64,000 nt of DNA, taken from positions 248,001 through 312,000 of the forward strand of contig JAJTBO010000002.1 in NCBI GenBank assembly GCA_021286855.1, given 5' to 3'. Under the pieces are notes generated by a model. That model worked only from the letters and a program-made list of their open reading frames with translations. It did no database searches and was not told the DNA's origin. Shown here piece after piece: positions 1 to 64,000 of this stretch (its first letter is position 1; each line of letters begins with the position of its first letter). Source of the DNA: Hyphomicrobiales bacterium (lineage in GTDB: Bacteria > Pseudomonadota > Alphaproteobacteria > Rhizobiales > Ancalomicrobiaceae). The translations under genes and the position numbers were made by a program.

Positions 1-518
1 AGAATCCCCCCGACGACATCAACGTCATCATCGAGGTTCCGATCGGCGGCGAGCCGATCAAGTACGAGCTCGACAAGGAGTCGGGCGCGCTGGTGGTCGA
101 CCGCTTCCTCTACACGTCGATGCGCTACCCGGGCAATTACGGCTTCGTGCCGCACACGCTCTCCGACGACGGCGATCCGATCGACGTGGTGGTGATGAAC
201 ACCCGCGCCATCGTGCCGGGCGCGATCATGAAGTGCCGCCCGGTCGGCGTGCTCTACATGACCGACGAGAGCGGCCACGACGAGAAGATCCTGGCGGTGC
301 CGGTGTCCAAGCTGACGCCGCGCTACGACTCGGTGAAGACCTACGCCGATCTGCCGAACATCGCGATCGCTCAGGTCCAGCACTTCTTCGAGCACTACAA
401 GGACCTCGAGCCCGGCAAGTGGGTGAAGGTGGTGCGCTGGGGCGACGACAAGGAAGCCAAGCAGCTGATCATCGAGGCGATCGAGCGCTACAACGCCGAC
501 AAGAAGGCGAAGGGCTGA
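1..518 (+). CDS. ppa: Inorganic pyrophosphatase, 5'-truncated
   Basis: Soluble family I inorganic pyrophosphatase, a cytoplasmic enzyme that hydrolyses PPi to two phosphates and so pulls biosynthetic reactions forward. The window opens inside the gene; codons are in phase from base 3 and 171 residues remain before the TGA. The visible part starts at an early beta strand ([15 protein letters not shown]) and carries the family metal-binding signature DGDPIDV, followed by the conserved region around [11 protein letters not shown]. Only a few N-terminal residues should be missing. The gene is followed by a strong hairpin terminator. Family assignment is near certain. Confidence 0.96.
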
Positions 519-544
519 TCGGTTTCGCCCTGCGATTTTCGGGG

Positions 545-572
545 AAAGCGCGGCTTCGGCCGCGCTTTTTTC
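545..572 (+). terminator. Rho-independent terminator after ppa
   Basis: Perfect 10-bp stem AAAGCGCGGC / GCCGCGCTTT closed by a TTCG tetraloop and followed by a run of T. It lies 27 bases after the ppa stop codon and separates ppa from the glutamate dehydrogenase gene. Confidence 0.9.
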
Positions 573-741
573 GTTTTCGGGGCGAGAATTTCGTACTTTC
601 TCGAGGTTCGGAGCGGAAATTCGACGGATCAGGCCCGAAAATCGCCGCGCGGAGATGGTTCGAAGGTCGCCGACCGTTTCGCTTCGGTCGCGACGAGCCG
701 CTCGACGAGAGCGAGAGGCCGATCCCGGAGGAGATCCCCGC

Positions 742-3700
742 ATGACGCCCAACGCCCTGGTCGCCGTTCCCGTCCCGCCCGCCGACGAGGCGGGGTCTCC
801 GATCGAAACGGCCGAGCGTCTGCTCGCCGCGCGCAACGGCGCGGCGGCGCGGCTGGTGCGACGACTGTTCGAGCGGACCGCGGCGGAGGATCTGGCGCGG
901 CTCGCCGCCTCCGATCTCGCCGATCTCTCCGGCGTCGCCTTCGACCGGCTCGCTCGGCCGCGGCCGGGCGGCCATCGCATCGAGATCGCCGACCACACGC
1001 TCGCCGACGGCGAGACGATCACGGTGGTCGACGTGCTCAACGACGACATGCCGTTCCTGTTCGATTCGGTGACCGGCGCGATGGTCGAGGCCGGGCACGA
1101 GATCCGCCTGGTGGCGCATCCGATCCTGACGGTGACGCGCGAGGCGGACGGGCGTTTCGGCGGTCTTGCCGACGGCGGGCCGGAGGCGGCTCCGGTTCGG
1201 CGGGAGAGCCTGATCCACGTCCATCTGACCCGGCTCTCGGGCGAAGCGGCGCGCGGCGAACTGGTCGCCTCGCTCGAAGCGACGCTCGCCGACGTCTTCG
1301 CCGCGGTCGAGGACTGGAAGGCGATGCTGCGCCGGCTCGGCGAGGTGGTGGTCTCCTATCGTTGGGGCGCGACGCCGCTCGAGGCCCGGGTGCGGGAGGA
1401 GGCGCTCGGCTTCCTCGAATGGCTCGGCACGGAGAACTTCATCTTCCTCGGCATGCGCGAATACCGCTTCGTCGAGACCGAGGGCGGGGCCTATGTCGAG
1501 CCGCTCGGCGAGACCGGGCTCGGCATCCTGCGCGATCCGGAGGTGCGCGTGCTGAAGCGCGGCGCGGAGAGCCTGAACGCGGCGAACGCCATCGGCGCCT
1601 TCGCCCGCTCGCCCGATCCGATGATGGTGACGACCTCGAACGTCCGCTCGCGCATCCATCGGCGCGTCCACATGGACTATGTCGGGGTGAAGCTGTGGGA
1701 CGACGCCGGGCGGATGAGCGGCGAGCTGCGCATCCTCGGCCTGTTCACGGCGGGCGCCTACACGAGTTCCGTGCACACCGTGCCGATGATCCGCGAGAAG
1801 GTGGCGCGGGTGGTGGCGCGGGCCGGGCTGTCGGCGGGAAGTCATTCGGCGCATGCGCTCGTCAACGTGCTCGAGACCTATCCGCGCTCCGAGCTCCTCC
1901 AGATCGACGAGGCGACGCTGTTCGACTTCGCCATCAAGATCATGGCGCTCGGCGAACATCCGCGCATCCGCGTGCTCGCCCGCAACGATCCGTTCGACCG
2001 CTACGTCTCGGTGCTCGTCTACGTGCCGCGCGACCGTTACACGACCGATCTGAGGCGGCGCATCGGCGAACTGTTGGAGAGCCGCTTCGACGGCAAGATC
2101 GTCTCCTGGATGCCGGCCCATTCGGAAGGGCCGTTGACCCGGATCCACTACATCGTCGGCCGTTATCGGGGCGCGACGCCGGAGGCGCCGGCGGTGGAGC
2201 TGGAGCGCGAAGTGGCCGGTCTGGTCCGGACCTGGCGCGACGACTTCGTGCTGGCGGTCGAGCGGCTCGACGACGAGGGCGTGGTCCGCGACAAGCTCGC
2301 CCGCTGGGCCGACGCCTTCGGCGCGGCCTATCGCGAGGCGATGTCGGCGTCGGTCGCGGTCGGCGACATGGAGGTGATGGAGGAGCTCTCGGACGAGCAT
2401 CCGCTCGCCGTGCGGTTCCTCCGGCGCGACGGCGACCCGGTCGAGCGGATCGCCGCCAAGCTCTTCCACATCGGCGAACCGATCGACCTGTCGCGGCGGG
2501 TGCCGGTGCTGGAGGCGATGGGCTTCCGCGTGATCGACGAGAGCACCTACCGGATCGCGCCGGGCGGCGGGCCGGTGGTGTTCGTCCACGACATGACGCT
2601 CGCCCATGCCGACGGCCGGGCGATCGACCTGCACGAGAACCTGATCGGCCGGCTGGAGGATCTCTTCGCCGCCGTCTTCGCCGGCCGCGCCGACAGCGAC
2701 GGTTTCGACGCTCTGGCGCTGACCGCCGGGCTCGATCGGCGCGAGGTGGCGGCGCTGAGGGCGGTCGGGCGTTGGCTGAGGCAGGTGCGCGCGCCGTGGT
2801 CGCAGGACCAGATGTGGGCGACGCTGCATCGGCATCCCGGCCTCGCGAGCGACCTCGTCGCGTTGTTTCGGGCGCGGCTCGATCCCGACCTCGGCGGGGA
2901 TCGCGACGTCGCGGAAGCGCGGGTGCGCGATCGGATCGAGGCGTCTCTGGCGCAGGTCGCCAGCCTCGAGGACGACACCATCGTGCGCCGTTTCGTCGAG
3001 GTGATCGCGGCGACGATGCGTACGGACTTCTTCCGCGCCGAGGCGGATGGCTCGGCTCGCGACACGATCGCCTTCAAGCTCGCGCCGGACCGGATCGCCG
3101 ATCTGCCGCGCCCGGTTCCCCATCGCGAGATCTGGGTGAGCGGCCCCGTCGTCGAGGGCGTGCATCTGCGCTTCGGGCCGGTGGCGCGCGGCGGCTTGCG
3201 CTGGTCGGACCGGCCGAACGACTTCCGCACCGAAGTGCTGGGGCTGGTCAAGGCGCAGCAGGTCAAGAACGCGGTGATCGTGCCGGTCGGGGCGAAGGGC
3301 GGCTTCCTGCCGAAGCGGATCGGGCCGGCGATGGACCGCGACGCCATCCAGGCGGAGGGGGTCGCGGCCTATCGGGTCTTCGTCGGGCGGCTGCTCGACC
3401 TCACCGACGACATCGTCGACGGCGAGATCGTATCGCCGCCGCAGACCGTGACGCGCGACGGGGCCGATCCCTATCTGGTGGTCGCCGCCGACAAGGGCAC
3501 GGCGACCTTCTCCGACACCGCCAACGCCATCGCCCGCGACCACGGCTTCTGGCTCGACGACGCCTTCGCCTCGGGCGGATCGGCGGGCTACGACCACAAG
3601 AAGATGGGGATCACGGCGCGCGGCGCCTTCGAAGCGGTGAAGCGGCATTTCCGCGAGATCGACGTCGACGTGATGACGACGCCGTTCACGGTCGTCGGAG

Positions 3701-5568
3701 TCGGCGACATGTCGGGCGACGTCTTCGGCAACGGCATGCTGCTGTCGCCGGCGATCCGGCTGGTCGCCGCCTTCGATCACCGCCACGTCTTCCTCGATCC
3801 GGCGCCGGACTGCGCGGCGTCGCTCGAGGAGCGGCGGCGGCTGTTCGCCCTGCCGCGCTCGTCCTGGGCGGACTATGACGCGACGAAGATCTCGGCCGGC
3901 GGCGGCGTCTTCGCCCGCTCGGCGAAGTCGCTTCCGTTGTCGGTCGAAGTGCGGACGCTGCTCGATCTCGACGGCGCGCACGCGACGCCGGCCGAGGTGA
4001 TCCGGGCGATCCTGAAGGCGCGGGTCGATCTCCTGTGGTTCGGCGGCATCGGCACCTACGTCCGCGCTGCGGCGGAAACCGACGCCCAGGTCGGCGACAA
4101 GGCCAATGACGCCGTCCGGATCGCCGCGGCGGAGGTCCGGGCCCGGGTCGTCGGCGAGGGCGCCAATCTCGGCATGACGCAGGCCGCGCGGATCGAATAC
4201 GGGACGCTCGGCGGGCGCTGCAATTCCGATGCGATCGACAATTCGGCCGGCGTCAACTGTTCCGACGTCGAGGTCAACGTGAAGATCGCGCTGCAGCCGG
4301 CGGTCGCCGCCGAGCGATTGGCGCCGGCCGACCGCGACCTGCTGCTCGCCTCGATGACCGACGAGGTCGCCGAACTGGTGCTCGCCAACAACCGGTCGCA
4401 GACCCTGGCGGTGTCGGTGACCCAGGCCGACGGGGTCGGCGACCTGCCGTTCCAGCGACGTCTGACGACGCTGCTCGAAAAGCAGGGGCGGCTCGACCGC
4501 AAGGTCGAGACGCTTCCCGACGACGCGCGCTTCGCCGAACGCATCGCCAACGGCCGGGCGCTCGGCCGGGCGGAGATCGGGGTCTTGCTCGCTCACGCCA
4601 AACTCGCCGCCAAGGCGGATCTGATCGGCGCCGATCTGGTCGACGATCCCTGGTTCGAACGCGAGCTCTTCGCCTATTTCCCCGAAACGATGCGAGAGGC
4701 GCACGCCGACGGCATCCGCGGCCATCGACTGCGGCGCGAGATCATCCTGACCCGGTTGATCGACGACATGGTCGATCGCGGCGGGCCGACCGTGTTCGTC
4801 AGGATCGGCGACCGCACCGGCGCGAGCCCGGCGGTGGCGGCGCGCGCCTTCGTGGCGGTGTCGGCCCTGTTCGAGCTGCCGGCGCTCGGCGCGGCGCTGG
4901 AAGCGCTCGCCGGACGGGTCGCGGGGGCGCGGCTGCTCGATCTGCACGGGCGGCTGCGGGAGATCGCGATCGCGGCGGCGGTGCGCTTCGTGCGCTCGGT
5001 CGGACCTCGTGAACCGATCGGGGCGAGCGTGGCCCGCTTCTCGACCGCGCTGGCGGCGCTTTCGGCCGATCTCGCCGGCTCCCTGCCGGAGCGGGTCGGC
5101 CGTGCGGTCGGCGTGGCGCGCGACGCGCTCGTCGCCGACGGGTTGCCGGACGATCTGGCGCTTCGGATGGCCGGCCTCGATCGGGCGATCGAGGGGCTCG
5201 ACGTGGTCGCCGTGGCGGAACGCTCGGGCCGGCCGGTCGGCGAGGTGGCGGCGGTGTGGTTCGATCTCGGCGAACGTCTGGCGCTCGATCGGTTGATCGA
5301 TGCGGCCCGCGATCTGCCGATCGTCGACTATTACGACGGGCTGGCGGTCGATCGGGCGGTTCGGATGCTCGCCGACGCGCATCGCGCGCTCACCGCCGAG
5401 GCGCTGGAGGCGGGCGGCGTCGAGGCCTGGGCGGCGTCGCGCGGCGAGGAGATCGGCCGGGTGTTGGCGGCGGTCTCCGAGACCTTGGTGGAGGGCGGCG
5501 GCGCGGTCCGGGCGTCGCGCTTCACGGTGGCGGCGGCGCTGGTCGCCGATCTCGCCGAAGCGGGCTGA
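742..5568 (+). CDS. gdhZ: NAD-specific glutamate dehydrogenase (large, ~180 kDa type)
   Basis: Converts glutamate to 2-oxoglutarate and ammonium with NAD+; the large class serves glutamate catabolism. The 1,608-residue length fits this class (Caulobacter GdhZ is about the same size). The catalytic dehydrogenase core is in the second half: [19 protein letters not shown] near residue 816 and VPVGAKGGF shortly after, which contains the glutamate-binding lysine. The long N-terminal half resembles the ACT-like and helical regulatory regions of the family. I start at ATG 742 because GGAGGAG lies 9 bases upstream; an in-frame ATG at 655 would add 29 arginine-rich residues with no ribosome site. It is monocistronic, ending at a shared terminator facing purH. 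Confidence 0.95.
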
Positions 5569-5587
5569 GCGCAGGAGCCGAAGACGA

Positions 5588-5613
5588 CGAAGGGAGGCCG
5601 AGGCCTCCCTTCG
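5588..5613. terminator. Bidirectional terminator between glutamate dehydrogenase and purH
   Basis: Perfect 12-bp inverted repeat CGAAGGGAGGCC / GGCCTCCCTTCG with a 2-base centre, lying between two convergent genes. It can serve as the 3' end signal for both. It has no clear T-run on either strand, so termination strength is uncertain. Confidence 0.7.
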
Positions 5614-5635
5614 CGCATTTCGAGGGGTTCGCCGC

Positions 5636-7252
5636 TCAGTGGCGGAAGTGGCGCATGCCGGTCGTCACCATGGCGATGCCGGCCTTGTCGGCGGCGTCGA
5701 AGACCTCCTGGTCGCGCATCGAGCCGCCCGGCTGGATCACCGCCGTCGCGCCGGCCTCGATCACCACCTCGAGCCCGTCGGCGAAGGGGAAGAAGGCGTC
5801 GGAGGCGGCGACCGAGCCGACCGTCAGAGGCTCTTTCTCACCGGCGGCGGCGGCCGCGTCGGCGGCCTTGCGGGCGGCGATGCGGGCCGAGTCGACCCGG
5901 CTCATCTGACCCGCGCCGATGCCGACGGTGGCCAGCCCCTTGGCGTAGACGATGGTGTTCGACTTGACGTGCTTGCAGACGCGGAAGGCGAAGGCGAGGT
6001 CGGCGAGCTCGGCCTCGCTCGGCGCGCGCTTCGTCACCGTCTTCAGGTCGAGGGCGTCGACGGAGCCGTCGTCGCGGGTCTGGACGAGGAGGCCGCCGGC
6101 CACCGTCTTGGTGGTCAGCCCTTCGGCGGTCGGGGTCGGCAGGCCGCCGGCGAGCAGAAGACGCAGGTTCTTCTTGGTCGCGACGATCGCCTTGGCCTCG
6201 TCGGTGGCGTCGGGGGCGATGATCACCTCGGTGAAGATCTTCACGATCTCTTCCGCCGCCTCGGCGTCGAGCGTCCGGTTGAAGGCGATGATGCCGCCGA
6301 AGGCGGAGACCGGGTCGCAGCGCAGGGCCTTGGCGTAGGCCTCGGCCAGGGTCGCGCCTTCGGCCACGCCGCAGGGATTGGCGTGTTTGATGATGGCGCA
6401 GGCGGCGGTGCGGGTCGGGTCGAACTCGGCGACGAGCTCATAGGCCGCGTCGGTGTCGTTGATGTTGTTGTAGGAGAGCTGCTTGCCCTGGATCTGCACG
6501 GCGGTGGCGACGCCGGGGCGGGCCTCCGGCGAGCGGTAGAAGGCCGCCTTCTGGTGCGGGTTCTCGCCGTAGCGCATCACCTCGGCGAGCGCGCCGCCGA
6601 AGGCGCGGTACTTCGGCGCGTCCTCGCCGAGCTGCGCCGCCATCCAGTTGGAGATCGCGGCGTCGTAGGTGGCGGTGCGGCCGAAGGCCTCGAGGGCGAG
6701 CGCCTTGCGCAGGCTCAGCGTGGTCGCGCCGTCGTTCGCTTCGAGGGCGGCGAGGACGTCGGCGTAGCGGGCCGGGTCGACGACGACGGCGACATGGGCG
6801 TGGTTCTTGGCCGAGGCGCGGATCATCGCCGGGCCGCCGATGTCGATGTTCTCGATGGCGGTCGCCCAGTCGGCGCCCTTCGCCACGGTCGCTTCGAAGG
6901 GATAGAGATTGACCACCAGCAGGTCGATCCCCTCGATGCCGTGCGCCTGCATCGCCGCGACGTGGTCGGGGTCGTTGCGGACGGCGAGGAGGCCGCCGTG
7001 GACCTTGGGATGCAGCGTCTTGACGCGGCCGTCCATGATCTCCGGGAAGCCGGTGACTTCCGAGACGTCCTTCACCGGCAGGCCGGCGTCGGCGATCGAC
7101 TTGCAGGTGCCGCCGGTCGAGATCAGTTCGACGCCGCGGGCGACGAGGGCGCGGGCGAAGTCGATCAGGCCGGTCTTGTCGGAGACCGAGAGCAGCGCGC
7201 GCTTCAGGGGCACGCGGTCGGGCGGGGTGATGTTCTTGACGGTGATCGACAT
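5636..7252 (-). CDS. purH: Bifunctional AICAR transformylase / IMP cyclohydrolase
   Basis: Catalyses the last two steps of IMP synthesis: formylation of AICAR with 10-formyl-THF, then ring closure to IMP. The 538-residue length is standard. The N-terminal ~150 residues form the MGS-like cyclohydrolase domain ([33 protein letters not shown]) and the rest is the AICARFT domain ([13 protein letters not shown], the IKHANPCG catalytic segment, DAFFPFADG, and IQPGGSMRD near the C terminus). Translation starts at an ATG near residue MSITVKN. It lies 161 bases downstream of the heparinase-like gene on the same strand, an order often seen in Hyphomicrobiales. Confidence 0.97.
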
Positions 7253-7413
7253 GGAAGGGAGCGCGCCTCGCCGAGCCGGTGCGGAAACGGATCGACGGCG
7301 GCTCGAACGGCGGCTCGGCCCGTTCGGCGTCTCGTTCTCTCACGATCCGGAAGTTTCGCCCGCGCCGATAGCACGAATCGCGACGCGCGCAAACCCGCCG
7401 AAAGACGCGGCGG

Positions 7414-9135
7414 TCAATGACGCGGGATCAGCGAGCGGGTGGTGTGCAGGAAGGTCCAGGCGATCTCGCGGGGCCCGCCGGCGGCGACGGTCAGCGTGAT
7501 CTGTTCGGCGCGGCGCAGGCCATGGGAATCGGCGAGGTGGACGGAGGGCTCGAGTTCGGGCTCGACCTCGGTGCAGACGAAGTCCCAGGCCTCGCCGTTT
7601 GGCGCGGTCAGGCGAATGCCGCCGGCGACGTGTTCGGAGCGGATGCTCGGGTGGAGATGGAAGCGCACCACGAAGGGCACGTCGGCGACGGCGCGCGCGC
7701 CGGGCGCCGGCAGGATGCGGTCGAGGCCGTCGAGCTGGTCGCCGTCGGCGGTAAGGCGCAGGCTGCGTTCGTGCAGCACGCCGTAACCGCGCCGCCAACC
7801 GTCGTGGGTCGCCGTCACCGAGATCTCGACGCCTTCGTCCTCGAACGCCTCCTCGCGCCGTTCGACCGGCACGTCGCGCGGTCCGGCGACCAGCACCGGG
7901 CCGGCGAGTTTGGCGAGGAGGCCCTGTTCGGCGACGCGGGCGGACGAATGATCGTCGACGACCAGGGCGGAATGGGCGGCGGTGGTGCGGGCGAGACGCC
8001 GCCATTCGCCGATCGGGCGGAACGGCGCGCCGCAGTTGACGACGAAGCGGGAATGGCCGGACGACAGTTCGAAGGCCAGGGTTCCGGCGTGGGCGGCCTG
8101 CGACAGTTCGATCGGCGGAGCCACGCCGCAATCCATCACCACCACGGCGCCGCTCGCCTCCAGGCGCTGGTAGCCGGAATGGGGGGCGTTGCCGTGCGGC
8201 CGGCTCTTCGCCTCGTCATAGGCGAAGATGGTGGCGACGAGGTCGGTCGGGCTCGCCGAGGCGCCGTTGAACAGCGCGAGCGCGCCGTCGTCGTGACGGA
8301 AGAAGCGGACCATCGGCATCATCCGATCGATCGCGCCGGTCATCGCCTGCGACACCGGCAGACCGCGGGCGGCGAGGACCTGACGGAGCGGCAGCAGATC
8401 GACCAGGATCTCGACCACGGCGTTCGGATTGCGGCCGACGTGGCCGCCGTCGGGCAGGATCTGGCGGTCGAGCTCGTCGTCCAGGCGGCGCGAGGCGGCG
8501 CGCACGAAGCGGCGGAAGCCCTCGACGGTGACGGCGCAGGCGAGCATCGCGATCGCCGACTTCAGGCGCGGCAGGCCGGCCGGCTCTTCGCCGCGACGGA
8601 TTCTGAGTTGGCGGAAATGGCGGGTCAGGCCCGCGAGGAAGCGGTGGTAGAAGACCGGGTCGGCGTCGGCGAGGATCATCGGCGCCTGAGAGAGCCAGGC
8701 GAGCAGGCGGCGGGCGACGACGTCGCCTTCCCAGGCGAGGGCGGGATGTTCGCCCATGCGCAGCCAATCGTCGACGAGGGCGCGGGCGTTCGCGCGGGCG
8801 ACGGCGGTGTCGGCGGCGCGCAGGTGGCGCAGCCAGCCGAAGCCGTGCAGGACGCGGGCCCATTCGGGACCGGGCGGGGTCACCTCGAAGGGGGAGCGGC
8901 CGCGGCATTCGACGATCTGGCCGGAGAAGGCGAAGACGCCGGCGTAGATGTCGTCGGCGACGGTCGGGTCGGCGGTCCTGAGATCCTGCGGCGCGACGGT
9001 CAGCCGATCGGCGGCGGGTTCGATCAGGGTGCGGGCGAGGCGCAGCGCCCGGACCACGGGCGCGAGCAGGCGGCGGGCGAGGAGCCGCCCGACCAACCGC
9101 GCTTCAGCGCTCCTTCCCGAACCCGTCGTCGGCAT
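7414..9135 (-). CDS. Heparinase II/III family protein
   Basis: Resembles the alphaproteobacterial heparinase II/III-like proteins that sit between rsmB and purH. The N-terminal half is an alpha/alpha toroid-like region (DDIYAGVFAFSG, WLRHLRAAD, LADADPVFYHRFL, DGGHVGRNPNA). The C-terminal half is the lyase-associated beta-sandwich (HAGTLAFELSSGHSRFVVN, AHSALVVDDHSSA, HERSLRL). True substrate is unknown; a polysaccharide lyase role is family inference only. I start at ATG 9135 (MPTTGSGRS), giving 573 residues; an in-frame TTG at 9204 would add 23 residues. No signal peptide is evident. Confidence 0.85.
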   Translation of the reverse strand: MPTTGSGRSAEARLVGRLLARRLLAPVVRALRLARTLIEPAADRLTVAPQDLRTADPTVADDIYAGVFAFSGQIVECRGRSPFEVTPPGPEWARVLHGFGWLRHLRAADTAVARANARALVDDWLRMGEHPALAWEGDVVARRLLAWLSQAPMILADADPVFYHRFLAGLTRHFRQLRIRRGEEPAGLPRLKSAIAMLACAVTVEGFRRFVRAASRRLDDELDRQILPDGGHVGRNPNAVVEILVDLLPLRQVLAARGLPVSQAMTGAIDRMMPMVRFFRHDDGALALFNGASASPTDLVATIFAYDEAKSRPHGNAPHSGYQRLEASGAVVVMDCGVAPPIELSQAAHAGTLAFELSSGHSRFVVNCGAPFRPIGEWRRLARTTAAHSALVVDDHSSARVAEQGLLAKLAGPVLVAGPRDVPVERREEAFEDEGVEISVTATHDGWRRGYGVLHERSLRLTADGDQLDGLDRILPAPGARAVADVPFVVRFHLHPSIRSEHVAGGIRLTAPNGEAWDFVCTEVEPELEPSVHLADSHGLRRAEQITLTVAAGGPREIAWTFLHTTRSLIPRH

Positions 9136-9258
9136 GCCCCGTCCACCGTCGCGACCCGCATCGCCCGATGGTTCGGGCGCGGGTGCGAAAACCCCAGATT
9201 TCAAGGCATCCCATCGCGGTTAACGGCGGGTTAAGGGGGCCGCGGATTTCCCGCAGCT

Positions 9259-10677
9259 TCACTGTGTCCTTCGTCTGAGACGGGCGGCGAAGAAGCCGTC
9301 GAGACCGGCGAGGCGGGGATCCGGGTTCGGCAGCAGGTCGGGTCGGGTGCGCAGGTCGCCGTCGTCCGTGATCGCCGCGGCGAGGCCGCCGATCTCCTCG
9401 GCGCGGACCGGCTCGCGCTCCCAATCGGGATGCGCTTCGAGGAAGGCGGCGATCTGGTCCTCGCCTTCGCGCTTCTGCAGCGAACAGGTGCAATAGACGA
9501 GGCGGCCGTCGGGCTTCGCCCAGGCCGCGGCGCGGGGCAGCAGGCGGGCCTGGAGGGCGGCGAGATCGTCGACGTCGCCGGCCTTCTTGAGCCGGCCGAC
9601 GTCGGGGTTGCGGCGGATCGTGCCGGTCGCCGAGCAGGGCGCGTCGAGGAGGACCGCGTCGAAGGGCGCCTTCGGCGTCCAGGCCTCGAGATCGGCGGCC
9701 ACGGTCGTGGCGGACAGACGCAGCCGGGCGAGGTTCTGCTTCAGGCGGTCGAGGCGATGCGGAGACAGGTCGACGGCGGTGACGGTCGCGCCGGCGGCGG
9801 CGAGCTGGGCGGTCTTGCCGCCCGGCGCGGCGCAGAGGTCGGCGACCTCGAGGCCGGCGACGTCGCCGAGGAGACGGACCGGCAGCGCGGCGGCGGCGTC
9901 CTGGACCCACCATGAGCCGGCCTCGAAGCCTTCCATCGCGTCGATCGGCCCGTGCGGGACGAGGCGGACAGATCCGGTCGGCAGCACGACGCCGCCGAGC
10001 TTCTCGGCCCAGGCGGCGGCGTCGGAGCGCACCGTCAGGTCGAGCGCCGGCTCCACCATGTGGACGGAAGCGAAGGCGCGGGCGGCCTCCTCGCCCCAGG
10101 TCGCGGTCCAGTCGCGCCACAGCCACAGCGGGGTGACGAGGCGGGTGGCGTCCTGATCGGCGAGGATCGCATCCTTCTCGCGGGCGAGGGAGCGCAGCAC
10201 GCCGTTGACCATCGCCTTCCACGGGCCGGTCGCGCGGTCGCGGGCGGCGAGTTCGGTGGCGAGCGAGACGGCGGCGTGGTCGGGCACCTGCATGAACAGC
10301 AGCTGGGTCGCGCCGACCCGCAGGATCTCGCGCACCTTCGCCGCCTTGCTCGGCAGCGGCCGGCTCATCAGCCGTTTCAACGCGTCGTCGACGAGGCCGA
10401 GGCGGCGCAGCGTGGTCGAGACGATGGCGCGGACGAGGGCGCGGTCGGCCGGCGTGAGCGCCCGCCAGGTCGGCATGGTGGAGCGGTGATCGAGCACCTG
10501 ATCGAGCGGGCGGCCTTCGTCGAGGGTGGCGAAGAGGATGTCGACGGCCTGCCGGCGGACGGCGAGCCCGGGTTCGTCGCGACGGACCTCGCCGCGTGGG
10601 GCGGTGTCGGCGGAGCGATCCTCACGGCGGTCGGAGGAGGGGCGGCGGGGCCCGCGCGGGCGTCCACGGTCGGTCAT
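9259..10677 (-). CDS. rsmB: RsmB-family rRNA m5C methyltransferase
   Basis: S-adenosylmethionine-dependent RNA cytosine-C5 methyltransferase, probably acting on 16S rRNA C967. After a basic tail of ~40 residues, an N-terminal NusB-like helical RNA-binding domain (RRQAVDILFATL to about residue 160) is followed by the NOL1/NOP2/Sun catalytic domain. Visible signatures are the SAM site CAAPGGKTAQLAAAGA, DLSPHRLDRLKQNLARL, the motif IV cysteine in LDAPCSATGTIRRNPD and the motif VI nucleophile in YCTCSLQKREGEDQI. Both catalytic cysteines are present. It starts back to back with the DUF1674 gene and is followed by the heparinase-like gene. Confidence 0.93.
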   Translation of the reverse strand: MTDRGRPRGPRRPSSDRREDRSADTAPRGEVRRDEPGLAVRRQAVDILFATLDEGRPLDQVLDHRSTMPTWRALTPADRALVRAIVSTTLRRLGLVDDALKRLMSRPLPSKAAKVREILRVGATQLLFMQVPDHAAVSLATELAARDRATGPWKAMVNGVLRSLAREKDAILADQDATRLVTPLWLWRDWTATWGEEAARAFASVHMVEPALDLTVRSDAAAWAEKLGGVVLPTGSVRLVPHGPIDAMEGFEAGSWWVQDAAAALPVRLLGDVAGLEVADLCAAPGGKTAQLAAAGATVTAVDLSPHRLDRLKQNLARLRLSATTVAADLEAWTPKAPFDAVLLDAPCSATGTIRRNPDVGRLKKAGDVDDLAALQARLLPRAAAWAKPDGRLVYCTCSLQKREGEDQIAAFLEAHPDWEREPVRAEEIGGLAAAITDDGDLRTRPDLLPNPDPRLAGLDGFFAARLRRRTQ

Positions 10678-10774
10678 CGGATCTCGGAGGGTTCGAGGGA
10701 CGGCGTCGCGGTTCGACGCCGAAGTTTCGTCATGCTATCACCCGGTTTCGATCGAGGATCAAGGCGAGGACGCG

Positions 10775-11041
10775 ATGAGCGACGAGACGAAACCGGCTCA
10801 GGCCGGGGAAACGGCCGCCGAAGCCGCGACGATCGCGGAGGCGACGCCGAGCCGGCCGCGCTTCGAGGACCTGCCGCCGGCGGCGCAGCGGGCCCTGATT
10901 GAAGCCGAAGAGCGCCGCCGGGCGAGCGATGCGGCGCGCGCCGCCGCCGGCCCCGCGCCGAAGGAGCTGCGCGGCCGCGACGGGCCGGAGCCGGTGCGCT
11001 ACGGCGACTGGGAGCTCAAGGGCATCGCCAGCGACTTCTGA
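10775..11041 (+). CDS. DUF1674 (SDHAF4-like) small protein
   Basis: An 88-residue protein with a low-complexity N terminus and the diagnostic C-terminal block PEPVRYGDWELKGIASDF of the DUF1674 family. The mitochondrial relative SDHAF4 helps assemble succinate dehydrogenase, so a role with the flavoprotein subunit of complex II is likely but inferred. ATG 10775 is preceded by AAGGCGAGGA. It is divergent from rsmB (97-base gap). An alternative upstream start at 10526 would overlap the whole rsmB promoter and is rejected. Confidence 0.85.
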   Translation: MSDETKPAQAGETAAEAATIAEATPSRPRFEDLPPAAQRALIEAEERRRASDAARAAAGPAPKELRGRDGPEPVRYGDWELKGIASDF

Positions 11042-11047
11042 TGCCGA

Positions 11048-11066
11048 GCGTCCGAACTTCGGACGC
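11048..11066. terminator. Possible terminator hairpin after the DUF1674 gene
   Basis: Perfect palindrome GCGTCCGAA-C-TTCGGACGC just after the stop codon and before the convergent folD gene. There is no T-run, so it may be a weak or Rho-assisted end signal. Confidence 0.35.
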
Positions 11067-11157
11067 GTCACGGCCTGACCGGCCGACGCCCGTTCGGGCT
11101 TGCCTTCGCCCGAGACGTTCCGAACAGGTCGGACCTTCTCGGGCTCGGTTCGAGGCC

Positions 11158-12084
11158 TCAGCGGCCGAACAGACGCGCGTCGAGGTCCGCGAAGAAGGCG
11201 GGCGGGGTCAGGCCGCGGCGCAGATGCGCAGCGATCAGAGTGTTGGCGAGCAGGGTGGCGACCGTCATCAGGCCGACGCCGCCGGGAACGGGCGTGATCG
11301 CCCCGGCCACGCCCTTCGCCGTGTCGAAGTCGACGTCGCCGACGAGGCGGGTCTTGCCTTCGCCCTTCTCGGGCGCCGGGACGCGGTTGATGCCGACGTC
11401 GATGACGGTGGCGCCGGGCTTCACCCAATCGCCGGGGATCATCTTCGGCCGGCCGACGGCGGCGACGAGAATGTCGGCGCGGCGGCAGACCCCGGCGAGG
11501 TCGCGGGTCTTGGAATGGGCGATGGTGACGGTGCAGTTCGCCATCAGGAGCAACTGCGCCATCGGCCGGCCGACCAGTTCGGAGCGGCCGACCACGACCG
11601 CGTCGAGACCGGCGAGCGGCCGGCCGACCCAGTCGAGCATCATCATCGAGCCATAGGGGGTGCAGGGCCTCAGGCCGGGACGGCCGGCGGCGAGGCGGCC
11701 GGCGTTGACCTCGGTGAGGCCGTCGACGTCCTTCAGCGGGTCGATCGCGGCGATCACCCGGCCGGCGTCGATGTGACGGGGCACCGGCAGCTGCACCAGG
11801 ATGCCGTCGACGGCGTCGTCGCGGCCGAGCGCTTCGACCAGCGCGATCACCTCGCTTTCGGCCGTGTCGGCGGGGAGGCGGTGTTCGAAGGAGCGCATGC
11901 CGGCTTCGACGGTCTGCTTGGCCTTGGAGGCGACGTAGGTCTGGCTCGCCGGATCCTCGCCGACCAGCACCACGGCGAGGCCGGGGACGGTCCCGTGCGC
12001 GGCGCGGAAGCGGGCGACCTCGTCGGCGACGGTGTTGCGGAGAGCTTCGGCGCGGACCTTGCCGTCGATGATGGTGGCGCTCAT
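11158..12084 (-). CDS. folD: Methylenetetrahydrofolate dehydrogenase / cyclohydrolase
   Basis: Bifunctional one-carbon enzyme: NADP-dependent oxidation of 5,10-methylene-THF and hydrolysis of the methenyl form to 10-formyl-THF. The 308-residue length is normal. Visible motifs are [15 protein letters not shown] with Tyr50 and the catalytic Lys54, the folate-site [22 protein letters not shown], and the dinucleotide-binding [16 protein letters not shown]. It is the last gene of a yggT - DUF167 - folD series on the minus strand. Its product 10-formyl-THF is the co-substrate of PurH, encoded 4 kb away. Confidence 0.97.
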
Positions 12085-12105
12085 GGGGAGCCTCCGTCGG
12101 TGGGT

Positions 12106-12444
12106 TCAGGACGCGGCGCGGGCCGCGAGATCTTCGAGGGCGGCGGCGAGCCGGTCGGCGTCGCCGTCGAGGCGCAGCATCTTTACGCGGGAGGTCTGGC
12201 CGGACACGACCTCGACCTTGGTCTTGGCGAGGCCGAGGCTCTCGGCGACGAGGACGACGAGAGCGGCGTTGGCGCGCCCGTCGGCGGGCAGCGCCCGGAC
12301 GTGGGCGAGCATCACCTGATTGCCGTCGGCGAGCGTCTCGAAGGCGCCGAGGGCGTCGCGGCGGGCGCGCGGCGTCAGACGGACGCGCAGACGCAGGCCG
12401 TCGGGGCCGCGCGAGATCGCCGGCGAAGGCGCGGCCGCGGCCAT
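12106..12444 (-). CDS. DUF167 (YggU-like) family protein
   Basis: A 112-residue cytoplasmic protein with the family pattern RLRVRLTPRARRDALG, HVRALPADGRANAAL and VVSGQTSRVKMLRLDGD. Structures of the family show a small alpha/beta fold; no biochemical function is established. It lies 5 bases downstream of the YggT gene and 21 bases before folD, so the three are probably co-transcribed. ATG 12444 is chosen because it falls directly after the YggT stop and begins just before the conserved block. Confidence 0.85.
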   Translation of the reverse strand: MAAAAPSPAISRGPDGLRLRVRLTPRARRDALGAFETLADGNQVMLAHVRALPADGRANAALVVLVAESLGLAKTKVEVVSGQTSRVKMLRLDGDADRLAAALEDLAARAAS

Positions 12445-12449
12445 CGCCG

Positions 12450-12737
12450 TCAGCGCACCGCCAGATGGAGATACTGGCGGATCAGGAAGATGCCGAGGAA
12501 GACGACGATCGGCGACAGGTCGAGGCCGCCGAGATCGGGCAGGAAGCGGCGGATCGGGGCGAGCACCGGTTCGGTCAGGCGATAGAGGACGTCGCCGATC
12601 GAGGCGACGGCGCGGTTGCGCGAGTTGATCACGCCGAACTGGTAGAGCCAGGAGAAGACGATGGCGGCGATCAGCACCCAGCCATAGAGATCGAGCAGGA
12701 GGTCGATGACCAGAATGATGGGAGTGATGAGAGCCAT
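12450..12737 (-). CDS. YggT family membrane protein
   Basis: A 95-residue protein with two predicted membrane helices ([20 protein letters not shown] and [19 protein letters not shown]) flanking the family loop [20 protein letters not shown]. YggT relatives are linked to cofactor assembly in plastids and to osmotic or cell-envelope functions in bacteria; the role here is not known. ATG 12737 gives the usual YggT start MALITPI. First gene of the yggT - DUF167 - folD group. Confidence 0.85.
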
Positions 12738-12942
12738 GCCGCGCGTCCTCGGTCCGTGGAGCCCCTGATGTAGCGAGCGCCCGCCGGATTGCCAAGGGCG
12801 CGCGGCGCCGGCGTGCGAGGCCGGGCCGAGGCGACGATCGTTCGCGGCGTCTCCGGGCAGGGTCGGGGGGCGCGCGCGACGGGCTGATCGGGCGGGGAGG
12901 GCGATGGAGGCGATCGGGTCGTGGAGAGGCTGTTCACGCCGC

Positions 12943-12971
12943 TTGACAGCCTCTGTGGGGTCGCGTAAACG
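12943..12971 (+). promoter_or_regulatory. Sigma-70-type promoter for tRNA-Ala
   Basis: A consensus -35 TTGACA (12943-12948), a 17-base spacer and a -10-like TAAACG (12966-12971), placed about 48 bases upstream of the mature tRNA 5' end. Position and spacing fit a dedicated tRNA promoter. Confidence 0.75.
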
Positions 12972-13018
12972 GCGGCCCATCCGACGCGGGGTCCCCCATG
13001 GCCCCGCCCGCGACGGTC

Positions 13019-13094
13019 GGGGCTGTAGCTCAGATGGGAGAGCGCTGCAATCGCACTGCAGAGGTCAGGGGTTCGATTCCCCTCAGCTCCACCA
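13019..13094 (+). tRNA. tRNA-Ala (anticodon CGC)
   Basis: A 76-base cloverleaf with encoded CCA. The 7-bp acceptor stem GGGGCTG/CAGCTCC has one G-T pair; a D arm GTAGCTCAGATGGGAGAGC follows; the anticodon stem CTGCA/TGCAG encloses the loop ATCGCAC with U33 and anticodon CGC; the T arm is AGGGG-TTCGATT-CCCCT. It decodes GCG alanine codons, frequent in this G+C-rich genome. No copy of its 3' end was seen downstream, so there is no sign of use as an integration site. Confidence 0.97.
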
Positions 13095-13514
13095 ATTATC
13101 TCGAAGCCCGACTCGACACGACGCCGTCTCGCTCGATGGAAGCGGCGTTCGATCTCTGTGCTCGGCGGTCCCGCCGGCGCCAATCGATGCGGCGAAGACC
13201 GTTCCCAATCGATCTGGAGATTCGGCGCCGGAGCGATCGATCCCTTCATCCGATCCCACGATTCGCATCGATCGGCCTGAACAGGGCGAGGACCGCCGCC
13301 CTCGCCGATCGCGCGGGCGATCATGAGGGAACTCCGGTCCGCCGACGCGCCTCGGGGATCGTGGTCTCGGCGAATACGTCTTGCAAAACAAGCCTCTGCA
13401 CCGATCCGAAACGTCGCGACGACATCGCTCCTCGTGCGTTTACGGATGGGGTCATTCCCGGCGGCGCTTTTGATACCCCTCAAATCTCAGTTCGGCACAT
13501 GATGATATTCTAAT
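13095..13514. other. Non-coding stretch after tRNA-Ala
   Basis: About 420 bases without a convincing gene. Short open frames exist on both strands but none has a ribosome site, a recognisable domain or the codon pattern of neighbouring genes. The last 50 bases (about 13463-13515) are noticeably richer in A and T (GATACCCCTC, ATGATGATATTCTAATG). They probably hold the promoter of the following mrp/mbx-like operon, although no clean -35/-10 pair could be assigned. Confidence 0.5.
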
Positions 13515-13670
13515 GTGGTCGGGTCGCCTCGGGAGGCCGTAGGGGCGTGGCCGCGCGAGCGGTCGCGGCGGCGAAGGGGGACCCGGGAAAGCCGGGGGCG
13601 AAGCGCCCGGCGCGTCGTGTCGTTCGCCGACTTCGACGGTGGACGGGGGGTCATTGGGAGTCATCGGGCC
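13515..13670 (+). promoter_or_regulatory. Structured G+C-rich leader of the mrp/mbx-like operon
   Basis: The ~155 bases before the first operon gene contain nested hairpins: CCCGG-GAAAG-CCGGG around 13581-13595 and GGGCG-AAG-CGCCC just after, flanked by GAAGGGGGA and followed by GTCGTTCGCCGACTTCGACGG. The run of purine-rich loops (GAAAG, GCGAAG) and the position in the 5' leader of an ion-transport operon suggest a cis-acting RNA, perhaps an ion-sensing riboswitch. No family could be confirmed by eye; a plain leader remains possible. Confidence 0.35.
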
Positions 13671-14183
13671 ATGAATGCCATGCCGATCGGCAGGGCGCGC
13701 AACGCCGTCGCGTTGTTCGCGATGCTGATGCTCATCTGGATCATGCTCGAGGGGTCGGTCGCGATCGACGTGCTGCTCGTCGGAGCGGTCGCCTCGGCGC
13801 TCGTCACGTTCGTCCAGCGCGACGGTCTGCCGATCGTCACCGAGGCGCGGTTCACCCGCGAGGCGGCGATCGCGGCGGTCGAATACGTCGGCTACTTCCT
13901 GAAGGAACTGGTGAAGTCGAACCTGCACATCGCCGCGGTGGTGGCGACCCCGTCGCTGCCGGTCAGGCCCGGCATCGTCAAGGTCCACACCCGCCTGAAG
14001 AGCCGGACGGCGCGGGTGCTGCTCGCCAATTCGATCACCCTGACGCCGGGCACGCTCACCGTCGAGATCGAGGGCGAGTGGCTCTGGGTGCATTGGGTGA
14101 CGATGGAGGCGGCCGATCCGGAGGAGGCGACGCAGCAGATCGTCGCCGGTTTCGAACACTATCTGGAGGCGATCTATGGCTGA
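13671..14183 (+). CDS. MrpE/MbhA-like membrane subunit
   Basis: A 170-residue protein of the MnhE/MrpE family. The N-terminal ~50 residues hold two membrane helices (AVALFAMLMLIWIMLEGSV and IDVLLVGAVASALVTFV). The cytoplasmic C-terminal domain carries the family signature SRTARVLLANSITLTPGTLT and ends TQQIVAGFEHYLEAIYG. In Mrp antiporters and Mbh/Mbx complexes this subunit is part of the sodium-translocating module. First gene of a continuous operon; ATG 13671 has GGGAG about 10 bases upstream, and it overlaps the next gene by 8 bases. Confidence 0.9.
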   Translation: MNAMPIGRARNAVALFAMLMLIWIMLEGSVAIDVLLVGAVASALVTFVQRDGLPIVTEARFTREAAIAAVEYVGYFLKELVKSNLHIAAVVATPSLPVRPGIVKVHTRLKSRTARVLLANSITLTPGTLTVEIEGEWLWVHWVTMEAADPEEATQQIVAGFEHYLEAIYG

Positions 14184-14436
14184 GGCGTCGATCTACCTCG
14201 CGGCTCTGCTCGCCGCCGTCGCCTTCGTCCTGGCGATGGCGCGTTTCGTGCGCGGGCCGCTCACCTTCGATCGGGTCGTCGCCTTCGACGTCATGACCAT
14301 CGTCGGAATCACCGGCATCGTGCTGGTCGCGGTGGTGGAGGACCGGGCGATCTATCTCGACGTGGCGCTGATCTACGCGCTGATGTCGTTCCTCGGCGTC
14401 ATCGTCGTCGCCCGCCATCTCGAAAGGGGGCTGTGA
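14176..14436 (+). CDS. MrpF/MbhB-like membrane subunit
   Basis: An 86-residue protein of three predicted membrane helices, matching MnhF/MrpF: VRGPLTFDRVVAFDVMTIVG, the hallmark RVVAxD region with its membrane aspartate, and a final helix IYLDVALIYALMSFLGVIVVA. Component of the Mrp-like ion-translocating arm. Overlaps mrpE by 8 bases and its stop overlaps the following start, so translation is probably coupled. Confidence 0.9.
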   Translation: MAEASIYLAALLAAVAFVLAMARFVRGPLTFDRVVAFDVMTIVGITGIVLVAVVEDRAIYLDVALIYALMSFLGVIVVARHLERGL

Positions 14437-14774
14437 TGACGAGCCTGCTCGCCGTCCTCGGCGGTCTCCTTCTCGTCGCCGGCGCCTCCTTCCTGCTCCT
14501 CGGCGGGCTCGGACTGGTGCGCATGCCCGACGTCTACAACCGCATTCAGGCCGGCACCAAGGCGACCACCCTCGGCACGCTGCTGACGCTCGCCGGCGTC
14601 GCCTGCCTGCACCCGGGGTGGACGATGAAGCTCCTGCTGATCGGCCTGTTCCTCTTGTTCACCAATCCGCTGTCGTCGCAGGTGCTCGCCCGCGCGGCGC
14701 ATCGCTCGAAGGTCGCGCCGACGGCGGCGACCGAGGTCGATCTGCTCGACGAGACCAAGGGAGACGGCGCATGA
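14436..14774 (+). CDS. MrpG/MbhC-like membrane subunit
   Basis: A 112-residue MnhG/MrpG family protein with three helices and the family segment GLGLVRMPDVYNRIQAGTKA, where RMPDVYxRxHA is typical of MrpG, followed by ATTLGTLLTLAG and LFLLFTNPLSSQVLARAAHR. Start at ATG 14436 (TGATG overlap with the previous stop); a GTG one codon earlier at 14433 is equally possible. Part of the Mrp-like module. Confidence 0.9.
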   Translation: MTSLLAVLGGLLLVAGASFLLLGGLGLVRMPDVYNRIQAGTKATTLGTLLTLAGVACLHPGWTMKLLLIGLFLLFTNPLSSQVLARAAHRSKVAPTAATEVDLLDETKGDGA

Positions 14775-15025
14775 GCGTGCTGTTGCCGGCCATGACCGGG
14801 CTGCTCGCCGTGGCGATGCTGGTCGCCGCGGCGATGACGATCGTCACCCGCAGCCTGCCGATCGCCATCCTGGCGGCCGGGGCGGTGAGCCTCTTCGCCT
14901 CGGTCCTGTTCCTCCTTCTGGCGTCGCCCGACGTGGCGATGACCGAGGCGGCGATCGGCAGCGGGCTGACCACCTTCCTGTTCTTCTTCGTGCTCGGCCG
15001 GGTCGGAGGGCGAGACAATGGTTAG
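14771..15025 (+). CDS. MbhD-like membrane subunit (DUF4040)
   Basis: An 84-residue protein with three predicted membrane helices and the DUF4040/MbhD signature FLLLASPDVAMTEAAIGSG. This segment corresponds to part of the C-terminal region of MrpA, which in Mbh/Mbx complexes is a separate small subunit. Its presence without an MrpA N-terminal antiporter domain in the operon points to an Mbh/Mbx architecture and not a plain Mrp antiporter. ATGA overlap with mrpG and 8-base overlap with the next gene. Confidence 0.85.
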   Translation: MSVLLPAMTGLLAVAMLVAAAMTIVTRSLPIAILAAGAVSLFASVLFLLLASPDVAMTEAAIGSGLTTFLFFFVLGRVGGRDNG

Positions 15026-15722
15026 GCATCTCGCGGCGGGGCTGCTGACGATCGGGCTGGCGCTGGCGTTCGCCGCGCTCGTCCTCGGTTATCAGCCGGA
15101 TGCGGAGCTCAATCGCACCGCGCTCTATTACGCCGAGAACACCGCGAAGGATCTCGGCTCGCAGAATATCGTCACCGCGATCGTGGTGACCTATCGCGGC
15201 CTCGACACGCTCGGCGAGGTCACGGTGCTGTTCCTGGCCGCGGCGATCGTCGGGTTGATCCTGGCGCCGGGCCGCGGCGCGGAGGGCGCCGGTCGGCGCG
15301 GCGCGCCGCCGCCCGGCGAATTGCTGACGACCGGCAGCCGCATGCTGACGCCGCTGATCCTGATCACCGGCATCTATGTCTTCGTCAACGGCCACCTGAC
15401 CCCGGGCGGCGGCTTCCAGGGCGGCGCGATCCTCGCGTCGGCGGCGCTCCTGGTGCTGCTCGCCGATCCCGGCCATCGCTTCGCGCATCGGACGATCGAG
15501 ACGATCGAGGGCGTGTCGGGCGTCGCCTATGTGGCCGTCGGCCTCCTCGGCCTGGCCTTCGCCGGCGGCTTTCTCGACAACCGCTTCTTGCCGACGGGCC
15601 GTTTCGGCGCGCTCCTCTCGGCCGGGGCGATCCCGGTGATCTACACGCTGATCGGCCTCAAGGTCGGCGCCGAATTCGCCTCGATCCTGGCGAACCTCAC
15701 GGAAACGGAGGAGCGGCGATGA
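15018..15722 (+). CDS. MrpB-like subunit (MbhE+MbhF equivalent)
   Basis: A 234-residue membrane protein. The N-terminal ~95 residues (YYAENTAKDLGSQNIVTAIV, YRGLDTLGEVTVLFLAAA) match the MbhE-like end of MrpA. After a short proline- and glycine-rich linker, the C-terminal ~140 residues are MnhB/MrpB-like (ITGIYVFVNGHLTPGGGFQG, then AYVAVGLLGLAFAGGFLDN and IYTLIGLKVGAEFASIL). Joining the E- and F-like parts in one protein agrees with Mbx-type operons, which have an F gene and no separate E. Translationally coupled on both sides. Confidence 0.88.
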   Translation: MVRHLAAGLLTIGLALAFAALVLGYQPDAELNRTALYYAENTAKDLGSQNIVTAIVVTYRGLDTLGEVTVLFLAAAIVGLILAPGRGAEGAGRRGAPPPGELLTTGSRMLTPLILITGIYVFVNGHLTPGGGFQGGAILASAALLVLLADPGHRFAHRTIETIEGVSGVAYVAVGLLGLAFAGGFLDNRFLPTGRFGALLSAGAIPVIYTLIGLKVGAEFASILANLTETEERR

Positions 15723-16075
15723 TCACTCTTTCGCTCGCCGTCGGTTTCGCCCTGGTCCTCGCCGGCCTCTACGGCGCGCTGACCAACCGCAACATCCTGC
15801 GGATGATCGTCTCCTTCACCGTCGCCGACACCGGCGTCAACATCGTGTTGGTCGCGGTCGGTTGGATGCGCGGCCGCACGGCGCCGATCCTCGACGACGC
15901 GGTTCCGATCGCCGAAGCCGCGCAGCGGATCATCGATCCGTTGCCGCAGGCGCTGGTGCTCACCGCCATCGTCATCGGCCTCGGCGTCACCGCCCTGATG
16001 CTCGCCTATGCGTACCGGCTGTATTCGACCGCCGGCACGCTCGACGTCTCGAAGTTCACGGAGCTGAAATGGTGA
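15719..16075 (+). CDS. MrpC/NuoK-like membrane subunit (MbhG equivalent)
   Basis: A 118-residue, three-helix protein of the MnhC/NuoK family (GLYGALTNRNILRMIVSFTV, GVNIVLVAVGW, PQALVLTAIVIGLGVTALML). NuoK-type subunits carry a proton-channel glutamate in helix 2; the MrpC type differs, and here the helix reads NIVLVAVGW. It is coupled by ATGA overlap to the MrpB-like gene and by a 7-base overlap to the pump-fusion gene. Confidence 0.9.
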   Translation: MITLSLAVGFALVLAGLYGALTNRNILRMIVSFTVADTGVNIVLVAVGWMRGRTAPILDDAVPIAEAAQRIIDPLPQALVLTAIVIGLGVTALMLAYAYRLYSTAGTLDVSKFTELKW

Positions 16076-19000
16076 GCCCTCTCTTCATTTTGGCCATCGG
16101 GCTCGGCGCCGCCTTCGGCGTCGGCCTTCTCGACGCCCGGTCGCGAGGGCTGGCCTTCGCGATCACGCTGGCGGGGCTCGCCGCGATGAGCGCGATCGGG
16201 GCCGAATGGCTGTGGGCCTTCGTGGTCGACGGCGTCCAGCCGATCATGGTCATGACCGCCGGCGCGCCGCCGCCCTTCGCGATCAATCTGCGCATGGGGC
16301 CGGCCGAGGCGGCGTTGGTGGCGATCATCTGCCTGACCGGCCTCCTCTCCGCGATCCAGATGCGCGAGGCGTTGTTGCGGCTCGGCCGACGCGCCATGGC
16401 GGTGCTGTCGATCGCGGTGATGGCGCTCTCGGGCATCGTCCTGACCCGCGACGTGTTCAACCTGTTCGTGTTCTTCGAACTGGTGGTGATCGCCACCGGC
16501 GGTCTGGTGCTCCTGTCCGACGACCCGCGCGCGACGGCGGCGGGGTTCAAATACCTGGTGGTGTCGCAGGTGGCGTCGATGCTGATGCTGATCGGCATCG
16601 TCTTCGTCTATCACGCCGGCGGCAGCCTCAACGTCGACGACCTGATCGGCTCGCCGGCGGTGGCGGCGGGCGGCGCGGCGGGACTCGCCTTCCTCCTGCT
16701 GATGATCGCGCTGGTGCTCGAGACGAAGCCGTTCCCGGCCAATGGTTGGGCGCTCGACGTCTACGAGGCCGCGCATCCCGGCTTCGGGGCGATCTTCTCG
16801 GCGGCCTCGGCCTCGGCGGCGCTCTATGCGGTCGACAAGGTGGTCGGCGTCGGCGGCGCGGCGTTCCTGCCGATGCTCACGGCGATCGGCCTCGTGACCT
16901 TCGTCGGGGCCAATCTCCTCGCCCTGTCGCAGACGGTCGACCGGCGTCTGCTCGGTTATTCGTCGGTGGCCCAGGTCGGTCTGGTGCTGGCGGTGATCGG
17001 ACTGCGCGATCTGCTCGGCGAGCGCTACCTGATGGTCGCCGGCGGGCTCCTGGTGGCGCATGCGGTGGCCAAGGCGGGGTTGTTCTGGCTCTCCGAACTG
17101 GTGGCGGGACGCGACTTCGCCGCCTGGGCGGCGTTGCGGCGGCGGCCGATCCTGATCTTCGCCTTCGCCACCTTCGTCGCGATGCTCGCCGGTCTGCCGC
17201 CGTTCCCCGGCTTCTACGCCAAATGGGAGCTGACGCATGCGCTGATGGCGCAAGGACGGCCGGAGTTGGTGGCGGCGATCCTGGTCGGAGCGCTGTTCGA
17301 GGCGGGCTATCTCTTCCGCTGGTTCGGGCGCGCGCTGAAGGCGACGCCGCCGGAGGGCGTTTCCGACCTTCCGGTCTCGAAGGTCGGCGTCGTCGTCCTC
17401 ACCGCGCTCGGCGGTTGGGTCCTCGGCGAGGTCTGGGGCGCGGCGTCTCCTTATGGCGACGTGCTCGGGGCGACGCCGCTCCTGGTCGCGCTCGCCTTCC
17501 TGGCGCTCGAACCGCTGTCGGCGCGGATCAAGAACACGCTGGCGATCGTCGTCCTGGTCGCCGCCTTCGCCTCCGGCTGGCCGCACTTCGATCCGTTGCA
17601 GCTGATCTTCGCGGCGATCGTCCTCCTCGGCGGAGCGGTGATCTTCGTCGCCAGCTACGCCTTCGCCGACGGCCGGCGGACCGGATTCTACCCTTCCGCG
17701 ATGCTGATGTACGCCGGCTTGGCGATGTTGATCGTGGCGAAGGACACCTTCGGCTTCTTCGCCGCCTGGGAGGTTCTGACGATCGGGTCCTACTTCCTGA
17801 TCCTGCGCGGCAAGCAGTCCGAGCCGCACGCCCTCTCCTATGTGGTGTTCTCGCTCGGCGGGGCCTTCGCCATCCTGGCGGGCTTCGCGCTGGCGGCCGA
17901 GACGACGGCGCTCTTCCCGATCGCCGGGCTGAAGCAGGTCGCGGCTCCGTTCGCGCCCTGGGTCTTCGTCCTGCTGGCGGTCGGCTTCATGACGAAGACG
18001 GCGTCGATCGGCCTGCACATCTGGCTGCCGGGCGCGCATGCCGAGGCGGAGACCGACGTCTCGCCGATGGTCTCCGGCATCCTGCTGAAGGCGGGACTGT
18101 TCGGCCTCTTCATGCTGTTGATGCAGATGGGCCGGCAGTCGCTCTACGGGGTCGATCTGACGCTGGTGCTGTTGTGGATCGGCGCGGCTTCGGCGCTGCT
18201 CGGCAATCTGATGGCGGTGTTCCAGGAGGACGCCAAGCGGCTGCTCGCCTATTCGTCGATCGGACAGATGGGCTATGCGGTGTTCGGCCTCGCCCTGATG
18301 AACCACCTCGGTTGGCTGATGGCGCTGATGTTCGTCATCAACCACTACATCTACAAGTCGTCGCTGTTCCTGTCGGTCGGCGGCGTCTACAAGCGCACCG
18401 GCACGCGCGAGATGTACCGCATGGGCGGTCTGATCACGCTGATGCCGCTGACCTTCTTCGCGGTGCTGGTCGGCATCGTGGCGATGTCGGGGGTGCCGCC
18501 GCTGTCCGGCTTCGGCGGACGGTGGATCTTCTACAACGCGATCCTCGACACGCCGGCGCGGCTGCCGATGGTGGTGATCTTCCTCTCCGGCCCGATCGCC
18601 TTCCTCTATCTGTTCCGGCTGATCCACACGATCTTCCTCGGCCAGCTCAAGGACGAGCACCGGCGGATCCGCGAGGCGCCGATCTGGTTGATCGCGCCGC
18701 AGATGCTCTATGTCGCCTTCCTGATCGGCTTCGCCCTCTTCCCGGGCCTGGCCCTGCGCAAGGTCGACGCCTTCATCTCGCGCTTCATTCCCGAACACGC
18801 GCTGAACTGGGACGGGCTGACGATCACCAGCGCCTACGGCTACTGGAACCCGGTCTCGATCATGATCGTCATCGTGGTGATCTTCGTGACGCTCCTGGCG
18901 TGGCTCGTCTTCCTCAATCGTCGCGCGCAGATGGTGAAGCAGTTCAACATCGTCTTCGCGGCGGAGCGGCCCTACCGGCCGGAGACGACGCATTTCGCCT

Positions 19001-19206
19001 GGAACTTCTTCGCGCCCTATCGGCGCGCCCTCGGCCCCCTGACGGAGCCGTATTTCGAACGGTTCTGGCAGGCGCAGACCGACGCCCTGCACGGTTGGGC
19101 CGGCTTCGCCCGCCGGTTCTACACCGGCGACGGCCAAGTCTACGCCTTCCAGGTGGTCGGTTTCGTGGTGATCGTCTGTTGGGCTGCGATGGGGATGACG
19201 CCATGA
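16069..19206 (+). CDS. Fused double antiporter-type subunit (MrpD-MrpD, MbxH-H' equivalent)
   Basis: A single 1,045-residue protein holding two complete proton-conducting (MrpD/NuoM/NuoN-like) units in tandem; family members are normally ~500 residues. Unit 1 (about 1-480) has the helix-5 glutamate in FFELVVIATGG, lysines in LETKPFPANGWALD and HAVAKAGLF, and ends near AKWELTHALM. Unit 2 (about 485-1045) has WEVLTIGSYFL, MTKTASIGLHIWLPGAHAEA, LLKAGLF and HYIYKSSLFL, then PPLSGFGGRW. Both units keep the charged residues of the channel, so both should pump. No stop or frameshift lies between them. The C terminus (PETTHFAWNFFAPYRRALG) looks like the lateral tail of MbhH/HyfF-type subunits. Overlaps NuoH-like start by ATGA. 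Confidence 0.9.
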   Translation: MVSPLFILAIGLGAAFGVGLLDARSRGLAFAITLAGLAAMSAIGAEWLWAFVVDGVQPIMVMTAGAPPPFAINLRMGPAEAALVAIICLTGLLSAIQMREALLRLGRRAMAVLSIAVMALSGIVLTRDVFNLFVFFELVVIATGGLVLLSDDPRATAAGFKYLVVSQVASMLMLIGIVFVYHAGGSLNVDDLIGSPAVAAGGAAGLAFLLLMIALVLETKPFPANGWALDVYEAAHPGFGAIFSAASASAALYAVDKVVGVGGAAFLPMLTAIGLVTFVGANLLALSQTVDRRLLGYSSVAQVGLVLAVIGLRDLLGERYLMVAGGLLVAHAVAKAGLFWLSELVAGRDFAAWAALRRRPILIFAFATFVAMLAGLPPFPGFYAKWELTHALMAQGRPELVAAILVGALFEAGYLFRWFGRALKATPPEGVSDLPVSKVGVVVLTALGGWVLGEVWGAASPYGDVLGATPLLVALAFLALEPLSARIKNTLAIVVLVAAFASGWPHFDPLQLIFAAIVLLGGAVIFVASYAFADGRRTGFYPSAMLMYAGLAMLIVAKDTFGFFAAWEVLTIGSYFLILRGKQSEPHALSYVVFSLGGAFAILAGFALAAETTALFPIAGLKQVAAPFAPWVFVLLAVGFMTKTASIGLHIWLPGAHAEAETDVSPMVSGILLKAGLFGLFMLLMQMGRQSLYGVDLTLVLLWIGAASALLGNLMAVFQEDAKRLLAYSSIGQMGYAVFGLALMNHLGWLMALMFVINHYIYKSSLFLSVGGVYKRTGTREMYRMGGLITLMPLTFFAVLVGIVAMSGVPPLSGFGGRWIFYNAILDTPARLPMVVIFLSGPIAFLYLFRLIHTIFLGQLKDEHRRIREAPIWLIAPQMLYVAFLIGFALFPGLALRKVDAFISRFIPEHALNWDGLTITSAYGYWNPVSIMIVIVVIFVTLLAWLVFLNRRAQMVKQFNIVFAAERPYRPETTHFAWNFFAPYRRALGPLTEPYFERFWQAQTDALHGWAGFARRFYTGDGQVYAFQVVGFVVIVCWAAMGMTP

Positions 19207-20108
19207 CCTTCGAGTGGATCAAGATTCCTCAGTCGCTGCTGACGCTGTTCATCGTGCTCAACTACGGCCTGTTGTTGACCGCGCTGGTGCAGAAGATCGC
19301 CGCTCGGGCCGGTCGTCGGCACGGCATTCCGATCTGGCAGAACTACGTCGATCTCCTGAAGAACTACGGCCTCAGGACCAACATCACCCATGGCGTGATG
19401 TACTATCTCGGGCCGGTGTTCCGGCTCTCCGGCGGCGTCGGGCTCCTGCTGTTCGTGCCGACGATCTACGGTTCGGAGATGTTCTCCAACCTGTCGTTCG
19501 CCGGCGATCTGATCCTGGCGCTCTACTTCATCTTCTTCGGGACGCTGGGCATGGCGCTGGGCGCCGGCGAGAGCGGTCATCCCCACGCCGCGATCGGCGT
19601 CAGCCGCGGCCTGTCGCAGGTGACGGCGGCGGAGCTGCCGCTGGCGCTGGCGGTGTTCTCGGTGGCGCTGCAGTACCACACGCTGTCGGTCACCGACATC
19701 GTCGCGGCGCAGCAGGGCGGCGTCGCGCATTGGACGCTCGTCACCAATCCGCTCGCCGTCGTGGCCGGCATGTTCTCCTTCCTCGGATCGATGATGCGGT
19801 CGCCGTTCGACGTCGTTCTGGCTCCGCAGGAGATCCCGATCGGCCCGCCGACCGAATATCACTCCTCCTATCTCGCCCTGATGCAGACCAATCGGGCGAT
19901 CTTTCCGGTCGCCAAGATGGTGATCTACATGAATCTGTTCTTCGGCGGGGCGAGCAGCTGGGCGGAATTCTGTCTGAAGATCTTCTTGATCTACATGGTC
20001 TCGGCGCTGGTCGGCGTCGTCTTCCCGCGCTTCCGGGTCGAGCAGTCGATCCGTTGGTTCCTGACCTGGGCGGTGCCGGTCGGCGTCGCCGCCATTCTCC
20101 TCGTGTGA
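19203..20108 (+). CDS. NuoH/MbhM-like membrane subunit
   Basis: A 301-residue, multi-helix protein of the complex I subunit 1 / hydrogenase subunit 4 (HyfC, MbhM) family, which anchors the soluble redox arm to the pumps. Signature segments include QNYVDLLKNYGL, MRSPFDVVLAPQEI, GPPTEYHSSYLALMQTNR and a C-terminal helix pair. The acidic loop (PFDxxxAxxEI, followed by TEY) matches the conserved NuoH quinone-side loop pattern. Coupled to the pump fusion upstream and 8 bases from the NuoB-like gene. Confidence 0.9.
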   Translation: MTFEWIKIPQSLLTLFIVLNYGLLLTALVQKIAARAGRRHGIPIWQNYVDLLKNYGLRTNITHGVMYYLGPVFRLSGGVGLLLFVPTIYGSEMFSNLSFAGDLILALYFIFFGTLGMALGAGESGHPHAAIGVSRGLSQVTAAELPLALAVFSVALQYHTLSVTDIVAAQQGGVAHWTLVTNPLAVVAGMFSFLGSMMRSPFDVVLAPQEIPIGPPTEYHSSYLALMQTNRAIFPVAKMVIYMNLFFGGASSWAEFCLKIFLIYMVSALVGVVFPRFRVEQSIRWFLTWAVPVGVAAILLV

Positions 20109-20116
20109 GGTCTGCG

Positions 20117-20794
20117 ATGCAGCAAGACGACGTCGTCGAACCGCGGGTTCCGGTCAAGGACGAGCTGAAGAAACGGACGGTCAAGGGGCCGGACGGCTTC
20201 GAGTTCGAGGTCGATCCGATCCACGACTACTATTGCGACGCGCGGCCCGAGGTTCGTCCGGGCTCCTACCTCAAGATCGTCGAGGATCTGTTCAACTGGG
20301 CGCGCTCGGAATCGCTGTGGATCCTCGGTTTCGGCACGGGTTGCGGCGCGATCGAGATGCGGCCGCTGATGACGCCGCGGTTCGACGCCTATCGCTACGG
20401 CATCCAGTGGCGGCCGACGCCGCGGCAGGCCAACCTCTTCGTGATCTCCGGCTATCTGTCGGTGAAGACGCTGAAGCGGGTGATCCGCTCCTACGAGCAG
20501 ATGCAGAACCCGAAATACGTCGTCGGCCTGGGCTCCTGCACGGTCAACGGCGGGATGTACTGGGACAGCTACAACACCATCAAGAAGCTCGACGAATACC
20601 TGCCGGTCGACGTCTACGTCACCGGTTGCATGCCGCGTCCCGAGGCGCTGCTCGCCGGTTTCGAAGAACTGAAGCGGATCATCCGCGCCGGCAAGGGCGA
20701 GGGGGCGAACCTCTACGCGAAGAACTTCGATTGGTACAAGGCCAACCAGAAGCGTGTGATCCACGACTGGGACATGCCGGACTACAATTGGTGA
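20117..20794 (+). CDS. NuoB/MbhJ-like small subunit with altered cluster motif
   Basis: A 225-residue protein of the NuoB/hydrogenase small-subunit family, expected to hold the iron-sulfur cluster nearest the catalytic site. The usual tandem-cysteine motif CCAIEM is GCGAIEM here: Cys76 is kept and residue 77 is glycine. Two further ligands are in place, Cys141 (GLGSCTVNGG) and Cys171 (VTGCMPRPEALL). The cluster would thus have three protein cysteines. The N-terminal ~55 residues before WARSESLWILGFG are a charged extension. This is not a sequencing gap: the frame is intact and the flanking IEMRPLMTPRFD is normal. A similar loss is compatible with the site-differentiated cluster described for archaeal Mbs. 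Confidence 0.88.
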   Translation: MQQDDVVEPRVPVKDELKKRTVKGPDGFEFEVDPIHDYYCDARPEVRPGSYLKIVEDLFNWARSESLWILGFGTGCGAIEMRPLMTPRFDAYRYGIQWRPTPRQANLFVISGYLSVKTLKRVIRSYEQMQNPKYVVGLGSCTVNGGMYWDSYNTIKKLDEYLPVDVYVTGCMPRPEALLAGFEELKRIIRAGKGEGANLYAKNFDWYKANQKRVIHDWDMPDYNW

Positions 20795-20799
20795 GGCCG

Positions 20800-21336
20800 A
20801 TGCGGACACTTCTCGAAAACCTGAAGGAACGATTCCCGCTCGGTCCGATCACCGAACAGCGGCCCGACCTCGTCTTCGTCACGGTCGAGCGGAGCGGCCT
20901 GCGTCCGCTGCTCGCCCACCTGCGCGACCGGGAGGGGTTCACCCATCTGGTGCTGCTCACGGCGGTCGACTGGATCGAGGAGAACCTGTTCCAGCTCACC
21001 TATCTCGTCCACGACCGGCGGCGCGGGCGCGACATCGGCCTGCGCGTCCTCGTGCCGCGCGACGCGGCGGAGATGGAGACCATCCACGACCTGTGGCCGA
21101 CCGCGGCGACCTATCAGCGCGAGCTTCGCGAGATGTTCGGCATCGGCTTCCCCGGCAGCCCGCGGGTCGACGAGGAGTTCATCCTGGAGGGGTGGGTCGA
21201 CCTGCCGCCCTATCGGCGCGACTTCGACACCAAGGCCTTCGCGGAAGAGGCCTTCGCGCATCGCCCCGGTCGCGAGACGCACGACCCGGCGACCCACATG
21301 CGCGAGCGTCTCACCGCGCAGGGGAGAGCGAAATGA
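20800..21336 (+). CDS. NuoC/MbhK-like subunit
   Basis: A 178-residue soluble protein of the complex I 30-kDa / MbhK family, which clamps the NuoB- and NuoD-like subunits. The family signature is WPTAATYQRELREMFGIGF with the typical ERExxxxxG pattern, followed by ILEGWVDLPPYRRDF. It is 5 bases downstream of the NuoB-like gene and overlaps the NuoD-like start by ATGA. In ordinary complex I of this lineage nuoC and nuoD lie in a different operon context, so this is a second, paralogous set. Confidence 0.88.
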   Translation: MRTLLENLKERFPLGPITEQRPDLVFVTVERSGLRPLLAHLRDREGFTHLVLLTAVDWIEENLFQLTYLVHDRRRGRDIGLRVLVPRDAAEMETIHDLWPTAATYQRELREMFGIGFPGSPRVDEEFILEGWVDLPPYRRDFDTKAFAEEAFAHRPGRETHDPATHMRERLTAQGRAK

Positions 21337-22529
21337 CCCGGCACGAGACGATTTCCAACCCCGAGACGGTCCTGCCGGCGACGCCGATCGCGCTCGCGCC
21401 GGAGCGGCCGGCGATCGACCTCTCGTCGGGCAAATATCTCAAACTGTGGCAGGGACCGCAGCATCCCGGCATCACCGGCAACATGTCGGTCGAGCTGACC
21501 GTCTGCGGCGACGAGGTGGTCGAGGGCAAGACCCACGTCGGTTATCTGCATCGCGGCTTCGAGAAGCTGATGGAGCGGCGCAGCTTCATCCAGTGTTTCC
21601 CGATCGTCTGTCGGGTCTGCGTGCCGGAGCCCGACTTCAACGAATATTGCTACGCCGGGGCGATCGAGGAGCTGGCCGGCATCGAGGCGCCGATCCGGGC
21701 GCAGTGGATCCGCACGCTGATCCTGGAGATGGGCCGGATCAACAGCTACCTGATGTATCTCGGCGGTCAGGCGGGGGCGCTCGGCCTCGGCGTCGTCGGC
21801 CAGTGGACGACCTATGTGCGCGATCTGATGCTCGATCGGTTCGAGGAACTGACGGGCGCGCGGATCTACCACATGTTCATCCTGCCCGGCGGCGTGCGCG
21901 ACGGTCTGCCCGAGGGCTTCGACGGCCGGATGGAGGAGACGCTTCGCGAGATCGAGCGCACCATGGCCGACGTCGACGAGGTGATGTTCCACAACGCGGT
22001 CTTCAAGAAGCGCACCAAGGGGGTCGGCGTCATCCCGCCGGAGCTGATCGACGCCTATGGCGTGACCGGTCCCAATGCGCGGGCGGCGGGCCTTCCCAAC
22101 GACGTGCGCCGGGATCAGCCCTATCTGGTCTATCCGCAGCTCTCCTTCGAACCGGTGACGGCGACGGCCTCCGACATGTTCGCGCGGTCCGACGTACGCC
22201 GGCGCGACCTCTTGATGTCGGTCGATCTGATCCGCCAGATCCTCGCCGACATGCCGCGCGAGGGCGCGCTGATGGCGAAACTGCCGAACGTCCTGCACTG
22301 GAAGATCCCGCGCGGCGAGACCTATGTGCGGGGCGAATGCTCGCGCGGCGAATACGGCTATTACGCGGTCACCGACGGCAGCGGCTTCCCGCGCCGGATC
22401 AACGTGCGCGGCCCCTCCTACACCCACGCGATGGCGCTGCTCGAGCATCTGATCCCGGGCACCAACATCGCCGACGTGGCCGCCCTGATGGTGTCGCTGC
22501 ACACCTATCCGCCCGAGATCGAGAGGTGA
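21333..22529 (+). CDS. NuoD/MbhL-like large subunit with one CxxC, no C-terminal Ni motif
   Basis: A 398-residue protein of the complex I 49-kDa / [NiFe]-hydrogenase large-subunit family. The N-terminal motif keeps a cysteine pair, CRVC (Cys93, Cys96), where hydrogenases have RxCGxC and NuoD has lost the cysteines. The C-terminal hydrogenase motif DPCxxC is absent: the protein ends SLHTYPPEIER. Other conserved blocks are QHPGITGNMSVELTV, THVGYLHRGFEKLMERR, ILEMGRINSYLMYLG and RGECSRGEYGYYAVTDG. With two of four Ni ligands missing it should not be an active [NiFe] hydrogenase. This resembles the intermediate Mbx/Mbs branch. Confidence 0.88.
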   Translation: MTRHETISNPETVLPATPIALAPERPAIDLSSGKYLKLWQGPQHPGITGNMSVELTVCGDEVVEGKTHVGYLHRGFEKLMERRSFIQCFPIVCRVCVPEPDFNEYCYAGAIEELAGIEAPIRAQWIRTLILEMGRINSYLMYLGGQAGALGLGVVGQWTTYVRDLMLDRFEELTGARIYHMFILPGGVRDGLPEGFDGRMEETLREIERTMADVDEVMFHNAVFKKRTKGVGVIPPELIDAYGVTGPNARAAGLPNDVRRDQPYLVYPQLSFEPVTATASDMFARSDVRRRDLLMSVDLIRQILADMPREGALMAKLPNVLHWKIPRGETYVRGECSRGEYGYYAVTDGSGFPRRINVRGPSYTHAMALLEHLIPGTNIADVAALMVSLHTYPPEIER

Positions 22530-22535
22530 ACGACC

Positions 22536-24335
22536 ATGCGTGACGTCCTCTCTCCGTTTCTCGCCTGGAAGAACCTGTTCCGCGATCCGGTCTCGATCCC
22601 GGACCCGCTGAACCGGCCGGCGGCGGCGCGCTATCGCGGCTTCCACCAGAACGACGTCGATCTGTGCATCGGCTGCGGCACCTGCGAGACGATCTGCCAG
22701 AACGCCGCCATCGACATGGTTCCGGTTCCCGGCCACGAACCGAAGGACGGCGACAGCGGCCTGAGGCCGCGCATCGACTACGGCCGCTGCTGCTGGTGCG
22801 CGCTGTGCGTCGACGTCTGTACGACCGGCTCGCTGACCATGTCGAACGACTACACCTGGATCGACGCCGATCCGGAGGCGTTCCGCTTCACCCCCGGCGT
22901 CGACGCCAAGCCCTGGGACGGGGCGGAACTCGGCTATCGCCGTCCCGACGGGCATCGGCTGACGGCGCCCGACCGTATCGCGATGGGCGAACGCGAGGCC
23001 GAGGATCGGGTCTGCGACTTCGCCGAGATCGTCCTCGGCTACGACGTCGAGGCGGCGCGGCGCGAAGCCGACCGCTGCGTCGAATGCGGGTTGTGCATCG
23101 CCTCCTGCCCGACCCACATGGACATTCCGCAGTACATCGCGGCGGTGCGCGACGGCGACTACGAACGCGGCGTCGAACTGCTCTATCGGACCAATCCGTT
23201 CTCCAACTCCTGCGGCCGGGTCTGCACCCACGTCTGCGAGACCGCCTGCGCCATGGCCCACGAGGGCGAGCCGATCGCCATCCGTTGGCTGAAGCGCCAC
23301 ATCATGGATCAGGTGCCACCGGCGCGGGTGCACGAGATCGTCGGCGCTCCGGCGCCCTCGACGGGCCGGAAGATCGCCGTCGTCGGCTCCGGTCCGGCCG
23401 GCCTCACCGCGGCCTTCGATCTCGCCAAGGCGGGGCACGCGGTGACGGTCTTCGAGGTCCGCGCCGCGGCCGGCGGCATGCTGCGCTACGGCATCCCGTC
23501 CTATCGACTGCCCTACGACCAGCTCGATCGCGACATCGACGCGATCACGGCGCTCGGCGTCGAGATCCGTTGCGACCAGCAGGTCGGCCGCGACGTCACC
23601 ATGGACGAGCTGCGCGACGGCCACGACGCGGTGATCCTGGCGATCGGCCTGCATCTCGGCCGCTCGCTGCGCATGCCCGGCTCCGACCACCCGCAGGTTC
23701 GCAAGGCGGTCGATCTGTTGCGGGCGGTCACCGACGGCGAGACCTTCGAGGCGCCGCGTCGCGCGGTGGTGATCGGCGGCGGCAACGTCGCCATGGACAT
23801 CGCCCGCACGCTCGCCCGCCTGCAGACGCAGACCCACGGCGCCGTCGACGTCAAGGTGACGACCCGCAAGGAGGCCCCCGGCCAGATGAACGCCGACCCC
23901 GAAGAAGTGCGGGAATGCGGCGAGGAAGGCGTCGAGATCATCTATTCGCGCGGTCCGCAGCGGGTCCTGATCGACGACGACGGCCGGCTCGCCGGGCTCC
24001 TGACGTGGCGCATCGTCTCGCGCGCCGACGCGAAGGGCCGGTTCGTGCCGAGCGCCGACGAGAGCGACGCGATCGTGCATCCGGCCGACATGGTGGTGGA
24101 GGCGACCGGTCAGGCCGCCGACGTCGGCCTGCTCGGCGCGGCGCTGACCGAGGAACTGGAGTGGAACCGCGACCGCCTCGCCGTCGACGCCGAGGGACGG
24201 ACGTCCGTGCCGTGGCTGTGGGCGGCCGGCGACTGCATCGAGGGCTCCGACGCCGTGCATGCGGTGGCGGCGGGCCATCGGGTGGCGGCCGGCATCGCCC
24301 GCGTGTTCGCCGAAGCGACGATTGCGAGGAGCTGA
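22536..24335 (+). CDS. NuoI-like ferredoxin fused to GltD/NfnB-type NAD(P)H oxidoreductase
   Basis: A 599-residue fusion. Residues ~1-130 are a NuoI/MbhN-type di-cluster ferredoxin: CIGCGTCETICQ from Cys44 and CWCALCVDVC after GRC. Residues ~180-270 form the GltD-type N-terminal cluster domain (CVECGLCIASCPTHMDIP, then SCGRVCTHVCETAC). The rest is the pyridine-nucleotide flavoprotein: FAD motif VVGSGPAGLTAAF near 281, NAD(P)H motif VVIGGGNVAMDIA near 411 and the second FAD contact WAAGDCIEGSDAVHAVAAGH. This would link the membrane complex to NAD(P)H or, through the clusters, ferredoxin. Direction of electron flow is not shown by sequence. Confidence 0.9.
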   Translation: MRDVLSPFLAWKNLFRDPVSIPDPLNRPAAARYRGFHQNDVDLCIGCGTCETICQNAAIDMVPVPGHEPKDGDSGLRPRIDYGRCCWCALCVDVCTTGSLTMSNDYTWIDADPEAFRFTPGVDAKPWDGAELGYRRPDGHRLTAPDRIAMGEREAEDRVCDFAEIVLGYDVEAARREADRCVECGLCIASCPTHMDIPQYIAAVRDGDYERGVELLYRTNPFSNSCGRVCTHVCETACAMAHEGEPIAIRWLKRHIMDQVPPARVHEIVGAPAPSTGRKIAVVGSGPAGLTAAFDLAKAGHAVTVFEVRAAAGGMLRYGIPSYRLPYDQLDRDIDAITALGVEIRCDQQVGRDVTMDELRDGHDAVILAIGLHLGRSLRMPGSDHPQVRKAVDLLRAVTDGETFEAPRRAVVIGGGNVAMDIARTLARLQTQTHGAVDVKVTTRKEAPGQMNADPEEVRECGEEGVEIIYSRGPQRVLIDDDGRLAGLLTWRIVSRADAKGRFVPSADESDAIVHPADMVVEATGQAADVGLLGAALTEELEWNRDRLAVDAEGRTSVPWLWAAGDCIEGSDAVHAVAAGHRVAAGIARVFAEATIARS

Positions 24336-24337
24336 CG

Positions 24338-24835
24338 ATGCCCGAAGGCAAAGGCCACGCCGAGCTGAAGACCCTGACCAGCCTCAGGGACGTGCTCACC
24401 GTCGCGACCCGGTTCGAGCGGATCGCGCGGGACTTCTACCGGGATCTCACGCCGAAGGTGAGCAAGAACATCCGCTGGCTGGTCGAGGAGCTGGCGGTCG
24501 AAGAGCAGCGCCACTACGACCTGTTCCTCGAACTCGCCGGCCGCGCCGACGTCGAAGCGGTTCTGCAGGTCGAGGTCGAGCGGCCGGTCGAGGATCGCAA
24601 GATCTTCGACAGCGTCCACGCGCCCGATCTCGGCGAGACGCCGGACGATCAGGCGGTGCTGCAATATGCGCTGGCGCGCGAGCGCGCGGCGATGACGCAA
24701 TACGGGGCGCTGGCCGAGACGACGCCGCCCGGCCCGTTGCGGGACACGTTCCGCTTCCTCGCCAACGAAGAGACGAAGCACAAGAACGAGCTGGAGGTGG
24801 TCTACGACCGGCTCGTCGTCGGCGACGGCGGCTGA
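24338..24835 (+). CDS. Ferritin-like / rubrerythrin-type diiron protein
   Basis: A 165-residue four-helix bundle with diiron ligands typical of the ferritin-like/rubrerythrin fold: a glutamate in RFERIARDFYRDL, the ExxH motif in VEEQRHYDLFLELA, a glutamate in ALARERAAMTQY and a second ExxH in NEETKHKNELEVVY. There is no rubredoxin domain. Family members reduce peroxide or O2 or store iron. It starts 2 bases after the flavoprotein fusion, so it ends the operon and may protect or assist the complex. Its electron donor is unknown. Confidence 0.82.
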   Translation: MPEGKGHAELKTLTSLRDVLTVATRFERIARDFYRDLTPKVSKNIRWLVEELAVEEQRHYDLFLELAGRADVEAVLQVEVERPVEDRKIFDSVHAPDLGETPDDQAVLQYALARERAAMTQYGALAETTPPGPLRDTFRFLANEETKHKNELEVVYDRLVVGDGG

Positions 24836-24932
24836 GCGCGGCCTCGGATCGGTGAGGCGGGCGCGTTCTCCGGGCGGCGCCGCCGTGCTAGCCTTCCTTC
24901 GGTTCGCTTCGCCGATCGAAAGGGGGGGCTCG

Positions 24933-26162
24933 TTGCGGAACCTTCGACGTTTCTTCGCCCTCGGTCTGGCGATCTCTGCGCTCGGCGGCCCGGCGGTCGC
25001 CGGAGACGCCGCCTTCGCCCGCTTTCTTTCGTCGATGAAGCCGGAAGCGGAGGCCGTGGGCGTCTCCGCCGAGACCTTCGATCGGGAGACGCGGGGCCTC
25101 GAACCCGACTATGGCCTGCCCGACCTCGCGCTTCCCGGGCGGCCGGAGACGGGCGCGCCGGCGCAGCCGGAGTTCGTGCGCCCGCCCGCCGACTACGTGA
25201 AGGAGGCGACGATCGCCGGGCTGGCGAACGAAGGGCGGAAGCTCTTGTCGCGCCATCGCGCCGCGCTCGATCGGATCGAGGCGCGGTTCGGCGTGCCGGC
25301 GACGATGGTGCTGGCGATCTGGGGGCGGGAGACCGACTACGGCCGCTCGCCGGAGCGCTACGACGGGCTGCGGGTGGTCGCCACCCAGGCCTTCGTCGGT
25401 CGGCGCAAGGAGCAGTATCGCCGCGAGTTCGTGCTGGCCTTGAAGCTCCTCGACGAGGGCGCGGTGAGCCGCAAGGCGTTCCGCGCCTCCTGGGCGGGGG
25501 CGACCGGGCTCACTCAGTTCCTGCCTTCGGAATATTATGATCACGGCGCGGACGGCGACGGCGACGGCCGCGTCGACATCTGGGGCTCGGCGCCCGACGC
25601 GCTCGCCTCGGCCGCGAAACAGCTCGCCGACAAGGGGTGGAAGTCGGGCGTGCGTTGGGCCTTCGAGGTGCGCGCGCCGGCGCGGGTCGATTGCACCGAG
25701 GGCGTGCCGGAGGTGCGGCGGCCCTTGGGCGCGTGGTTCGACGCGGGTTTCGCGCCGCTCGGCGCGGCGAAGCCGGGGCGGAGCGAGCGGGCCGAGCCGG
25801 CCTCGCTGTTGCAGCCGGAGGGCGCGCACGGGCCGGCGTTCCTGACGACGCGAAACTATTTCGTGATCAAGGACTACAACTTCTCCGATCTCTACGTGCT
25901 CTTCGTCGGTCATCTCTCCGATCGGATCGACGGCGGCGGGCCGTTCGTGACGTCGTGGACGGCGTCGCGGCAGTTGAAGACCGCCTCGGTCGAGGCGATG
26001 CAGCGCCACCTCACGCGGCTCGGCTTCTATCGCGACAAGATCGACGGCAAGGCCGGAATGCTGACCCGTTCGGCGCTCGGCGCGTTCCAGAAGTCGGCCG
26101 GTCTGACGGTCGACTGTTGGCCGAGCGACGCCGCGCTCGAGGCGCTTTCGGCGGCGAAGTGA
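24933..26162 (+). CDS. Lytic murein transglycosylase with peptidoglycan-binding domain
   Basis: MltB-type lytic transglycosylase that cleaves peptidoglycan glycan strands to 1,6-anhydro products in the periplasm. 409 residues from TTG 24933, which follows the strong ribosome site AAGGGGGG and gives a signal peptide (RRFFALGLAISALGGPAVA). The catalytic glutamate is Glu133 in GRETDYGRSP, with the later motif SWAGATGLTQFLPSEYYDHG. The C-terminal ~60 residues (VEAMQRHLTRLGFYRDKIDG, LTRSALGAFQKSAG) are a PG_binding_1 domain. An ATG at 24852 would place 27 extra residues before the signal peptide and is disfavoured. It is separate from the preceding operon. Confidence 0.9.
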   Translation: MRNLRRFFALGLAISALGGPAVAGDAAFARFLSSMKPEAEAVGVSAETFDRETRGLEPDYGLPDLALPGRPETGAPAQPEFVRPPADYVKEATIAGLANEGRKLLSRHRAALDRIEARFGVPATMVLAIWGRETDYGRSPERYDGLRVVATQAFVGRRKEQYRREFVLALKLLDEGAVSRKAFRASWAGATGLTQFLPSEYYDHGADGDGDGRVDIWGSAPDALASAAKQLADKGWKSGVRWAFEVRAPARVDCTEGVPEVRRPLGAWFDAGFAPLGAAKPGRSERAEPASLLQPEGAHGPAFLTTRNYFVIKDYNFSDLYVLFVGHLSDRIDGGGPFVTSWTASRQLKTASVEAMQRHLTRLGFYRDKIDGKAGMLTRSALGAFQKSAGLTVDCWPSDAALEALSAAK

Positions 26163-26198
26163 GGCGCGGGCGGCGCGGCCGGCCGGCATGACCCTATC

Positions 26199-29100
26199 TC
26201 AATGGAAGTTGCGGCCCTTGGGCAGGACGCGACGGGCGCGGGCGGCGAGGGCGGCGACGTCCTCGGCGATCTCCGGCGCGTCGCGGACGAGGCGCGACAG
26301 TGGCGCGGTCGGGGCGATCTTGCCGCGAATTTCGACGACGGGATGGGCGACCTCGTCGCCGGGCATGGCCGCGTCGAGCGTCGGCCCGGTCTCGGCGAGG
26401 CGGGCGAGGCGAGCGGTCTCGTCGTCGAGGCGGTCGGCGACGACGTGGATCACGCCCTGTTCGTTCTGCAGGCGGCCGTCGACCCGGATCAGGCGACCGC
26501 CGAGGACCACCTGCCGGAACTTTTCGAAGACCTTGGGCCAGACGATGACGTTGGCGACGCCGGTCTCGTCCTCGAGGGTGAGGAAGATCACCCCCTTGGC
26601 CGAGCCCGGGCGCTGACGCACCAGGACGAGGCCGGCGACGCGGACATGCGCGCCCGAACGCATCGCGGCGAGGCGGCCGGCGGGAAGCGTGCGGATCGTC
26701 GCGAGGTCGCGGCGCAGGAAGGCGAGCGGGTGGGCCTTCAGGGACAGGGACAGCGTCCGATAATCCTCGATCACCTCCTCGCCGAGCGGCATCGGCGGCA
26801 GCGCCACGGCTGGTTCGGCGGCGAAGAGGTCACCGGCGTCGGCGTGGTCGAAGAGCGGCAGGCGGGCCTTCTCGCCGCCGGCGTCGAGCGCCTCCACCGC
26901 CCAGATCGCGTCGCGCCGGGAAAGCCCGAGGTCGGCGAAGGCGTCGGCTTCGGCGAGACGCAGGAGATCGGCGCGGTCGAGCCCGGATCTGGCGGCGAGG
27001 TCGACGACGGAATCGTAGCCGCGGCCACGGGCGGCGACGAGCCGGTCGGCGGCGGCGCGGGGAAAGCCCTTGATCCGGGACAGGCCGAGGCGGATCGCAT
27101 GGGTCGAGCGGATCGCCGGCGCGGCGTCGGCATGGCGGGGGGCGACGCGGTCGCGGGCGCGCGGGCCGGGCTCGAGGGTCGCGTCCCAGTCGGACGCCAG
27201 CACCGAGACCGGGCGGACCTCGACGCCGTGTTCGCGGGCGTCGCGCAGGATCTGGGCCGGGGCGTAGAAGCCCATCGGCTGGGAATTGATCAGGGCGCAG
27301 GCGAAGACGTCGGGCAGGCGCGCCTTCATCCAGGCGGAGGCGTAGACGAGGAGCGCGAAGCTCGCCGCATGGCTCTCCGGGAAGCCGTATTCGCCGAAGC
27401 CCTCGATCTGGCGGAAGCAGCGCTCGGCGAAGGCGCGGTCGTAGCCCTTGGCGACCATGCCCTCGATCATCTTGGTCTGGAAGGAATGGATCGTGCCGAC
27501 CCGGCGGAAGGTCGCCATGGCGCGGCGCAGTTTGTCGGCCTCGGCCGGCGTGAAGCCGGCGGCGACGATGGCGATCCGCATCGCCTGTTCCTGGAAGAGC
27601 GGCACGCCGAGGGTCTTGCCGAGCACGGCCTCCAGTTCCTTCGAGGGGTAGACGACCGGCTCCAAGCCCTGACGGCGGCGCAGGTACGGGTGGACCATGT
27701 CGCCCTGGATGGGACCGGGGCGGACGATCGCCACCTCGACGACGAGGTCGTAGAAGTTTTCCGGCCTCAGGCGCGGCAGCATCGTCATCTGGGCGCGGCT
27801 CTCGATCTGGAAGACGCCGATGGTGTCGGCGCGGCGCGCCATCCGATAGACGGCGGGGTCTTCGGGCGGCACGTCGGCGAGGCCGAAGGGGCGGCCGTAG
27901 TGGCGTTCGATCAGGTCGAAGCCCTTGCGCAGCGCGGTCAACATGCCGAGAGCGAGGATGTCGATCTTCAGAATGCCGAGGGCGTCGAGATCGTCCTTGT
28001 CCCATTCGACGACGGTGCGGCCGTCCATGGCGGCGTTCTGGATCGGCACGACCTCGTCGAGGCGGCCGCGGGTCAGGACGAAGCCGCCGACGTGCTGGGA
28101 GAGGTGGCGGGGAAATCCGACGATCTCGCGGGCGAGGGCGAAGACGCGGGCGAGGCGCGGATCGGCGAGGCTCATGCCGGCGCGGGACGCCTGCTCGTCC
28201 TTCGGGCCCTTCGAGGAGGAGCCCCAGACCGTGCCGGAGAGGGCGGCAATCGCGTCCTCGCCGAGGCCGAAGACCTTGCCCACCTCGCGCAGCGCCGAGC
28301 GGGTCCGATAGGTGGTGACGGACGCCGCCAGGCCGGCGCGGTCGCGGCCGTATTTCTCGTAGATGTAGGCGATCACCTCGTCGCGGCGCTCGTGCTCGAA
28401 GTCGACGTCGATGTCGGGCGGCTCCTTGCGCTCCGGCGAGATGAAGCGCTCGAACAGGAGATCGCCGCGGGCCGGGTCGACCTCGGTGACGCCGAGGCAA
28501 TAGCAGACCGCGGAATTGGCGGCCGAGCCGCGGCCCTGCGCCAGGATGCCGCGCGAGCGGGCGAAGCGGACGATGTCGTGGACGGTGAGGAAATAGGGCG
28601 CGTAGCCGAGCTCGCCGATGATGCGGAACTCGTGGGCGAGGGCCGCCTCGACTGCGGCCGGCGCGCCCGTCGGCCAACGTTTCGCCGCGCCGGCGCGGGT
28701 CAGCCGGACCAGCGCCTCCTGCGGCGTCGGCGCGCCGTCGAGATCCTCCTGCGGGTATTCGTAGCGCAGTTCGTCGAGCGAGAAGGCGAGGCGGTCGAGG
28801 AGGGCGACGCTCTCGGCGACGGCGCGGGGATGGTCGCGAAAGAGGCGGGCGGCCGCGTCGGGGTCGCGCAGGTGGCGCTCGGCGTTGGCGGCGAGACGGC
28901 GGCCGGCGGCGTCGAGGGTCGCGCCTTCGCGGATCGCGGCCAGCACGTCGGCGAGCGGGCGGCGCTCGGGGACGTGATGGAGGAGGTCGCCGACGGCGAG
29001 GAGGCGGACGCCGGCTCCTTCCGCGATCGTGGCGAGGCGGGCGAGGCGGCGGCGATCGCCGGGGCCGAACAGCGGCTGGGCGGCGAGGCGGATCCATTCG

Positions 29101-29552
29101 CGGCCGAAGGTCTCGCGCAGCCGGTCGAGGGTCGCGGCGAGGGCGGGGGCGTCGTCGGCGAGACGACCGCGGCCCGGGAGAGGGGCGAGGACGAGGCCTT
29201 CCCCCCAGGCGAGGAGATCGTCGAGGGCGAGGGCGCAGCTTCCTTTTTCGGCACGGCGGTTGCCGAGGGTGAGGAGGCGGCAGAGGCGGCCCCAGGCGGG
29301 GCGATCGGACGGCCAGGCGAGGACGTCCGGGGTGTCGTCGGCGAAGGCGAGGCGGCAGCCGGGGACGAAGCGGACGCCGGCCTCGCGGGCGGCGACATGG
29401 GCGCGGACGACGCCGGACACGGTGTTGCGATCGGTGAGGGCGAAGGCGGAAAGGCCGAGCCGGGCGGCGGTCGCGGCCCATTCCTCCGGGTGCGACGCGC
29501 CGGTCAGGAAGGTGAATGGGGAGGCGATCGCCAGCTCCGCATAGGCGTTCAT
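26199..29552 (-). CDS. dnaE2: Error-prone DNA polymerase DnaE2
   Basis: Second alpha-subunit-type C-family polymerase, the catalytic part of the SOS mutasome with ImuA and ImuB. 1,117 residues. N-terminal PHP domain (YAELAIASPFTFLTGASHPEEW, ALTDRNTVSGVVRAH); palm motif PDIDVDFEHERRDEV with the catalytic aspartates; GQGRGSAANSAVCYCLG-type segment; C-terminal OB fold (VRVAGLVLVRQRPGSAKGV) and short tail ending KGRNFH, as usual for DnaE2. It follows imuB by 11 bases. Start ATG 29552 is at the conserved MNAYAELAIAS. Expected to be LexA-controlled from the box upstream of imuA. Confidence 0.95.
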   Translation of the reverse strand: MNAYAELAIASPFTFLTGASHPEEWAATAARLGLSAFALTDRNTVSGVVRAHVAAREAGVRFVPGCRLAFADDTPDVLAWPSDRPAWGRLCRLLTLGNRRAEKGSCALALDDLLAWGEGLVLAPLPGRGRLADDAPALAATLDRLRETFGREWIRLAAQPLFGPGDRRRLARLATIAEGAGVRLLAVGDLLHHVPERRPLADVLAAIREGATLDAAGRRLAANAERHLRDPDAAARLFRDHPRAVAESVALLDRLAFSLDELRYEYPQEDLDGAPTPQEALVRLTRAGAAKRWPTGAPAAVEAALAHEFRIIGELGYAPYFLTVHDIVRFARSRGILAQGRGSAANSAVCYCLGVTEVDPARGDLLFERFISPERKEPPDIDVDFEHERRDEVIAYIYEKYGRDRAGLAASVTTYRTRSALREVGKVFGLGEDAIAALSGTVWGSSSKGPKDEQASRAGMSLADPRLARVFALAREIVGFPRHLSQHVGGFVLTRGRLDEVVPIQNAAMDGRTVVEWDKDDLDALGILKIDILALGMLTALRKGFDLIERHYGRPFGLADVPPEDPAVYRMARRADTIGVFQIESRAQMTMLPRLRPENFYDLVVEVAIVRPGPIQGDMVHPYLRRRQGLEPVVYPSKELEAVLGKTLGVPLFQEQAMRIAIVAAGFTPAEADKLRRAMATFRRVGTIHSFQTKMIEGMVAKGYDRAFAERCFRQIEGFGEYGFPESHAASFALLVYASAWMKARLPDVFACALINSQPMGFYAPAQILRDAREHGVEVRPVSVLASDWDATLEPGPRARDRVAPRHADAAPAIRSTHAIRLGLSRIKGFPRAAADRLVAARGRGYDSVVDLAARSGLDRADLLRLAEADAFADLGLSRRDAIWAVEALDAGGEKARLPLFDHADAGDLFAAEPAVALPPMPLGEEVIEDYRTLSLSLKAHPLAFLRRDLATIRTLPAGRLAAMRSGAHVRVAGLVLVRQRPGSAKGVIFLTLEDETGVANVIVWPKVFEKFRQVVLGGRLIRVDGRLQNEQGVIHVVADRLDDETARLARLAETGPTLDAAMPGDEVAHPVVEIRGKIAPTAPLSRLVRDAPEIAEDVAALAARARRVLPKGRNFH

Positions 29553-29563
29553 CGTGTGGCCTC

Positions 29564-31267
29564 TCAGGCGAAGAGGCCGTGCAGGAACCAACGCGGCCGC
29601 AGCGTCTCGCGGGCGAAGAGGCCGGCGCGGAAGATCCAGAAGCGGCGACCGTCGCGGGCCTCGACCCGGAAGTAGTCGCGGGTGGCGGCCTCGAGGTCGA
29701 GGCGCGGCTCGGGCGCGGCGTCTCCTTCGGCGGGGCGCGCGTCGTCGGCGGACGCGGGCGCGCCCTCCGGGCCGAGGCCGAAGGGCAGCCGCCACCATTC
29801 GGCGGCGATGCGCTCGGGACCCTCGGCGCAGGCGACCTCGTAGAGGGCGCGGCGCCAACGGAAGCGCAAAGGCGGGCCGTCGGGCAGCTCGGCGAGGGCG
29901 TCGATCGGCTCGGGGCGGGCGAGCAGGCGCAGGGGACGCGCCGGCGGTTCGTCGCGGGCCGGGCCGGGCTCCGTGGCCCAGGCGCGGGCGGCGTCGCGCC
30001 CGAGGCCGACGGCGACGGGCGCGACGGCGGCTTCCGGCCGGTGGCGCGGGCGCGGGCGGCTGGCCAGGACGCGGTCGGGGCCGAGGCGCGCGCCGAGACG
30101 ATCGACGAGATGGTCGAAGTCGCGGCGGGCGGCCTCGTCGCCGGACCAGTCGATCTGGGCGGGATCGTCGCGACCGGTGAGAAGGACGGAGAGGCGGACG
30201 AGGTCGATCCCGAAACCGAGGTCGATCTCGTCCGTCTCGGCGGCGAGGCGCTCGGCGAAGAGGACGAGAAGGCGGTCGGGATCGCGAATCGGGCGGCCGG
30301 TCCCGACGCGGATGCGACGGACCGCGCCGTCGAGCCGCCACAGCGCGGCTTCGGCGAGACGCAGGCCCTCGCCGCGGCGCTCCAGCGTCTCGACGAGGCT
30401 CTCGGCGAGCGAACGCAGCACCGTGGCGACGTCGGCGGCGGAGAGGATCGGCTCGGCGAGGCGGCGTTCGGCGACGAGGACGGGCGGCGGCAGGCGCGGC
30501 GAGATCGGCCGATCGAGCCGGCCGACCGCCTCGTCGAGCCGGTCGAGGAGGCCCTGGCCGAAACGGCGGGCGAGGCCGGCGCGCGGCAGGGCGAGGAGAT
30601 CGCCGACACGAGCGAGGCCGAGGCGGGCGAGGCGGGCGACGCGCGCGCCGTCGGGATCGATCGCGGCGACCGGCAGGGGCGACAGGGCGGCGGTCTCCTC
30701 ACCGGGGGGAAGGACGCGGGTCGTCGCCGGGCCGACGCCGTGACGGGCGAGCGCGCGGGCGGCGGCCGGCGCGCCGGCGATGGCGACGCGGGCGGTGAAG
30801 CCGCGGGCGGCGAGGTCGCGGACCAGTTCGGCGGCGAGAGCCTCTTCGCCGCCGAACAGATGGGCGACGCCGGTGGCGTCGAGGAAGAGGCCGGCGGCGG
30901 CGTCGAAGGCGTCGTCGAGGCCGACGAGAGGGGTGAAACGGTCGCACCAGTCGGCGATCGCCGCGAGGGTCGCGGCCTCGCCGTCGGCGTCGCGTTCGAC
31001 GAGACCGAGGCCGGGGACGCGAGCGCGGGCGTCGGCGACCGGCAGATCGGGGGCGAGGCCGAGGGCGGTCGCACGGGCGTCGACCGCGGTCAGGCGGAAG
31101 CCGCCGCCGACCCGGGCGAAGACGGCGAGCGGCGCGGCGGCCTCAGGCGCGGCCGACGCCCGGGAAAGCCAGGAGACGCCCGAGATCCGGCGATGCAGCC
31201 GATCGGTCGGCAGACGGGGCAGATGCACGGCCAGAATGCGCCGGGAGGAGGCCGAAGCGTCGGGCAT
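29564..31267 (-). CDS. imuB: ImuB, catalytically inactive Y-family polymerase-like protein
   Basis: 567-residue Y-family-like protein that bridges DnaE2 to the sliding clamp during damage-induced mutagenesis. The N terminus (RRILAVHLPRLPTDRLHRR) lies where true Y-family polymerases carry the catalytic aspartate, here absent, as is normal for ImuB. The little-finger-like and C-terminal regions (RDFDHLVDRLGARLG, LLARPEPIDALAELPDGPP, and the end DYFRVEARDGRRFWIFRAGL) are typical. The C terminus ends PRWFLHGLFA. ATG 31267 leaves a 125-base overlap with imuA in another frame. Co-transcribed with imuA and dnaE2. Confidence 0.92.
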   Translation of the reverse strand: MPDASASSRRILAVHLPRLPTDRLHRRISGVSWLSRASAAPEAAAPLAVFARVGGGFRLTAVDARATALGLAPDLPVADARARVPGLGLVERDADGEAATLAAIADWCDRFTPLVGLDDAFDAAAGLFLDATGVAHLFGGEEALAAELVRDLAARGFTARVAIAGAPAAARALARHGVGPATTRVLPPGEETAALSPLPVAAIDPDGARVARLARLGLARVGDLLALPRAGLARRFGQGLLDRLDEAVGRLDRPISPRLPPPVLVAERRLAEPILSAADVATVLRSLAESLVETLERRGEGLRLAEAALWRLDGAVRRIRVGTGRPIRDPDRLLVLFAERLAAETDEIDLGFGIDLVRLSVLLTGRDDPAQIDWSGDEAARRDFDHLVDRLGARLGPDRVLASRPRPRHRPEAAVAPVAVGLGRDAARAWATEPGPARDEPPARPLRLLARPEPIDALAELPDGPPLRFRWRRALYEVACAEGPERIAAEWWRLPFGLGPEGAPASADDARPAEGDAAPEPRLDLEAATRDYFRVEARDGRRFWIFRAGLFARETLRPRWFLHGLFA

Positions 31268-32009
31268 GGGGGTCCCACTCCAGATCGAAACGTCCGAGAC
31301 GACCGTCGCGGTTCTTCTCGAGGTCGAGGCGGAAGGCGGGGCGGCCGAGACCGTCGAAGGCGTCGTCGAAGGGCCGCGACGGGGCGGCGGCGACGCGCCA
31401 GCGGGTCGCCGCCGCGGTGGTCTGGGCGCGGCCGCCGACCCGCAGGAGGAGGCCGAAGCCGCCGGGCGCGTCGGCTCCGCCGGGGGCGGCGCGCAGGGCG
31501 AGGCGGCGGGTGGCTGTGAGGTCGAGAGCGGCGGGCGCGCCGGGGATCTCGGCGACGACGGCGGCCGAGCCGCGACAGTCGAGCGCCTCCTCGAAGGCCC
31601 ACAACGCCTCCTCGGGGCGATCGGCGGCGACCTCGACGAGGCGGCCGGGGTCGAGGCCGAGGAGGCGCAGGCCGGGGGCATGGAGGGGACCGGCCTCGCG
31701 CCGCGCCTCGGCGGTGGTGATCCAGACGATGCGGCCGTCGCGCCGCTCGGAGAGGCGGGCGAGGAGGGCGCCGGCGAAACCGGCGACGGCGGCGGCGTCG
31801 CGACCGGCGTCGCAGACGATCTCGTGCAGCGCGCCGAAGGCGAGGCCGCCGGCCGGGCCGAGCCGGCCGTCGAGGCCGGGAAGGCCGAAGGGCAGGGCGG
31901 GGAGCTCGGAACTGGGCGCGTCGATCGCGCCGAGCGCCGGGCGGCCCTCGAGACGGGCGACGGCGCGTCGGAGATCGGCGAGGCGGTCGGCGGCATCGAG
32001 CGCAGGCAT
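31143..32009 (-). CDS. imuA: ImuA, RecA-like mutasome protein
   Basis: 288-residue RecA/SulA-like partner of ImuB-DnaE2. Visible features are the N-terminal helix DRLADLRRAVARLEG, the core GLDGRLGPAGGLAFGALHEI (the region equivalent to the RecA Walker segment, degenerate), IVWITTAEARREAGPLHAPGL and the C-terminal GRFDLEWDPHARRFGLLP. Start ATG 32009 is 17 bases from the SOS box. Its last ~41 codons overlap the start of imuB, an unusually long overlap; the true functional end may lie earlier in the family alignment, but no earlier stop exists. Confidence 0.88.
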   Translation of the reverse strand: MPALDAADRLADLRRAVARLEGRPALGAIDAPSSELPALPFGLPGLDGRLGPAGGLAFGALHEIVCDAGRDAAAVAGFAGALLARLSERRDGRIVWITTAEARREAGPLHAPGLRLLGLDPGRLVEVAADRPEEALWAFEEALDCRGSAAVVAEIPGAPAALDLTATRRLALRAAPGGADAPGGFGLLLRVGGRAQTTAAATRWRVAAAPSRPFDDAFDGLGRPAFRLDLEKNRDGRLGRFDLEWDPHARRFGLLPAHSGRASAPSADRSAASPDLGRLLAFPGVGRA

Positions 32010-32025
32010 GGTCTGTCCCCTACTT

Positions 32026-32040
32026 GTTCTATTTTTGTTC
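32026..32040 (-). promoter_or_regulatory. LexA SOS box upstream of imuA
   Basis: Exact alphaproteobacterial LexA-binding direct repeat GAAC-N7-GAAC on the minus strand (GTTC-N7-GTTC on the plus strand), 16 bases upstream of the imuA ATG. It predicts DNA-damage control of the whole imuA-imuB-dnaE2 operon. Confidence 0.93.
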
Positions 32041-32231
32041 TGACGAGGAGTCGCTCGAGAGTCAATGGGGAAGGTGGGGGGACGGTGAGGGGAAAGGTGG
32101 CGGGTGGTCGGAGGACGAGGCGCGCGCGACGGCCGCAGGGGCTTTCCCCGATGGTGGAGCGGCCGACGGGCTCCTAGATTGAAGCAAAGAGCGGGTCGCG
32201 ATCCGTCGATCCGTCGCAACGGAGGGACGTC

Positions 32232-32576
32232 ATGACCATCGCGTCGTTCGGCGGGTTTCGGGCCCTTCTCCTGGTCGGCCTCATCGTCGCGCCCTCGATC
32301 GCCGTCGCCGGTCCGGGCGGCGGGGTGGCGGCGCGCGGCGAGGTTCTGGCGAAGCGCTGGTGCGCCGAGTGTCACGTGGTGACGGCCGAGCAGACCCGGG
32401 CGGCGAGCGACGCGCCGAGCTTCTTCGCCCTGACCGGCGAGACGGCGCGCACGCCGGAGGCGCTGGCCGCCTATCTGACCCTGCCGGAGACCGTCCATTC
32501 GCGGATGCCGGATCTCGCCCTGTCGCGCGTCGAGATCGCCGATCTGGTCGCCTATGTCGGGTCGTTGAAGCCGTGA
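32232..32576 (+). CDS. Periplasmic c-type cytochrome
   Basis: 114-residue mono-haem cytochrome c. A signal peptide (GFRALLLVGLIVAPSIAVA) is followed by the haem motif CAECH (Cys44, Cys47, His48) and a likely axial methionine in HSRMPDLALS; the C-terminal helix VEIADLVAYVGSLKP is typical of class I. Partner enzymes are not identified; neighbours do not form an obvious respiratory operon. ATG 32232 is preceded by GGAGGGACGTC. Confidence 0.9.
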   Translation: MTIASFGGFRALLLVGLIVAPSIAVAGPGGGVAARGEVLAKRWCAECHVVTAEQTRAASDAPSFFALTGETARTPEALAAYLTLPETVHSRMPDLALSRVEIADLVAYVGSLKP

Positions 32577-32793
32577 GGCGTCGTCGATCGATCGCCGTCA
32601 TGTGCGTTCGAGTCGCATGTAGAACGCATCGATTCGCAGTCGACGGGCTTCTTCACATGCATTCGAGTCGCATTCTCGGACGCTCGCGGGCGGTCGCCGC
32701 GGGTAGGAGTGCGGCATGGGACCCGCCGGGGCTCGATGCGCGGCCTTGCCGCCGGGCGGGCTGGCGGGCATCCTCGCGGCCGAGGAGAGCGCG

Positions 32794-33066
32794 ATGAACC
32801 GACGCGAGGAGATCGAGGCGGAGCGGCGACGGGCGTCGGAGGAGGCGCTCGCCGGCGTCGTGCGCGACGGCGAGGTGGTCGGCGCGCCCGGCGTGGCGCG
32901 GACGCTGGAGGCGGGGGCTGCGCGGCTGCGCGGTCATTTCGGGGCCGAGGACGCCGATCCCGACGACGCGGCCGAGGTCTGGGGCCGGCGCATCGGCCGC
33001 GGGCTGGCGCTGATCGTCGCGGCCGGGCTCGTCTGGCATCTCGCGACCACCTACGTGCTGCGGTGA
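32794..33066 (+). CDS. Small hypothetical membrane protein
   Basis: 90-residue protein of unknown function: a charged N-terminal half rich in Glu and Arg (NRREEIEAERRRASEEA) and one predicted C-terminal membrane helix (GLALIVAAGLVWHLATTYVL). ATG 32794 is preceded by GAGGAGAG; an in-frame ATG at 32716 would add 26 residues without a ribosome site. It ends 10 bases before the Fe-S protein gene and may be co-transcribed with it. Confidence 0.6.
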   Translation: MNRREEIEAERRRASEEALAGVVRDGEVVGAPGVARTLEAGAARLRGHFGAEDADPDDAAEVWGRRIGRGLALIVAAGLVWHLATTYVLR

Positions 33067-33076
33067 CGAGACGGCG

Positions 33077-33790
33077 ATGCGCGATTCCGTGACCCCGAAC
33101 GATCGACGAGCGGTCCTGGCGGCGGCGGTCGCGGCGGCGGGGTTGGCGCCGCGCGGGGTGGTGCGGCTCGGCCCCGACGACGGCGTCGAGGCCTTCGCCG
33201 ACGGTCGGCCGGCGGCCGCGGCGCTTCTCGTCGGCTGGCGCGGGCGGATCGGCTGGGACGCCTTCGCGGCGTCGCCGGAGCGGCGCGACGGGCGGCCCGA
33301 TCCGCTCGATCGTTGGTCGGTTCGGGTGATCGGGGCGATCGCGGCGGCGTTCGGCGGCCGCGCCGTGTTTCCCTTCGAGGGACCGCCGCATCGGCCGTTC
33401 CAACGCTGGGCGGCGCGAGCGGAGGGGCTGGCCTCATCGCCGCTGGGGCTGTCGATCGACGGCGAGGTCGGGCTCTGGCACGGCTTCCGCGGCGCGATCG
33501 TGACGGCCGAAGATCTGGGCGGGGAAGCCTCGCCGCAGGCCTCGCCGTGCGAGACCTGCGCGAGCCGGCCGTGCCTCTCGGCCTGTCCGGCGGGCGCGTT
33601 TTCGGCGACGGGCTACGACGTCGCCGCCTGCCGCGGCTTTCTCGAGAGCCACGCCGGGGGGCTCTGCCGCACCGACGGGTGCCGGGCCCGCGACGCCTGT
33701 CCGGTCGGGCGACGCCATCGCTACGGCCCCGAGCAGATCCGCTTTCTCATGCGCGCCTTTCGCGCCTCGCTCCTGGAGACGACGTCTTGA
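33077..33790 (+). CDS. 4Fe-4S cluster protein, ferredoxin/QueG-like C-terminal domain
   Basis: 237-residue soluble protein. The first ~150 residues have no motif I can name. From Cys158 there is a cluster-binding pattern CETCASRPCLSACPAGAF (Cys158, 161, 166, 170), followed by a second cysteine group CRTDGCRARDACPVG. This resembles the C-terminal iron-sulfur region of epoxyqueuosine-reductase-like and related proteins, but the cobalamin-binding part of QueG is not evident. Function unknown, probably redox. Its stop codon overlaps the TTG of the metallopeptidase gene. Confidence 0.7.
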   Translation: MRDSVTPNDRRAVLAAAVAAAGLAPRGVVRLGPDDGVEAFADGRPAAAALLVGWRGRIGWDAFAASPERRDGRPDPLDRWSVRVIGAIAAAFGGRAVFPFEGPPHRPFQRWAARAEGLASSPLGLSIDGEVGLWHGFRGAIVTAEDLGGEASPQASPCETCASRPCLSACPAGAFSATGYDVAACRGFLESHAGGLCRTDGCRARDACPVGRRHRYGPEQIRFLMRAFRASLLETTS

Positions 33791-34221
33791 CCGCGCCTTC
33801 GACGCCCTTCGACTGGGCCCATGTCACGCCGCCCGACCTCGACGCCTTCGAGGCGATGGCGCGGACCGCCTATGCGGCGCTGCCGGCGGAGTTCCGTCGG
33901 CTGACCGGCGAGGTGATCATCGGCGTCGCCGAATTTCCCGAGAACGAGGTGGTCGAGGAGATGGGGCTCGAGAGCCCGTTCGACCTGATGGGCCTGTTCC
34001 AGGGGATCGGCCTGCCGCAGGGCGGGGCGATCGCCGAGACCGGGCGGATGCCCAACCGGATCTGGCTCTATCGACGGCCGATCCTCGACTGGTGGGCGGA
34101 GAACGGCGACAGCCTCGGCCATGTCGTCACCCATGTCCTGGTGCACGAGATCGGCCACCACTTCGGCTTCTCCGACGACGACATGGAGGCGATCGAGGCG
34201 GCGGCGCTCGACGAGGAGTGA
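33787..34221 (+). CDS. Metallopeptidase family protein (zincin-like)
   Basis: 144-residue protein of the small bacterial zincin-like family with the zinc motif HEIGHHFG (His120, Glu121, His124) near the C terminus, preceded by SLGHVVTHVLV, and with the family segments FDLMGLFQGIGLPQ and PNRIWLYRRPILDWW. Proteolytic activity has not generally been shown for the family. A TTG start at 33787 overlapping the previous TGA gives the usual N terminus; no ATG is available before the conserved region. Confidence 0.85.
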   Translation: MTAPSTPFDWAHVTPPDLDAFEAMARTAYAALPAEFRRLTGEVIIGVAEFPENEVVEEMGLESPFDLMGLFQGIGLPQGGAIAETGRMPNRIWLYRRPILDWWAENGDSLGHVVTHVLVHEIGHHFGFSDDDMEAIEAAALDEE

Positions 34222-34224
34222 GCG

Positions 34225-34791
34225 ATGCGGTGGACGATCGGCGCGGCGGTCTTGTCGTTCCTTTCCTCGTCGGTCGGGGCGGCCGGCGCGGACTGCGACT
34301 TCCGCGCCTGGTCGAAGGATCCCGATCCGGCCGGGCTCGCCGTGCGCGCCAAACCCGATGGGCGCAGCGCCGTCCTCGCCCGCCTGCCGCCGCCGCGCCT
34401 GGAGGGCGGCGAGCGCTTCGCGGTGGAGGTGCGGGTGATCGGCTCGCGCGACGGCTGGATGCTGATCGATCGCGGCGAGTTCGTCGGCTACGTCCTCGAC
34501 GGAAAGACCGTCTTCACCGGACGCGGCTGGGTTTCCGGGCGGATGCTCGAAACCTCGATCCAGGACGAGCGGGTGCGGGCCGCGCCGGAGACGATCGCCG
34601 CGGTGCGGGACGCGCCGCGCCGGACCGCGTCGGGGGAGGAGGGCGAGCTTCTGCGGCTCGACCGCATCCTGGCCTGCGCCGGGCGGTGGATCGAGATCGA
34701 GGGACGCTTCTCCGAGGGCGAGGGCGCCGGGCGGGCGACCCGCGGCTGGGTCACCGGGCTCTGCGGCAATCAGGTCACGACCTGTCCGTGA
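34225..34791 (+). CDS. Secreted SH3-like domain protein
   Basis: 188-residue protein with a signal peptide (AAVLSFLSSSVGAAGA). The N-terminal part (DPAGLAVRAKPDGRSAVLARL, SRDGWMLIDRGEFVGYV) looks like a bacterial SH3 domain, and a second similar segment ends at RATRGWVTGLCGNQVTTCP. SH3-like domains bind peptidoglycan or ligands in the periplasm; no enzyme domain is seen. It lies 3 bases after the metallopeptidase gene, suggesting co-transcription. Confidence 0.7.
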   Translation: MRWTIGAAVLSFLSSSVGAAGADCDFRAWSKDPDPAGLAVRAKPDGRSAVLARLPPPRLEGGERFAVEVRVIGSRDGWMLIDRGEFVGYVLDGKTVFTGRGWVSGRMLETSIQDERVRAAPETIAAVRDAPRRTASGEEGELLRLDRILACAGRWIEIEGRFSEGEGAGRATRGWVTGLCGNQVTTCP

Positions 34792-34880
34792 TCCCATCGC
34801 CGTGACGGGGGACGCGGAGGGGACTTTGTTCTCGGCGCAAAACGCGCTATGAGCCGGGCGACGCCTTTCGGAGATCTCTC

Positions 34881-35486
34881 ATGGACAAGTTCACGACGCT
34901 GACCGGCGTGGCCGCGCCGCTGCCGATCGTCAACATCGACACGGACATGATCATCCCCAAGCAGTTCCTGAAGACGATCGAGCGCACCGGTCTCGCCCGC
35001 GGTCTCTTCTTCGAACTCCGCTTCGAGGAAGACGGTTCGGAGAAGCCGGACTTCGTGCTCAATCAGTCGGCCTATCGCAAGGCGCAGATCATCGTCGCCG
35101 GCGACAACTTCGGCTGCGGCTCGTCGCGCGAGCATGCGCCGTGGGCGCTGCTCGACTACGGCATCCGCTGCGTGATCTCGACCAGCTTCGCCGACATCTT
35201 CTACAACAACTGCTTCAAGAACGGGATCCTGCCGATCCGCGTCTCCCAGGCCGATCTCGACAAGCTGATGGACGACGCCAATCGCGGCTCGAACGCGACG
35301 CTGACCGTCGATCTCGAGGCGCAGGAGATCCGCGGGCCGGACGGCGGCGTCGTCACCTTCGACATCGATCCCTTCCGCAAGCACTGCCTGATCGAGGGCC
35401 TCGACGACATCGGCCTGACGATGCAGAAGGCCGACGCGATCCAGGCCTACGAGGCCAAGACCGCCGCGGCGCGGCCGTGGGCTTGA
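34881..35486 (+). CDS. leuD: 3-isopropylmalate dehydratase small subunit
   Basis: Swivelling subunit of isopropylmalate isomerase, which interconverts 2- and 3-isopropylmalate in leucine synthesis together with the Fe-S subunit LeuC (not in this window). 201 residues, the normal bacterial length. Signatures: [14 protein letters not shown] at the start and [17 protein letters not shown], the conserved swivel-domain loop. It is followed by a strong terminator and appears monocistronic, as often in Hyphomicrobiales. Confidence 0.97.
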
Positions 35487-35515
35487 GGTTCGCCTCGTTT
35501 CGGTGAAGACTCCGA

Positions 35516-35541
35516 GGGCGGCCGTCGAGGCCGCCCTTCTT
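35516..35541 (+). terminator. Rho-independent terminator after leuD
   Basis: Perfect 8-bp stem GGGCGGCC / GGCCGCCC with a GTCGA loop, followed by TTCTTC, 30 bases after the leuD stop. Confidence 0.85.
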
Positions 35542-35564
35542 CGTGATCCCGGGGAGTTCGGCCG

Positions 35565-36203
35565 ATGACGGGCCTGTCGGATCTCGGCGTCTGGGCCGTC
35601 TTCGCGCCCGCCGCCTTCGCGCTCACCATGTTTCCTGGGCCGAACAACGTGCTGGCCATGACGCACGCCGCCCGGCACGGGTTCGGCGTCGCGCTGATGG
35701 CGGCGGGCGGCCGGTTTCCGCCCTTCGCGAGTTTCGTGCTGACGGCGGCGATCGGGCTCGGCGCGATCCTCGCGACGTCGGCCGAACTCTTCGCCGTCCT
35801 GAAGCTCGTCGGCGCGGCCTATCTCGTCTGGCTCGGCGTCCAGATGATGCGGGCCGGGCCGAAGGTGGCGGATGCGACGGAGGCGGGCGCGCGACTTCCG
35901 ACGCTGTTCGCGCGCGAGTTCTGGACGGCGGCGACCAATCCCAAGGGGATGTTGGTGTTCACCGCCTTCTTCGCCCCCTTCGTCGATCCGAGCCGGCCGG
36001 CCTTCGGCCAGATCCTGGCGCTCGGCGCGGTCGCGCTCGCCCTCGAATTCGTGTCGGTGATGATCTATGCCTTCGCCGGAACCCATCTCGGCCGGTTCAC
36101 GCGGTCGCCGCGCGGCCTGCTCCTCGTCGAGCGGGCCTCGGGGGCGGCGCTGATCGCGGCCGGCGTGACGCTTCTCTTCGCCCGTCGGCCGGCGGGCGCG
36201 TGA
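35565..36203 (+). CDS. LysE/RhtB family exporter
   Basis: 212-residue inner-membrane protein with about six helices and the LysE signature PGPNNVLAMTHAARHGFG in the first loop, then AAYLVWLGVQMMRAG and FWTAATNPKGMLVFTAFFAPFV. Members export amino acids such as lysine, threonine or homoserine lactones; the substrate cannot be predicted here. A second paralogue lies at 45260-45919. Confidence 0.9.
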   Translation: MTGLSDLGVWAVFAPAAFALTMFPGPNNVLAMTHAARHGFGVALMAAGGRFPPFASFVLTAAIGLGAILATSAELFAVLKLVGAAYLVWLGVQMMRAGPKVADATEAGARLPTLFAREFWTAATNPKGMLVFTAFFAPFVDPSRPAFGQILALGAVALALEFVSVMIYAFAGTHLGRFTRSPRGLLLVERASGAALIAAGVTLLFARRPAGA

Positions 36204-36374
36204 CCGAGTTCCGCAACTCGGGCGCAATCATGAAGAGTAGATTCTATTGCAATGTAATTATGGCGATTACTTGAACGTCAAGGGAATTTTTAGCGAACAT
36301 AACAGATACGCTTTGTTGACCTCCCGAGGGAATCGATTGACGATATCCACATCCCCTTGAGGATGGAGGTAGTA
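36204..36374. other. A+T-rich intergenic segment
   Basis: This stretch is much richer in A and T than the rest of the window (for example GTAATTATGGCGATTAC and GGGAATTTTTAGCGAACATAAC). It holds the ribosome site GGATGGAGGT of the next gene and presumably its promoter, but no -35/-10 pair could be chosen with confidence. Small inverted repeats GAGTTCCGCAACTC and GTAAT/ATTAC are visible. Confidence 0.5.
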
Positions 36375-36560
36375 ATGACTAATGGACTGAAGCCGGGCCA
36401 GAGCTCGGGGAACAACGGTGGTATCTTTCAGGAGCAGGGTCCTCGTGGTGGCCAGCGCCCGAACTACACCACGGTTCCGGACAACAAGCCGATGCCGCCG
36501 ACGTCGCGTCCGAACAGCACCTGGAAGCCGGTGCATACGACGCCCGACAGCAAGCGCTGA
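36375..36560 (+). CDS. YjzC-like small protein
   Basis: 61-residue, proline-, glycine- and asparagine-rich hydrophilic protein (LKPGQSSGNNGGIFQEQGP, then PPTSRPNSTWKP) that matches the pattern of the YjzC-like family. No function is established. ATG 36375 follows GGAGGT at good spacing; an ATG at 36357 is less well placed. Its base composition is lower in G+C than that of neighbours and it lies downstream of an A+T-rich leader, so it may be strongly or conditionally expressed, or recently acquired. An imperfect hairpin (36562-36588) follows the stop codon. Confidence 0.7.
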   Translation: MTNGLKPGQSSGNNGGIFQEQGPRGGQRPNYTTVPDNKPMPPTSRPNSTWKPVHTTPDSKR

Positions 36561-36610
36561 AATCCCGGCAGCGGTTATGTTGCCGGATCCCAACAAGAGG
36601 ATTTGGTAGC

Positions 36611-36997
36611 ATGACCGCTCGCCGTCTGATCTCCTCCGGCTCCGCCTTCGAAAAGGTGGGTGGCTATTCCCGCGCCGTGGCGCAGGACGACTGGTGCTGG
36701 GTGTCCGGCACGACCGGCTACGACTACGCCAAGATGGAGATGCCGGAGGCGCTCGAAGCGCAGACCCGCAACGCCATGAACACCATCACCCACGCCCTCA
36801 ACGAGGCGGGCTTCCTGCTGCAGGACGTGGTGCGGGCGACCTATTACGTCACCGAGGCGTCGATGATGGACGCGGTGTTTCCGATCGTCGGCGAATATTT
36901 CGCCGAGGTGCGGCCGGCGGCGACGATGATCGTCTGCGGCCTGGTCAAGCCCGAGATGAAGATCGAGATCGAGGTCACCGCCAAGCGCAAGGCGTGA
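36611..36997 (+). CDS. RidA family protein
   Basis: 128-residue protein of the RidA/YjgF/UK114 superfamily. RidA itself hydrolyses reactive enamine/imine intermediates from PLP enzymes. The core (WCWVSGTTGYDYAKMEMPEA, QTRNAMNTITHALNEAGF, VVRATYYVTE, RPAATMIVCGLVKPEMKIEIE) matches the family; the RidA catalytic arginine position falls in VRATYYVT. The exact subfamily is not certain. It is followed by a clear terminator facing tam. Confidence 0.88.
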   Translation: MTARRLISSGSAFEKVGGYSRAVAQDDWCWVSGTTGYDYAKMEMPEALEAQTRNAMNTITHALNEAGFLLQDVVRATYYVTEASMMDAVFPIVGEYFAEVRPAATMIVCGLVKPEMKIEIEVTAKRKA

Positions 36998-37023
36998 TCC
37001 ATCCGATCCTTCGCGAAATCGGC

Positions 37024-37051
37024 GACGCCGGTCCGAAAGGGCCGGCGTCTT
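37024..37051. terminator. Terminator between ridA-like gene and tam
   Basis: 11-bp stem GACGCCGGTCC / GGGCCGGCGTC with one G-T pair and a GAAA tetraloop, followed on the plus strand by TT. It lies between two convergent genes and could serve both. Confidence 0.75.
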
Positions 37052-37056
37052 GCGTT

Positions 37057-37830
37057 TCAGCGCTTCACGGCGACGAAGAACAGGCGCGGGAAACGGAAGA
37101 GGACGTGACCAGACGCGGTGCGCGGATAGGCGGCGGCGATCCTCTCGCCGTAGGTCGCGAGGAAGGCGGCGCGCAGGTCCTCGTCGAGCGGGTCGAGGAA
37201 GGGCTTCAGGCCGGTCGAGGAGACCATCTCGACGATCTTCTCGGGGCCGGCGAGCGGGTGGACGTAAGCCGTCCGCCAGATCTCGACACGGGTCGCGCTC
37301 GGCGCGAGGGCGTCGTGGAGGGCCTCGAAGCCGAGCAGCTCGGCGCGGGCGCCGGCGGCGTCGGCGAGACGTTCGGCGAAGGGGGCGAGCTTCGCCACCT
37401 CGCGCATCAGCGCATGGCTCGGCTCGTCGAGATTGTCCGGGATCTGCACGGCGAGGGCGCCGCCGGGGGCGAGATGCCCCATCAGGCGCGGCAGGAGCGT
37501 CGCGTGGTCGGGGATCCAGTGCAGCGTGGCGTTGGAGAAGAGGAGATCGACCGGGGCGTCGGGCGTCCAGACGGCGACGTCGGCGAGGGCGAAACGGGCG
37601 GCGGGGACGGCGGCGCGGGCCTTCTCGAGCATCGCCGGCGAGGTGTCGAGGCCGAGCACGTCGGCGCTCGGCCAGCGTTCGACGAGCGGCGCGGTCGAGG
37701 CGCCGGCGCCGCAGCCGAGGTCGACGATCGTCTTCGGCGCATCGAGGGGGACGCGGGCGAGGAGATCGGCGATCGGCCGAGCGCGCTCGTCGGCGAAGCG
37801 GGCGTAGAGGGCGGGGTTCCAGTCGGACAT
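37057..37830 (-). CDS. tam: Trans-aconitate 2-methyltransferase
   Basis: SAM-dependent methyltransferase that methylates trans-aconitate, an inhibitor of aconitase formed spontaneously from cis-aconitate. 257 residues from ATG 37830 ([19 protein letters not shown], the typical Tam start). The SAM motif is [16 protein letters not shown], then [14 protein letters not shown] and [14 protein letters not shown]. It lies 23 bases downstream of the TetR regulator gene, so the two are probably one transcript. Confidence 0.9.
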
Positions 37831-37853
37831 GGCGACGTCTCCGCTGCGTCGGG

Positions 37854-38438
37854 TCAACGGTAGGGGGCGAGGATGCTCAGCGCGGCGGGGGCGACCGAGG
37901 CGGCGATCTCCTCGGCGAGCGCCGGATCGCTCGTCGTCCGGGCGAGCGTCACCCCGCCGGCCAGGATCGACAGGAAGGCCCAGGCGGCGGCGCGTCGTTC
38001 GGTCGGCGATCCCTGCGGCAGGCCGGCTTCCACCTCTTCGGCGACCCGTCGCAGCCCGGTCTCGAAGACCAGCCGCGCCTCCGGGCCGCATCGAGCGACT
38101 TCCGAGGCGAGGCTCTGCATCGCGCAGCTCTCGCCGAGGTCGCAGGTCCGTTTGAGACCGAGATAGAAGGCGACGAAGGGCTCGGGCCAGCCGTCGCCGA
38201 AGTCCCGCCGCATCGTGGCGAGGCCGGCGCGCAATTCCTCGAGGCCCGCCGCGACGACTTGGGTGAACGCCGCCTCCTTGGACGGGAAGTGCCCGTAGAA
38301 GGCGCCCGAGGTGACCATCGCTTCCTTGGCGAGGCCGTCGACGCCGATGCCGCCGTAGCCGTTGCGGCGAAAGCCGCGCCCGGCGGCGGCGGTCAACCGC
38401 GCCTTCGTCTCTTCCCGCCGTCCGGCCCTATCGTTCAT
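37854..38438 (-). CDS. TetR/AcrR family transcriptional regulator
   Basis: 194-residue repressor-type regulator. The N-terminal ~60 residues are a TetR helix-turn-helix domain ([39 protein letters not shown]). The C-terminal ligand domain ([39 protein letters not shown]) has the TetR_C form common to one branch of AcrR-like proteins. A palindrome TAACGATCGTTA lies 18 bases upstream of its start and two more copies precede the divergent tautomerase gene. Autorepression and control of the tautomerase are therefore likely. The inducer is unknown. Confidence 0.9.
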
Positions 38439-38455
38439 CGTCGCCCCAGTGATTG

Positions 38456-38467
38456 TAACGATCGTTA
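38456..38467. promoter_or_regulatory. TetR-type operator, copy 1
   Basis: Perfect palindrome TAACGATCGTTA close to the TetR-family gene start, sharing its core with the two copies 40-67 bases away. Best explained as the autoregulatory operator of the TetR protein. Confidence 0.8.
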
Positions 38468-38506
38468 TTTGTGGGCTTGACCACGCCCCTTCATCGGACT
38501 AGTAGC

Positions 38507-38534
38507 ATAACGATCGTTATATAACGATCGTTAT
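38507..38534. promoter_or_regulatory. TetR-type operators, copies 2 and 3 in tandem
   Basis: Two identical, directly abutting 14-base palindromes ATAACGATCGTTAT (38507-38520 and 38521-38534), 43 bases before the tautomerase start. Tandem sites could bind two repressor dimers cooperatively and block the divergent promoter. Confidence 0.85.
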
Positions 38535-38576
38535 ATGCCGCCGAATCCGGTTCTTCCGAAGACGAAAGGAGCTTTC

Positions 38577-38993
38577 ATGCCGATCACCCTCACTCTCACT
38601 CGCGGCGTTCTCCCCGAAACCGCCGTGCCCCGCGCCGTCGCGGAGATCACCCAGGCGTTTCTCGCCGTCCATGGCCTCGACGGAAACAGCGTGATGACCC
38701 CGAACGTCACCGCGCATGTCGCGATCCTGCCGAAGGAGGCGTCTTACGCCGGCGGTCGGCCCGTCGAAGGGGCGTGGATCGAGACGAAGACGCCGTCGTT
38801 CGCGCTCGCCGATCACGCGGTTCAGAAGCGGTTCTTCGGAGAGGCGACTCGCATTCTCTGCGCTCTCTCGGACGGGCGATTGACCCCGGATCGGGTGTGG
38901 TCGAACGGAACCCACACCGTCGACGGCACCTGGAACATCGATGGCGTGGCGTTGACCAACGGCGAACTCGGCGCGGCTCTCGCCGCCGGCTGA
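38577..38993 (+). CDS. Tautomerase family protein
   Basis: 138-residue protein of the tautomerase superfamily, whose members use the N-terminal proline exposed after Met removal: here MPITLTLTRG. It is about twice the 60-70-residue 4-oxalocrotonate tautomerase unit (later segments WIETKTPSFALADHAVQKRF and DGTWNIDGVALTNGELG), resembling the longer single-chain forms. ATG 38577 with AGGAG at 38568-38572 is chosen because an upstream ATG at 38535 touches the operator and would hide the catalytic proline. Under likely control of the divergent TetR protein. Confidence 0.82.
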   Translation: MPITLTLTRGVLPETAVPRAVAEITQAFLAVHGLDGNSVMTPNVTAHVAILPKEASYAGGRPVEGAWIETKTPSFALADHAVQKRFFGEATRILCALSDGRLTPDRVWSNGTHTVDGTWNIDGVALTNGELGAALAAG

Positions 38994-39049
38994 AGGCCGA
39001 GATCTCGACCGACGGCGGTCTCGAGCCGTCGACGCCCTTTCGAAACGAA

Positions 39050-39073
39050 TCCGGCGCCCCGAGGGGCGCCGGA
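39050..39073. terminator. Bidirectional terminator between tautomerase and asd
   Basis: Perfect 11-bp inverted repeat TCCGGCGCCCC / GGGGCGCCGGA with a 2-base centre between convergent genes. Downstream of the stem on the minus strand is a moderately T-rich TTCGTTTCG. Confidence 0.7.
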
Positions 39074-39121
39074 CGAAACTGGCAGCGAAGATGGGCCGAA
39101 ACCAGACGACCGGCGCGTCGA

Positions 39122-40150
39122 TCACGCCGCCTTCGGCTTGATCAGGCCGCGGTTGATCAGCACTTCGGCGATCTGGACGGCGTTGAGGGCCGCGCCCTTG
39201 CGCAGGTTGTCGGAGACGCACCAGAAGGCGAGGCCGTTCTCCACCGTCGCGTCCTCGCGGATGCGGGAGATGTAGGTGGCGTCTTCGCCGGCCGCCTCGT
39301 GCGGGGTGACGTAGCCGCCCGGCTCGCGCTTGTCGACGACGAGGCAGCCCGGCGCCTCGCGCAGGATGTCGCGCGCCTCCTCGGCGGTGACCGGATTCTC
39401 GAACTCGACGTTGACCGATTCGGAGTGCGAGATGAACACCGGCACGCGGACGCAGGTGGCGGTCAGCTTGATCTTCGGATCGAGGATCTTCTTGGTCTCC
39501 GCCATCATCTTCCACTCTTCCTTGGTGAAGCCGTCCTCCATGAAGACGTCGATGTGCGGAATGAGGTTGAAGGCGATGCGCTTGGGGAACTTCTTCGGCT
39601 CGACCGGATCGTTGACGAAGATGGCGCGGGTCTGATTGAAGAGCTCGTCCATGCCCTCCTTGCCGGCCCCGGACACCGACTGGTAGGTCGAGACGACGAC
39701 GCGCTTGATGACGTATTCGTCGTGCAGCGGCTTCAGCGCCACGACGAGCTGGGCGGTCGAGCAGTTCGGATTGGCGATGATGTTCTTCTTGGTGAAGCCG
39801 ACGATGGCGTCGGCGTTCACTTCCGGAACGATCAGCGGCACCTCGGCGTCGTAGCGCCAGGCCGAGGAGTTGTCGATGACGACGCAACCCTGCGCGCCGA
39901 TCTTCGGGCTCCATTCCTTCGACACCGAGCCGCCGGCCGACATCAGGCAGATGTCGGTGTCGGAGAAGTCGTAGTTGTCGAGGACCTTGGTCTTCAGCGT
40001 CTTGTCGCCGAAGGAGACCTCGGTGCCGAGCGACCGGGGGCTGGCCAGCGGCACGACTTCCGACACCGGAAATCCGCGCTCGGCCAGGATGTCGAGCATT
40101 TCACGACCGACGTTGCCGGTGGCTCCGACGACTGCGACCTTGTAACCCAT
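39122..40150 (-). CDS. asd: Aspartate-semialdehyde dehydrogenase
   Basis: NADPH-dependent reduction of aspartyl phosphate to aspartate semialdehyde, the branch step to lysine/diaminopimelate, threonine and methionine. 342 residues. N-terminal nucleotide motif VAVVGATGNVGREML, catalytic Cys130 in NPNCSTAQLV and substrate/dimer segment YQSVSGAGKEGMDEL. Start ATG 40150 (MGYKVAVVGATG) matches the family; an in-frame ATG 18 bases upstream is not needed. Confidence 0.97.
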   Translation of the reverse strand: MGYKVAVVGATGNVGREMLDILAERGFPVSEVVPLASPRSLGTEVSFGDKTLKTKVLDNYDFSDTDICLMSAGGSVSKEWSPKIGAQGCVVIDNSSAWRYDAEVPLIVPEVNADAIVGFTKKNIIANPNCSTAQLVVALKPLHDEYVIKRVVVSTYQSVSGAGKEGMDELFNQTRAIFVNDPVEPKKFPKRIAFNLIPHIDVFMEDGFTKEEWKMMAETKKILDPKIKLTATCVRVPVFISHSESVNVEFENPVTAEEARDILREAPGCLVVDKREPGGYVTPHEAAGEDATYISRIREDATVENGLAFWCVSDNLRKGAALNAVQIAEVLINRGLIKPKAA

Positions 40151-40672
40151 GGTGATGCTTCCCCGCATGAACGACCGCTCTCCCGCTTCAGGAGAGGACC
40201 GGGGATCGCTTCTTCGAGGGTGTCGAGAAAGGAACCGTTCGGTCCTCCGCCGCCCTCGTCACCCGCCGGGAGAGGGCTGCGGGAGGTCGAGAGCCTGCGT
40301 CAGCCGGCGACTTTCGTCGCCGTCGTCGTTTTCGTCGTCGTCGTGGTGTGGACGGTCGACATGACGGACGCGTGTTCCCGAACAGTTGACGTCCCACGCG
40401 GGATCGCGCGAGACGCCGACGAAAAGCCCGAAACGCGGGGGGAAGTCAAGGGGGCAGCCCGCGGCGGCGGGTCGGGAAGATCACGTGGGCGGCCGTCGAC
40501 GGCGGACGATCGCCGCAGCGGGGAAATGAACGGTCGACCGAAAAATCGGCCGACTTTTCGAAATTGCGGAATTCCGAGGTTGCTCGCCGCTCGGCGATGG
40601 TCGATGCTCTCCGCTCAAGATCGGGGGACGGCGAACGATCTCCCGACGGAAAACTCACGAGGGAGACCGCCG
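40151..40672. other. Divergent intergenic region between asd and the TAXI transporter
   Basis: 522 bases without a credible gene; it must hold the asd promoter (minus strand) and the transporter promoter (plus strand). A run of GTC/GTT triplets (about 40314-40344) and a TTGACG hexamer at 40385-40390 are visible, but no -10 element fits well. Palindromes around the asd start (GCTCTCCCGC...GAGAG) may be operators. Nothing further can be supported. Confidence 0.4.
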
Positions 40673-41623
40673 ATGAAGGTCCGTTCCATGGTCGCCGGGC
40701 TCGTCGCCCTGGCGTTCGCCGCCACCGCTTCCGTTTCCGCCCGCGCCGACGAATTCGTCACCGTGCTGACCGGCGGAACCTCGGGCGTCTACTATCCGAT
40801 GGGCGTCGCCATCGCCAAGATCTACGGCGAGAAGATCCCGGGCGCGCGGCCGAGCGTGCAGGCGACCAAGGCCTCGGTCGAGAACCTCAATCTGCTGCAG
40901 CAGGGCAAGGGCGAGCTCGCCTTCACGCTCGGCGACAGTCTCGCCGCCGCCTGGAAGGGCGACGAGGAGGCCGGCTTCAAGGCCAAGCTCGGCAAGCTGC
41001 GCGGCGTCACCGCGATCTATTCGAACTACATCCAGATCGTCGCCTCGAAGGACAGCGGCATCAAGACGCTCGCCGATCTCAAGGGCAAGCGTCTGTCGGT
41101 CGGCGCGCCGAAGTCGGGCACCGAGCTCAACGCCCGCGCCATCCTGGCGGCGGCCGGGCTGACCTACGCCGATCTCGGCAAGGTCGAATATCTGCCGTTC
41201 GGCGAGTCGGTCGAGCTGATGAAGAACCGTCAGCTCGACGCGACGCTGCAGTCGGCCGGCCTCGGCGTCGCCTCGATCCGCGATCTCGCCACCTCGGTCG
41301 ACATCACCGTGGTCGAAGTGCCGAAGGCGGTGATCGACAAGGCCGGGGCGCCCTTCGTCGCCGCCGAGATTCCGGCCGGCACCTATTCCAAGCAGGATGC
41401 GCCGGTGGCGACCGCCGCGGTGGTCAACTATCTCGTCACCCGCGCCGATCTTCCCGACGATCTCGTCTATCAGATGACCAAGGCGATCTACGAGAACCTC
41501 GGCGAGCTGCAGGCGGCCCATTCCGCCGCCAAGGCGATCAAGCTCGAGAACGCGCTCGTCGGCATGCCCGTGCCGATGCATCCGGGCGCGGCCAAGTATC
41601 TGGCGGAGAAGGGCGTCAAGTGA
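40673..41623 (+). CDS. TAXI family TRAP solute-binding protein
   Basis: 316-residue periplasmic binding protein of the TRAP-associated extracytoplasmic immunogenic (TAXI) type. A signal peptide (VAGLVALAFAATASVSARA) is followed by the family opening FVTVLTGGTSGVYYPMGVAIA, then LQQGKGELAFTLGDSL and LKGKRLSVGAPKSGTELNAR. TAXI systems take up organic acids such as C4-dicarboxylates or glutamate-like compounds; substrate not predictable. ATG 40673 follows GAGGGAGA. An intercistronic hairpin before the permease fits higher expression of the binding protein. Confidence 0.93.
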   Translation: MKVRSMVAGLVALAFAATASVSARADEFVTVLTGGTSGVYYPMGVAIAKIYGEKIPGARPSVQATKASVENLNLLQQGKGELAFTLGDSLAAAWKGDEEAGFKAKLGKLRGVTAIYSNYIQIVASKDSGIKTLADLKGKRLSVGAPKSGTELNARAILAAAGLTYADLGKVEYLPFGESVELMKNRQLDATLQSAGLGVASIRDLATSVDITVVEVPKAVIDKAGAPFVAAEIPAGTYSKQDAPVATAAVVNYLVTRADLPDDLVYQMTKAIYENLGELQAAHSAAKAIKLENALVGMPVPMHPGAAKYLAEKGVK

Positions 41624-41631
41624 CGCCGCAC

Positions 41632-41657
41632 GGGCCGCGACGGGTTCGCGGCCCTTT
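41632..41657 (+). terminator. Intercistronic attenuator/terminator hairpin
   Basis: 9-bp stem GGGCCGCGA / TCGCGGCCC followed by TTTCCTT between the TAXI binding-protein gene and the permease gene; a second hairpin (GCCGCCC/GGGCGGC, 41665-41685) follows. Partial termination here would give excess binding protein over permease. Confidence 0.65.
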
Positions 41658-41711
41658 CCTTCGCGCCGCCCGGTCCTCGGGCGGCGTCTTCGATTTTCCC
41701 GGAGCACATCC

Positions 41712-43997
41712 ATGGCTGGCGCACACGGAGCCGCGGCGGACGAGCCGCCGGTCCAGGCGATCGATCCCGAACACGGTCTTCCCGCCGATCACGGCGACAG
41801 TTTCTCGGGGCGGCTGCTCTATTGGATCTCGGTCGCCTTCGCCGCCTTCCAGGTGGTGACGGCCTTCTCGATCCCGCTCGATCGACCGATCGTCGCCGGA
41901 TTGACGGCGATCCATGCGACGGCGGCGGCCTTCGGGCTGTGGGCGATCTTCCTGGTCGTCCAGGCGGCGCGGCGGCGGGTCGGCTACGACGGACCGCTCG
42001 GCTTCCTGATGCTGCTCGGGGCCTTCGTGCTGATCGCGCGCTACGACGGCAATCCGCCGAGCCAGATCGTGCGCGCCGTCCATGTCGGCTTCCTGTGTCT
42101 GGTCGGCGGCCTCGCGCTGGCGCTGCATCGAGCGAAGAGCGGGATCGACCGGGTCTTTCTCGTCGTCCTGGCGCTCGCCGGCTTTTCGGTCGGGCTCTAT
42201 CACTGGGGCTTCTACACCGATCTCGTGCAGCGGGCCGGCGAACTGACCGGATCCGACCTCGTCGTCGGCCTCGTCGCCATGGCGGTGCTGTTCGCGTTGG
42301 TGTGGCGCTTCATGGGGCCGGCGCTGCCGATCGTCGCCGGCGTGTTCCTCGCCTATTGCCTGTTCGGCGACCACCTGCCGCGGCCCTTCGACCATCGGCC
42401 CTACGGGCTCGAGCAGGTGGTCGAGCACATGAGCTTCGGCACGGAAGGGCTCTACGCGACCCCGACCCTGGTGTCGTCGACCTACATCTTCCTGTTCATC
42501 CTGTTCGGTTCGTTCCTGGAGCGAGCCGGGATGATCGGACTGTTCACCGACGTCGCGATGGGCCTGTTCGGCATGGCGCGCGGCGGGCCGGCCAAGGTGG
42601 CGGTGTTCTCCTCCGGCCTGATGGGCACGATTTCGGGCTCGGGCGTCGCCAACGTCGTGGCGGTCGGGCAGTTCACCATTCCCCTGATGAAGCGCTTCGG
42701 CTATCGCGCGGCCTTCGCCGGCGGCGTCGAAGCGACGGCGTCGATGGGCGGGCAGATCATGCCGCCGGTGATGGGCGCGGTCGCCTTCATCATGGCCGAG
42801 ACGATCGACGTGCCCTATGTCGAGATCGTCAAGGCGGCGGTGGTGCCGGCGATCCTCTATTACGCCTCGGCCTTCCTGGCGGTGCATCTCGAAGCCGGGC
42901 GCTGCGGCCTCGTCGGTCTGGCGCGAGAGGATCTGCCGGACGCCAAGCGTTCGCTCGCCGAGCGCTGGCATCTGGTGCTGCCGCTCGCCGTCCTGGTCTG
43001 GTTGCTCTTCGCCGGCTACACGCCGCTCTTCGCCGGATCGGTCGGCTTGGCGCTGACGGTGTTGCTGGTGGTCGCCGGGTCGATGGCGCTGGGCATCGGC
43101 GCGCCGACGATCCGGGCGATCTTCTGGATCGGGCTCGGCCTCGTCGCGGCGGCGTCGCTCGCCGTCGGGGTGACGACGATGTTGCTCCTGGTCGGCGCGG
43201 CGATCGTGCTCAACGCCTTTTCGGCCGGCGGCCGGGCGACGCTGGCGATGTGCCGCGACGCGCTCGCCGACGGGGCGCGGCAGGCGCTGCCGGTCGGTCT
43301 CGCCTGCGCGGTGGTCGGCATCGTCGTCGGCACGATGACGCTGACCGGCGTCGGCACGATCTTCGGCAACTGGGTGGTGGCGATCGGCAAGGATTCGCTT
43401 CTGACCTCGCTGATGCTGACCATGCTGGTCAGCCTCGTGCTCGGCATGGGCATTCCGACCATCCCGAACTACATCATCACCTCGTCGATCGCGGCGCCGG
43501 CGCTGCTCGCGCTCGGGGTGCCGCTGATCGTCTCCCACATGTTCGTGTTCTACTTCGGCATCATGGCCGATCTGACGCCGCCGGTGGCGCTCGCCGCCTT
43601 CGCGGCCGCGCCGATCGCGCGGACGAGCGGCTTCCGGATCGGCTTCGAGGCGATGCGGATCGCGCTGCCGGGCTTCGTCATTCCCTATCTGGCGGTCTAC
43701 GATCCGGCCCTGATGCTGCAGTCGCACGGGGCGGTCGGCGCGGCCCAATGGGCCGACGTCGCCTACATGGTGGTCAAGGCGCTCGCCGCCGTGGCGCTGT
43801 GGGGGGCGGCGGCGATCGGCTACGGCCGGGCGCATCTGATCCTGCTCGAGCGGGCGATCGCGGTGGCGGCGGCCGGCTTCCTGGTGACGGCGGCGGCCTG
43901 GACCGACGGCGTCGGCTTCGCGCTCGCCGCCGTCTTCGTGACCGTCCACTGGTTCCGGACGCGAGGGGCGAAGCCCGCCGAGCGGGCGGCGGCATGA
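41712..43997 (+). CDS. TRAP transporter fused permease (4TM-12TM, TAXI type)
   Basis: 761-residue inner-membrane protein combining the small (DctQ-like) and large (DctM-like) TRAP subunits, the usual form in TAXI systems. The N-terminal ~200 residues hold the first helices (LIARYDGNPPSQIVRAVHVG), and the rest is the DctM part with FSSGLMGTISGSGVANVVAVG, GGVEATASMGGQIMPPVMG and LVLGMGIPTIPNYI. Transport is driven by a Na+ or H+ gradient. Overlaps the DUF1850 start by ATGA. Confidence 0.94.
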   Translation: MAGAHGAAADEPPVQAIDPEHGLPADHGDSFSGRLLYWISVAFAAFQVVTAFSIPLDRPIVAGLTAIHATAAAFGLWAIFLVVQAARRRVGYDGPLGFLMLLGAFVLIARYDGNPPSQIVRAVHVGFLCLVGGLALALHRAKSGIDRVFLVVLALAGFSVGLYHWGFYTDLVQRAGELTGSDLVVGLVAMAVLFALVWRFMGPALPIVAGVFLAYCLFGDHLPRPFDHRPYGLEQVVEHMSFGTEGLYATPTLVSSTYIFLFILFGSFLERAGMIGLFTDVAMGLFGMARGGPAKVAVFSSGLMGTISGSGVANVVAVGQFTIPLMKRFGYRAAFAGGVEATASMGGQIMPPVMGAVAFIMAETIDVPYVEIVKAAVVPAILYYASAFLAVHLEAGRCGLVGLAREDLPDAKRSLAERWHLVLPLAVLVWLLFAGYTPLFAGSVGLALTVLLVVAGSMALGIGAPTIRAIFWIGLGLVAAASLAVGVTTMLLLVGAAIVLNAFSAGGRATLAMCRDALADGARQALPVGLACAVVGIVVGTMTLTGVGTIFGNWVVAIGKDSLLTSLMLTMLVSLVLGMGIPTIPNYIITSSIAAPALLALGVPLIVSHMFVFYFGIMADLTPPVALAAFAAAPIARTSGFRIGFEAMRIALPGFVIPYLAVYDPALMLQSHGAVGAAQWADVAYMVVKALAAVALWGAAAIGYGRAHLILLERAIAVAAAGFLVTAAAWTDGVGFALAAVFVTVHWFRTRGAKPAERAAA

Positions 43998-44413
43998 AGC
44001 TCTGCCTTCTCGTCGGCGCGCTGATCCTGCCGTTCTCGGGCGAACGGGCGACGCTCGCCTGGACCCATTCGGTCGAGAAGATCCCGTGGGAGGAGGACTG
44101 GCGGGCGACCGAGGCCGGCGTCGTGATCGAGGCGGCGCGGGTCAGTGGCTCCGGGGCCGGCATGGAGGCGGGCGAGGGCGCGCGCTTCGTCGACGGGGTG
44201 TGGCAATGGCGGCCGAAGGTCGCGCCGCAGGGTCGCGTGATCCTGGCGCGATCCGGGGCGACGGCGGATTGGCGGATCTGCGAGGACGGGCGCTGTCGGG
44301 CGATGGCCGAGATCCTGCCGGTCGAGGTCGACCGGGTGGAGTTCGCGACCTGCGACGACGAGGGTCGGCTCAGGGACGCGGGCGGAACGGCTTCACCATC
44401 GCCTCGCCGATGA
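43994..44413 (+). CDS. DUF1850 protein of the TAXI-TRAP operon
   Basis: 139-residue protein with the DUF1850 pattern: LAWTHSVEKIPWEEDWR, GSGAGMEAGEGARFVDGVW, then a C-terminal half around RICEDGRCR. It carries a short hydrophobic N terminus (LLVGALILPFSG) and is probably exported. DUF1850 genes commonly accompany TAXI-TRAP permeases; the role is unknown. Its last 44 bases overlap the convergent PAP2 phosphatase gene. Confidence 0.82.
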   Translation: MKLCLLVGALILPFSGERATLAWTHSVEKIPWEEDWRATEAGVVIEAARVSGSGAGMEAGEGARFVDGVWQWRPKVAPQGRVILARSGATADWRICEDGRCRAMAEILPVEVDRVEFATCDDEGRLRDAGGTASPSPRR

Positions 44414-45167
44414 TGGCGAGGCCGGCGTCGATGCGATCGACGATCCGGTCGGGCAGGCGCACGAAGATCAGCTCGCGCATCCCGGTCAGCACCACCAACA
44501 TCAGGCACCATCCGATCAGGACGTCGGAGAGGTAGTGCGAGCCGAAGACCATGCGGTTCGCAGAGATCGTCGCCATCCAGGCGAGGACGAGGGCGAGGAG
44601 GGGCTTTCGCCAGCGCTGCGGCGCGACGAAGACCAGGGCGAGGAGCCAAGCCGCGCCGGAGGCCTCGCCCGAGGGGAAGGAGCAGTTGGTCGGGCAGTCG
44701 CCGCCCGGAATCCAAGCCGGCATGAAGGTCCAGGGACCGCCGAAGACCGTGCTCTCGATCGGCCGGGGCCGACCCCAGAATTCCTTCAGGAAGCCGTTGA
44801 CCAGAAGGCCGGGCCCGAGCGCCAGCGTGCCGACGACGAAGAGGAGATCGCGCGTCGGCAACATTCGGGCGAGCAGCGGCGCGACGATCTTGGCGAGGAT
44901 CGCGAGGATGCAGAGGATCGTCGCCCAGCGGGTGACGGCCATGCCGGCCTGGCGCAGGCTCAGGAGCGCGGGCCAGTTTTCGGCCGGAAACGGCGTGTGC
45001 GGATCGACGCCGGGAAACCAGAACAGCCGCGCCACGGCGATGTCGAGACCGGGAAAGACGAGGGCGACGCCGGAGACGAAGGCGGTCAGCGCGAGCGCCG
45101 CGGCGAACGGGCGCGTGGTCGCGAAGGCGGCGACGGCGTCGCGGATCGTCTCGGGCAGGCGCTGCAT
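44370..45167 (-). CDS. PAP2-family membrane phosphatase
   Basis: 265-residue inner-membrane protein of the PAP2 superfamily, about six helices, active site facing the periplasm. Motifs: KEFWGRPRP (KxxxxxxRP), CSFPSGEASGAAW at the second motif (PSGE where the textbook motif is PSGH) and NRMVFGSHYLSDV (SRxxxxxHxxxD-like). Substrates are usually lipid phosphates such as undecaprenyl-PP, phosphatidate or lipid A. ATG 45167 follows GAGGAG. It converges on and overlaps the DUF1850 gene. Confidence 0.87.
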   Translation of the reverse strand: MQRLPETIRDAVAAFATTRPFAAALALTAFVSGVALVFPGLDIAVARLFWFPGVDPHTPFPAENWPALLSLRQAGMAVTRWATILCILAILAKIVAPLLARMLPTRDLLFVVGTLALGPGLLVNGFLKEFWGRPRPIESTVFGGPWTFMPAWIPGGDCPTNCSFPSGEASGAAWLLALVFVAPQRWRKPLLALVLAWMATISANRMVFGSHYLSDVLIGWCLMLVVLTGMRELIFVRLPDRIVDRIDAGLAIIGEAMVKPFRPRP

Positions 45168-45259
45168 TCGGGCTCCTCGGGGCTGGGCCTCTCCTCTAGC
45201 GGGTTCCGGCGGCCCATGCAAAAGTCCTCGACGTCTTCGACCGCGGGAAAGGCGAAACG

Positions 45260-45919
45260 ATGGTCACGGGCGATTGGATCGCGGCGCTGCCGAGCCTCGG
45301 AACGATGGCCGCCTACGCCGCCGCGGTGGTGCTGCTCGTCGTCACGCCGGGGCCGGACATGGCGCTGTTCCTCGGCCGCACCCTGTCGCAGGGCCGCGCC
45401 GCCGGGCTCGCGGCGCTCGCCGGCACGACGGTCGGGCTCTATGTCCACACCGCGCTCGCCGCGCTCGGGCTCTCGGCGCTGATCGCGGCGTCGAGCCTCG
45501 CGTTCACGGCGTTGAAATGGGCGGGGGCGGCCTATCTCGTCTTTCTGGCGGTCGAGGCGCTCCGGCGCGGTTCGGCGTTCACGGTCCGCACGGCCTCGAT
45601 CGGCGAGGGGCCGTCGCTCGCGCGCGCCTTTCTCGCCGGGCTCGGGGTGAACATCCTCAATCCGAAGATCGTGCTGTTCTTCCTGACCTTCCTGCCGCAG
45701 TTCGTCGATCCGGCCGATCCGCACGCGACCTTCCGGATGGGCGTGCTCGGCGGGTTCTACGGCGTCATCGGCGCGCCGATCTGCGTCGGGTTGATCCTGG
45801 CGGCGGAGCGGGTGGCGGGCGCCTTCGCCCGGTCGCGGCGGTTGGCGCGCGGGCTCGACTGTGCGTTGGCGGGCCTGTTCGGGGCGTTCGCGGCGCGGCT
45901 CGTCCTGTCGAAGGCGTGA
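45260..45919 (+). CDS. LysE/RhtB family exporter
   Basis: 219-residue, six-helix amino-acid exporter-like protein with the signature TPGPDMALFLGRTLSQGRAAG near residue 30, then KWAGAAYLVFLAVEALRRG and NILNPKIVLFFLTFLPQFV. Divergent from the PAP2 gene, convergent with yciB (stop codons adjacent). Substrate unknown; paralogue of the gene at 35565. Confidence 0.9.
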   Translation: MVTGDWIAALPSLGTMAAYAAAVVLLVVTPGPDMALFLGRTLSQGRAAGLAALAGTTVGLYVHTALAALGLSALIAASSLAFTALKWAGAAYLVFLAVEALRRGSAFTVRTASIGEGPSLARAFLAGLGVNILNPKIVLFFLTFLPQFVDPADPHATFRMGVLGGFYGVIGAPICVGLILAAERVAGAFARSRRLARGLDCALAGLFGAFAARLVLSKA

Positions 45920-46543
45920 TCAGACCGGATCGGCGGGAGCGTCCTCGGGCTTTTCGATCGAATGGGCCTGGATCAACGGCACCTGGGTCAGGGCGAAGAG
46001 GAAGGTCAGCGGCATGATGCCGAAGACCTTGAACGACACCCAGGCGTCGGTCGAAAAGTTGCGCCAGACCACTTCGTTGAGCGCCGCGAGGACGAAGAAG
46101 AACAGGCCCCAGCGCAGGGTGAGCTTGCGCCACCCGTCGGCGTCGAGATCGAACACCGTCTCGAAGACGAGGCCGAGCAACGACTTGCCGAAGGCGAGGC
46201 CGCCGAGGAGGACCGTGCCGAAGAGGATGTTGACGATGGTCGGCTTCAGCTTGATGAACTGTTCGTCCTGGAGCCAGAGGGTCAATCCGCCGAAGACCAT
46301 GACGACGGCGCCGGAGACGAGCGGCATGATCGGCAATCGGCGGACGAGGAGCCAGGAGACCGCCAGCGCGATCAGGGTCGCGGCCATGAAGGCGGCGGTC
46401 GCCGGATAGAGGCCGTGGGTCTTGCCGGTGAGCGCGTTGACCGCGAAGAAGACGGCGAGCGGCCCCAACTCCAGCGCGGCCTTGCGCCAGCCGTGCAGGT
46501 CGCGGCGGGGGGGCGTTTCGGTGGATGCTTCGACTTCGTTCAT
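45920..46543 (-). CDS. YciB/IspZ inner-membrane septation protein
   Basis: 207-residue protein with five to six membrane helices of the YciB (intracellular septation protein A) family: [35 protein letters not shown] and [19 protein letters not shown]. In gammaproteobacteria it interacts with cell elongation and division proteins; in alphaproteobacteria the role is inferred. ATG 46543 begins [12 protein letters not shown]. Confidence 0.88.
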
Positions 46544-46657
46544 GCGCAGGGCTTCTCCGGCGGGCGTCGGCCTCTCCTAACACATGGGAGGCGTCGACGT
46601 CGCCTGCGAGAGGCGAGATCCGGTAGGCTCGGGGCTCGACGATTCGAGGACGGTCCG

Positions 46658-47458
46658 ATGCTCGCCGAAGTTCTCTCCTGGTGCCTGACGCCGGCCTCGC
46701 TCGACGCGCGGCGCACCGGCCATCTGACCGCGGCGGTGTCGCTGTGGTCGCGGGCCTTTCGCTGTCGGGCCGACTGGGCCGAGCACGAGGCGCATTGCCA
46801 TGCGATCGTGGCGCGGGCGATCGAGAGCTGCGAGCGGCGGCGGACCTGTCTGGTGCTCGGCTCGGGATTGGTGCGCGACGTGCCGCTCGACCGGCTGGCC
46901 TCGGCCTTCGAGAAGGTTCTGCTCGTCGACGTGGTGCATCTGTGGCCGGCGCGGCTGAAGGCGCGGCGGCATGCGAACGTCGCATTGGTCGATCGCGACG
47001 TGACCGGCACGACGGACCTGCTGCTCGGGCGGGCGACCGGGCTCGCCGATCCGTTGGCGCGGTGGATCTCGGATCCGACGATCGATCTGACGATCTCGGC
47101 CAACTGCCTCAGCCAATTGGCGCTCTTGCCGGTCGAGCGGCTCGAACGGCAGCCCGGATCGATCCGGCGGCGGTTTCCCGATCTCGGCCGGCGCATCGTC
47201 GAGGGGCACCTCGCGGCGCTGTCGCGCTTTCCGGGGCGGGTGTGCCTCCTGACCGATTCCGAGGGCCGCGACGTCGACGCGGCCGGCGTCGTGCTCGACC
47301 GGCGCGATCTGCTCTCGGGCGTTCCTCTGCCGGCGGCGGACGAGGATTGGGACTGGCGGCTCGCGCCGATCGGCGAATGGGCGGACGACCACGCCATCGT
47401 CCACCGGGCGCACGGCTTCGTCGACTTCCACGCCGCGGCGAGCCGGCGGCGGGGATGA
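46658..47458 (+). CDS. Hypothetical protein, Rossmann/methyltransferase-like
   Basis: 266-residue cytoplasmic protein I cannot name. Features: a central nucleotide-binding-like segment TCLVLGSGLVRDVPLDRLA followed by KVLLVDVVHLWPARLKA (beta-loop-alpha, acidic residue at the end of strand 2), then DLTISANCLSQLALLP, the position where methyltransferases have motif IV. A SAM-dependent methyltransferase fold is plausible but the glycine-rich loop is weak. ATG 46658 with CGAGGA upstream. Divergent from yciB, and 155 bases before the protease gene. Confidence 0.6.
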   Translation: MLAEVLSWCLTPASLDARRTGHLTAAVSLWSRAFRCRADWAEHEAHCHAIVARAIESCERRRTCLVLGSGLVRDVPLDRLASAFEKVLLVDVVHLWPARLKARRHANVALVDRDVTGTTDLLLGRATGLADPLARWISDPTIDLTISANCLSQLALLPVERLERQPGSIRRRFPDLGRRIVEGHLAALSRFPGRVCLLTDSEGRDVDAAGVVLDRRDLLSGVPLPAADEDWDWRLAPIGEWADDHAIVHRAHGFVDFHAAASRRRG

Positions 47459-47612
47459 CTTTCGCCGTAACGCGCGGCTCTGCGCCGACATCGATGTTCA
47501 CGCGTGCTTGAACCCATCGTGAGGGCCGCGTAGCTTCTCGCAGCGGAACATTCGTCCGGCCGAGCGAGGCGGAGGCGAGGTTCGGACGGATGCGGGGATG
47601 AGAGAGGTCGCC

Positions 47613-48908
47613 ATGGCGTCGACGACGGTTCATCGGGTTCGCAGGGCGCGGTCCCTGTTCGCAGCGGGGCTTCTCGGCGCGGCGGCTTTCTTCGCCGGCG
47701 CCTCGGCGGCGGGGGCGGGGACGCCCTACACGATCGACAAGGAGATCGACACGGTCCGCGGATGGACGATCGCGGCGAACGCGGCGCGACGCGCCTGTTT
47801 CGCCTCGGCGACGTTCCAGTCTGAGACCTCGCTCGAACTCGGCTTCGACACGCCCTCCGACAGCGCCTTCATGGTCTTCGCCAACGAGAGTTGGGACAAG
47901 ATCAAGGTCGGCGACACCTACAAGCTCGAGCTCGTCTTCGACGGCCGCAAGAAGTGGAACGGCAAGGCGGTCGGCATCCGCATCGGCAAGCTCTACGGAC
48001 TGGCGTTGGAGAACGTGAAGTCGGAGTTCGTCATCGACTTCGCCCGCTACCAGACGGTTCAGGTGAACTACAACGGCAAGCGCCTCGACGGCTTCAACCT
48101 CAACGGCACCCGGGCGGCGGCGCAGGCGGCGATCTCCTGCACCCAGGACGTCCAGGCCGGCCGCATCGCGATCGAGGACGAGGAAGAAGCGCCGCGGCCC
48201 AAGGCCCCGCCGCAGGCGCCGCCGAAGGAAGAGGTCAAGGAAGAGAAGCCGGCGCCGGAGAAGAAGGGATCGTCGGTCTCGACCGGCACCGGCTTCTTCG
48301 TCAACGAGCGCGGCAACCTGATGACCAACGCGCATGTGGTCGAGGACTGCGACGAGGCCCAGGTCAAGCTGCCGGACGGCCGCATCGCCGCGGCCTCGAT
48401 CCTGGCGCGGTCGAGCCAGAACGATCTCGCCGTGCTCAAGGCGGATCTGAAGCCGACCGCCTTCGCCAAGTTCCGCTCCGGCGCGTCGATCCGGCTCGGC
48501 GATCCGATCGTGCTGTTCGGCTATCCGCTGGCCGGAGAACTGACCATCACCGGCAATCTCTCGACCGGCCTGGTCTCGGCGATGGCCGGTCCCGGCGAGG
48601 ACGTGACGCGGATGCAGATCTCCGCGCCGGTGCAGTCGGGCAATTCCGGCGGCGCGGTGGTCGATCAGTCAGGCCACGTCGTCGGCGTGGTGGTGGCCAA
48701 GGCCAACACCCGGCCGCGCGGCGACAGCGGGTCGGTCGAAGTGCTGCAGAACGTCAACTTCGCGATCAAGGCCGGCGTCGCCGGCTACTTCCTCGACGCC
48801 AATCAGATCCCCTACACGCAGGAGCCGGCCGACGCCGACAAGTCGACGGCGGACGTCGCGTCGCTCGCCAAGGACTTCTCCGCCCTGGTGATCTGCCGCA
48901 GCCGGTGA
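47613..48908 (+). CDS. Secreted trypsin-like serine protease
   Basis: 431-residue protein with a signal peptide (RARSLFAAGLLGAAAFFAGA), an N-terminal ~160-residue beta-rich region without a known name, a proline/lysine/glutamate-rich linker and a C-terminal S1C-type trypsin fold. The catalytic triad is visible: His241 (TNAHVVEDC), Asp271 (SQNDLAVLK) and Ser345 (SGNSGGAVV). No PDZ domain follows, unlike DegP. ATG 47613 has GAGAGAGG upstream; an ATG at 47598 is less well placed. It ends 17 bases before hupU, so it may be transcribed with the H2-sensor genes. Confidence 0.85.
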   Translation: MASTTVHRVRRARSLFAAGLLGAAAFFAGASAAGAGTPYTIDKEIDTVRGWTIAANAARRACFASATFQSETSLELGFDTPSDSAFMVFANESWDKIKVGDTYKLELVFDGRKKWNGKAVGIRIGKLYGLALENVKSEFVIDFARYQTVQVNYNGKRLDGFNLNGTRAAAQAAISCTQDVQAGRIAIEDEEEAPRPKAPPQAPPKEEVKEEKPAPEKKGSSVSTGTGFFVNERGNLMTNAHVVEDCDEAQVKLPDGRIAAASILARSSQNDLAVLKADLKPTAFAKFRSGASIRLGDPIVLFGYPLAGELTITGNLSTGLVSAMAGPGEDVTRMQISAPVQSGNSGGAVVDQSGHVVGVVVAKANTRPRGDSGSVEVLQNVNFAIKAGVAGYFLDANQIPYTQEPADADKSTADVASLAKDFSALVICRSR

Positions 48909-48925
48909 GGGACGAAGGAACGCGG

Positions 48926-49945
48926 ATGGACCCGGATCGTTTCTCGGTTCTGTGGTTGCAGGCCGGCAGTTGCGGCGGCTGCACCATGGCGTTGTTGGAA
49001 CAGGGCCGGCGCGGCGTCTTCGAAGAGCTCGCGACCCATGGCGTCGAGCTGATCTGGCATCCGTCGGTGAGCGAGGAGACCGGCGAAGAGGCGCGTGCGA
49101 TCCTCGAAGCGGTCGAGGCGGGCGAGCGTCGGCTCGACGCGCTGGTCGTCGAAGGCTCGATCCTGATGGGGCCGGGCGGCACCGGGCGCTGCCAGATCCT
49201 GGCGGGGACCGGGCGGACCATGGCCGATTGGGTGACGTCGCTCGCGGCGCGGGCCGGGGTCGTCGTGGCGGTCGGCAGCTGCGCCGCCTTCGGCGGGATC
49301 CCCGCCGCCGCGCCGGATCCGGCCGAAGCGACCGGGTTGCAGTTCGACGGACCGGATCGCGGCGGGGCGCTCGGGGCGGGGTTCCGGGCGAAGGGCGGCC
49401 TGCCGGTGGTGGCGATCGCGGGGTGCGCGCCGCATCCCGGCTGGATCGTCGAGACGCTGGCGGCGCTCGCCGCCGACGCGCTCGGGGCGGCCGATCTCGA
49501 TGCGGTCGGGCGGCCGAAGTTCTTCGCCGACCATCTCGCCCATCACGGGTGCTCGCGCAACGAGTTCTACGAGTTCAAGGCGAGCGCCGAGCGGGCGTCG
49601 GACCGCGGCTGCATGATGGAGCATCTCGGCTGCAAGGCGACGCAGGCGGTCGGCGACTGCAACCAGCGCGCCTGGAACGGCTCCGGCTCCTGCACCGACG
49701 GCGGCTACGCCTGCATCGGCTGCACCTCGCCGGGCTTCGAGGCGGCGCGCGGCTTTCTCGCCACGCCGAAGATCGCCGGCATTCCGGTCGGTCTGCCGCT
49801 CGACATGCCGAAGGCGTGGTTCATGGCGCTCGCCGCGCTGTCGAAATCGGCGACGCCGCGGCGGGTGCGGCTCAACGCGATCTCCGACCACATCGTGGTG
49901 CCGCCGGGGCGGCCGCGGCGCGGCGGCGAGGGAGGCGAGACGTGA
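48926..49945 (+). CDS. hupU: Regulatory (H2-sensing) [NiFe] hydrogenase small subunit
   Basis: 339-residue small subunit of the sensor hydrogenase (HupU/HoxB type). It lacks a Tat signal, so it stays in the cytoplasm. Cluster ligands visible: CGGC (Cys16, Cys19) of the proximal site, GSCAAFGG, GCAPHPGW, HHGCSRNEFYEFKA, LGCKATQAVGDCN and YACIGCTSPGF. With HupV it would detect H2 and signal through a HupT/HoxJ kinase and HupR/HoxA regulator, neither of which is in the window. A GTGA overlap couples it to hupV. Confidence 0.93.
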   Translation: MDPDRFSVLWLQAGSCGGCTMALLEQGRRGVFEELATHGVELIWHPSVSEETGEEARAILEAVEAGERRLDALVVEGSILMGPGGTGRCQILAGTGRTMADWVTSLAARAGVVVAVGSCAAFGGIPAAAPDPAEATGLQFDGPDRGGALGAGFRAKGGLPVVAIAGCAPHPGWIVETLAALAADALGAADLDAVGRPKFFADHLAHHGCSRNEFYEFKASAERASDRGCMMEHLGCKATQAVGDCNQRAWNGSGSCTDGGYACIGCTSPGFEAARGFLATPKIAGIPVGLPLDMPKAWFMALAALSKSATPRRVRLNAISDHIVVPPGRPRRGGEGGET

Positions 49946-51393
49946 GGCGGGTGGTGGTCGGCCCGTTCAATCGGGTCGAGGGCGATCTCGAGGTGCATCT
50001 CGACGTCGAGGACGGCGTGGTCGTCTCGGCCGAGGTGGCGGCGCCGCTCTATCGCGGCTTCGAGCAGATCCTGGTCGGGCGTCCGCTCGAGGACGCGCTG
50101 GTGATCGCGCCGCGGATCTGCGGCATCTGTTCGGTGTCGCAGTCGATCGCGGCGGCGCGGGCGATCGCCGCCTTCTCCGGGCTGGAGCCGACCGAGAACG
50201 GGGCGCGGGCGACGGCGCTCGCCCATGCGGCGGAGAACGTCGCCGATCACCTGACCCATTTTCATCTGTTCTTCATGCCCGACTTCGCGCGGAGCGACTA
50301 TGCGGGCGAGCCGTGGCACCGGGTGGTCTCCGAGCGTTTCGCGGCGGTGAAGGGAACGACGGCGCGGTCGTTTCTGCCGGCGCGGGCGCGGCTCCTGGAG
50401 ATCATGGGCATCGTCGCGGGCAAATGGCCGCACAGCCTCGCCTTCCGCGCCGGCGGCACGACCCGGTCGCTCGATCTCGGCGACACGATGCGGCTGAGGG
50501 CGATCCTCGCCGACGTGCGCGCCTTCGCCGAAGGGGCGCTCTACGGCCGACGGCTGGAGGAGATCGCCGAGATCGCCGATCTCGCCGGGCTCGATCGGCT
50601 GAAGGGAGACGCGAGCGACTTCGCCGCCTTCCTGCGGCTCGCCGACGCGTTGCGCCTCGCCGAGGTCGGGCGCGGGCCAGGGCTGGTGATGAGCTTCGGG
50701 GCCTATCCGGGCACGGGGCGCGGTGGCGAGCCGCTGTTTCGGCCCGGCGTGCTCGATGTGGCGAGCCGCACGCGGACATCGCTCGACGTCGACAAGATCG
50801 GCGAGGATCCGTCGCGCTCCTGGCTCGCCGGGGCGGCCGGACCGCCGGGGCGGGCGTCGAGCGAACCCGACATCGAACGCGAAGGCGCCTATTCCTGGGC
50901 GAAGGCGCCGCGCTACGACGGGCGCGCCGTCGAGGTGGGCGCGTTGGCGCGGCAGCTGGTCGACGGCTCGCCCCTGGCGGCGGCGCTCACCGCGGCCTCC
51001 GGCGGCGCCAACGTCGCGGCGCGGGTGATCGCGCGACTGGTCGAGGCGGCGCGGACGCTGGTGGCGATGGAGCGTTGGATCGACGCCTTCGAGCGCGGCG
51101 CGCCGTTCTGCGTCGAAGGGGCGATCCCGACCGACGGGTCCGGCGTCGGTCTGACCGAGGCGGCGCGCGGCTCGCTCGGCCATTGGGCGACGGTGCGCGG
51201 CGGCCGGATCGTGCGCTGGCAGATCGTCGCGCCGACGACGTGGAACTTCAGCCCGCGCGACGGCGCGGGAGTTCCGGGGCCGTTGGAAGGGGCGCTCGAA
51301 GGGCTCGCGGTCGGCGAGGCGGCGGCGCGCTCGCCGATGGTCCAGCACGTGGTGCGCTCCTTCGACCCCTGCATGGTCTGCACGGCGCAGTGA
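49942..51393 (+). CDS. hupV: Regulatory (H2-sensing) [NiFe] hydrogenase large subunit
   Basis: 483-residue large subunit of the sensor hydrogenase. The N-terminal Ni-Fe motif is RICGICSVSQS and the C-terminal motif DPCMVC is followed by only T-A-Q and the stop, so there is no cleavable C-terminal peptide, as expected for sensor hydrogenases. The last residue is Gln where the general motif has His (DPCxxCxxH). GTG start at 49942 overlaps the hupU stop; it gives the usual start VRRVVVGPFNRVEGDLEV. Next downstream is the sigma-54 promoter region of hupS. Confidence 0.93.
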   Translation: MRRVVVGPFNRVEGDLEVHLDVEDGVVVSAEVAAPLYRGFEQILVGRPLEDALVIAPRICGICSVSQSIAAARAIAAFSGLEPTENGARATALAHAAENVADHLTHFHLFFMPDFARSDYAGEPWHRVVSERFAAVKGTTARSFLPARARLLEIMGIVAGKWPHSLAFRAGGTTRSLDLGDTMRLRAILADVRAFAEGALYGRRLEEIAEIADLAGLDRLKGDASDFAAFLRLADALRLAEVGRGPGLVMSFGAYPGTGRGGEPLFRPGVLDVASRTRTSLDVDKIGEDPSRSWLAGAAGPPGRASSEPDIEREGAYSWAKAPRYDGRAVEVGALARQLVDGSPLAAALTAASGGANVAARVIARLVEAARTLVAMERWIDAFERGAPFCVEGAIPTDGSGVGLTEAARGSLGHWATVRGGRIVRWQIVAPTTWNFSPRDGAGVPGPLEGALEGLAVGEAAARSPMVQHVVRSFDPCMVCTAQ

Positions 51394-51695
51394 CCCCGGT
51401 CGACGTTCGGTCGGCGCGGGCGGTTTCGACCATCGTCTGGAAAGTTTCTTGTCTCCCGGCGATCGCCCGCTTTGCGGTCGGCGATCGCGAAACGCCGAAA
51501 ACTGCCCCGGTCTAAAATTCCAGAACTGCGACACAGCGCCGAAACGCTCGGCTTTCGCCGAGGCGTTCCGTCGCGGCCGGAAACGGCACGCCTCTTGCTG
51601 CCTTCTCGCCCATCACGGCGTTCGTCCGTGGCGGCCGACCGGAACGTCCCGAAGGGCGAACGGCGGGTGCGACGAGACCGGAGGGGAGAGGCGCG
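51394..51695 (+). other. Regulatory region upstream of hupS
   Basis: 302 bases between hupV and hupS with no gene. It contains the sigma-54 element at 51585-51598, an A+T-richer bend-like tract (GGTCTAAAATTCCAGAAC, 51517-51534) suited to IHF or activator binding, and the repeats CGGCGATCGC at 51457-51466 and 51479-51488. The binding site of the activator (HupR/HoxA or NifA) could not be assigned. Confidence 0.5.
51585..51598 (+). promoter_or_regulatory. Sigma-54 promoter of hupSLC
   Basis: -24/-12 element with the invariant GG-N10-GC: CGGCACGCCTCTTGCT. The match to TGGCAC-N5-TTGC is good (first base C). It lies 98 bases before the hupS start and predicts RpoN-dependent, activator-driven expression of the uptake hydrogenase. 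Confidence 0.8.
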
Positions 51696-52781
51696 ATGAG
51701 TGCGGGTATGGAGACGTTCTACGAGGTGATCCGGCGTCAGGGGATCACGCGGCGCAGCTTCACCAAGTTCTGTTCGCTGACCGCGGCGAGCCTCGGGCTC
51801 GGGCCGACGGCGGCGACGCAGATGGCCGAAGCGCTGGAGACCAAGCCGCGCATTCCGGTGATCTGGATGCACGGGCTCGAGTGCACCTGCTGCTCGGAGA
51901 GCTTCATCCGCTCGGCGCATCCGCTCGTCAAGGACGTCGTCCTCTCCATGATCTCGCTCGACTACGACGACACCATCATGGCGGCGGCCGGCCATCAGGC
52001 CGAGGCGATCCTCGAGGAGACCCGCCAGAAGTACAAGGGTCAGTACATCCTCGCCGTCGAGGGCAATCCGCCGCTCAACGAGGGGGGCATGTTCTGCATC
52101 GACGGCGGCCGGCCCTTCGTCGAGAAGCTGAAGGAGATGGCGGCGGACGCGATGGCGATCATCGCCTGGGGCGCCTGCGCTTCCTGGGGGTGCGTTCAGG
52201 CGGCCAAGCCCAATCCGACCCGGGCGACGCCGATCGACAAGGTGATCACCGACAAGCCGATCATCAAGGTGCCGGGTTGCCCGCCGATCGCCGAGGTGAT
52301 GACCGGCGTCGTCACCTTCGTCACCACCTTCGGGCGGCTGCCGGAGCTCGACCGGCAGGGCCGGCCGAAGATGTTCTATTCGCAGCGCATCCACGACAAG
52401 TGCTATCGTCGGCCGCATTTCGACGCCGGCCAGTTCGTCGAGGAGTGGGACGACGAGGGCGCGAAGAAGGGCTACTGCCTCTACAAGATGGGCTGCAAGG
52501 GCCCGACCACCTACAACGCCTGTTCCACCGTGCGCTGGAACGGCGGCGTCTCCTTCCCGATCCAGTCCGGCCACGGCTGCATCGGCTGCTCGGAAGACAA
52601 CTTCTGGGACAAGGGCTCGTTCTACGACCGCCTGACCGGGATCAACCAGTTCGGCATCGAGGCCAACGCCGACAAGGTCGGCGGCGCGGTCGCCGGCGTG
52701 GTGGCGGCGGGCGTGGCGGCGCATGCGGCGGTGACCGCGGTCAAGCGTCTCGCCTCCAAGAAGCCCGAACAGGTCGGTTGA
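51696..52781 (+). CDS. hupS: Uptake [NiFe] hydrogenase small subunit (O2-tolerant type)
   Basis: 361-residue small subunit of the membrane-bound group 1d hydrogenase, which oxidises H2 on the periplasmic face. Tat signal RRSFTKF (Arg19-Arg20). The proximal cluster carries the six-cysteine set of O2-tolerant enzymes: ECTCCSES with three cysteines, WGACASWGC with two and PGCPP with one. Further ligands follow in [22 protein letters not shown] and [14 protein letters not shown]-terminal hydrophobic anchor ([20 protein letters not shown]) precedes the basic tail. hupL follows after 44 bases. Confidence 0.96.
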
Positions 52782-52825
52782 TCCGGCCGTCTTCCCAACG
52801 ATTTCGATAGAGAGGACGCGCCGTC

Positions 52826-54616
52826 ATGGGCATCCAGACTCCGAACGGTTTCAATCTCGACAATTCCGGCAAGCGCATCGTCGTCGATCCGGTGACCCGC
52901 ATCGAAGGCCACATGCGCGTCGAAGTGAACGTCGACGACCAGAACGTCATCCGCAACGCGGTGTCCACCGGCACGATGTGGCGCGGCATCGAAGTGATCC
53001 TGCGCGGCCGCGATCCGCGCGACGCCTGGGCCTTCACCGAGCGCATCTGCGGCGTGTGCACCGGCACGCACGCGCTGACCTCGGTGCGCGCGGTCGAGAA
53101 CGCGCTCGACATCAAGATCCCGGAGAACGCCAACTCGATCCGCAACATCATGCAGTTGGCGCTGCAGGTGCACGACCATCTCGTGCACTTCTACCACCTC
53201 CATGCGCTCGACTGGGTCGACGTGGTCTCGGCGCTTTCGGCCGATCCGAAGGCGACGAGCCAGCTCGCTCAGTCGATCTCGTCCTGGCCGCTCTCCTCGC
53301 CGGGCTACTTCAAGGACCTGCAGACGCGGCTGAAGAAGTTCGTCGAGAGCGGACAGCTCGGGCCGTTCAAGAACGGTTATTGGGGCCATGCGGCCTACAA
53401 GCTGCCGCCGGAAGCCAATCTGATGGCGGTCGCCCACTATCTGGAGGCGCTCGACTTCCAGAAGGAGATCGTCAAGATCCACACGATCTACGGCGGCAAG
53501 AACCCGCATCCGAACTGGTTGGTCGGCGGCGTTCCCTGCGCCATCAACGTCGACGGCGTCGGCGCGGTCGGCGCGATCAACATGGAGCGGCTCAACCTCG
53601 TCTCCTCGATCATCGACCGCTGCATCGAGTTCACCGAGCAGGTCTATCTGCCGGACGTGATGGCGATCGGCTCGTTCTACAAGGATTGGCTCTACGGCGG
53701 CGGCCTGTCGGGCAAGTCGGTGATGGCCTATGGCGACATTCCGGAGCGGGCCAACGACTATTCGCCGTCGTCGCTGAAGCTGCCGCACGGCGTCATCCTG
53801 AACGGCAATCTGAAGGAAGTGATGCCTGTCGATCTGAAGGATCCGAACCAGATCCAGGAGTTCGTGACGCATTCCTGGTACAAGTACCCGGACGAGACCA
53901 AGGGCCTGCACCCCTGGGACGGCGTCACCGAGCCGCATTACGAGCTCGGGCCGAAGACCAAGGGCACCAAGACCAACATCGAGGCGCTGGACGAGGAGGG
54001 CAAGTACTCCTGGATCAAGTCGCCGCGGTGGAAGGGCAACGCCGTCGAGGTCGGGCCGCTCGCCCGCTACATCATCGGCTACGCCCAGAACAAGGCGGAG
54101 TTCAAGGATCCGACCGACAAGCTCTTGAAGGATCTCGGCCTGCCGATTTCGGCGCTGTTCTCGACGCTGGGCCGCACCGCGGCGCGGGCGCTCGAGTGTC
54201 AGTGGGCGGCGGATCAGATGCGCCACTTCCAGGACAAGCTGATGGCGACGATCAAGAACGGCGACTCGTCGACCGCCAACACCGAGAAGTGGAAGCCGGA
54301 GAGCTGGCCGAGGCAAGTCAAGGGCGTCGGCTTCACCGAGGCGCCGCGCGGCGCGCTCGGCCACTGGGTGAAGATCGAGAACGGCAAGATCGACAACTAT
54401 CAGGCCGTCGTGCCGACCACCTGGAACGGATCCCCACGCGATCCGAAGGGCGGCATCGGCGCCTTCGAGGCGGCGTTGATGGACACGCCGCTGGCCGATC
54501 CCAACCAGCCGTTGGAGATCATCCGCACGCTGCATTCGTTCGACCCGTGTCTCGCCTGTTCGACCCACGTGATGAGCGAGGACGGCCAGGAGATGACCAA
54601 GGTCACCGTGCGCTGA
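52826..54616 (+). CDS. hupL: Uptake [NiFe] hydrogenase large subunit
   Basis: 596-residue catalytic subunit. N-terminal motif [10 protein letters not shown] (Cys75, Cys78) and C-terminal DPCLACSTH (Cys575, Cys578, His581) supply the four Ni-Fe ligands. A 15-residue tail ([15 protein letters not shown]) follows His581 and is the peptide removed by HupD after nickel insertion. The N terminus [22 protein letters not shown] is typical. Co-transcribed with hupS; a 9-bp hairpin follows before hupC. Confidence 0.97.
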
Positions 54617-54627
54617 CCCGACGAGCC

Positions 54628-54649
54628 GGACGGCGGGCGACCGCCGTCC
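54628..54649 (+). other. Intercistronic hairpin between hupL and hupC
   Basis: Perfect 9-bp stem GGACGGCGG / CCGCCGTCC with a GCGA tetraloop, without a T-run. Likely a 3' stabiliser of the hupSL message that lowers downstream expression, and less likely a full terminator. Confidence 0.55.
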
Positions 54650-54722
54650 CTCAACGCCGACGGTTTCCAAGACGATACGCCGCATCGCGCGACGCGGGCG
54701 GAGGGATCGCAGGGAGGATCTC

Positions 54723-55454
54723 ATGACGACGCAGATCGCCGACGTCCAGGGCGCCTACGACGCTTCGGGCAAAGAAAAGGCGCGGTCGCTCCAGACCATC
54801 TACGTCTACGAGGCGCCGGTGCGCCTGTGGCACTGGGTCAACGCGCTGGCCATCGTGGTGCTGGCGGTGACCGGCTATTTCATCGGTTCGCCGTTGCCGA
54901 GCGTGCCGGGCGAGGCTTCCGCCAACTTCCTGATGGGCTACATCCGCTTCGCCCATTTCGCGGCGGGCCAGGCGCTGATCGTGTTCTTCATCCTGCGGGT
55001 CTACTGGGCCTTCATGGGCAACACCTACGCCCGTCAGTTGTTCTATCTGCCGGTGTGGAACAAGACGTGGCTGTGGGGCGTGTTCTACGAGCTGCGCTGG
55101 TATCTCTTCCTGGTCAAGGACCCGAAGAAGTACATCGGCCACAACCCGCTCGCCCATGTCGCGATGTTCGCCTTCATGTTGTTCCTGGTGTTCATGATGT
55201 TCTCGGGGATGGCGCTCTATTCGGAAGGCGCCGGCCGCGACAGCTTCTGGTATGCGGTCGCCGGCTGGATGTTCTCGATTTTCCCGAACAGCCAGGATCT
55301 GCACACGTGGCATCACCTGGGCATGTGGGCGATCGTCACCTTCGTCATCGTCCATGTCTACGCCGCGGTGCGCGAAGACATCCTGTCGCGTCAGTCGATG
55401 ATCTCGTCGATGGTGTCGGGCGAACGTCTGTTCCGCGACGATCTGAAGGACTGA
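54723..55454 (+). CDS. hupC: Hydrogenase b-type cytochrome
   Basis: 243-residue membrane anchor with four helices that passes electrons from HupS to quinone. Haem-ligand histidines are expected in RLWHWVNAL, FAHFAAGQAL and WHHLGMWAIVTFVIVH. The loops HNPLAHVAMFAFM and FYLPVWNKTW fit the HupC/HyaC family. A strong ribosome site (GGAGG) precedes ATG 54723. hupD follows after 4 bases. Confidence 0.95.
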   Translation: MTTQIADVQGAYDASGKEKARSLQTIYVYEAPVRLWHWVNALAIVVLAVTGYFIGSPLPSVPGEASANFLMGYIRFAHFAAGQALIVFFILRVYWAFMGNTYARQLFYLPVWNKTWLWGVFYELRWYLFLVKDPKKYIGHNPLAHVAMFAFMLFLVFMMFSGMALYSEGAGRDSFWYAVAGWMFSIFPNSQDLHTWHHLGMWAIVTFVIVHVYAAVREDILSRQSMISSMVSGERLFRDDLKD

Positions 55455-55458
55455 ACCG

Positions 55459-56019
55459 ATGGGCGAGACCTCGCGCACGCTGGTGCTCGGCATCGGCAAC
55501 ATCCTGTGGGCGGACGAGGGCTTCGGCGTGCGGGCGGTGGAGGCGTTCCACCGCCGCTACCGGCTCGGCGACGACGTCACCGTGCTCGACGGCGGCACCC
55601 AGGGGCTCTACCTCGTCAATTTCCTGCAGGAGCACGACCGGCTGCTGGTCTTCGACGCGATCGATTACGGGCTGACACCGGGCACGTTGAAGATCGTGCG
55701 CGGCGACGAGGTGCCGAAGTTCACCGGGGCCAAGAAGATGAGCCTGCATCAGACCGGCTTCCAGGAGGTGCTCTCGGCCGCCGATCTGCTCGCCGCCTAT
55801 CCCAAGGATCTGGCGTTGATCGGCTGTCAGCCGCTCGATCTCGAGGACTGGGGCGGGCCGCTGACCGAACCGGTGCGGACCGCGCTCGAAGCGAGCCTCG
55901 AGGCGGCCGTGGACATTCTGGCGGAGTGGGGTATCACGGTGGAGCCGCGCGAAGAGGCGGGCGAACCGCTGCTCGCCAACGACATCGACTTCACCGCCTA
56001 CGAGCGGCGGATCGCCTGA
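55459..56019 (+). CDS. hupD: Hydrogenase maturation endopeptidase
   Basis: 186-residue HyaD/HybD-family protease that removes the HupL C-terminal tail once nickel is in place. Nickel-sensing residues are in conserved positions: Glu in ADEGFGVRAVEAF, Asp in FDAIDYGL and His in KKMSLHQTGFQEVL. Opening GIGNILWADEGFGV is diagnostic. Lies between hupC and hupF. Confidence 0.95.
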   Translation: MGETSRTLVLGIGNILWADEGFGVRAVEAFHRRYRLGDDVTVLDGGTQGLYLVNFLQEHDRLLVFDAIDYGLTPGTLKIVRGDEVPKFTGAKKMSLHQTGFQEVLSAADLLAAYPKDLALIGCQPLDLEDWGGPLTEPVRTALEASLEAAVDILAEWGITVEPREEAGEPLLANDIDFTAYERRIA

Positions 56020-56051
56020 GGCGATCCGTCGGAACCTCGGGAGATCGCGCC

Positions 56052-56360
56052 ATGTGTCTCGGCATTCCGATGACCGTCGTCGAGGGCGACGACTTCTCGG
56101 CTCTGTGCGCGCGCGGCGCGGAGAAGCGGCGGGTGTCGATGCTGCTGGTCGGGGCCCAGCCGATCGGAACCAAGGTTCTCGTCCACATCGACAGCGCGGT
56201 CAGGGTCCTCGACGAGGCGGAGGCCGAGACGATCGACAACGCGCTCGCCGGCGTCGCCGCGGCGCTGGCCGGCGAGAGCTTCGGCCATCTCTTCGCCGAT
56301 CTCGTCGATCGCGAACCGCAGTTGCCGGACTTCCTGCGCGAAGATCGTGTGGGCGAGTGA
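56052..56360 (+). CDS. hupF: HupF, HypC-family hydrogenase chaperone
   Basis: 102-residue HypC/HybG/HupF protein, beginning MCLGIPM with the essential Cys2 after Met removal. Longer than HypC (78 residues, at 63631) by a C-terminal extension (LFADLVDREPQLPDFLRED). HupF is thought to protect HupL during maturation in oxygen. Last gene of the hupSLCDF transcript; a hairpin and a new promoter follow. Confidence 0.93.
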   Translation: MCLGIPMTVVEGDDFSALCARGAEKRRVSMLLVGAQPIGTKVLVHIDSAVRVLDEAEAETIDNALAGVAAALAGESFGHLFADLVDREPQLPDFLREDRVGE

Positions 56361-56671
56361 GGCGTTTCGGCCAATCGAAATTTCAGTGAGACGCGCCTCG
56401 GCCGAATCCTTGGGTTCGGCCGGCACGGGGTTCGTCGCTCGCCGATCTTCGCCGAGGCGCCCGAGTAATCATCACAAAATGGTCATTTGATTTCCATCAT
56501 TGGAAGCGGCGCGATCTCGTGCGATGGTCACTCGATCGTCGTGGCCGGCCGAAACGGCGCAAAACGGCGGTCGATCGCTTGTCAGAAGGTGGAATCGACG
56601 TTGGCATGCGGCTTGCTGCCGCCAGCCGAACGACATTCGAAACCCATTCGAAGTTTCATCCCGGAGGAGCG
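56361..56671 (+). other. Intergenic region between hupF and hupG with its own promoter
   Basis: 311 bases without a gene. Contents: a hairpin CGGCCGAA / TTCGGCCG (56399-56422) that may end or stabilise the hupF message; an A+T-rich tract AATCATCACAAAATGGTCATT (56466-56486) that may bind IHF or an activator; the sigma-54 element (56603-56616); and the ribosome site GGAGGAG of hupG. Confidence 0.6.
56603..56616 (+). promoter_or_regulatory. Sigma-54 promoter of hupGHIJK-hyp
   Basis: -24/-12 element TTGGCATGCGGCTTGCTG with invariant GG and GC exactly 10 bases apart; the core TGGCAT-N5-TTGC is near consensus. It lies 56 bases before the hupG start, predicting a second RpoN-dependent transcript for the accessory genes. 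Confidence 0.82.
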
Positions 56672-57133
56672 ATGACCCACCCCCTCATGTCGGCCCTGGC
56701 CGATCGATACGGTCTTCCACAGGTCGACGCGACGTCGATCGAGGCCTTTCTCGCGCCGGCGCCGGGCGAGGCGGAGCACGCGCTGCTGTTCTTCGCCGGC
56801 GATCCGGGAACGCGGGCCGAGACGCTCGACGTGGCGGTGGTGCTGCCGGAGATCCTGGCGGCGTTCCAGCATCGGCTGCGCGGCGCGGTGGTCGCGCGTT
56901 CGGCCGAGGCGGGGCTCGCCTCGCGCTTCCATGTGGCGATCATCCCGTCGCTGGTGGTGACGCGCGGCGGGGCGACGTTGGCGGTGCTGCCGAAGATCCG
57001 CGACTGGTCGGACTACATGACGACGATCGAGGCGGCGCTCGCGCCGAACGCGCCGGCGCTCGTCAAGGACGAGCGGCCGAGGGTCGCCTTCACCACGTCG
57101 CGGGCGACGACGGGAGAGGAGGGCCGGGCATGA
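56672..57133 (+). CDS. hupG: HupG, hydrogenase accessory protein (HyaE family)
   Basis: 153-residue thioredoxin-fold protein without redox cysteines, HyaE/HupG family, thought to assist processing or delivery of the HupS precursor. Recognisable segments are EAEHALLFFAGDPGTRAETLD, VVLPEILAAFQ and SLVVTRGGATLAVLPKIRDWSDY. ATG 56672 follows GGAGGAG. Overlaps hupH by 4 bases (ATGA). Confidence 0.88.
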   Translation: MTHPLMSALADRYGLPQVDATSIEAFLAPAPGEAEHALLFFAGDPGTRAETLDVAVVLPEILAAFQHRLRGAVVARSAEAGLASRFHVAIIPSLVVTRGGATLAVLPKIRDWSDYMTTIEAALAPNAPALVKDERPRVAFTTSRATTGEEGRA

Positions 57134-58008
57134 AGGCGGGATTCTGGGTGGCGCCGGAGGGCGCGGAAGACGGCGTCTCGATGGTCCCGATCGGCGTCGA
57201 CGCGACGGCCTCGGGTTTCGCGGGCCGCTCCGGCCTGACCGGGGCGGGGACGATCTCGTTCCTGGCGACGGCGAGCGCCGAGGAGCTGATCGGCCGCTGT
57301 CCGCAGGTGGCTGGGCTCCTGCCCGAACTGGTGGCGGCGCTGGAGACGCAGGAGGCGCATGCGCCGTCGCGCCTCTTCGATCTCTCCGGCTACGGCGTCG
57401 ACGATCTCGAGCTGATCGGCCAGGTGCTCGGCGAAGGCGAGGTCTCGGCGACGGTGGCGCTGCCGGACGGAGTCGTCGCGCAGATCCAGGAATCGGTGAT
57501 GGCGGGGTTGTGGCGCGTCCGCTTCGTCGGCGCCTCGGGCAAGCTCGCGGCGGATTACGTCGAGGTCGCCTCGGTGCCGGCGGCGATCGAGCGGGCGGCG
57601 CAGATGACGCAGACGCTCGACGAGCTGCCGCCGTCGCCGGAAGGGGCGATGAACGTGGCGTCGCTGCTCGCCGAGATCCGCGATCGGGCGGCGGCGCATC
57701 GGCCGGGCGCCGCGTCGCACACGATCACCTTCTCGCTGTTCCCGATGTCGGAGGCCGACATGGACCATCTCCAGACGACGCTCGGAGCGGGTCCGGTGCA
57801 GATGCTGTCGCGCGGTTACGGCACCTGCCGGATCGTCGCGACGGGCACGAGGAACGTCTGGTCGGTGCAGTATTTCAACGCGATGGACACGATCGTGCTC
57901 GACACGCTGGAGATCGGCGACGTGCCGGTGACGGCGCGGGCGGCGGTCGAGGACTTCCGCGATTCGGCCGAGCGGCTGAAGGAGATCGAGGAGGCCTATT
58001 TCCGATGA
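57130..58008 (+). CDS. hupH: HupH, hydrogenase expression/formation protein
   Basis: 292-residue HyaF/HupH family protein needed for uptake-hydrogenase maturation; molecular role not settled. Conserved blocks: ELVAALETQEAHAPSRLFDL, GEGEVSATVALPDGVVAQIQES and VWRVRFVG-like WRVRFVGASG, with a C-terminal HTITFSLFPMSEADMDHL domain. Overlaps both neighbours by 4 bases. Confidence 0.9.
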   Translation: MKAGFWVAPEGAEDGVSMVPIGVDATASGFAGRSGLTGAGTISFLATASAEELIGRCPQVAGLLPELVAALETQEAHAPSRLFDLSGYGVDDLELIGQVLGEGEVSATVALPDGVVAQIQESVMAGLWRVRFVGASGKLAADYVEVASVPAAIERAAQMTQTLDELPPSPEGAMNVASLLAEIRDRAAAHRPGAASHTITFSLFPMSEADMDHLQTTLGAGPVQMLSRGYGTCRIVATGTRNVWSVQYFNAMDTIVLDTLEIGDVPVTARAAVEDFRDSAERLKEIEEAYFR

Positions 58009-58226
58009 GCGCCTTCGAGACCTTCGGCGTCGATGCGGACGCGCCGCGCGATGCGAAATTCGAATGCGGCGTCTGCTGGCGGGTCTATGATCCGGCCGAA
58101 GGCGATGCGGTGTGGCAGGTTTCGGCCGGCACCGCCTTCGTCGATCTGCCGGAGGAGTGGACGTGTCCGAACTGCGACGCGCCGAAGGCGCGGTTCATGG
58201 CGCTCGGCGTGGAGACGCGAGGATGA
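58005..58226 (+). CDS. hupI: HupI, rubredoxin
   Basis: 73-residue rubredoxin with the iron site CGVC (Cys21, Cys24) and CPNC (Cys54, Cys57) and the core VYDPAEGD. A hydrogenase-associated electron carrier presumed to act in maturation, possibly in O2 protection. Overlaps hupH and hupJ by 4 bases each. Confidence 0.94.
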   Translation: MSAFETFGVDADAPRDAKFECGVCWRVYDPAEGDAVWQVSAGTAFVDLPEEWTCPNCDAPKARFMALGVETRG

Positions 58227-58774
58227 GCGAGATCGCGCGCGCCGAAGCTTCGATCGATGTGGCGGGCGATGCGCTCGCCCGGTCGGTCGGGGCGCGGCTC
58301 GCCGCGATCTATACGGAGATCGCGGAGCGCTCGATGCGCGATCTACCGGTCTACGATCCGCGCCTCTCGGTCGAAGCGGTCGGCTTCACGGCGGTCGGCG
58401 ACCGGGTGGTCGGCGTGCTGACGACGCCGTGGTTCATGAATCTGGTGGTCTGCGATCGACCCGGCGGCGCGCCGGCGACGCCCGCGGTGAAGGGCGCTTC
58501 GGTGACGCATGTCCTGCCGGGCGGCGAGTTTTCGTTCGTGGTCGGCGAGATCGACGGGTTCGGTCGGCTCGACAGCGCTTCGCTGTTCTCGCCGATGTTC
58601 GACTTCGCCGATGCGGCGACGGTGAGGGCGACGGCGGAAGCCGCGATCGCGGAGGTCATGACCGCGCCGACCGAGGAGCCGACGGCGACGCCGCCGGCCG
58701 AACGGCGCGACATCGATCGGCGGGCGTTGCTGTTCGGACGGCGCGAGAGTGGGGAGGCGGCGACATGTCGGTGA
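58223..58774 (+). CDS. hupJ: HupJ, hydrogenase assembly chaperone (HybE family)
   Basis: 183-residue HybE/HupJ protein: PVYDPRLSVEAVGFTAVGD, VLTTPWFMNLVVCDR and GGEFSFVVGEIDGFGRLDSASL followed by LFSPMFDFAD match the family. The C terminus is a proline/glutamate-rich tail ending RALLFGRRESGEAATCR. It is thought to help quality control of the processed subunits. Overlaps hupK by 10 bases. Confidence 0.9.
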   Translation: MSEIARAEASIDVAGDALARSVGARLAAIYTEIAERSMRDLPVYDPRLSVEAVGFTAVGDRVVGVLTTPWFMNLVVCDRPGGAPATPAVKGASVTHVLPGGEFSFVVGEIDGFGRLDSASLFSPMFDFADAATVRATAEAAIAEVMTAPTEEPTATPPAERRDIDRRALLFGRRESGEAATCR

Positions 58775-59892
58775 CCTCTTCCGCCTCGCTGACGGCCGGC
58801 TCGATCCGGATCGCGGTTCTCGTCGAACCCGGCTCCGACGCGCCGCGGGAGATCCGGCTCGCCTCGACGCGGCCGACCGGATTCTCCGATCGACTGTTCG
58901 CCGGGCGCAGTCCGGCCGAAGTGCCCGGGCTGGCCGCGCGTCTGCACGCGCTGTGCGGCCGCTCGCACATGGTGGCCTCCGAGATCGCGATCGTCGCGGC
59001 GATGGGACGCGACGTCGAGCCGGTGATCGAGGAGCGGTTCGAAGGGCTGGTCGCCGAACGGCTCGGCGAACATCTGCGCTCGACGGTGACGAGCGGCTGG
59101 GGACGGTCGACGCCGGTCGACCGGGAGATGTTGGCCGACGTGCGCGCGGTGCTCGCCGCCTGCCACACGCTGGTCGGCGGACGGGACCCGCAACGCGGCT
59201 TCGAAGCGGCCAAGGCGATCGAAGGGATCGCGACGGCGCTGGCGCGGCTCGGGCTCGGCATCGACCGCAAGGGGCGGCTCAAGACCGGACGGGGCGGTTG
59301 GGCGGACGGGCTGCTCGCCGCGCTCGGAACCGTGTCGGGCGATCGCTTCGCCGAAGCCGATCGGCTGACCGGCGAGGACGATTCGGCCGTGGTCGCGGCG
59401 CTGGCGCGCGACCCCGACGGATTTGCGGCGCGGCCGCAGCTCGACGGGCGGCATCCGGAGACCGGGCCGGCGGCGCGGGCCGGCAGCGGGATCGTTCCGA
59501 CGGACGGGCGAGGGCGTCTTTCGGCGCGGCTCGCCGAGATCGCCGAGGCGGCGGAGCTGCTCGCAGCGCCGGCCGCCGATCGGGCGCGGTTGCGCGGCGC
59601 CTGGGCGAGCGGCGCGCGGGTCGGTCCGTCGACCGGGTGGGCGGCGGTGGAGAGCCCGCGCGGGCGGCTGCATCATCTCGTCCGGCTGGAGGAGAGCGGC
59701 CGGGTGGCGAGCTACGCGATCCTGGCGCCGACCGAATGGAACTTCCACGCCGCGGGGCCTCTGGCGCGAACGCTGATGCTCAATCGGTTCCCGCCGGGCG
59801 GCGAGGGGCGGCTCCGGGTGGAGCGGATCGCCGGGCTCTACGACCCCTGCGTCGGTTGGGAGAGCTCGATCGAGGACGCGGCCGATGCATGA
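58765..59892 (+). CDS. hupK: HupK, large-subunit-like scaffold protein
   Basis: 375-residue protein related to hydrogenase large subunits but degenerate: the first motif reads LCGRSH (Cys64 only) and the last DPCVGW (Cys362 only). This is normal for HupK, proposed to act as a scaffold in cofactor assembly. Other segments: GPSTGWAAVESPRGRLHHLV and APTEWNFHAAGPLARTL resemble HupL. Overlaps hypA by 8 bases. Confidence 0.9.
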   Translation: MSVTSSASLTAGSIRIAVLVEPGSDAPREIRLASTRPTGFSDRLFAGRSPAEVPGLAARLHALCGRSHMVASEIAIVAAMGRDVEPVIEERFEGLVAERLGEHLRSTVTSGWGRSTPVDREMLADVRAVLAACHTLVGGRDPQRGFEAAKAIEGIATALARLGLGIDRKGRLKTGRGGWADGLLAALGTVSGDRFAEADRLTGEDDSAVVAALARDPDGFAARPQLDGRHPETGPAARAGSGIVPTDGRGRLSARLAEIAEAAELLAAPAADRARLRGAWASGARVGPSTGWAAVESPRGRLHHLVRLEESGRVASYAILAPTEWNFHAAGPLARTLMLNRFPPGGEGRLRVERIAGLYDPCVGWESSIEDAADA

Positions 59893-60226
59893 GATGTCGT
59901 TGATGGAGAGCGTGCTCGAGATCGTCGAGGAGGAGGCGCGCAAGGCCGGCGCGGCCTCGGTCCGGCTGGTCAAGCTGGCGATCGGCGAGCTCTCGCACGT
60001 CGAGCCGGAGGCGATGGCCTTCTGCTTCGAGGCGGTGACGCGCGGCACGTTCGCCGACGGCGCGACGCTCGAAATCGAGCGGATCGCCGGGCGCGGCTGG
60101 TGCCTCGACTGCGCGGAAGAGGTGGCGCTCGCGGAGCGGTTCGGGACCTGTCCGAAATGCGGCGGGTCCAGGGTTCAGATGACGGGCGGCGACGATCTGC
60201 GCGTCGCGGAGTTGGAGGTGGAGTGA
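59885..60226 (+). CDS. hypA: HypA, nickel-insertion metallochaperone
   Basis: 113-residue nickel carrier that works with HypB. Nickel site at the N terminus MHEMSL (His2); zinc site CLDC (Cys73, Cys76) and CPKC (Cys89, Cys92). Standard length. The stop codon shares its last base with the hypB start codon. Confidence 0.96.
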
Positions 60227-61275
60227 TGTGTACGGTGTGCGGATGCGGTCAGGCCTCGGTGGAGGGCAAGGCGGTCGGCGACCACGGCCACCACCATCAC
60301 GATCACGGCCACGATCACGACCATCACCACCACGATCACGATCATGGGCATGATCACGTCCACGACGCCGATCACGCGCATGCGCACGATCACGACCACG
60401 TGCATACGCATGATCATGTCCACGGACACGATCATGGGCACGACCACGATCATGGACACGATCATGGGCACGGGCATGCCCACACGCACGACCACGACCA
60501 CGACCACGACCACGGTCACGACCACGGTCACGACCACGTCGTGGTCGGCGAGGGCTCGCGCCACTACGGCGGCGGCATCGCCGGGGTGCACGTGCCGGGC
60601 CTCAGCCAGGATCGGATCGTCAAGATCGAACGCGACATCCTGTCGAAGAACGATCGGCTGGCGCGCGACAACCGGCGGACGTTGGCCGAGAAGGGCGTGT
60701 TCGCGCTCAACTTCGTCTCCTCGCCCGGTTCGGGCAAGACGACGCTGTTGTGCAAGGCGATCGGCGATCTGAAGAGCCGTTTCGCGATCTCGGTGATCGA
60801 GGGCGATCAACAGACCTCGAACGACGCCGATCGGATCCGGGCGACCGGCGCGCCGGCGATCCAGGTCAACACCGGCAAGGGTTGCCACCTCGACGCCTCG
60901 ATGGTCGGCCATGCGCTCGACGATCTCGACCTGCCGGAGAATTCGCTGCTGTTCATCGAGAACGTCGGCAATCTCGTCTGCCCGGCCGCCTTCGATCTCG
61001 GCGAGGCGCACAAGGTGGCGGTGCTGTCGGTGACCGAGGGCGAGGACAAGCCGCTGAAATATCCCGACATGTTCGCCGCCAGCGACCTGATGCTGCTGAA
61101 CAAGTCCGACCTGCTGCCGCATCTCGACTTCGACGTCGAGGCCTGCGTCGCGGCGGCGCGGCGGGTCAATCCTCGGCTCGAGGTGATCACCGTCTCGGCG
61201 CGCTCGGGCGAGGGCATGGACGCCTTCTACGCCTGGATCGAGAAGCGGGCGGCTCTGGCCGCGAAGAGCGCCTGA
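60226..61275 (+). CDS. hypB: HypB, GTPase with very long His-rich nickel store
   Basis: 349-residue GTPase that delivers nickel to the large subunit. Starts with the high-affinity motif MCTVCGCGQ. Residues 19-104 are a His-rich tract with about 45 histidines in 86 residues, mostly DH, GH and VH pairs. The GTPase domain follows with the P-loop [11 protein letters not shown] near residue 165, [13 protein letters not shown], and NKSDLL for base recognition. Many rhizobial HypB proteins have His-rich tracts that store nickel; this one is long. Confidence 0.96.
60280..60537 (+). repeat. Degenerate GAYCAY-type hexanucleotide tract inside hypB
   Basis: A 258-base tract of degenerate CAC/CAT codons alternating with GAC/GAT, GGC/GGG and a few others. 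It encodes the His-rich segment of HypB. The mixed synonymous codons show that it is an old, selected repeat and not a fresh slippage product. Repeats such as CACGACCACGACCACGACCA are local hot spots for length change. Confidence 0.85.
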
Positions 61276-61283
61276 GGCTCGCC

Positions 61284-63614
61284 ATGCGGCTCGATCGGCT
61301 GTTCGAACCGAAGGGAGGTGCTGCGACGTCGGCCGATGGGGCGACGATCGAACGGCTGCGCCTTCGGGTTCGCGGCGCGGTGCAGGGCGTCGGCATGCGG
61401 CCGTTCGTCTACTCGCTGGCGACGCGGTTCGGGCTTTCAGGCCACGTGCTCAACGACGGCGACGGCGTGGCGATCGAGGTCGAAGGCGTCGGGATCGACG
61501 CCTTCCGGGCGGCGCTCGAGGCGGAGCGGCCGCCGCTCGCCCGCTTCGACGCGATCGAGGCGACGCGGCTTGCGCCGCGCGGCGAGGACGGCTTCCGGAT
61601 CGTCGAGAGCGTCGCCGGCAAGGTGACGACGCGCGTGCCGGCGGACGCGGCGACTTGTCCGGCGTGTCTCGCCGATCTCTTCGATCCGACGAGCCGGTTC
61701 CATCTCTATCCCTTCGTCAACTGCACCCACTGCGGACCGCGCTACACGATCACGGCGCGGCTGCCCTACGATCGGCCGCAGACGGCGATGGCGTCGTTTC
61801 CGATGTGCGCCGACTGCGCGCGCGACTATCGCGATCCGACGAACCGCCGGTTCCATGCCGAGCCGATCGCCTGCCCGGCCTGCGGGCCGAAGCTCGACCA
61901 TCCGATCGAGGAGGTGGTCGCGGCGATCCGGCGGGGTGAGATCGTGGCGCTGAAGGGGCTCGGCGGCTTCCATCTCCTGTGCGACGCGCGCAACGAAACG
62001 GCGGTCGCCGAACTGCGCCGTCGAAAGGTTCGCGACGCCAAGCCCTTCGCGGTGATGGCGGCGAACCTCGCCTCGCTCGAGGGGCTGGTGCGGGCGAACG
62101 TCGAGGAGAGGCGGCTCGTCGCCTCGGCCGCCGCGCCGATCGTGCTGATGGAGATGGTCGAGGGAGCGGTGGCGCCGTCGATCGCGCCGGGACTCGGGCG
62201 GCTCGGCGTGATGATCGCGGCGACGCCGCTGCATCATCTGCTGTTCTGGGAAGCGGCGGGGCGGCCGACGGCGAAGGAGAAACTCGAGGCGGCGAACGAC
62301 TTCGTCATCGTCGCGACGTCGGCCAATCCCGGCGGCGAACCGCTGGTGATCGACGACGCGGATGCGCGGCGGCGGCTCGTCGGCATCGCCGATCTGATCG
62401 TCGGCCACGATCGGCCGATCGTCATCCGCGCCGACGACAGCGTGACGCAGGTGATCGCCGGGAAGCCGGCGTTCATCCGGCGGGCGCGGGGGTATGTTCC
62501 CGAACCGATCGATCTCGGGGGGGATGGACCGAGCGTCTTGGCGACCGGCGCGTTCCTCAAGGCGACGGTCTGCGTGACGCGCGGTCGCGAGGCCTTCGTC
62601 TCGCAGCACGTCGGCGATCTCGATACGGCGGAGACGATCCGTTTCTACCGCGAGACGGCGGCGCATCTCCTGTCGTTGCTCGACGTCGAGCCGGAACTGG
62701 CGGCCTGCGATCTCCATCCCGATTTCTTCTCGTCGCGCTTCGCGGCGGAGAGCGGCGTCGACGTGCTGCCGGTGCAGCATCACGCCGCGCATGTGGCGGC
62801 GATCGCGGCGGAGCACGGGATCGCCGGCCCGATCCTCGGCCTCGCGCTCGACGGCGTCGGCCATGGCGACGACGGGTCGGCCTGGGGCGGCGAAGCGATC
62901 CGGGTGACGGCCGCGTCGTGGGAGCGGCTCGGCCATCTGCGCGCCCTGGCGCTGCCGGGCGGCGACAAGGCGGCGCGCGAGCCCTGGCGGATGGCGCTTT
63001 CGGCGCTGCATGCGATCGGCGATCCCGAGGCGACGAAGGGGCAGGTGTCCCGCGTCCTCGAGACGGCGAAGATTCCGTTTCCGGCGCGGGCGTTGGTCGA
63101 TCCGGTGGCGGCGCGGATCGCCTCGGGGCGCGAGGCTTCGACCTCGTCGCTCGGACGCCTGTTCGACGCGGCGGCCGGTCTCCTCGGCCTCAGGATGATC
63201 CAGGACCACGAGGGTCAGGCGGCGATGGAGCTCGAGGCGCTGGTCGGCGAGCCGATCCACGACGCCGGGCTCTTCCGCATCGAGGGCGGCGTCCTCGACT
63301 TCCGACCGCTGATCGCCGAACTGGCGCGGCCGGGGCTCGATCCGCGCTTCGGCGCGGAGCTCTTCCACGGCGCGGCGATCGACGGGCTCGTCGCCTGGGC
63401 GGTCGGTCTCGCTCGGCCCGGCGAGGCGATCGCGCTCGGCGGCGGATGTCTGATGAACCGGGTGCTGGCGGAAGGGCTGGTCGAGCGGCTGACGGCGACG
63501 GGCCTGCGTCCGCTCCTCGCTCGGAGCCTGCCGCCCGGCGACGGCGGCCTGTCGCTCGGGCAGGCAGCGCTCGCCCGCGCCCATCTCACGAACAAAGAAA
63601 CCCGTATCCCCTGA
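61284..63614 (+). CDS. hypF: HypF, carbamoyltransferase
   Basis: 776-residue enzyme that makes the carbamoyl-AMP and transfers the carbamoyl group to HypE for CN ligands of the Ni-Fe site. Domains in order: acylphosphatase-like (RLRVRGAVQGVGMRPFVYSL), two zinc fingers (CPACLADLFD, CTHCGPRYT, CADCARDY, CPACGP), YrdC-like (GEIVALKGLGGFHLLCDARN) and the Kae1-like carbamoyltransferase (VLPVQHHAAHVAAI, IALGGGCLMN). Full length for the family. Confidence 0.96.
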   Translation: MRLDRLFEPKGGAATSADGATIERLRLRVRGAVQGVGMRPFVYSLATRFGLSGHVLNDGDGVAIEVEGVGIDAFRAALEAERPPLARFDAIEATRLAPRGEDGFRIVESVAGKVTTRVPADAATCPACLADLFDPTSRFHLYPFVNCTHCGPRYTITARLPYDRPQTAMASFPMCADCARDYRDPTNRRFHAEPIACPACGPKLDHPIEEVVAAIRRGEIVALKGLGGFHLLCDARNETAVAELRRRKVRDAKPFAVMAANLASLEGLVRANVEERRLVASAAAPIVLMEMVEGAVAPSIAPGLGRLGVMIAATPLHHLLFWEAAGRPTAKEKLEAANDFVIVATSANPGGEPLVIDDADARRRLVGIADLIVGHDRPIVIRADDSVTQVIAGKPAFIRRARGYVPEPIDLGGDGPSVLATGAFLKATVCVTRGREAFVSQHVGDLDTAETIRFYRETAAHLLSLLDVEPELAACDLHPDFFSSRFAAESGVDVLPVQHHAAHVAAIAAEHGIAGPILGLALDGVGHGDDGSAWGGEAIRVTAASWERLGHLRALALPGGDKAAREPWRMALSALHAIGDPEATKGQVSRVLETAKIPFPARALVDPVAARIASGREASTSSLGRLFDAAAGLLGLRMIQDHEGQAAMELEALVGEPIHDAGLFRIEGGVLDFRPLIAELARPGLDPRFGAELFHGAAIDGLVAWAVGLARPGEAIALGGGCLMNRVLAEGLVERLTATGLRPLLARSLPPGDGGLSLGQAALARAHLTNKETRIP

Positions 63615-63630
63615 AGAGGAGACGACCTCG

Positions 63631-63867
63631 ATGTGTCTCGCGATCCCCGCTCTGGTGAGCGAACTTCTGCCCGACGGCATGGCGCGGGTCAGCCTCGACG
63701 GCGTCGCCAAGGAGATCTCGATCGCGATGGTCGAGGACATCGCGGTCGGCGACTACGTCATCGTCCATGTCGGCTATGCGCTCGCCAAGATCGACGCCGA
63801 CGAGGCGGAGAAGACGCTGGCGCTGCTCGCGGAAGCCGCGGCTCTGGCGAAGGGGGCGGCCGAATGA
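63631..63867 (+). CDS. hypC: HypC, hydrogenase maturation chaperone
   Basis: 78-residue HypC starting MCLAIPALV with the essential Cys2. It carries Fe(CN)2CO intermediates with HypD to the large subunit. The start follows GAAGAGGAGACG. Its stop overlaps the hypD start by ATGA. HupF (56052) is its hydrogenase-specific paralogue. Confidence 0.96.
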   Translation: MCLAIPALVSELLPDGMARVSLDGVAKEISIAMVEDIAVGDYVIVHVGYALAKIDADEAEKTLALLAEAAALAKGAAE

Positions 63868-64000
63868 AGCACGTCGACGAATATCGCGACGGCAAGCTCG
63901 CCCGCGCGGTCGCCGAGACGATCCGGCGGGAAGCCGATCCGGCGCGCTCCTACGCCTTCATGGAGTTCTGCGGCGGCCACACCCATGCGATCTCGCGCTA
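63864..64000 (+). CDS. hypD: HypD, 3'-truncated by the window end
   Basis: First 45 residues of HypD, the Fe-S protein that assembles the Fe(CN)2CO group. The visible sequence MKHVDEYRDGKLARAV ... YAFMEFCGGHTHAISRY carries the conserved FCGGHTHA motif with the catalytic cysteine. The rest lies beyond the window; hypE is expected next. Confidence 0.93.
   Translation, partial: MKHVDEYRDGKLARAVAETIRREADPARSYAFMEFCGGHTHAISR

Follow-up and report, generated by a model that had tools for sequence, protein, structure and literature searches.

A ferredoxin-flavoprotein fusion as the predicted NAD(P)H-linked subunit of an MBS/MBX-type complex in about ten bacterial phyla

In the MBS complex of Pyrococcus furiosus, subunit J binds the proximal cluster through three cysteines, and the chemistry takes place at the open iron of this cluster. 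Subunit L of the same complex is without the complex I quinone residues H38 and Y87, and cysteine mutants have shown that neither L cysteine is needed (PMC7684303). Published models of the Thermotoga maritima MBX complex have ferredoxin, not NAD(P)H, as the donor, and mbxA is induced by S0 (PMC9431562). The rhizobial 'green' complex I has a NuoG subunit (PMC4967309). Here we describe an operon related to these systems in a stretch of 64,000 nucleotides from a Hyphomicrobiales bacterium, referred to below as the window.

All genes of the operon are on the + strand. It begins with MrpE-like (MbsA; 13671..14183, PF01899, start codon one of several candidates), MrpF-like (MbsB; 14176..14436, PF04066) and MrpG-like (MbsC; 14433..14774, PF03334) genes, followed by MbhD-like (MbsD; 14771..15025, PF13244), MbhE plus MrpB-like (15018..15722, PF20501 and PF04039) and MrpC/NuoK-like (MbsG; 15719..16075, PF00420) genes. 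Two MrpD-type antiporter subunits (MbsH'/MbsH) are encoded in one 1045-aa ORF with two PF00361 stretches (16069..19206), a fusion shared by all related clusters whose sequence extends far enough. NuoH/MbsM-like (19203..20108, PF00146), NuoB/MbsJ-like (20117..20794), NuoC/MbsK-like (20800..21336, PF00329) and NuoD/MbsL-like (21333..22529; 6u8y_L, 5.4e-91) genes come next, and 6 bp separate the NuoD stop from the ATG of a NuoI-GltD fusion (22536..24335). The subunit set of an MBS/MBX-type complex (Mrp-like A-H together with M, J, K, L and N) is therefore found in one operon. All loci with enough upstream sequence had the same gene order (MrpE-F-G, MbhD, MbhE/MrpB, MrpC, fused MrpD-MrpD, NuoH-B-C-D, NuoI-GltD), which we take to be the order of the archaeal mbs/mbx operons with two fusions added. 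No nuoE, nuoF or nuoG was found in the operon of the window, as a sequence-only reading of this DNA had claimed, or in that of related loci.

A rubrerythrin-like gene (24338..24835, +, PF02915) lies 3' of the fusion and is kept in proteobacterial clusters at about 47-77% identity; weaker rubrerythrin-like neighbours (26-35%) were seen in some Spirochaetota, Calditrichota and Bacteroidota. Its product perhaps guards the clusters from oxidants. On the other side, roughly 0.6 kb before the operon, is a tRNA-Ala(CGC) gene (13019-13094), next to which the operon may have been acquired. The operon is patchy in occurrence and was absent from the same-genus genomes G001 and G002.

The fusion gene runs from ATG to stop in a single unbroken frame of 599 aa and encodes a NuoI/MbsN-type ferredoxin and a full NfnL/GltD module in one protein, confirming the architecture that had been proposed from the letters. 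The MbsN/NuoI-like ferredoxin domain (residues 1-125, 22536..22910) has the eight cluster cysteines of two [4Fe-4S] clusters (C44, C47, C50, C54 and C85, C88, C91, C95), and residues 44-98 matched 2x4Fe-4S ferredoxin families in Pfam (Fer4_9, 2.4e-9; Fer4_7, 9.9e-9). A PDB sequence search with residues 4-106 placed MBS subunit N at the top (6u8y_N, E 1.9e-20), with complex I and Mbh subunits ranking behind it at about 1e-10. The NfnL/GltD-like flavoprotein module (residues 141-593, 22956..24314) contains a Fer4_20 domain (residues 160-259, 23013..23312; 3.3e-27) for two further [4Fe-4S] clusters (C181, C184, C187, C191 and C226, C230, C234, C238) and a Pyr_redox_2 domain (residues 279-578; 4.1e-28). 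The cluster cysteines of both halves were invariant in 83/83 fusions. Pfam and the family alignment also located an FAD-binding Rossmann motif, GSGPAG (residues 284-289, 23385..23402), and an NAD(P)-binding one, GGGNVA (residues 414-419, 23775..23792). Residues 145-587 matched NfnL, GltD and DPD in the PDB by sequence (1e-65 to 1e-36). A structure predicted from 5 sequences only reached pLDDT 44, and an alignment of 74 family members was used instead; with it, AlphaFold2 gave pLDDT 91.8 and pTM 0.87. The nearest solved structure to the predicted fold was the large subunit of P. furiosus NfnI (5jfc_L; VIA-align Z 46.5 over residues 141-593, 1.7 A, 436 residues). Fold, two [4Fe-4S] clusters and both Rossmann motifs of an NfnL/GltD flavoprotein are all present, so the Fe-S domain and the FAD and NAD(P)H sites that had been ascribed to the module hold.

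The survey of MbxN fusions that had been suggested for this protein was carried out on 84,980 species genomes, with a query (alignment A2) limited to the ferredoxin half and the linker. It gave 203 relatives. Among the best 80 of these 203, the same ORF ran on into the flavoprotein in 79/80 loci, and the remaining locus is cut by a contig end; when loci from whole-genome searches were included, the fusion was in one ORF in 87/89 loci. This count, drawn from many assemblies, rules out a chance or frameshift fusion. The halves could still act as separate proteins, through processing or an internal start, or the fusion could be a sequence artefact, and one genome (G403, locus L024) does have the ferredoxin and flavoprotein halves in different overlapping frames; the cause may be an error of assembly or a genuine split. 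Given the single ORF elsewhere and a model that packs both halves together confidently, we regard separate halves or an artefact as highly improbable.

Going by record titles, hosts of the fusion were Alpha-, Beta- and Gammaproteobacteria, Magnetococcales, one 'Deltaproteobacteria' record, Bacteroidota, Cloacimonadota, Spirochaetota, Neomarinimicrobiota (Fidelibacterota), Fermentibacterota, Calditrichota, Aminicenantes and Acidobacteriota. Hosts of the operon that can be grown in the laboratory include Thiothrix caldifontis, Celeribacter persicus and Prolixibacter denitrificans. The fusion is thus common to about ten bacterial phyla, and since most host genomes are metagenome bins, claims for any single phylum need care. 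With three candidates scored per genome, the survey frequencies in class and phylum are lower bounds. A search of 72,556 plasmids at E 1e-100 found no relative. Throughout a large bacterial family subunit N normally takes this fused form, and the window protein is no isolated case.

The protein is also of no new kind, being widespread and already catalogued without a function. NCBIfam NF010590/PRK13984 ('putative oxidoreductase', 611 positions), a model without assigned function, has the same fused architecture and matched the window protein end to end (residues 2-592 on model positions 9-607, E 6.6e-247). Because its score of 820-822 bits is under the curated cut-off of 946 bits, we assign the protein to the same architecture and not to the named equivalog. 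In a control search, a T. maritima match to the full-length fused model was above the 946-bit cut-off, a score not expected of a stand-alone GltD; this match is therefore likely fused, and T. maritima very probably has the same fusion. The separate gltD-like gene that the sequence-only reading placed beside some Thermotogales Mbx clusters is accordingly better regarded as probably this fusion. Fused flavoprotein modules formed one clade versus other GltD-like proteins (SH-aLRT 97 and 98), which is consistent with a single fusion event, the outgroup being GltD-like proteins of this bacterial order only. Distances for the flavoprotein and for subunit L were correlated (rho 0.53), and 0/500 permutations were as high.

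Subunits N, J and L each had MBS 6u8y as the best PDB match. In J, the cysteines that match the three catalytic-cluster ligands of MBS (C76, C141 and C171) were invariant in 64/64 sequences, and the fourth proximal-cluster position (G73 in the window) was Gly in 64/64. In L, the complex I Y87 position was Val and the H38 position Thr/Glu, each in 85/85 sequences, so the window subunit is without the quinone His/Tyr; it is also without a NiFe site. These findings suggest a three-Cys proximal cluster of the MBS type. Because of the three-Cys J and the altered L residues, the reaction site appears to be MBS-like and to fit neither hydrogenases nor standard quinone reduction. The earlier comparison with MbhN/MbxN needs correction in that the reaction site resembles that of MBS and not of Mbh or complex I. 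Counting against the MBS-type reading, the position of the second L cysteine retained by MBS is Tyr here. The L subunit also has extra cysteines (C58, C88, C93 and C106) around a CRVCVPEPD loop, present in 37-63 of 85 members.

An NAD(P)H:quinone oxidoreductase, in effect a complex I whose NAD(P)H arm has been exchanged for another, would agree with the subunit set and the fold class. We consider it very unlikely, since Nqo4 H38 and Y87 are both replaced in every member examined and the proximal-cluster cysteines are down to three; a four-Cys N2 cluster is missing together with NuoE/F/G. The subunits are likewise homologous to MbhL/MbhJ, and metagenomes could annotate such clusters as group 4g, but we give practically no weight to a group 4 membrane-bound [NiFe] hydrogenase with an NAD(P)H arm. 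The two CxxC motifs of the large subunit are incomplete, with one of the four NiFe cysteines in the window (C96) and at most two in any member. One of the related loci (L085) is that of Ca. Tenebribacter mawsonii, whose genome paper describes an Mrp-linked group 4g [NiFe] hydrogenase (PMC8542988). This label may deserve a check, because related Cloacimonadota L subunits are without the full NiFe site.

On balance, we think it somewhat more likely than not that the fusion serves as subunit N, the point of electron entry, in a bacterial MBS/MBX-type pump that works as an NAD(P)H:sulfane-sulfur oxidoreductase and is possibly reversible. NAD(P)H would reduce the FAD of the NfnL/GltD module, and electrons would pass through the two [4Fe-4S] clusters of the module and the two NuoI/MbsN clusters to the three-cysteine proximal [4Fe-4S] cluster of the NuoB-like subunit. 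This cluster would reduce the S-S bond of sulfane sulfur (polysulfide-like), with H+/Na+ moved by the fused double MrpD and the other Mrp-like subunits. The anatomy of the fusion makes its NAD(P)H link well supported, and the domain make-up argues strongly that NAD(P)H is the partner of the complex and is met directly, as had been supposed earlier. Sulfane sulfur as the acceptor has moderate support, by analogy with one archaeal enzyme, MBS, and ion pumping would be expected by homology. The induction of T. maritima mbxA by S0 and the soxB gene of the source genome speak for this reading, and the ferredoxin donor of the published T. maritima models speaks against it. We found no biochemistry of the fused family in the literature.

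Electrons might instead enter subunit N from ferredoxin. The complex would then be a pumping ferredoxin:NAD(P)+ oxidoreductase, comparable in effect to Rnf, in which GltD would be the exit to NAD(P)+ and the J/L site would be unused for sulfur. The NuoI/MbsN clusters of MBS take electrons from ferredoxin (PMC7684303), NfnL-type flavins work both ways, and P. furiosus Mbx has in the past been called a ferredoxin:NADP+ oxidoreductase (PMC6349859). This arrangement leaves unexplained both the open three-Cys cluster and VPEPD loop, conserved in all phyla sampled, and the whole electron path to the membrane arm, and we consider it unlikely.

In sulfur-oxidising hosts, the NAD(P)H-sulfane machine may run backwards. 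Reverse operation as the main mode, with the ion-motive force driving electrons from sulfide/polysulfide to NAD(P)+ to feed sulfur oxidisers, would fit the many hosts that are named sulfur oxidisers (Thiohalocapsa, Thiosymbion, Thiothrix, Sedimenticola), and the source genome has soxB, well above the cut-off, as well as another NuoD, of the canonical type, on contig C41. However, sulfur oxidation is not typical of the Bacteroidota, Cloacimonadota and Spirochaetota hosts, and the soxB enrichment was weak. Among relatives, soxB was found in 4/5 that bear the operon versus 21/56 others (p 0.085). The corresponding figures for the phylum were 3/6 versus 56/392 (p 0.045); the numbers are small, the P values are uncorrected for kinship, and the window's genome is counted in both comparisons. 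The link between operon and soxB is thus only suggestive, and we judge the reverse mode quite unlikely. The source genome also carries another group-4-hydrogenase-like cluster (contig C23 of G000, L115:8906-17256), whose large subunit of 594 aa matches both PF00374 and PF00346 and which also contains a multi-antiporter ORF of 1454 aa.

An acidic residue after the second Rossmann strand is typical of NADH sites. GltD, NfnL and DPD have Arg-Arg or Arg-Lys at the position of residues 444-445, a pair that presumably holds the NADPH 2'-phosphate, as in DPD. Inspection of the residues after the GGGNVAMD loop, which had been proposed as a check, gave a divided answer, NADPH-like in the window and NADH-like in most relatives. 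In the window protein R444-K445 (23865..23870, +) follow the strand 439-442, and alignment, tree and model together predict that they contact the 2'-phosphate. Outgroup GltD-like proteins had YRR in 11/13 cases. Within the fused family, YRR(R/T) was found in 21 deep-branching members and Leu/Met-Glu in 60 members; Arg444-Lys445 occurred in the window and its closest relative (L010), and a close relative of the same bacterial family (L031/G013) has retained Leu-Glu. The tree indicated a single basic-to-acidic change followed by one reversal, and the result was the same when the motif columns were removed from a second tree to avoid circularity. We predict, with moderate confidence, that the window protein prefers NADPH; most proteobacterial and Bacteroidota relatives are predicted to prefer NADH. 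The fuller proposal, an NAD(P)H-sulfane pump whose coenzyme was switched from NADPH to NADH and back to NADPH in this lineage via residues 444-445, is one that we put forward tentatively, as possible and somewhat doubtful.

These results offer a concrete NAD(P)H entry point for a complex I relative without NuoE/F/G. They predict that bacterial MBX complexes are NAD(P)H-linked, including the T. maritima complex that was modelled with a ferredoxin donor. The two-residue change is a natural experiment on NADH versus NADPH in an ion pump, whose driving force depends on the coenzyme used. Metagenome studies may mislabel such clusters as group 4 hydrogenases or complex I. No description of an NAD(P)H arm together with an MBS-type site was found in the open literature, and an earlier account of the fusion may exist in subscription papers; this combination and the two-step coenzyme switch are worth following.

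The complex shares the NuoB/C/D/H/I core with complex I, but its operon is without NuoE/F/G and the quinone-site residues are lost. It has MrpD-type pumps like the rhizobial 'green' complex I, with which identity is ruled out by NuoG and gene content. The flavoprotein module is like NfnL/GltD in fold (Z 46.5), in its two [4Fe-4S] clusters and in its FAD and NAD(P) sites; it differs in being fused to a complex-I-type ferredoxin subunit and in its first cluster motif, CxxCxxCxxxCP. No NfnS or GltB partner was found among the identified operon genes, and the complex does not qualify as an Nfn transhydrogenase. P. furiosus MBS (6u8y) is alike in the best matches of N, J and L, in the three-Cys proximal cluster and in the loss of quinone and NiFe residues. 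It differs in that its MbsN stands alone as a ferredoxin subunit and takes its electrons from ferredoxin, in that its H and H' are separate proteins, fused in the window, and in that it has retained C385 of L and also C25 of J, which is non-ligating. Because N is fused to an NfnL module, we describe the complex as MBS-like and not as MBS itself.
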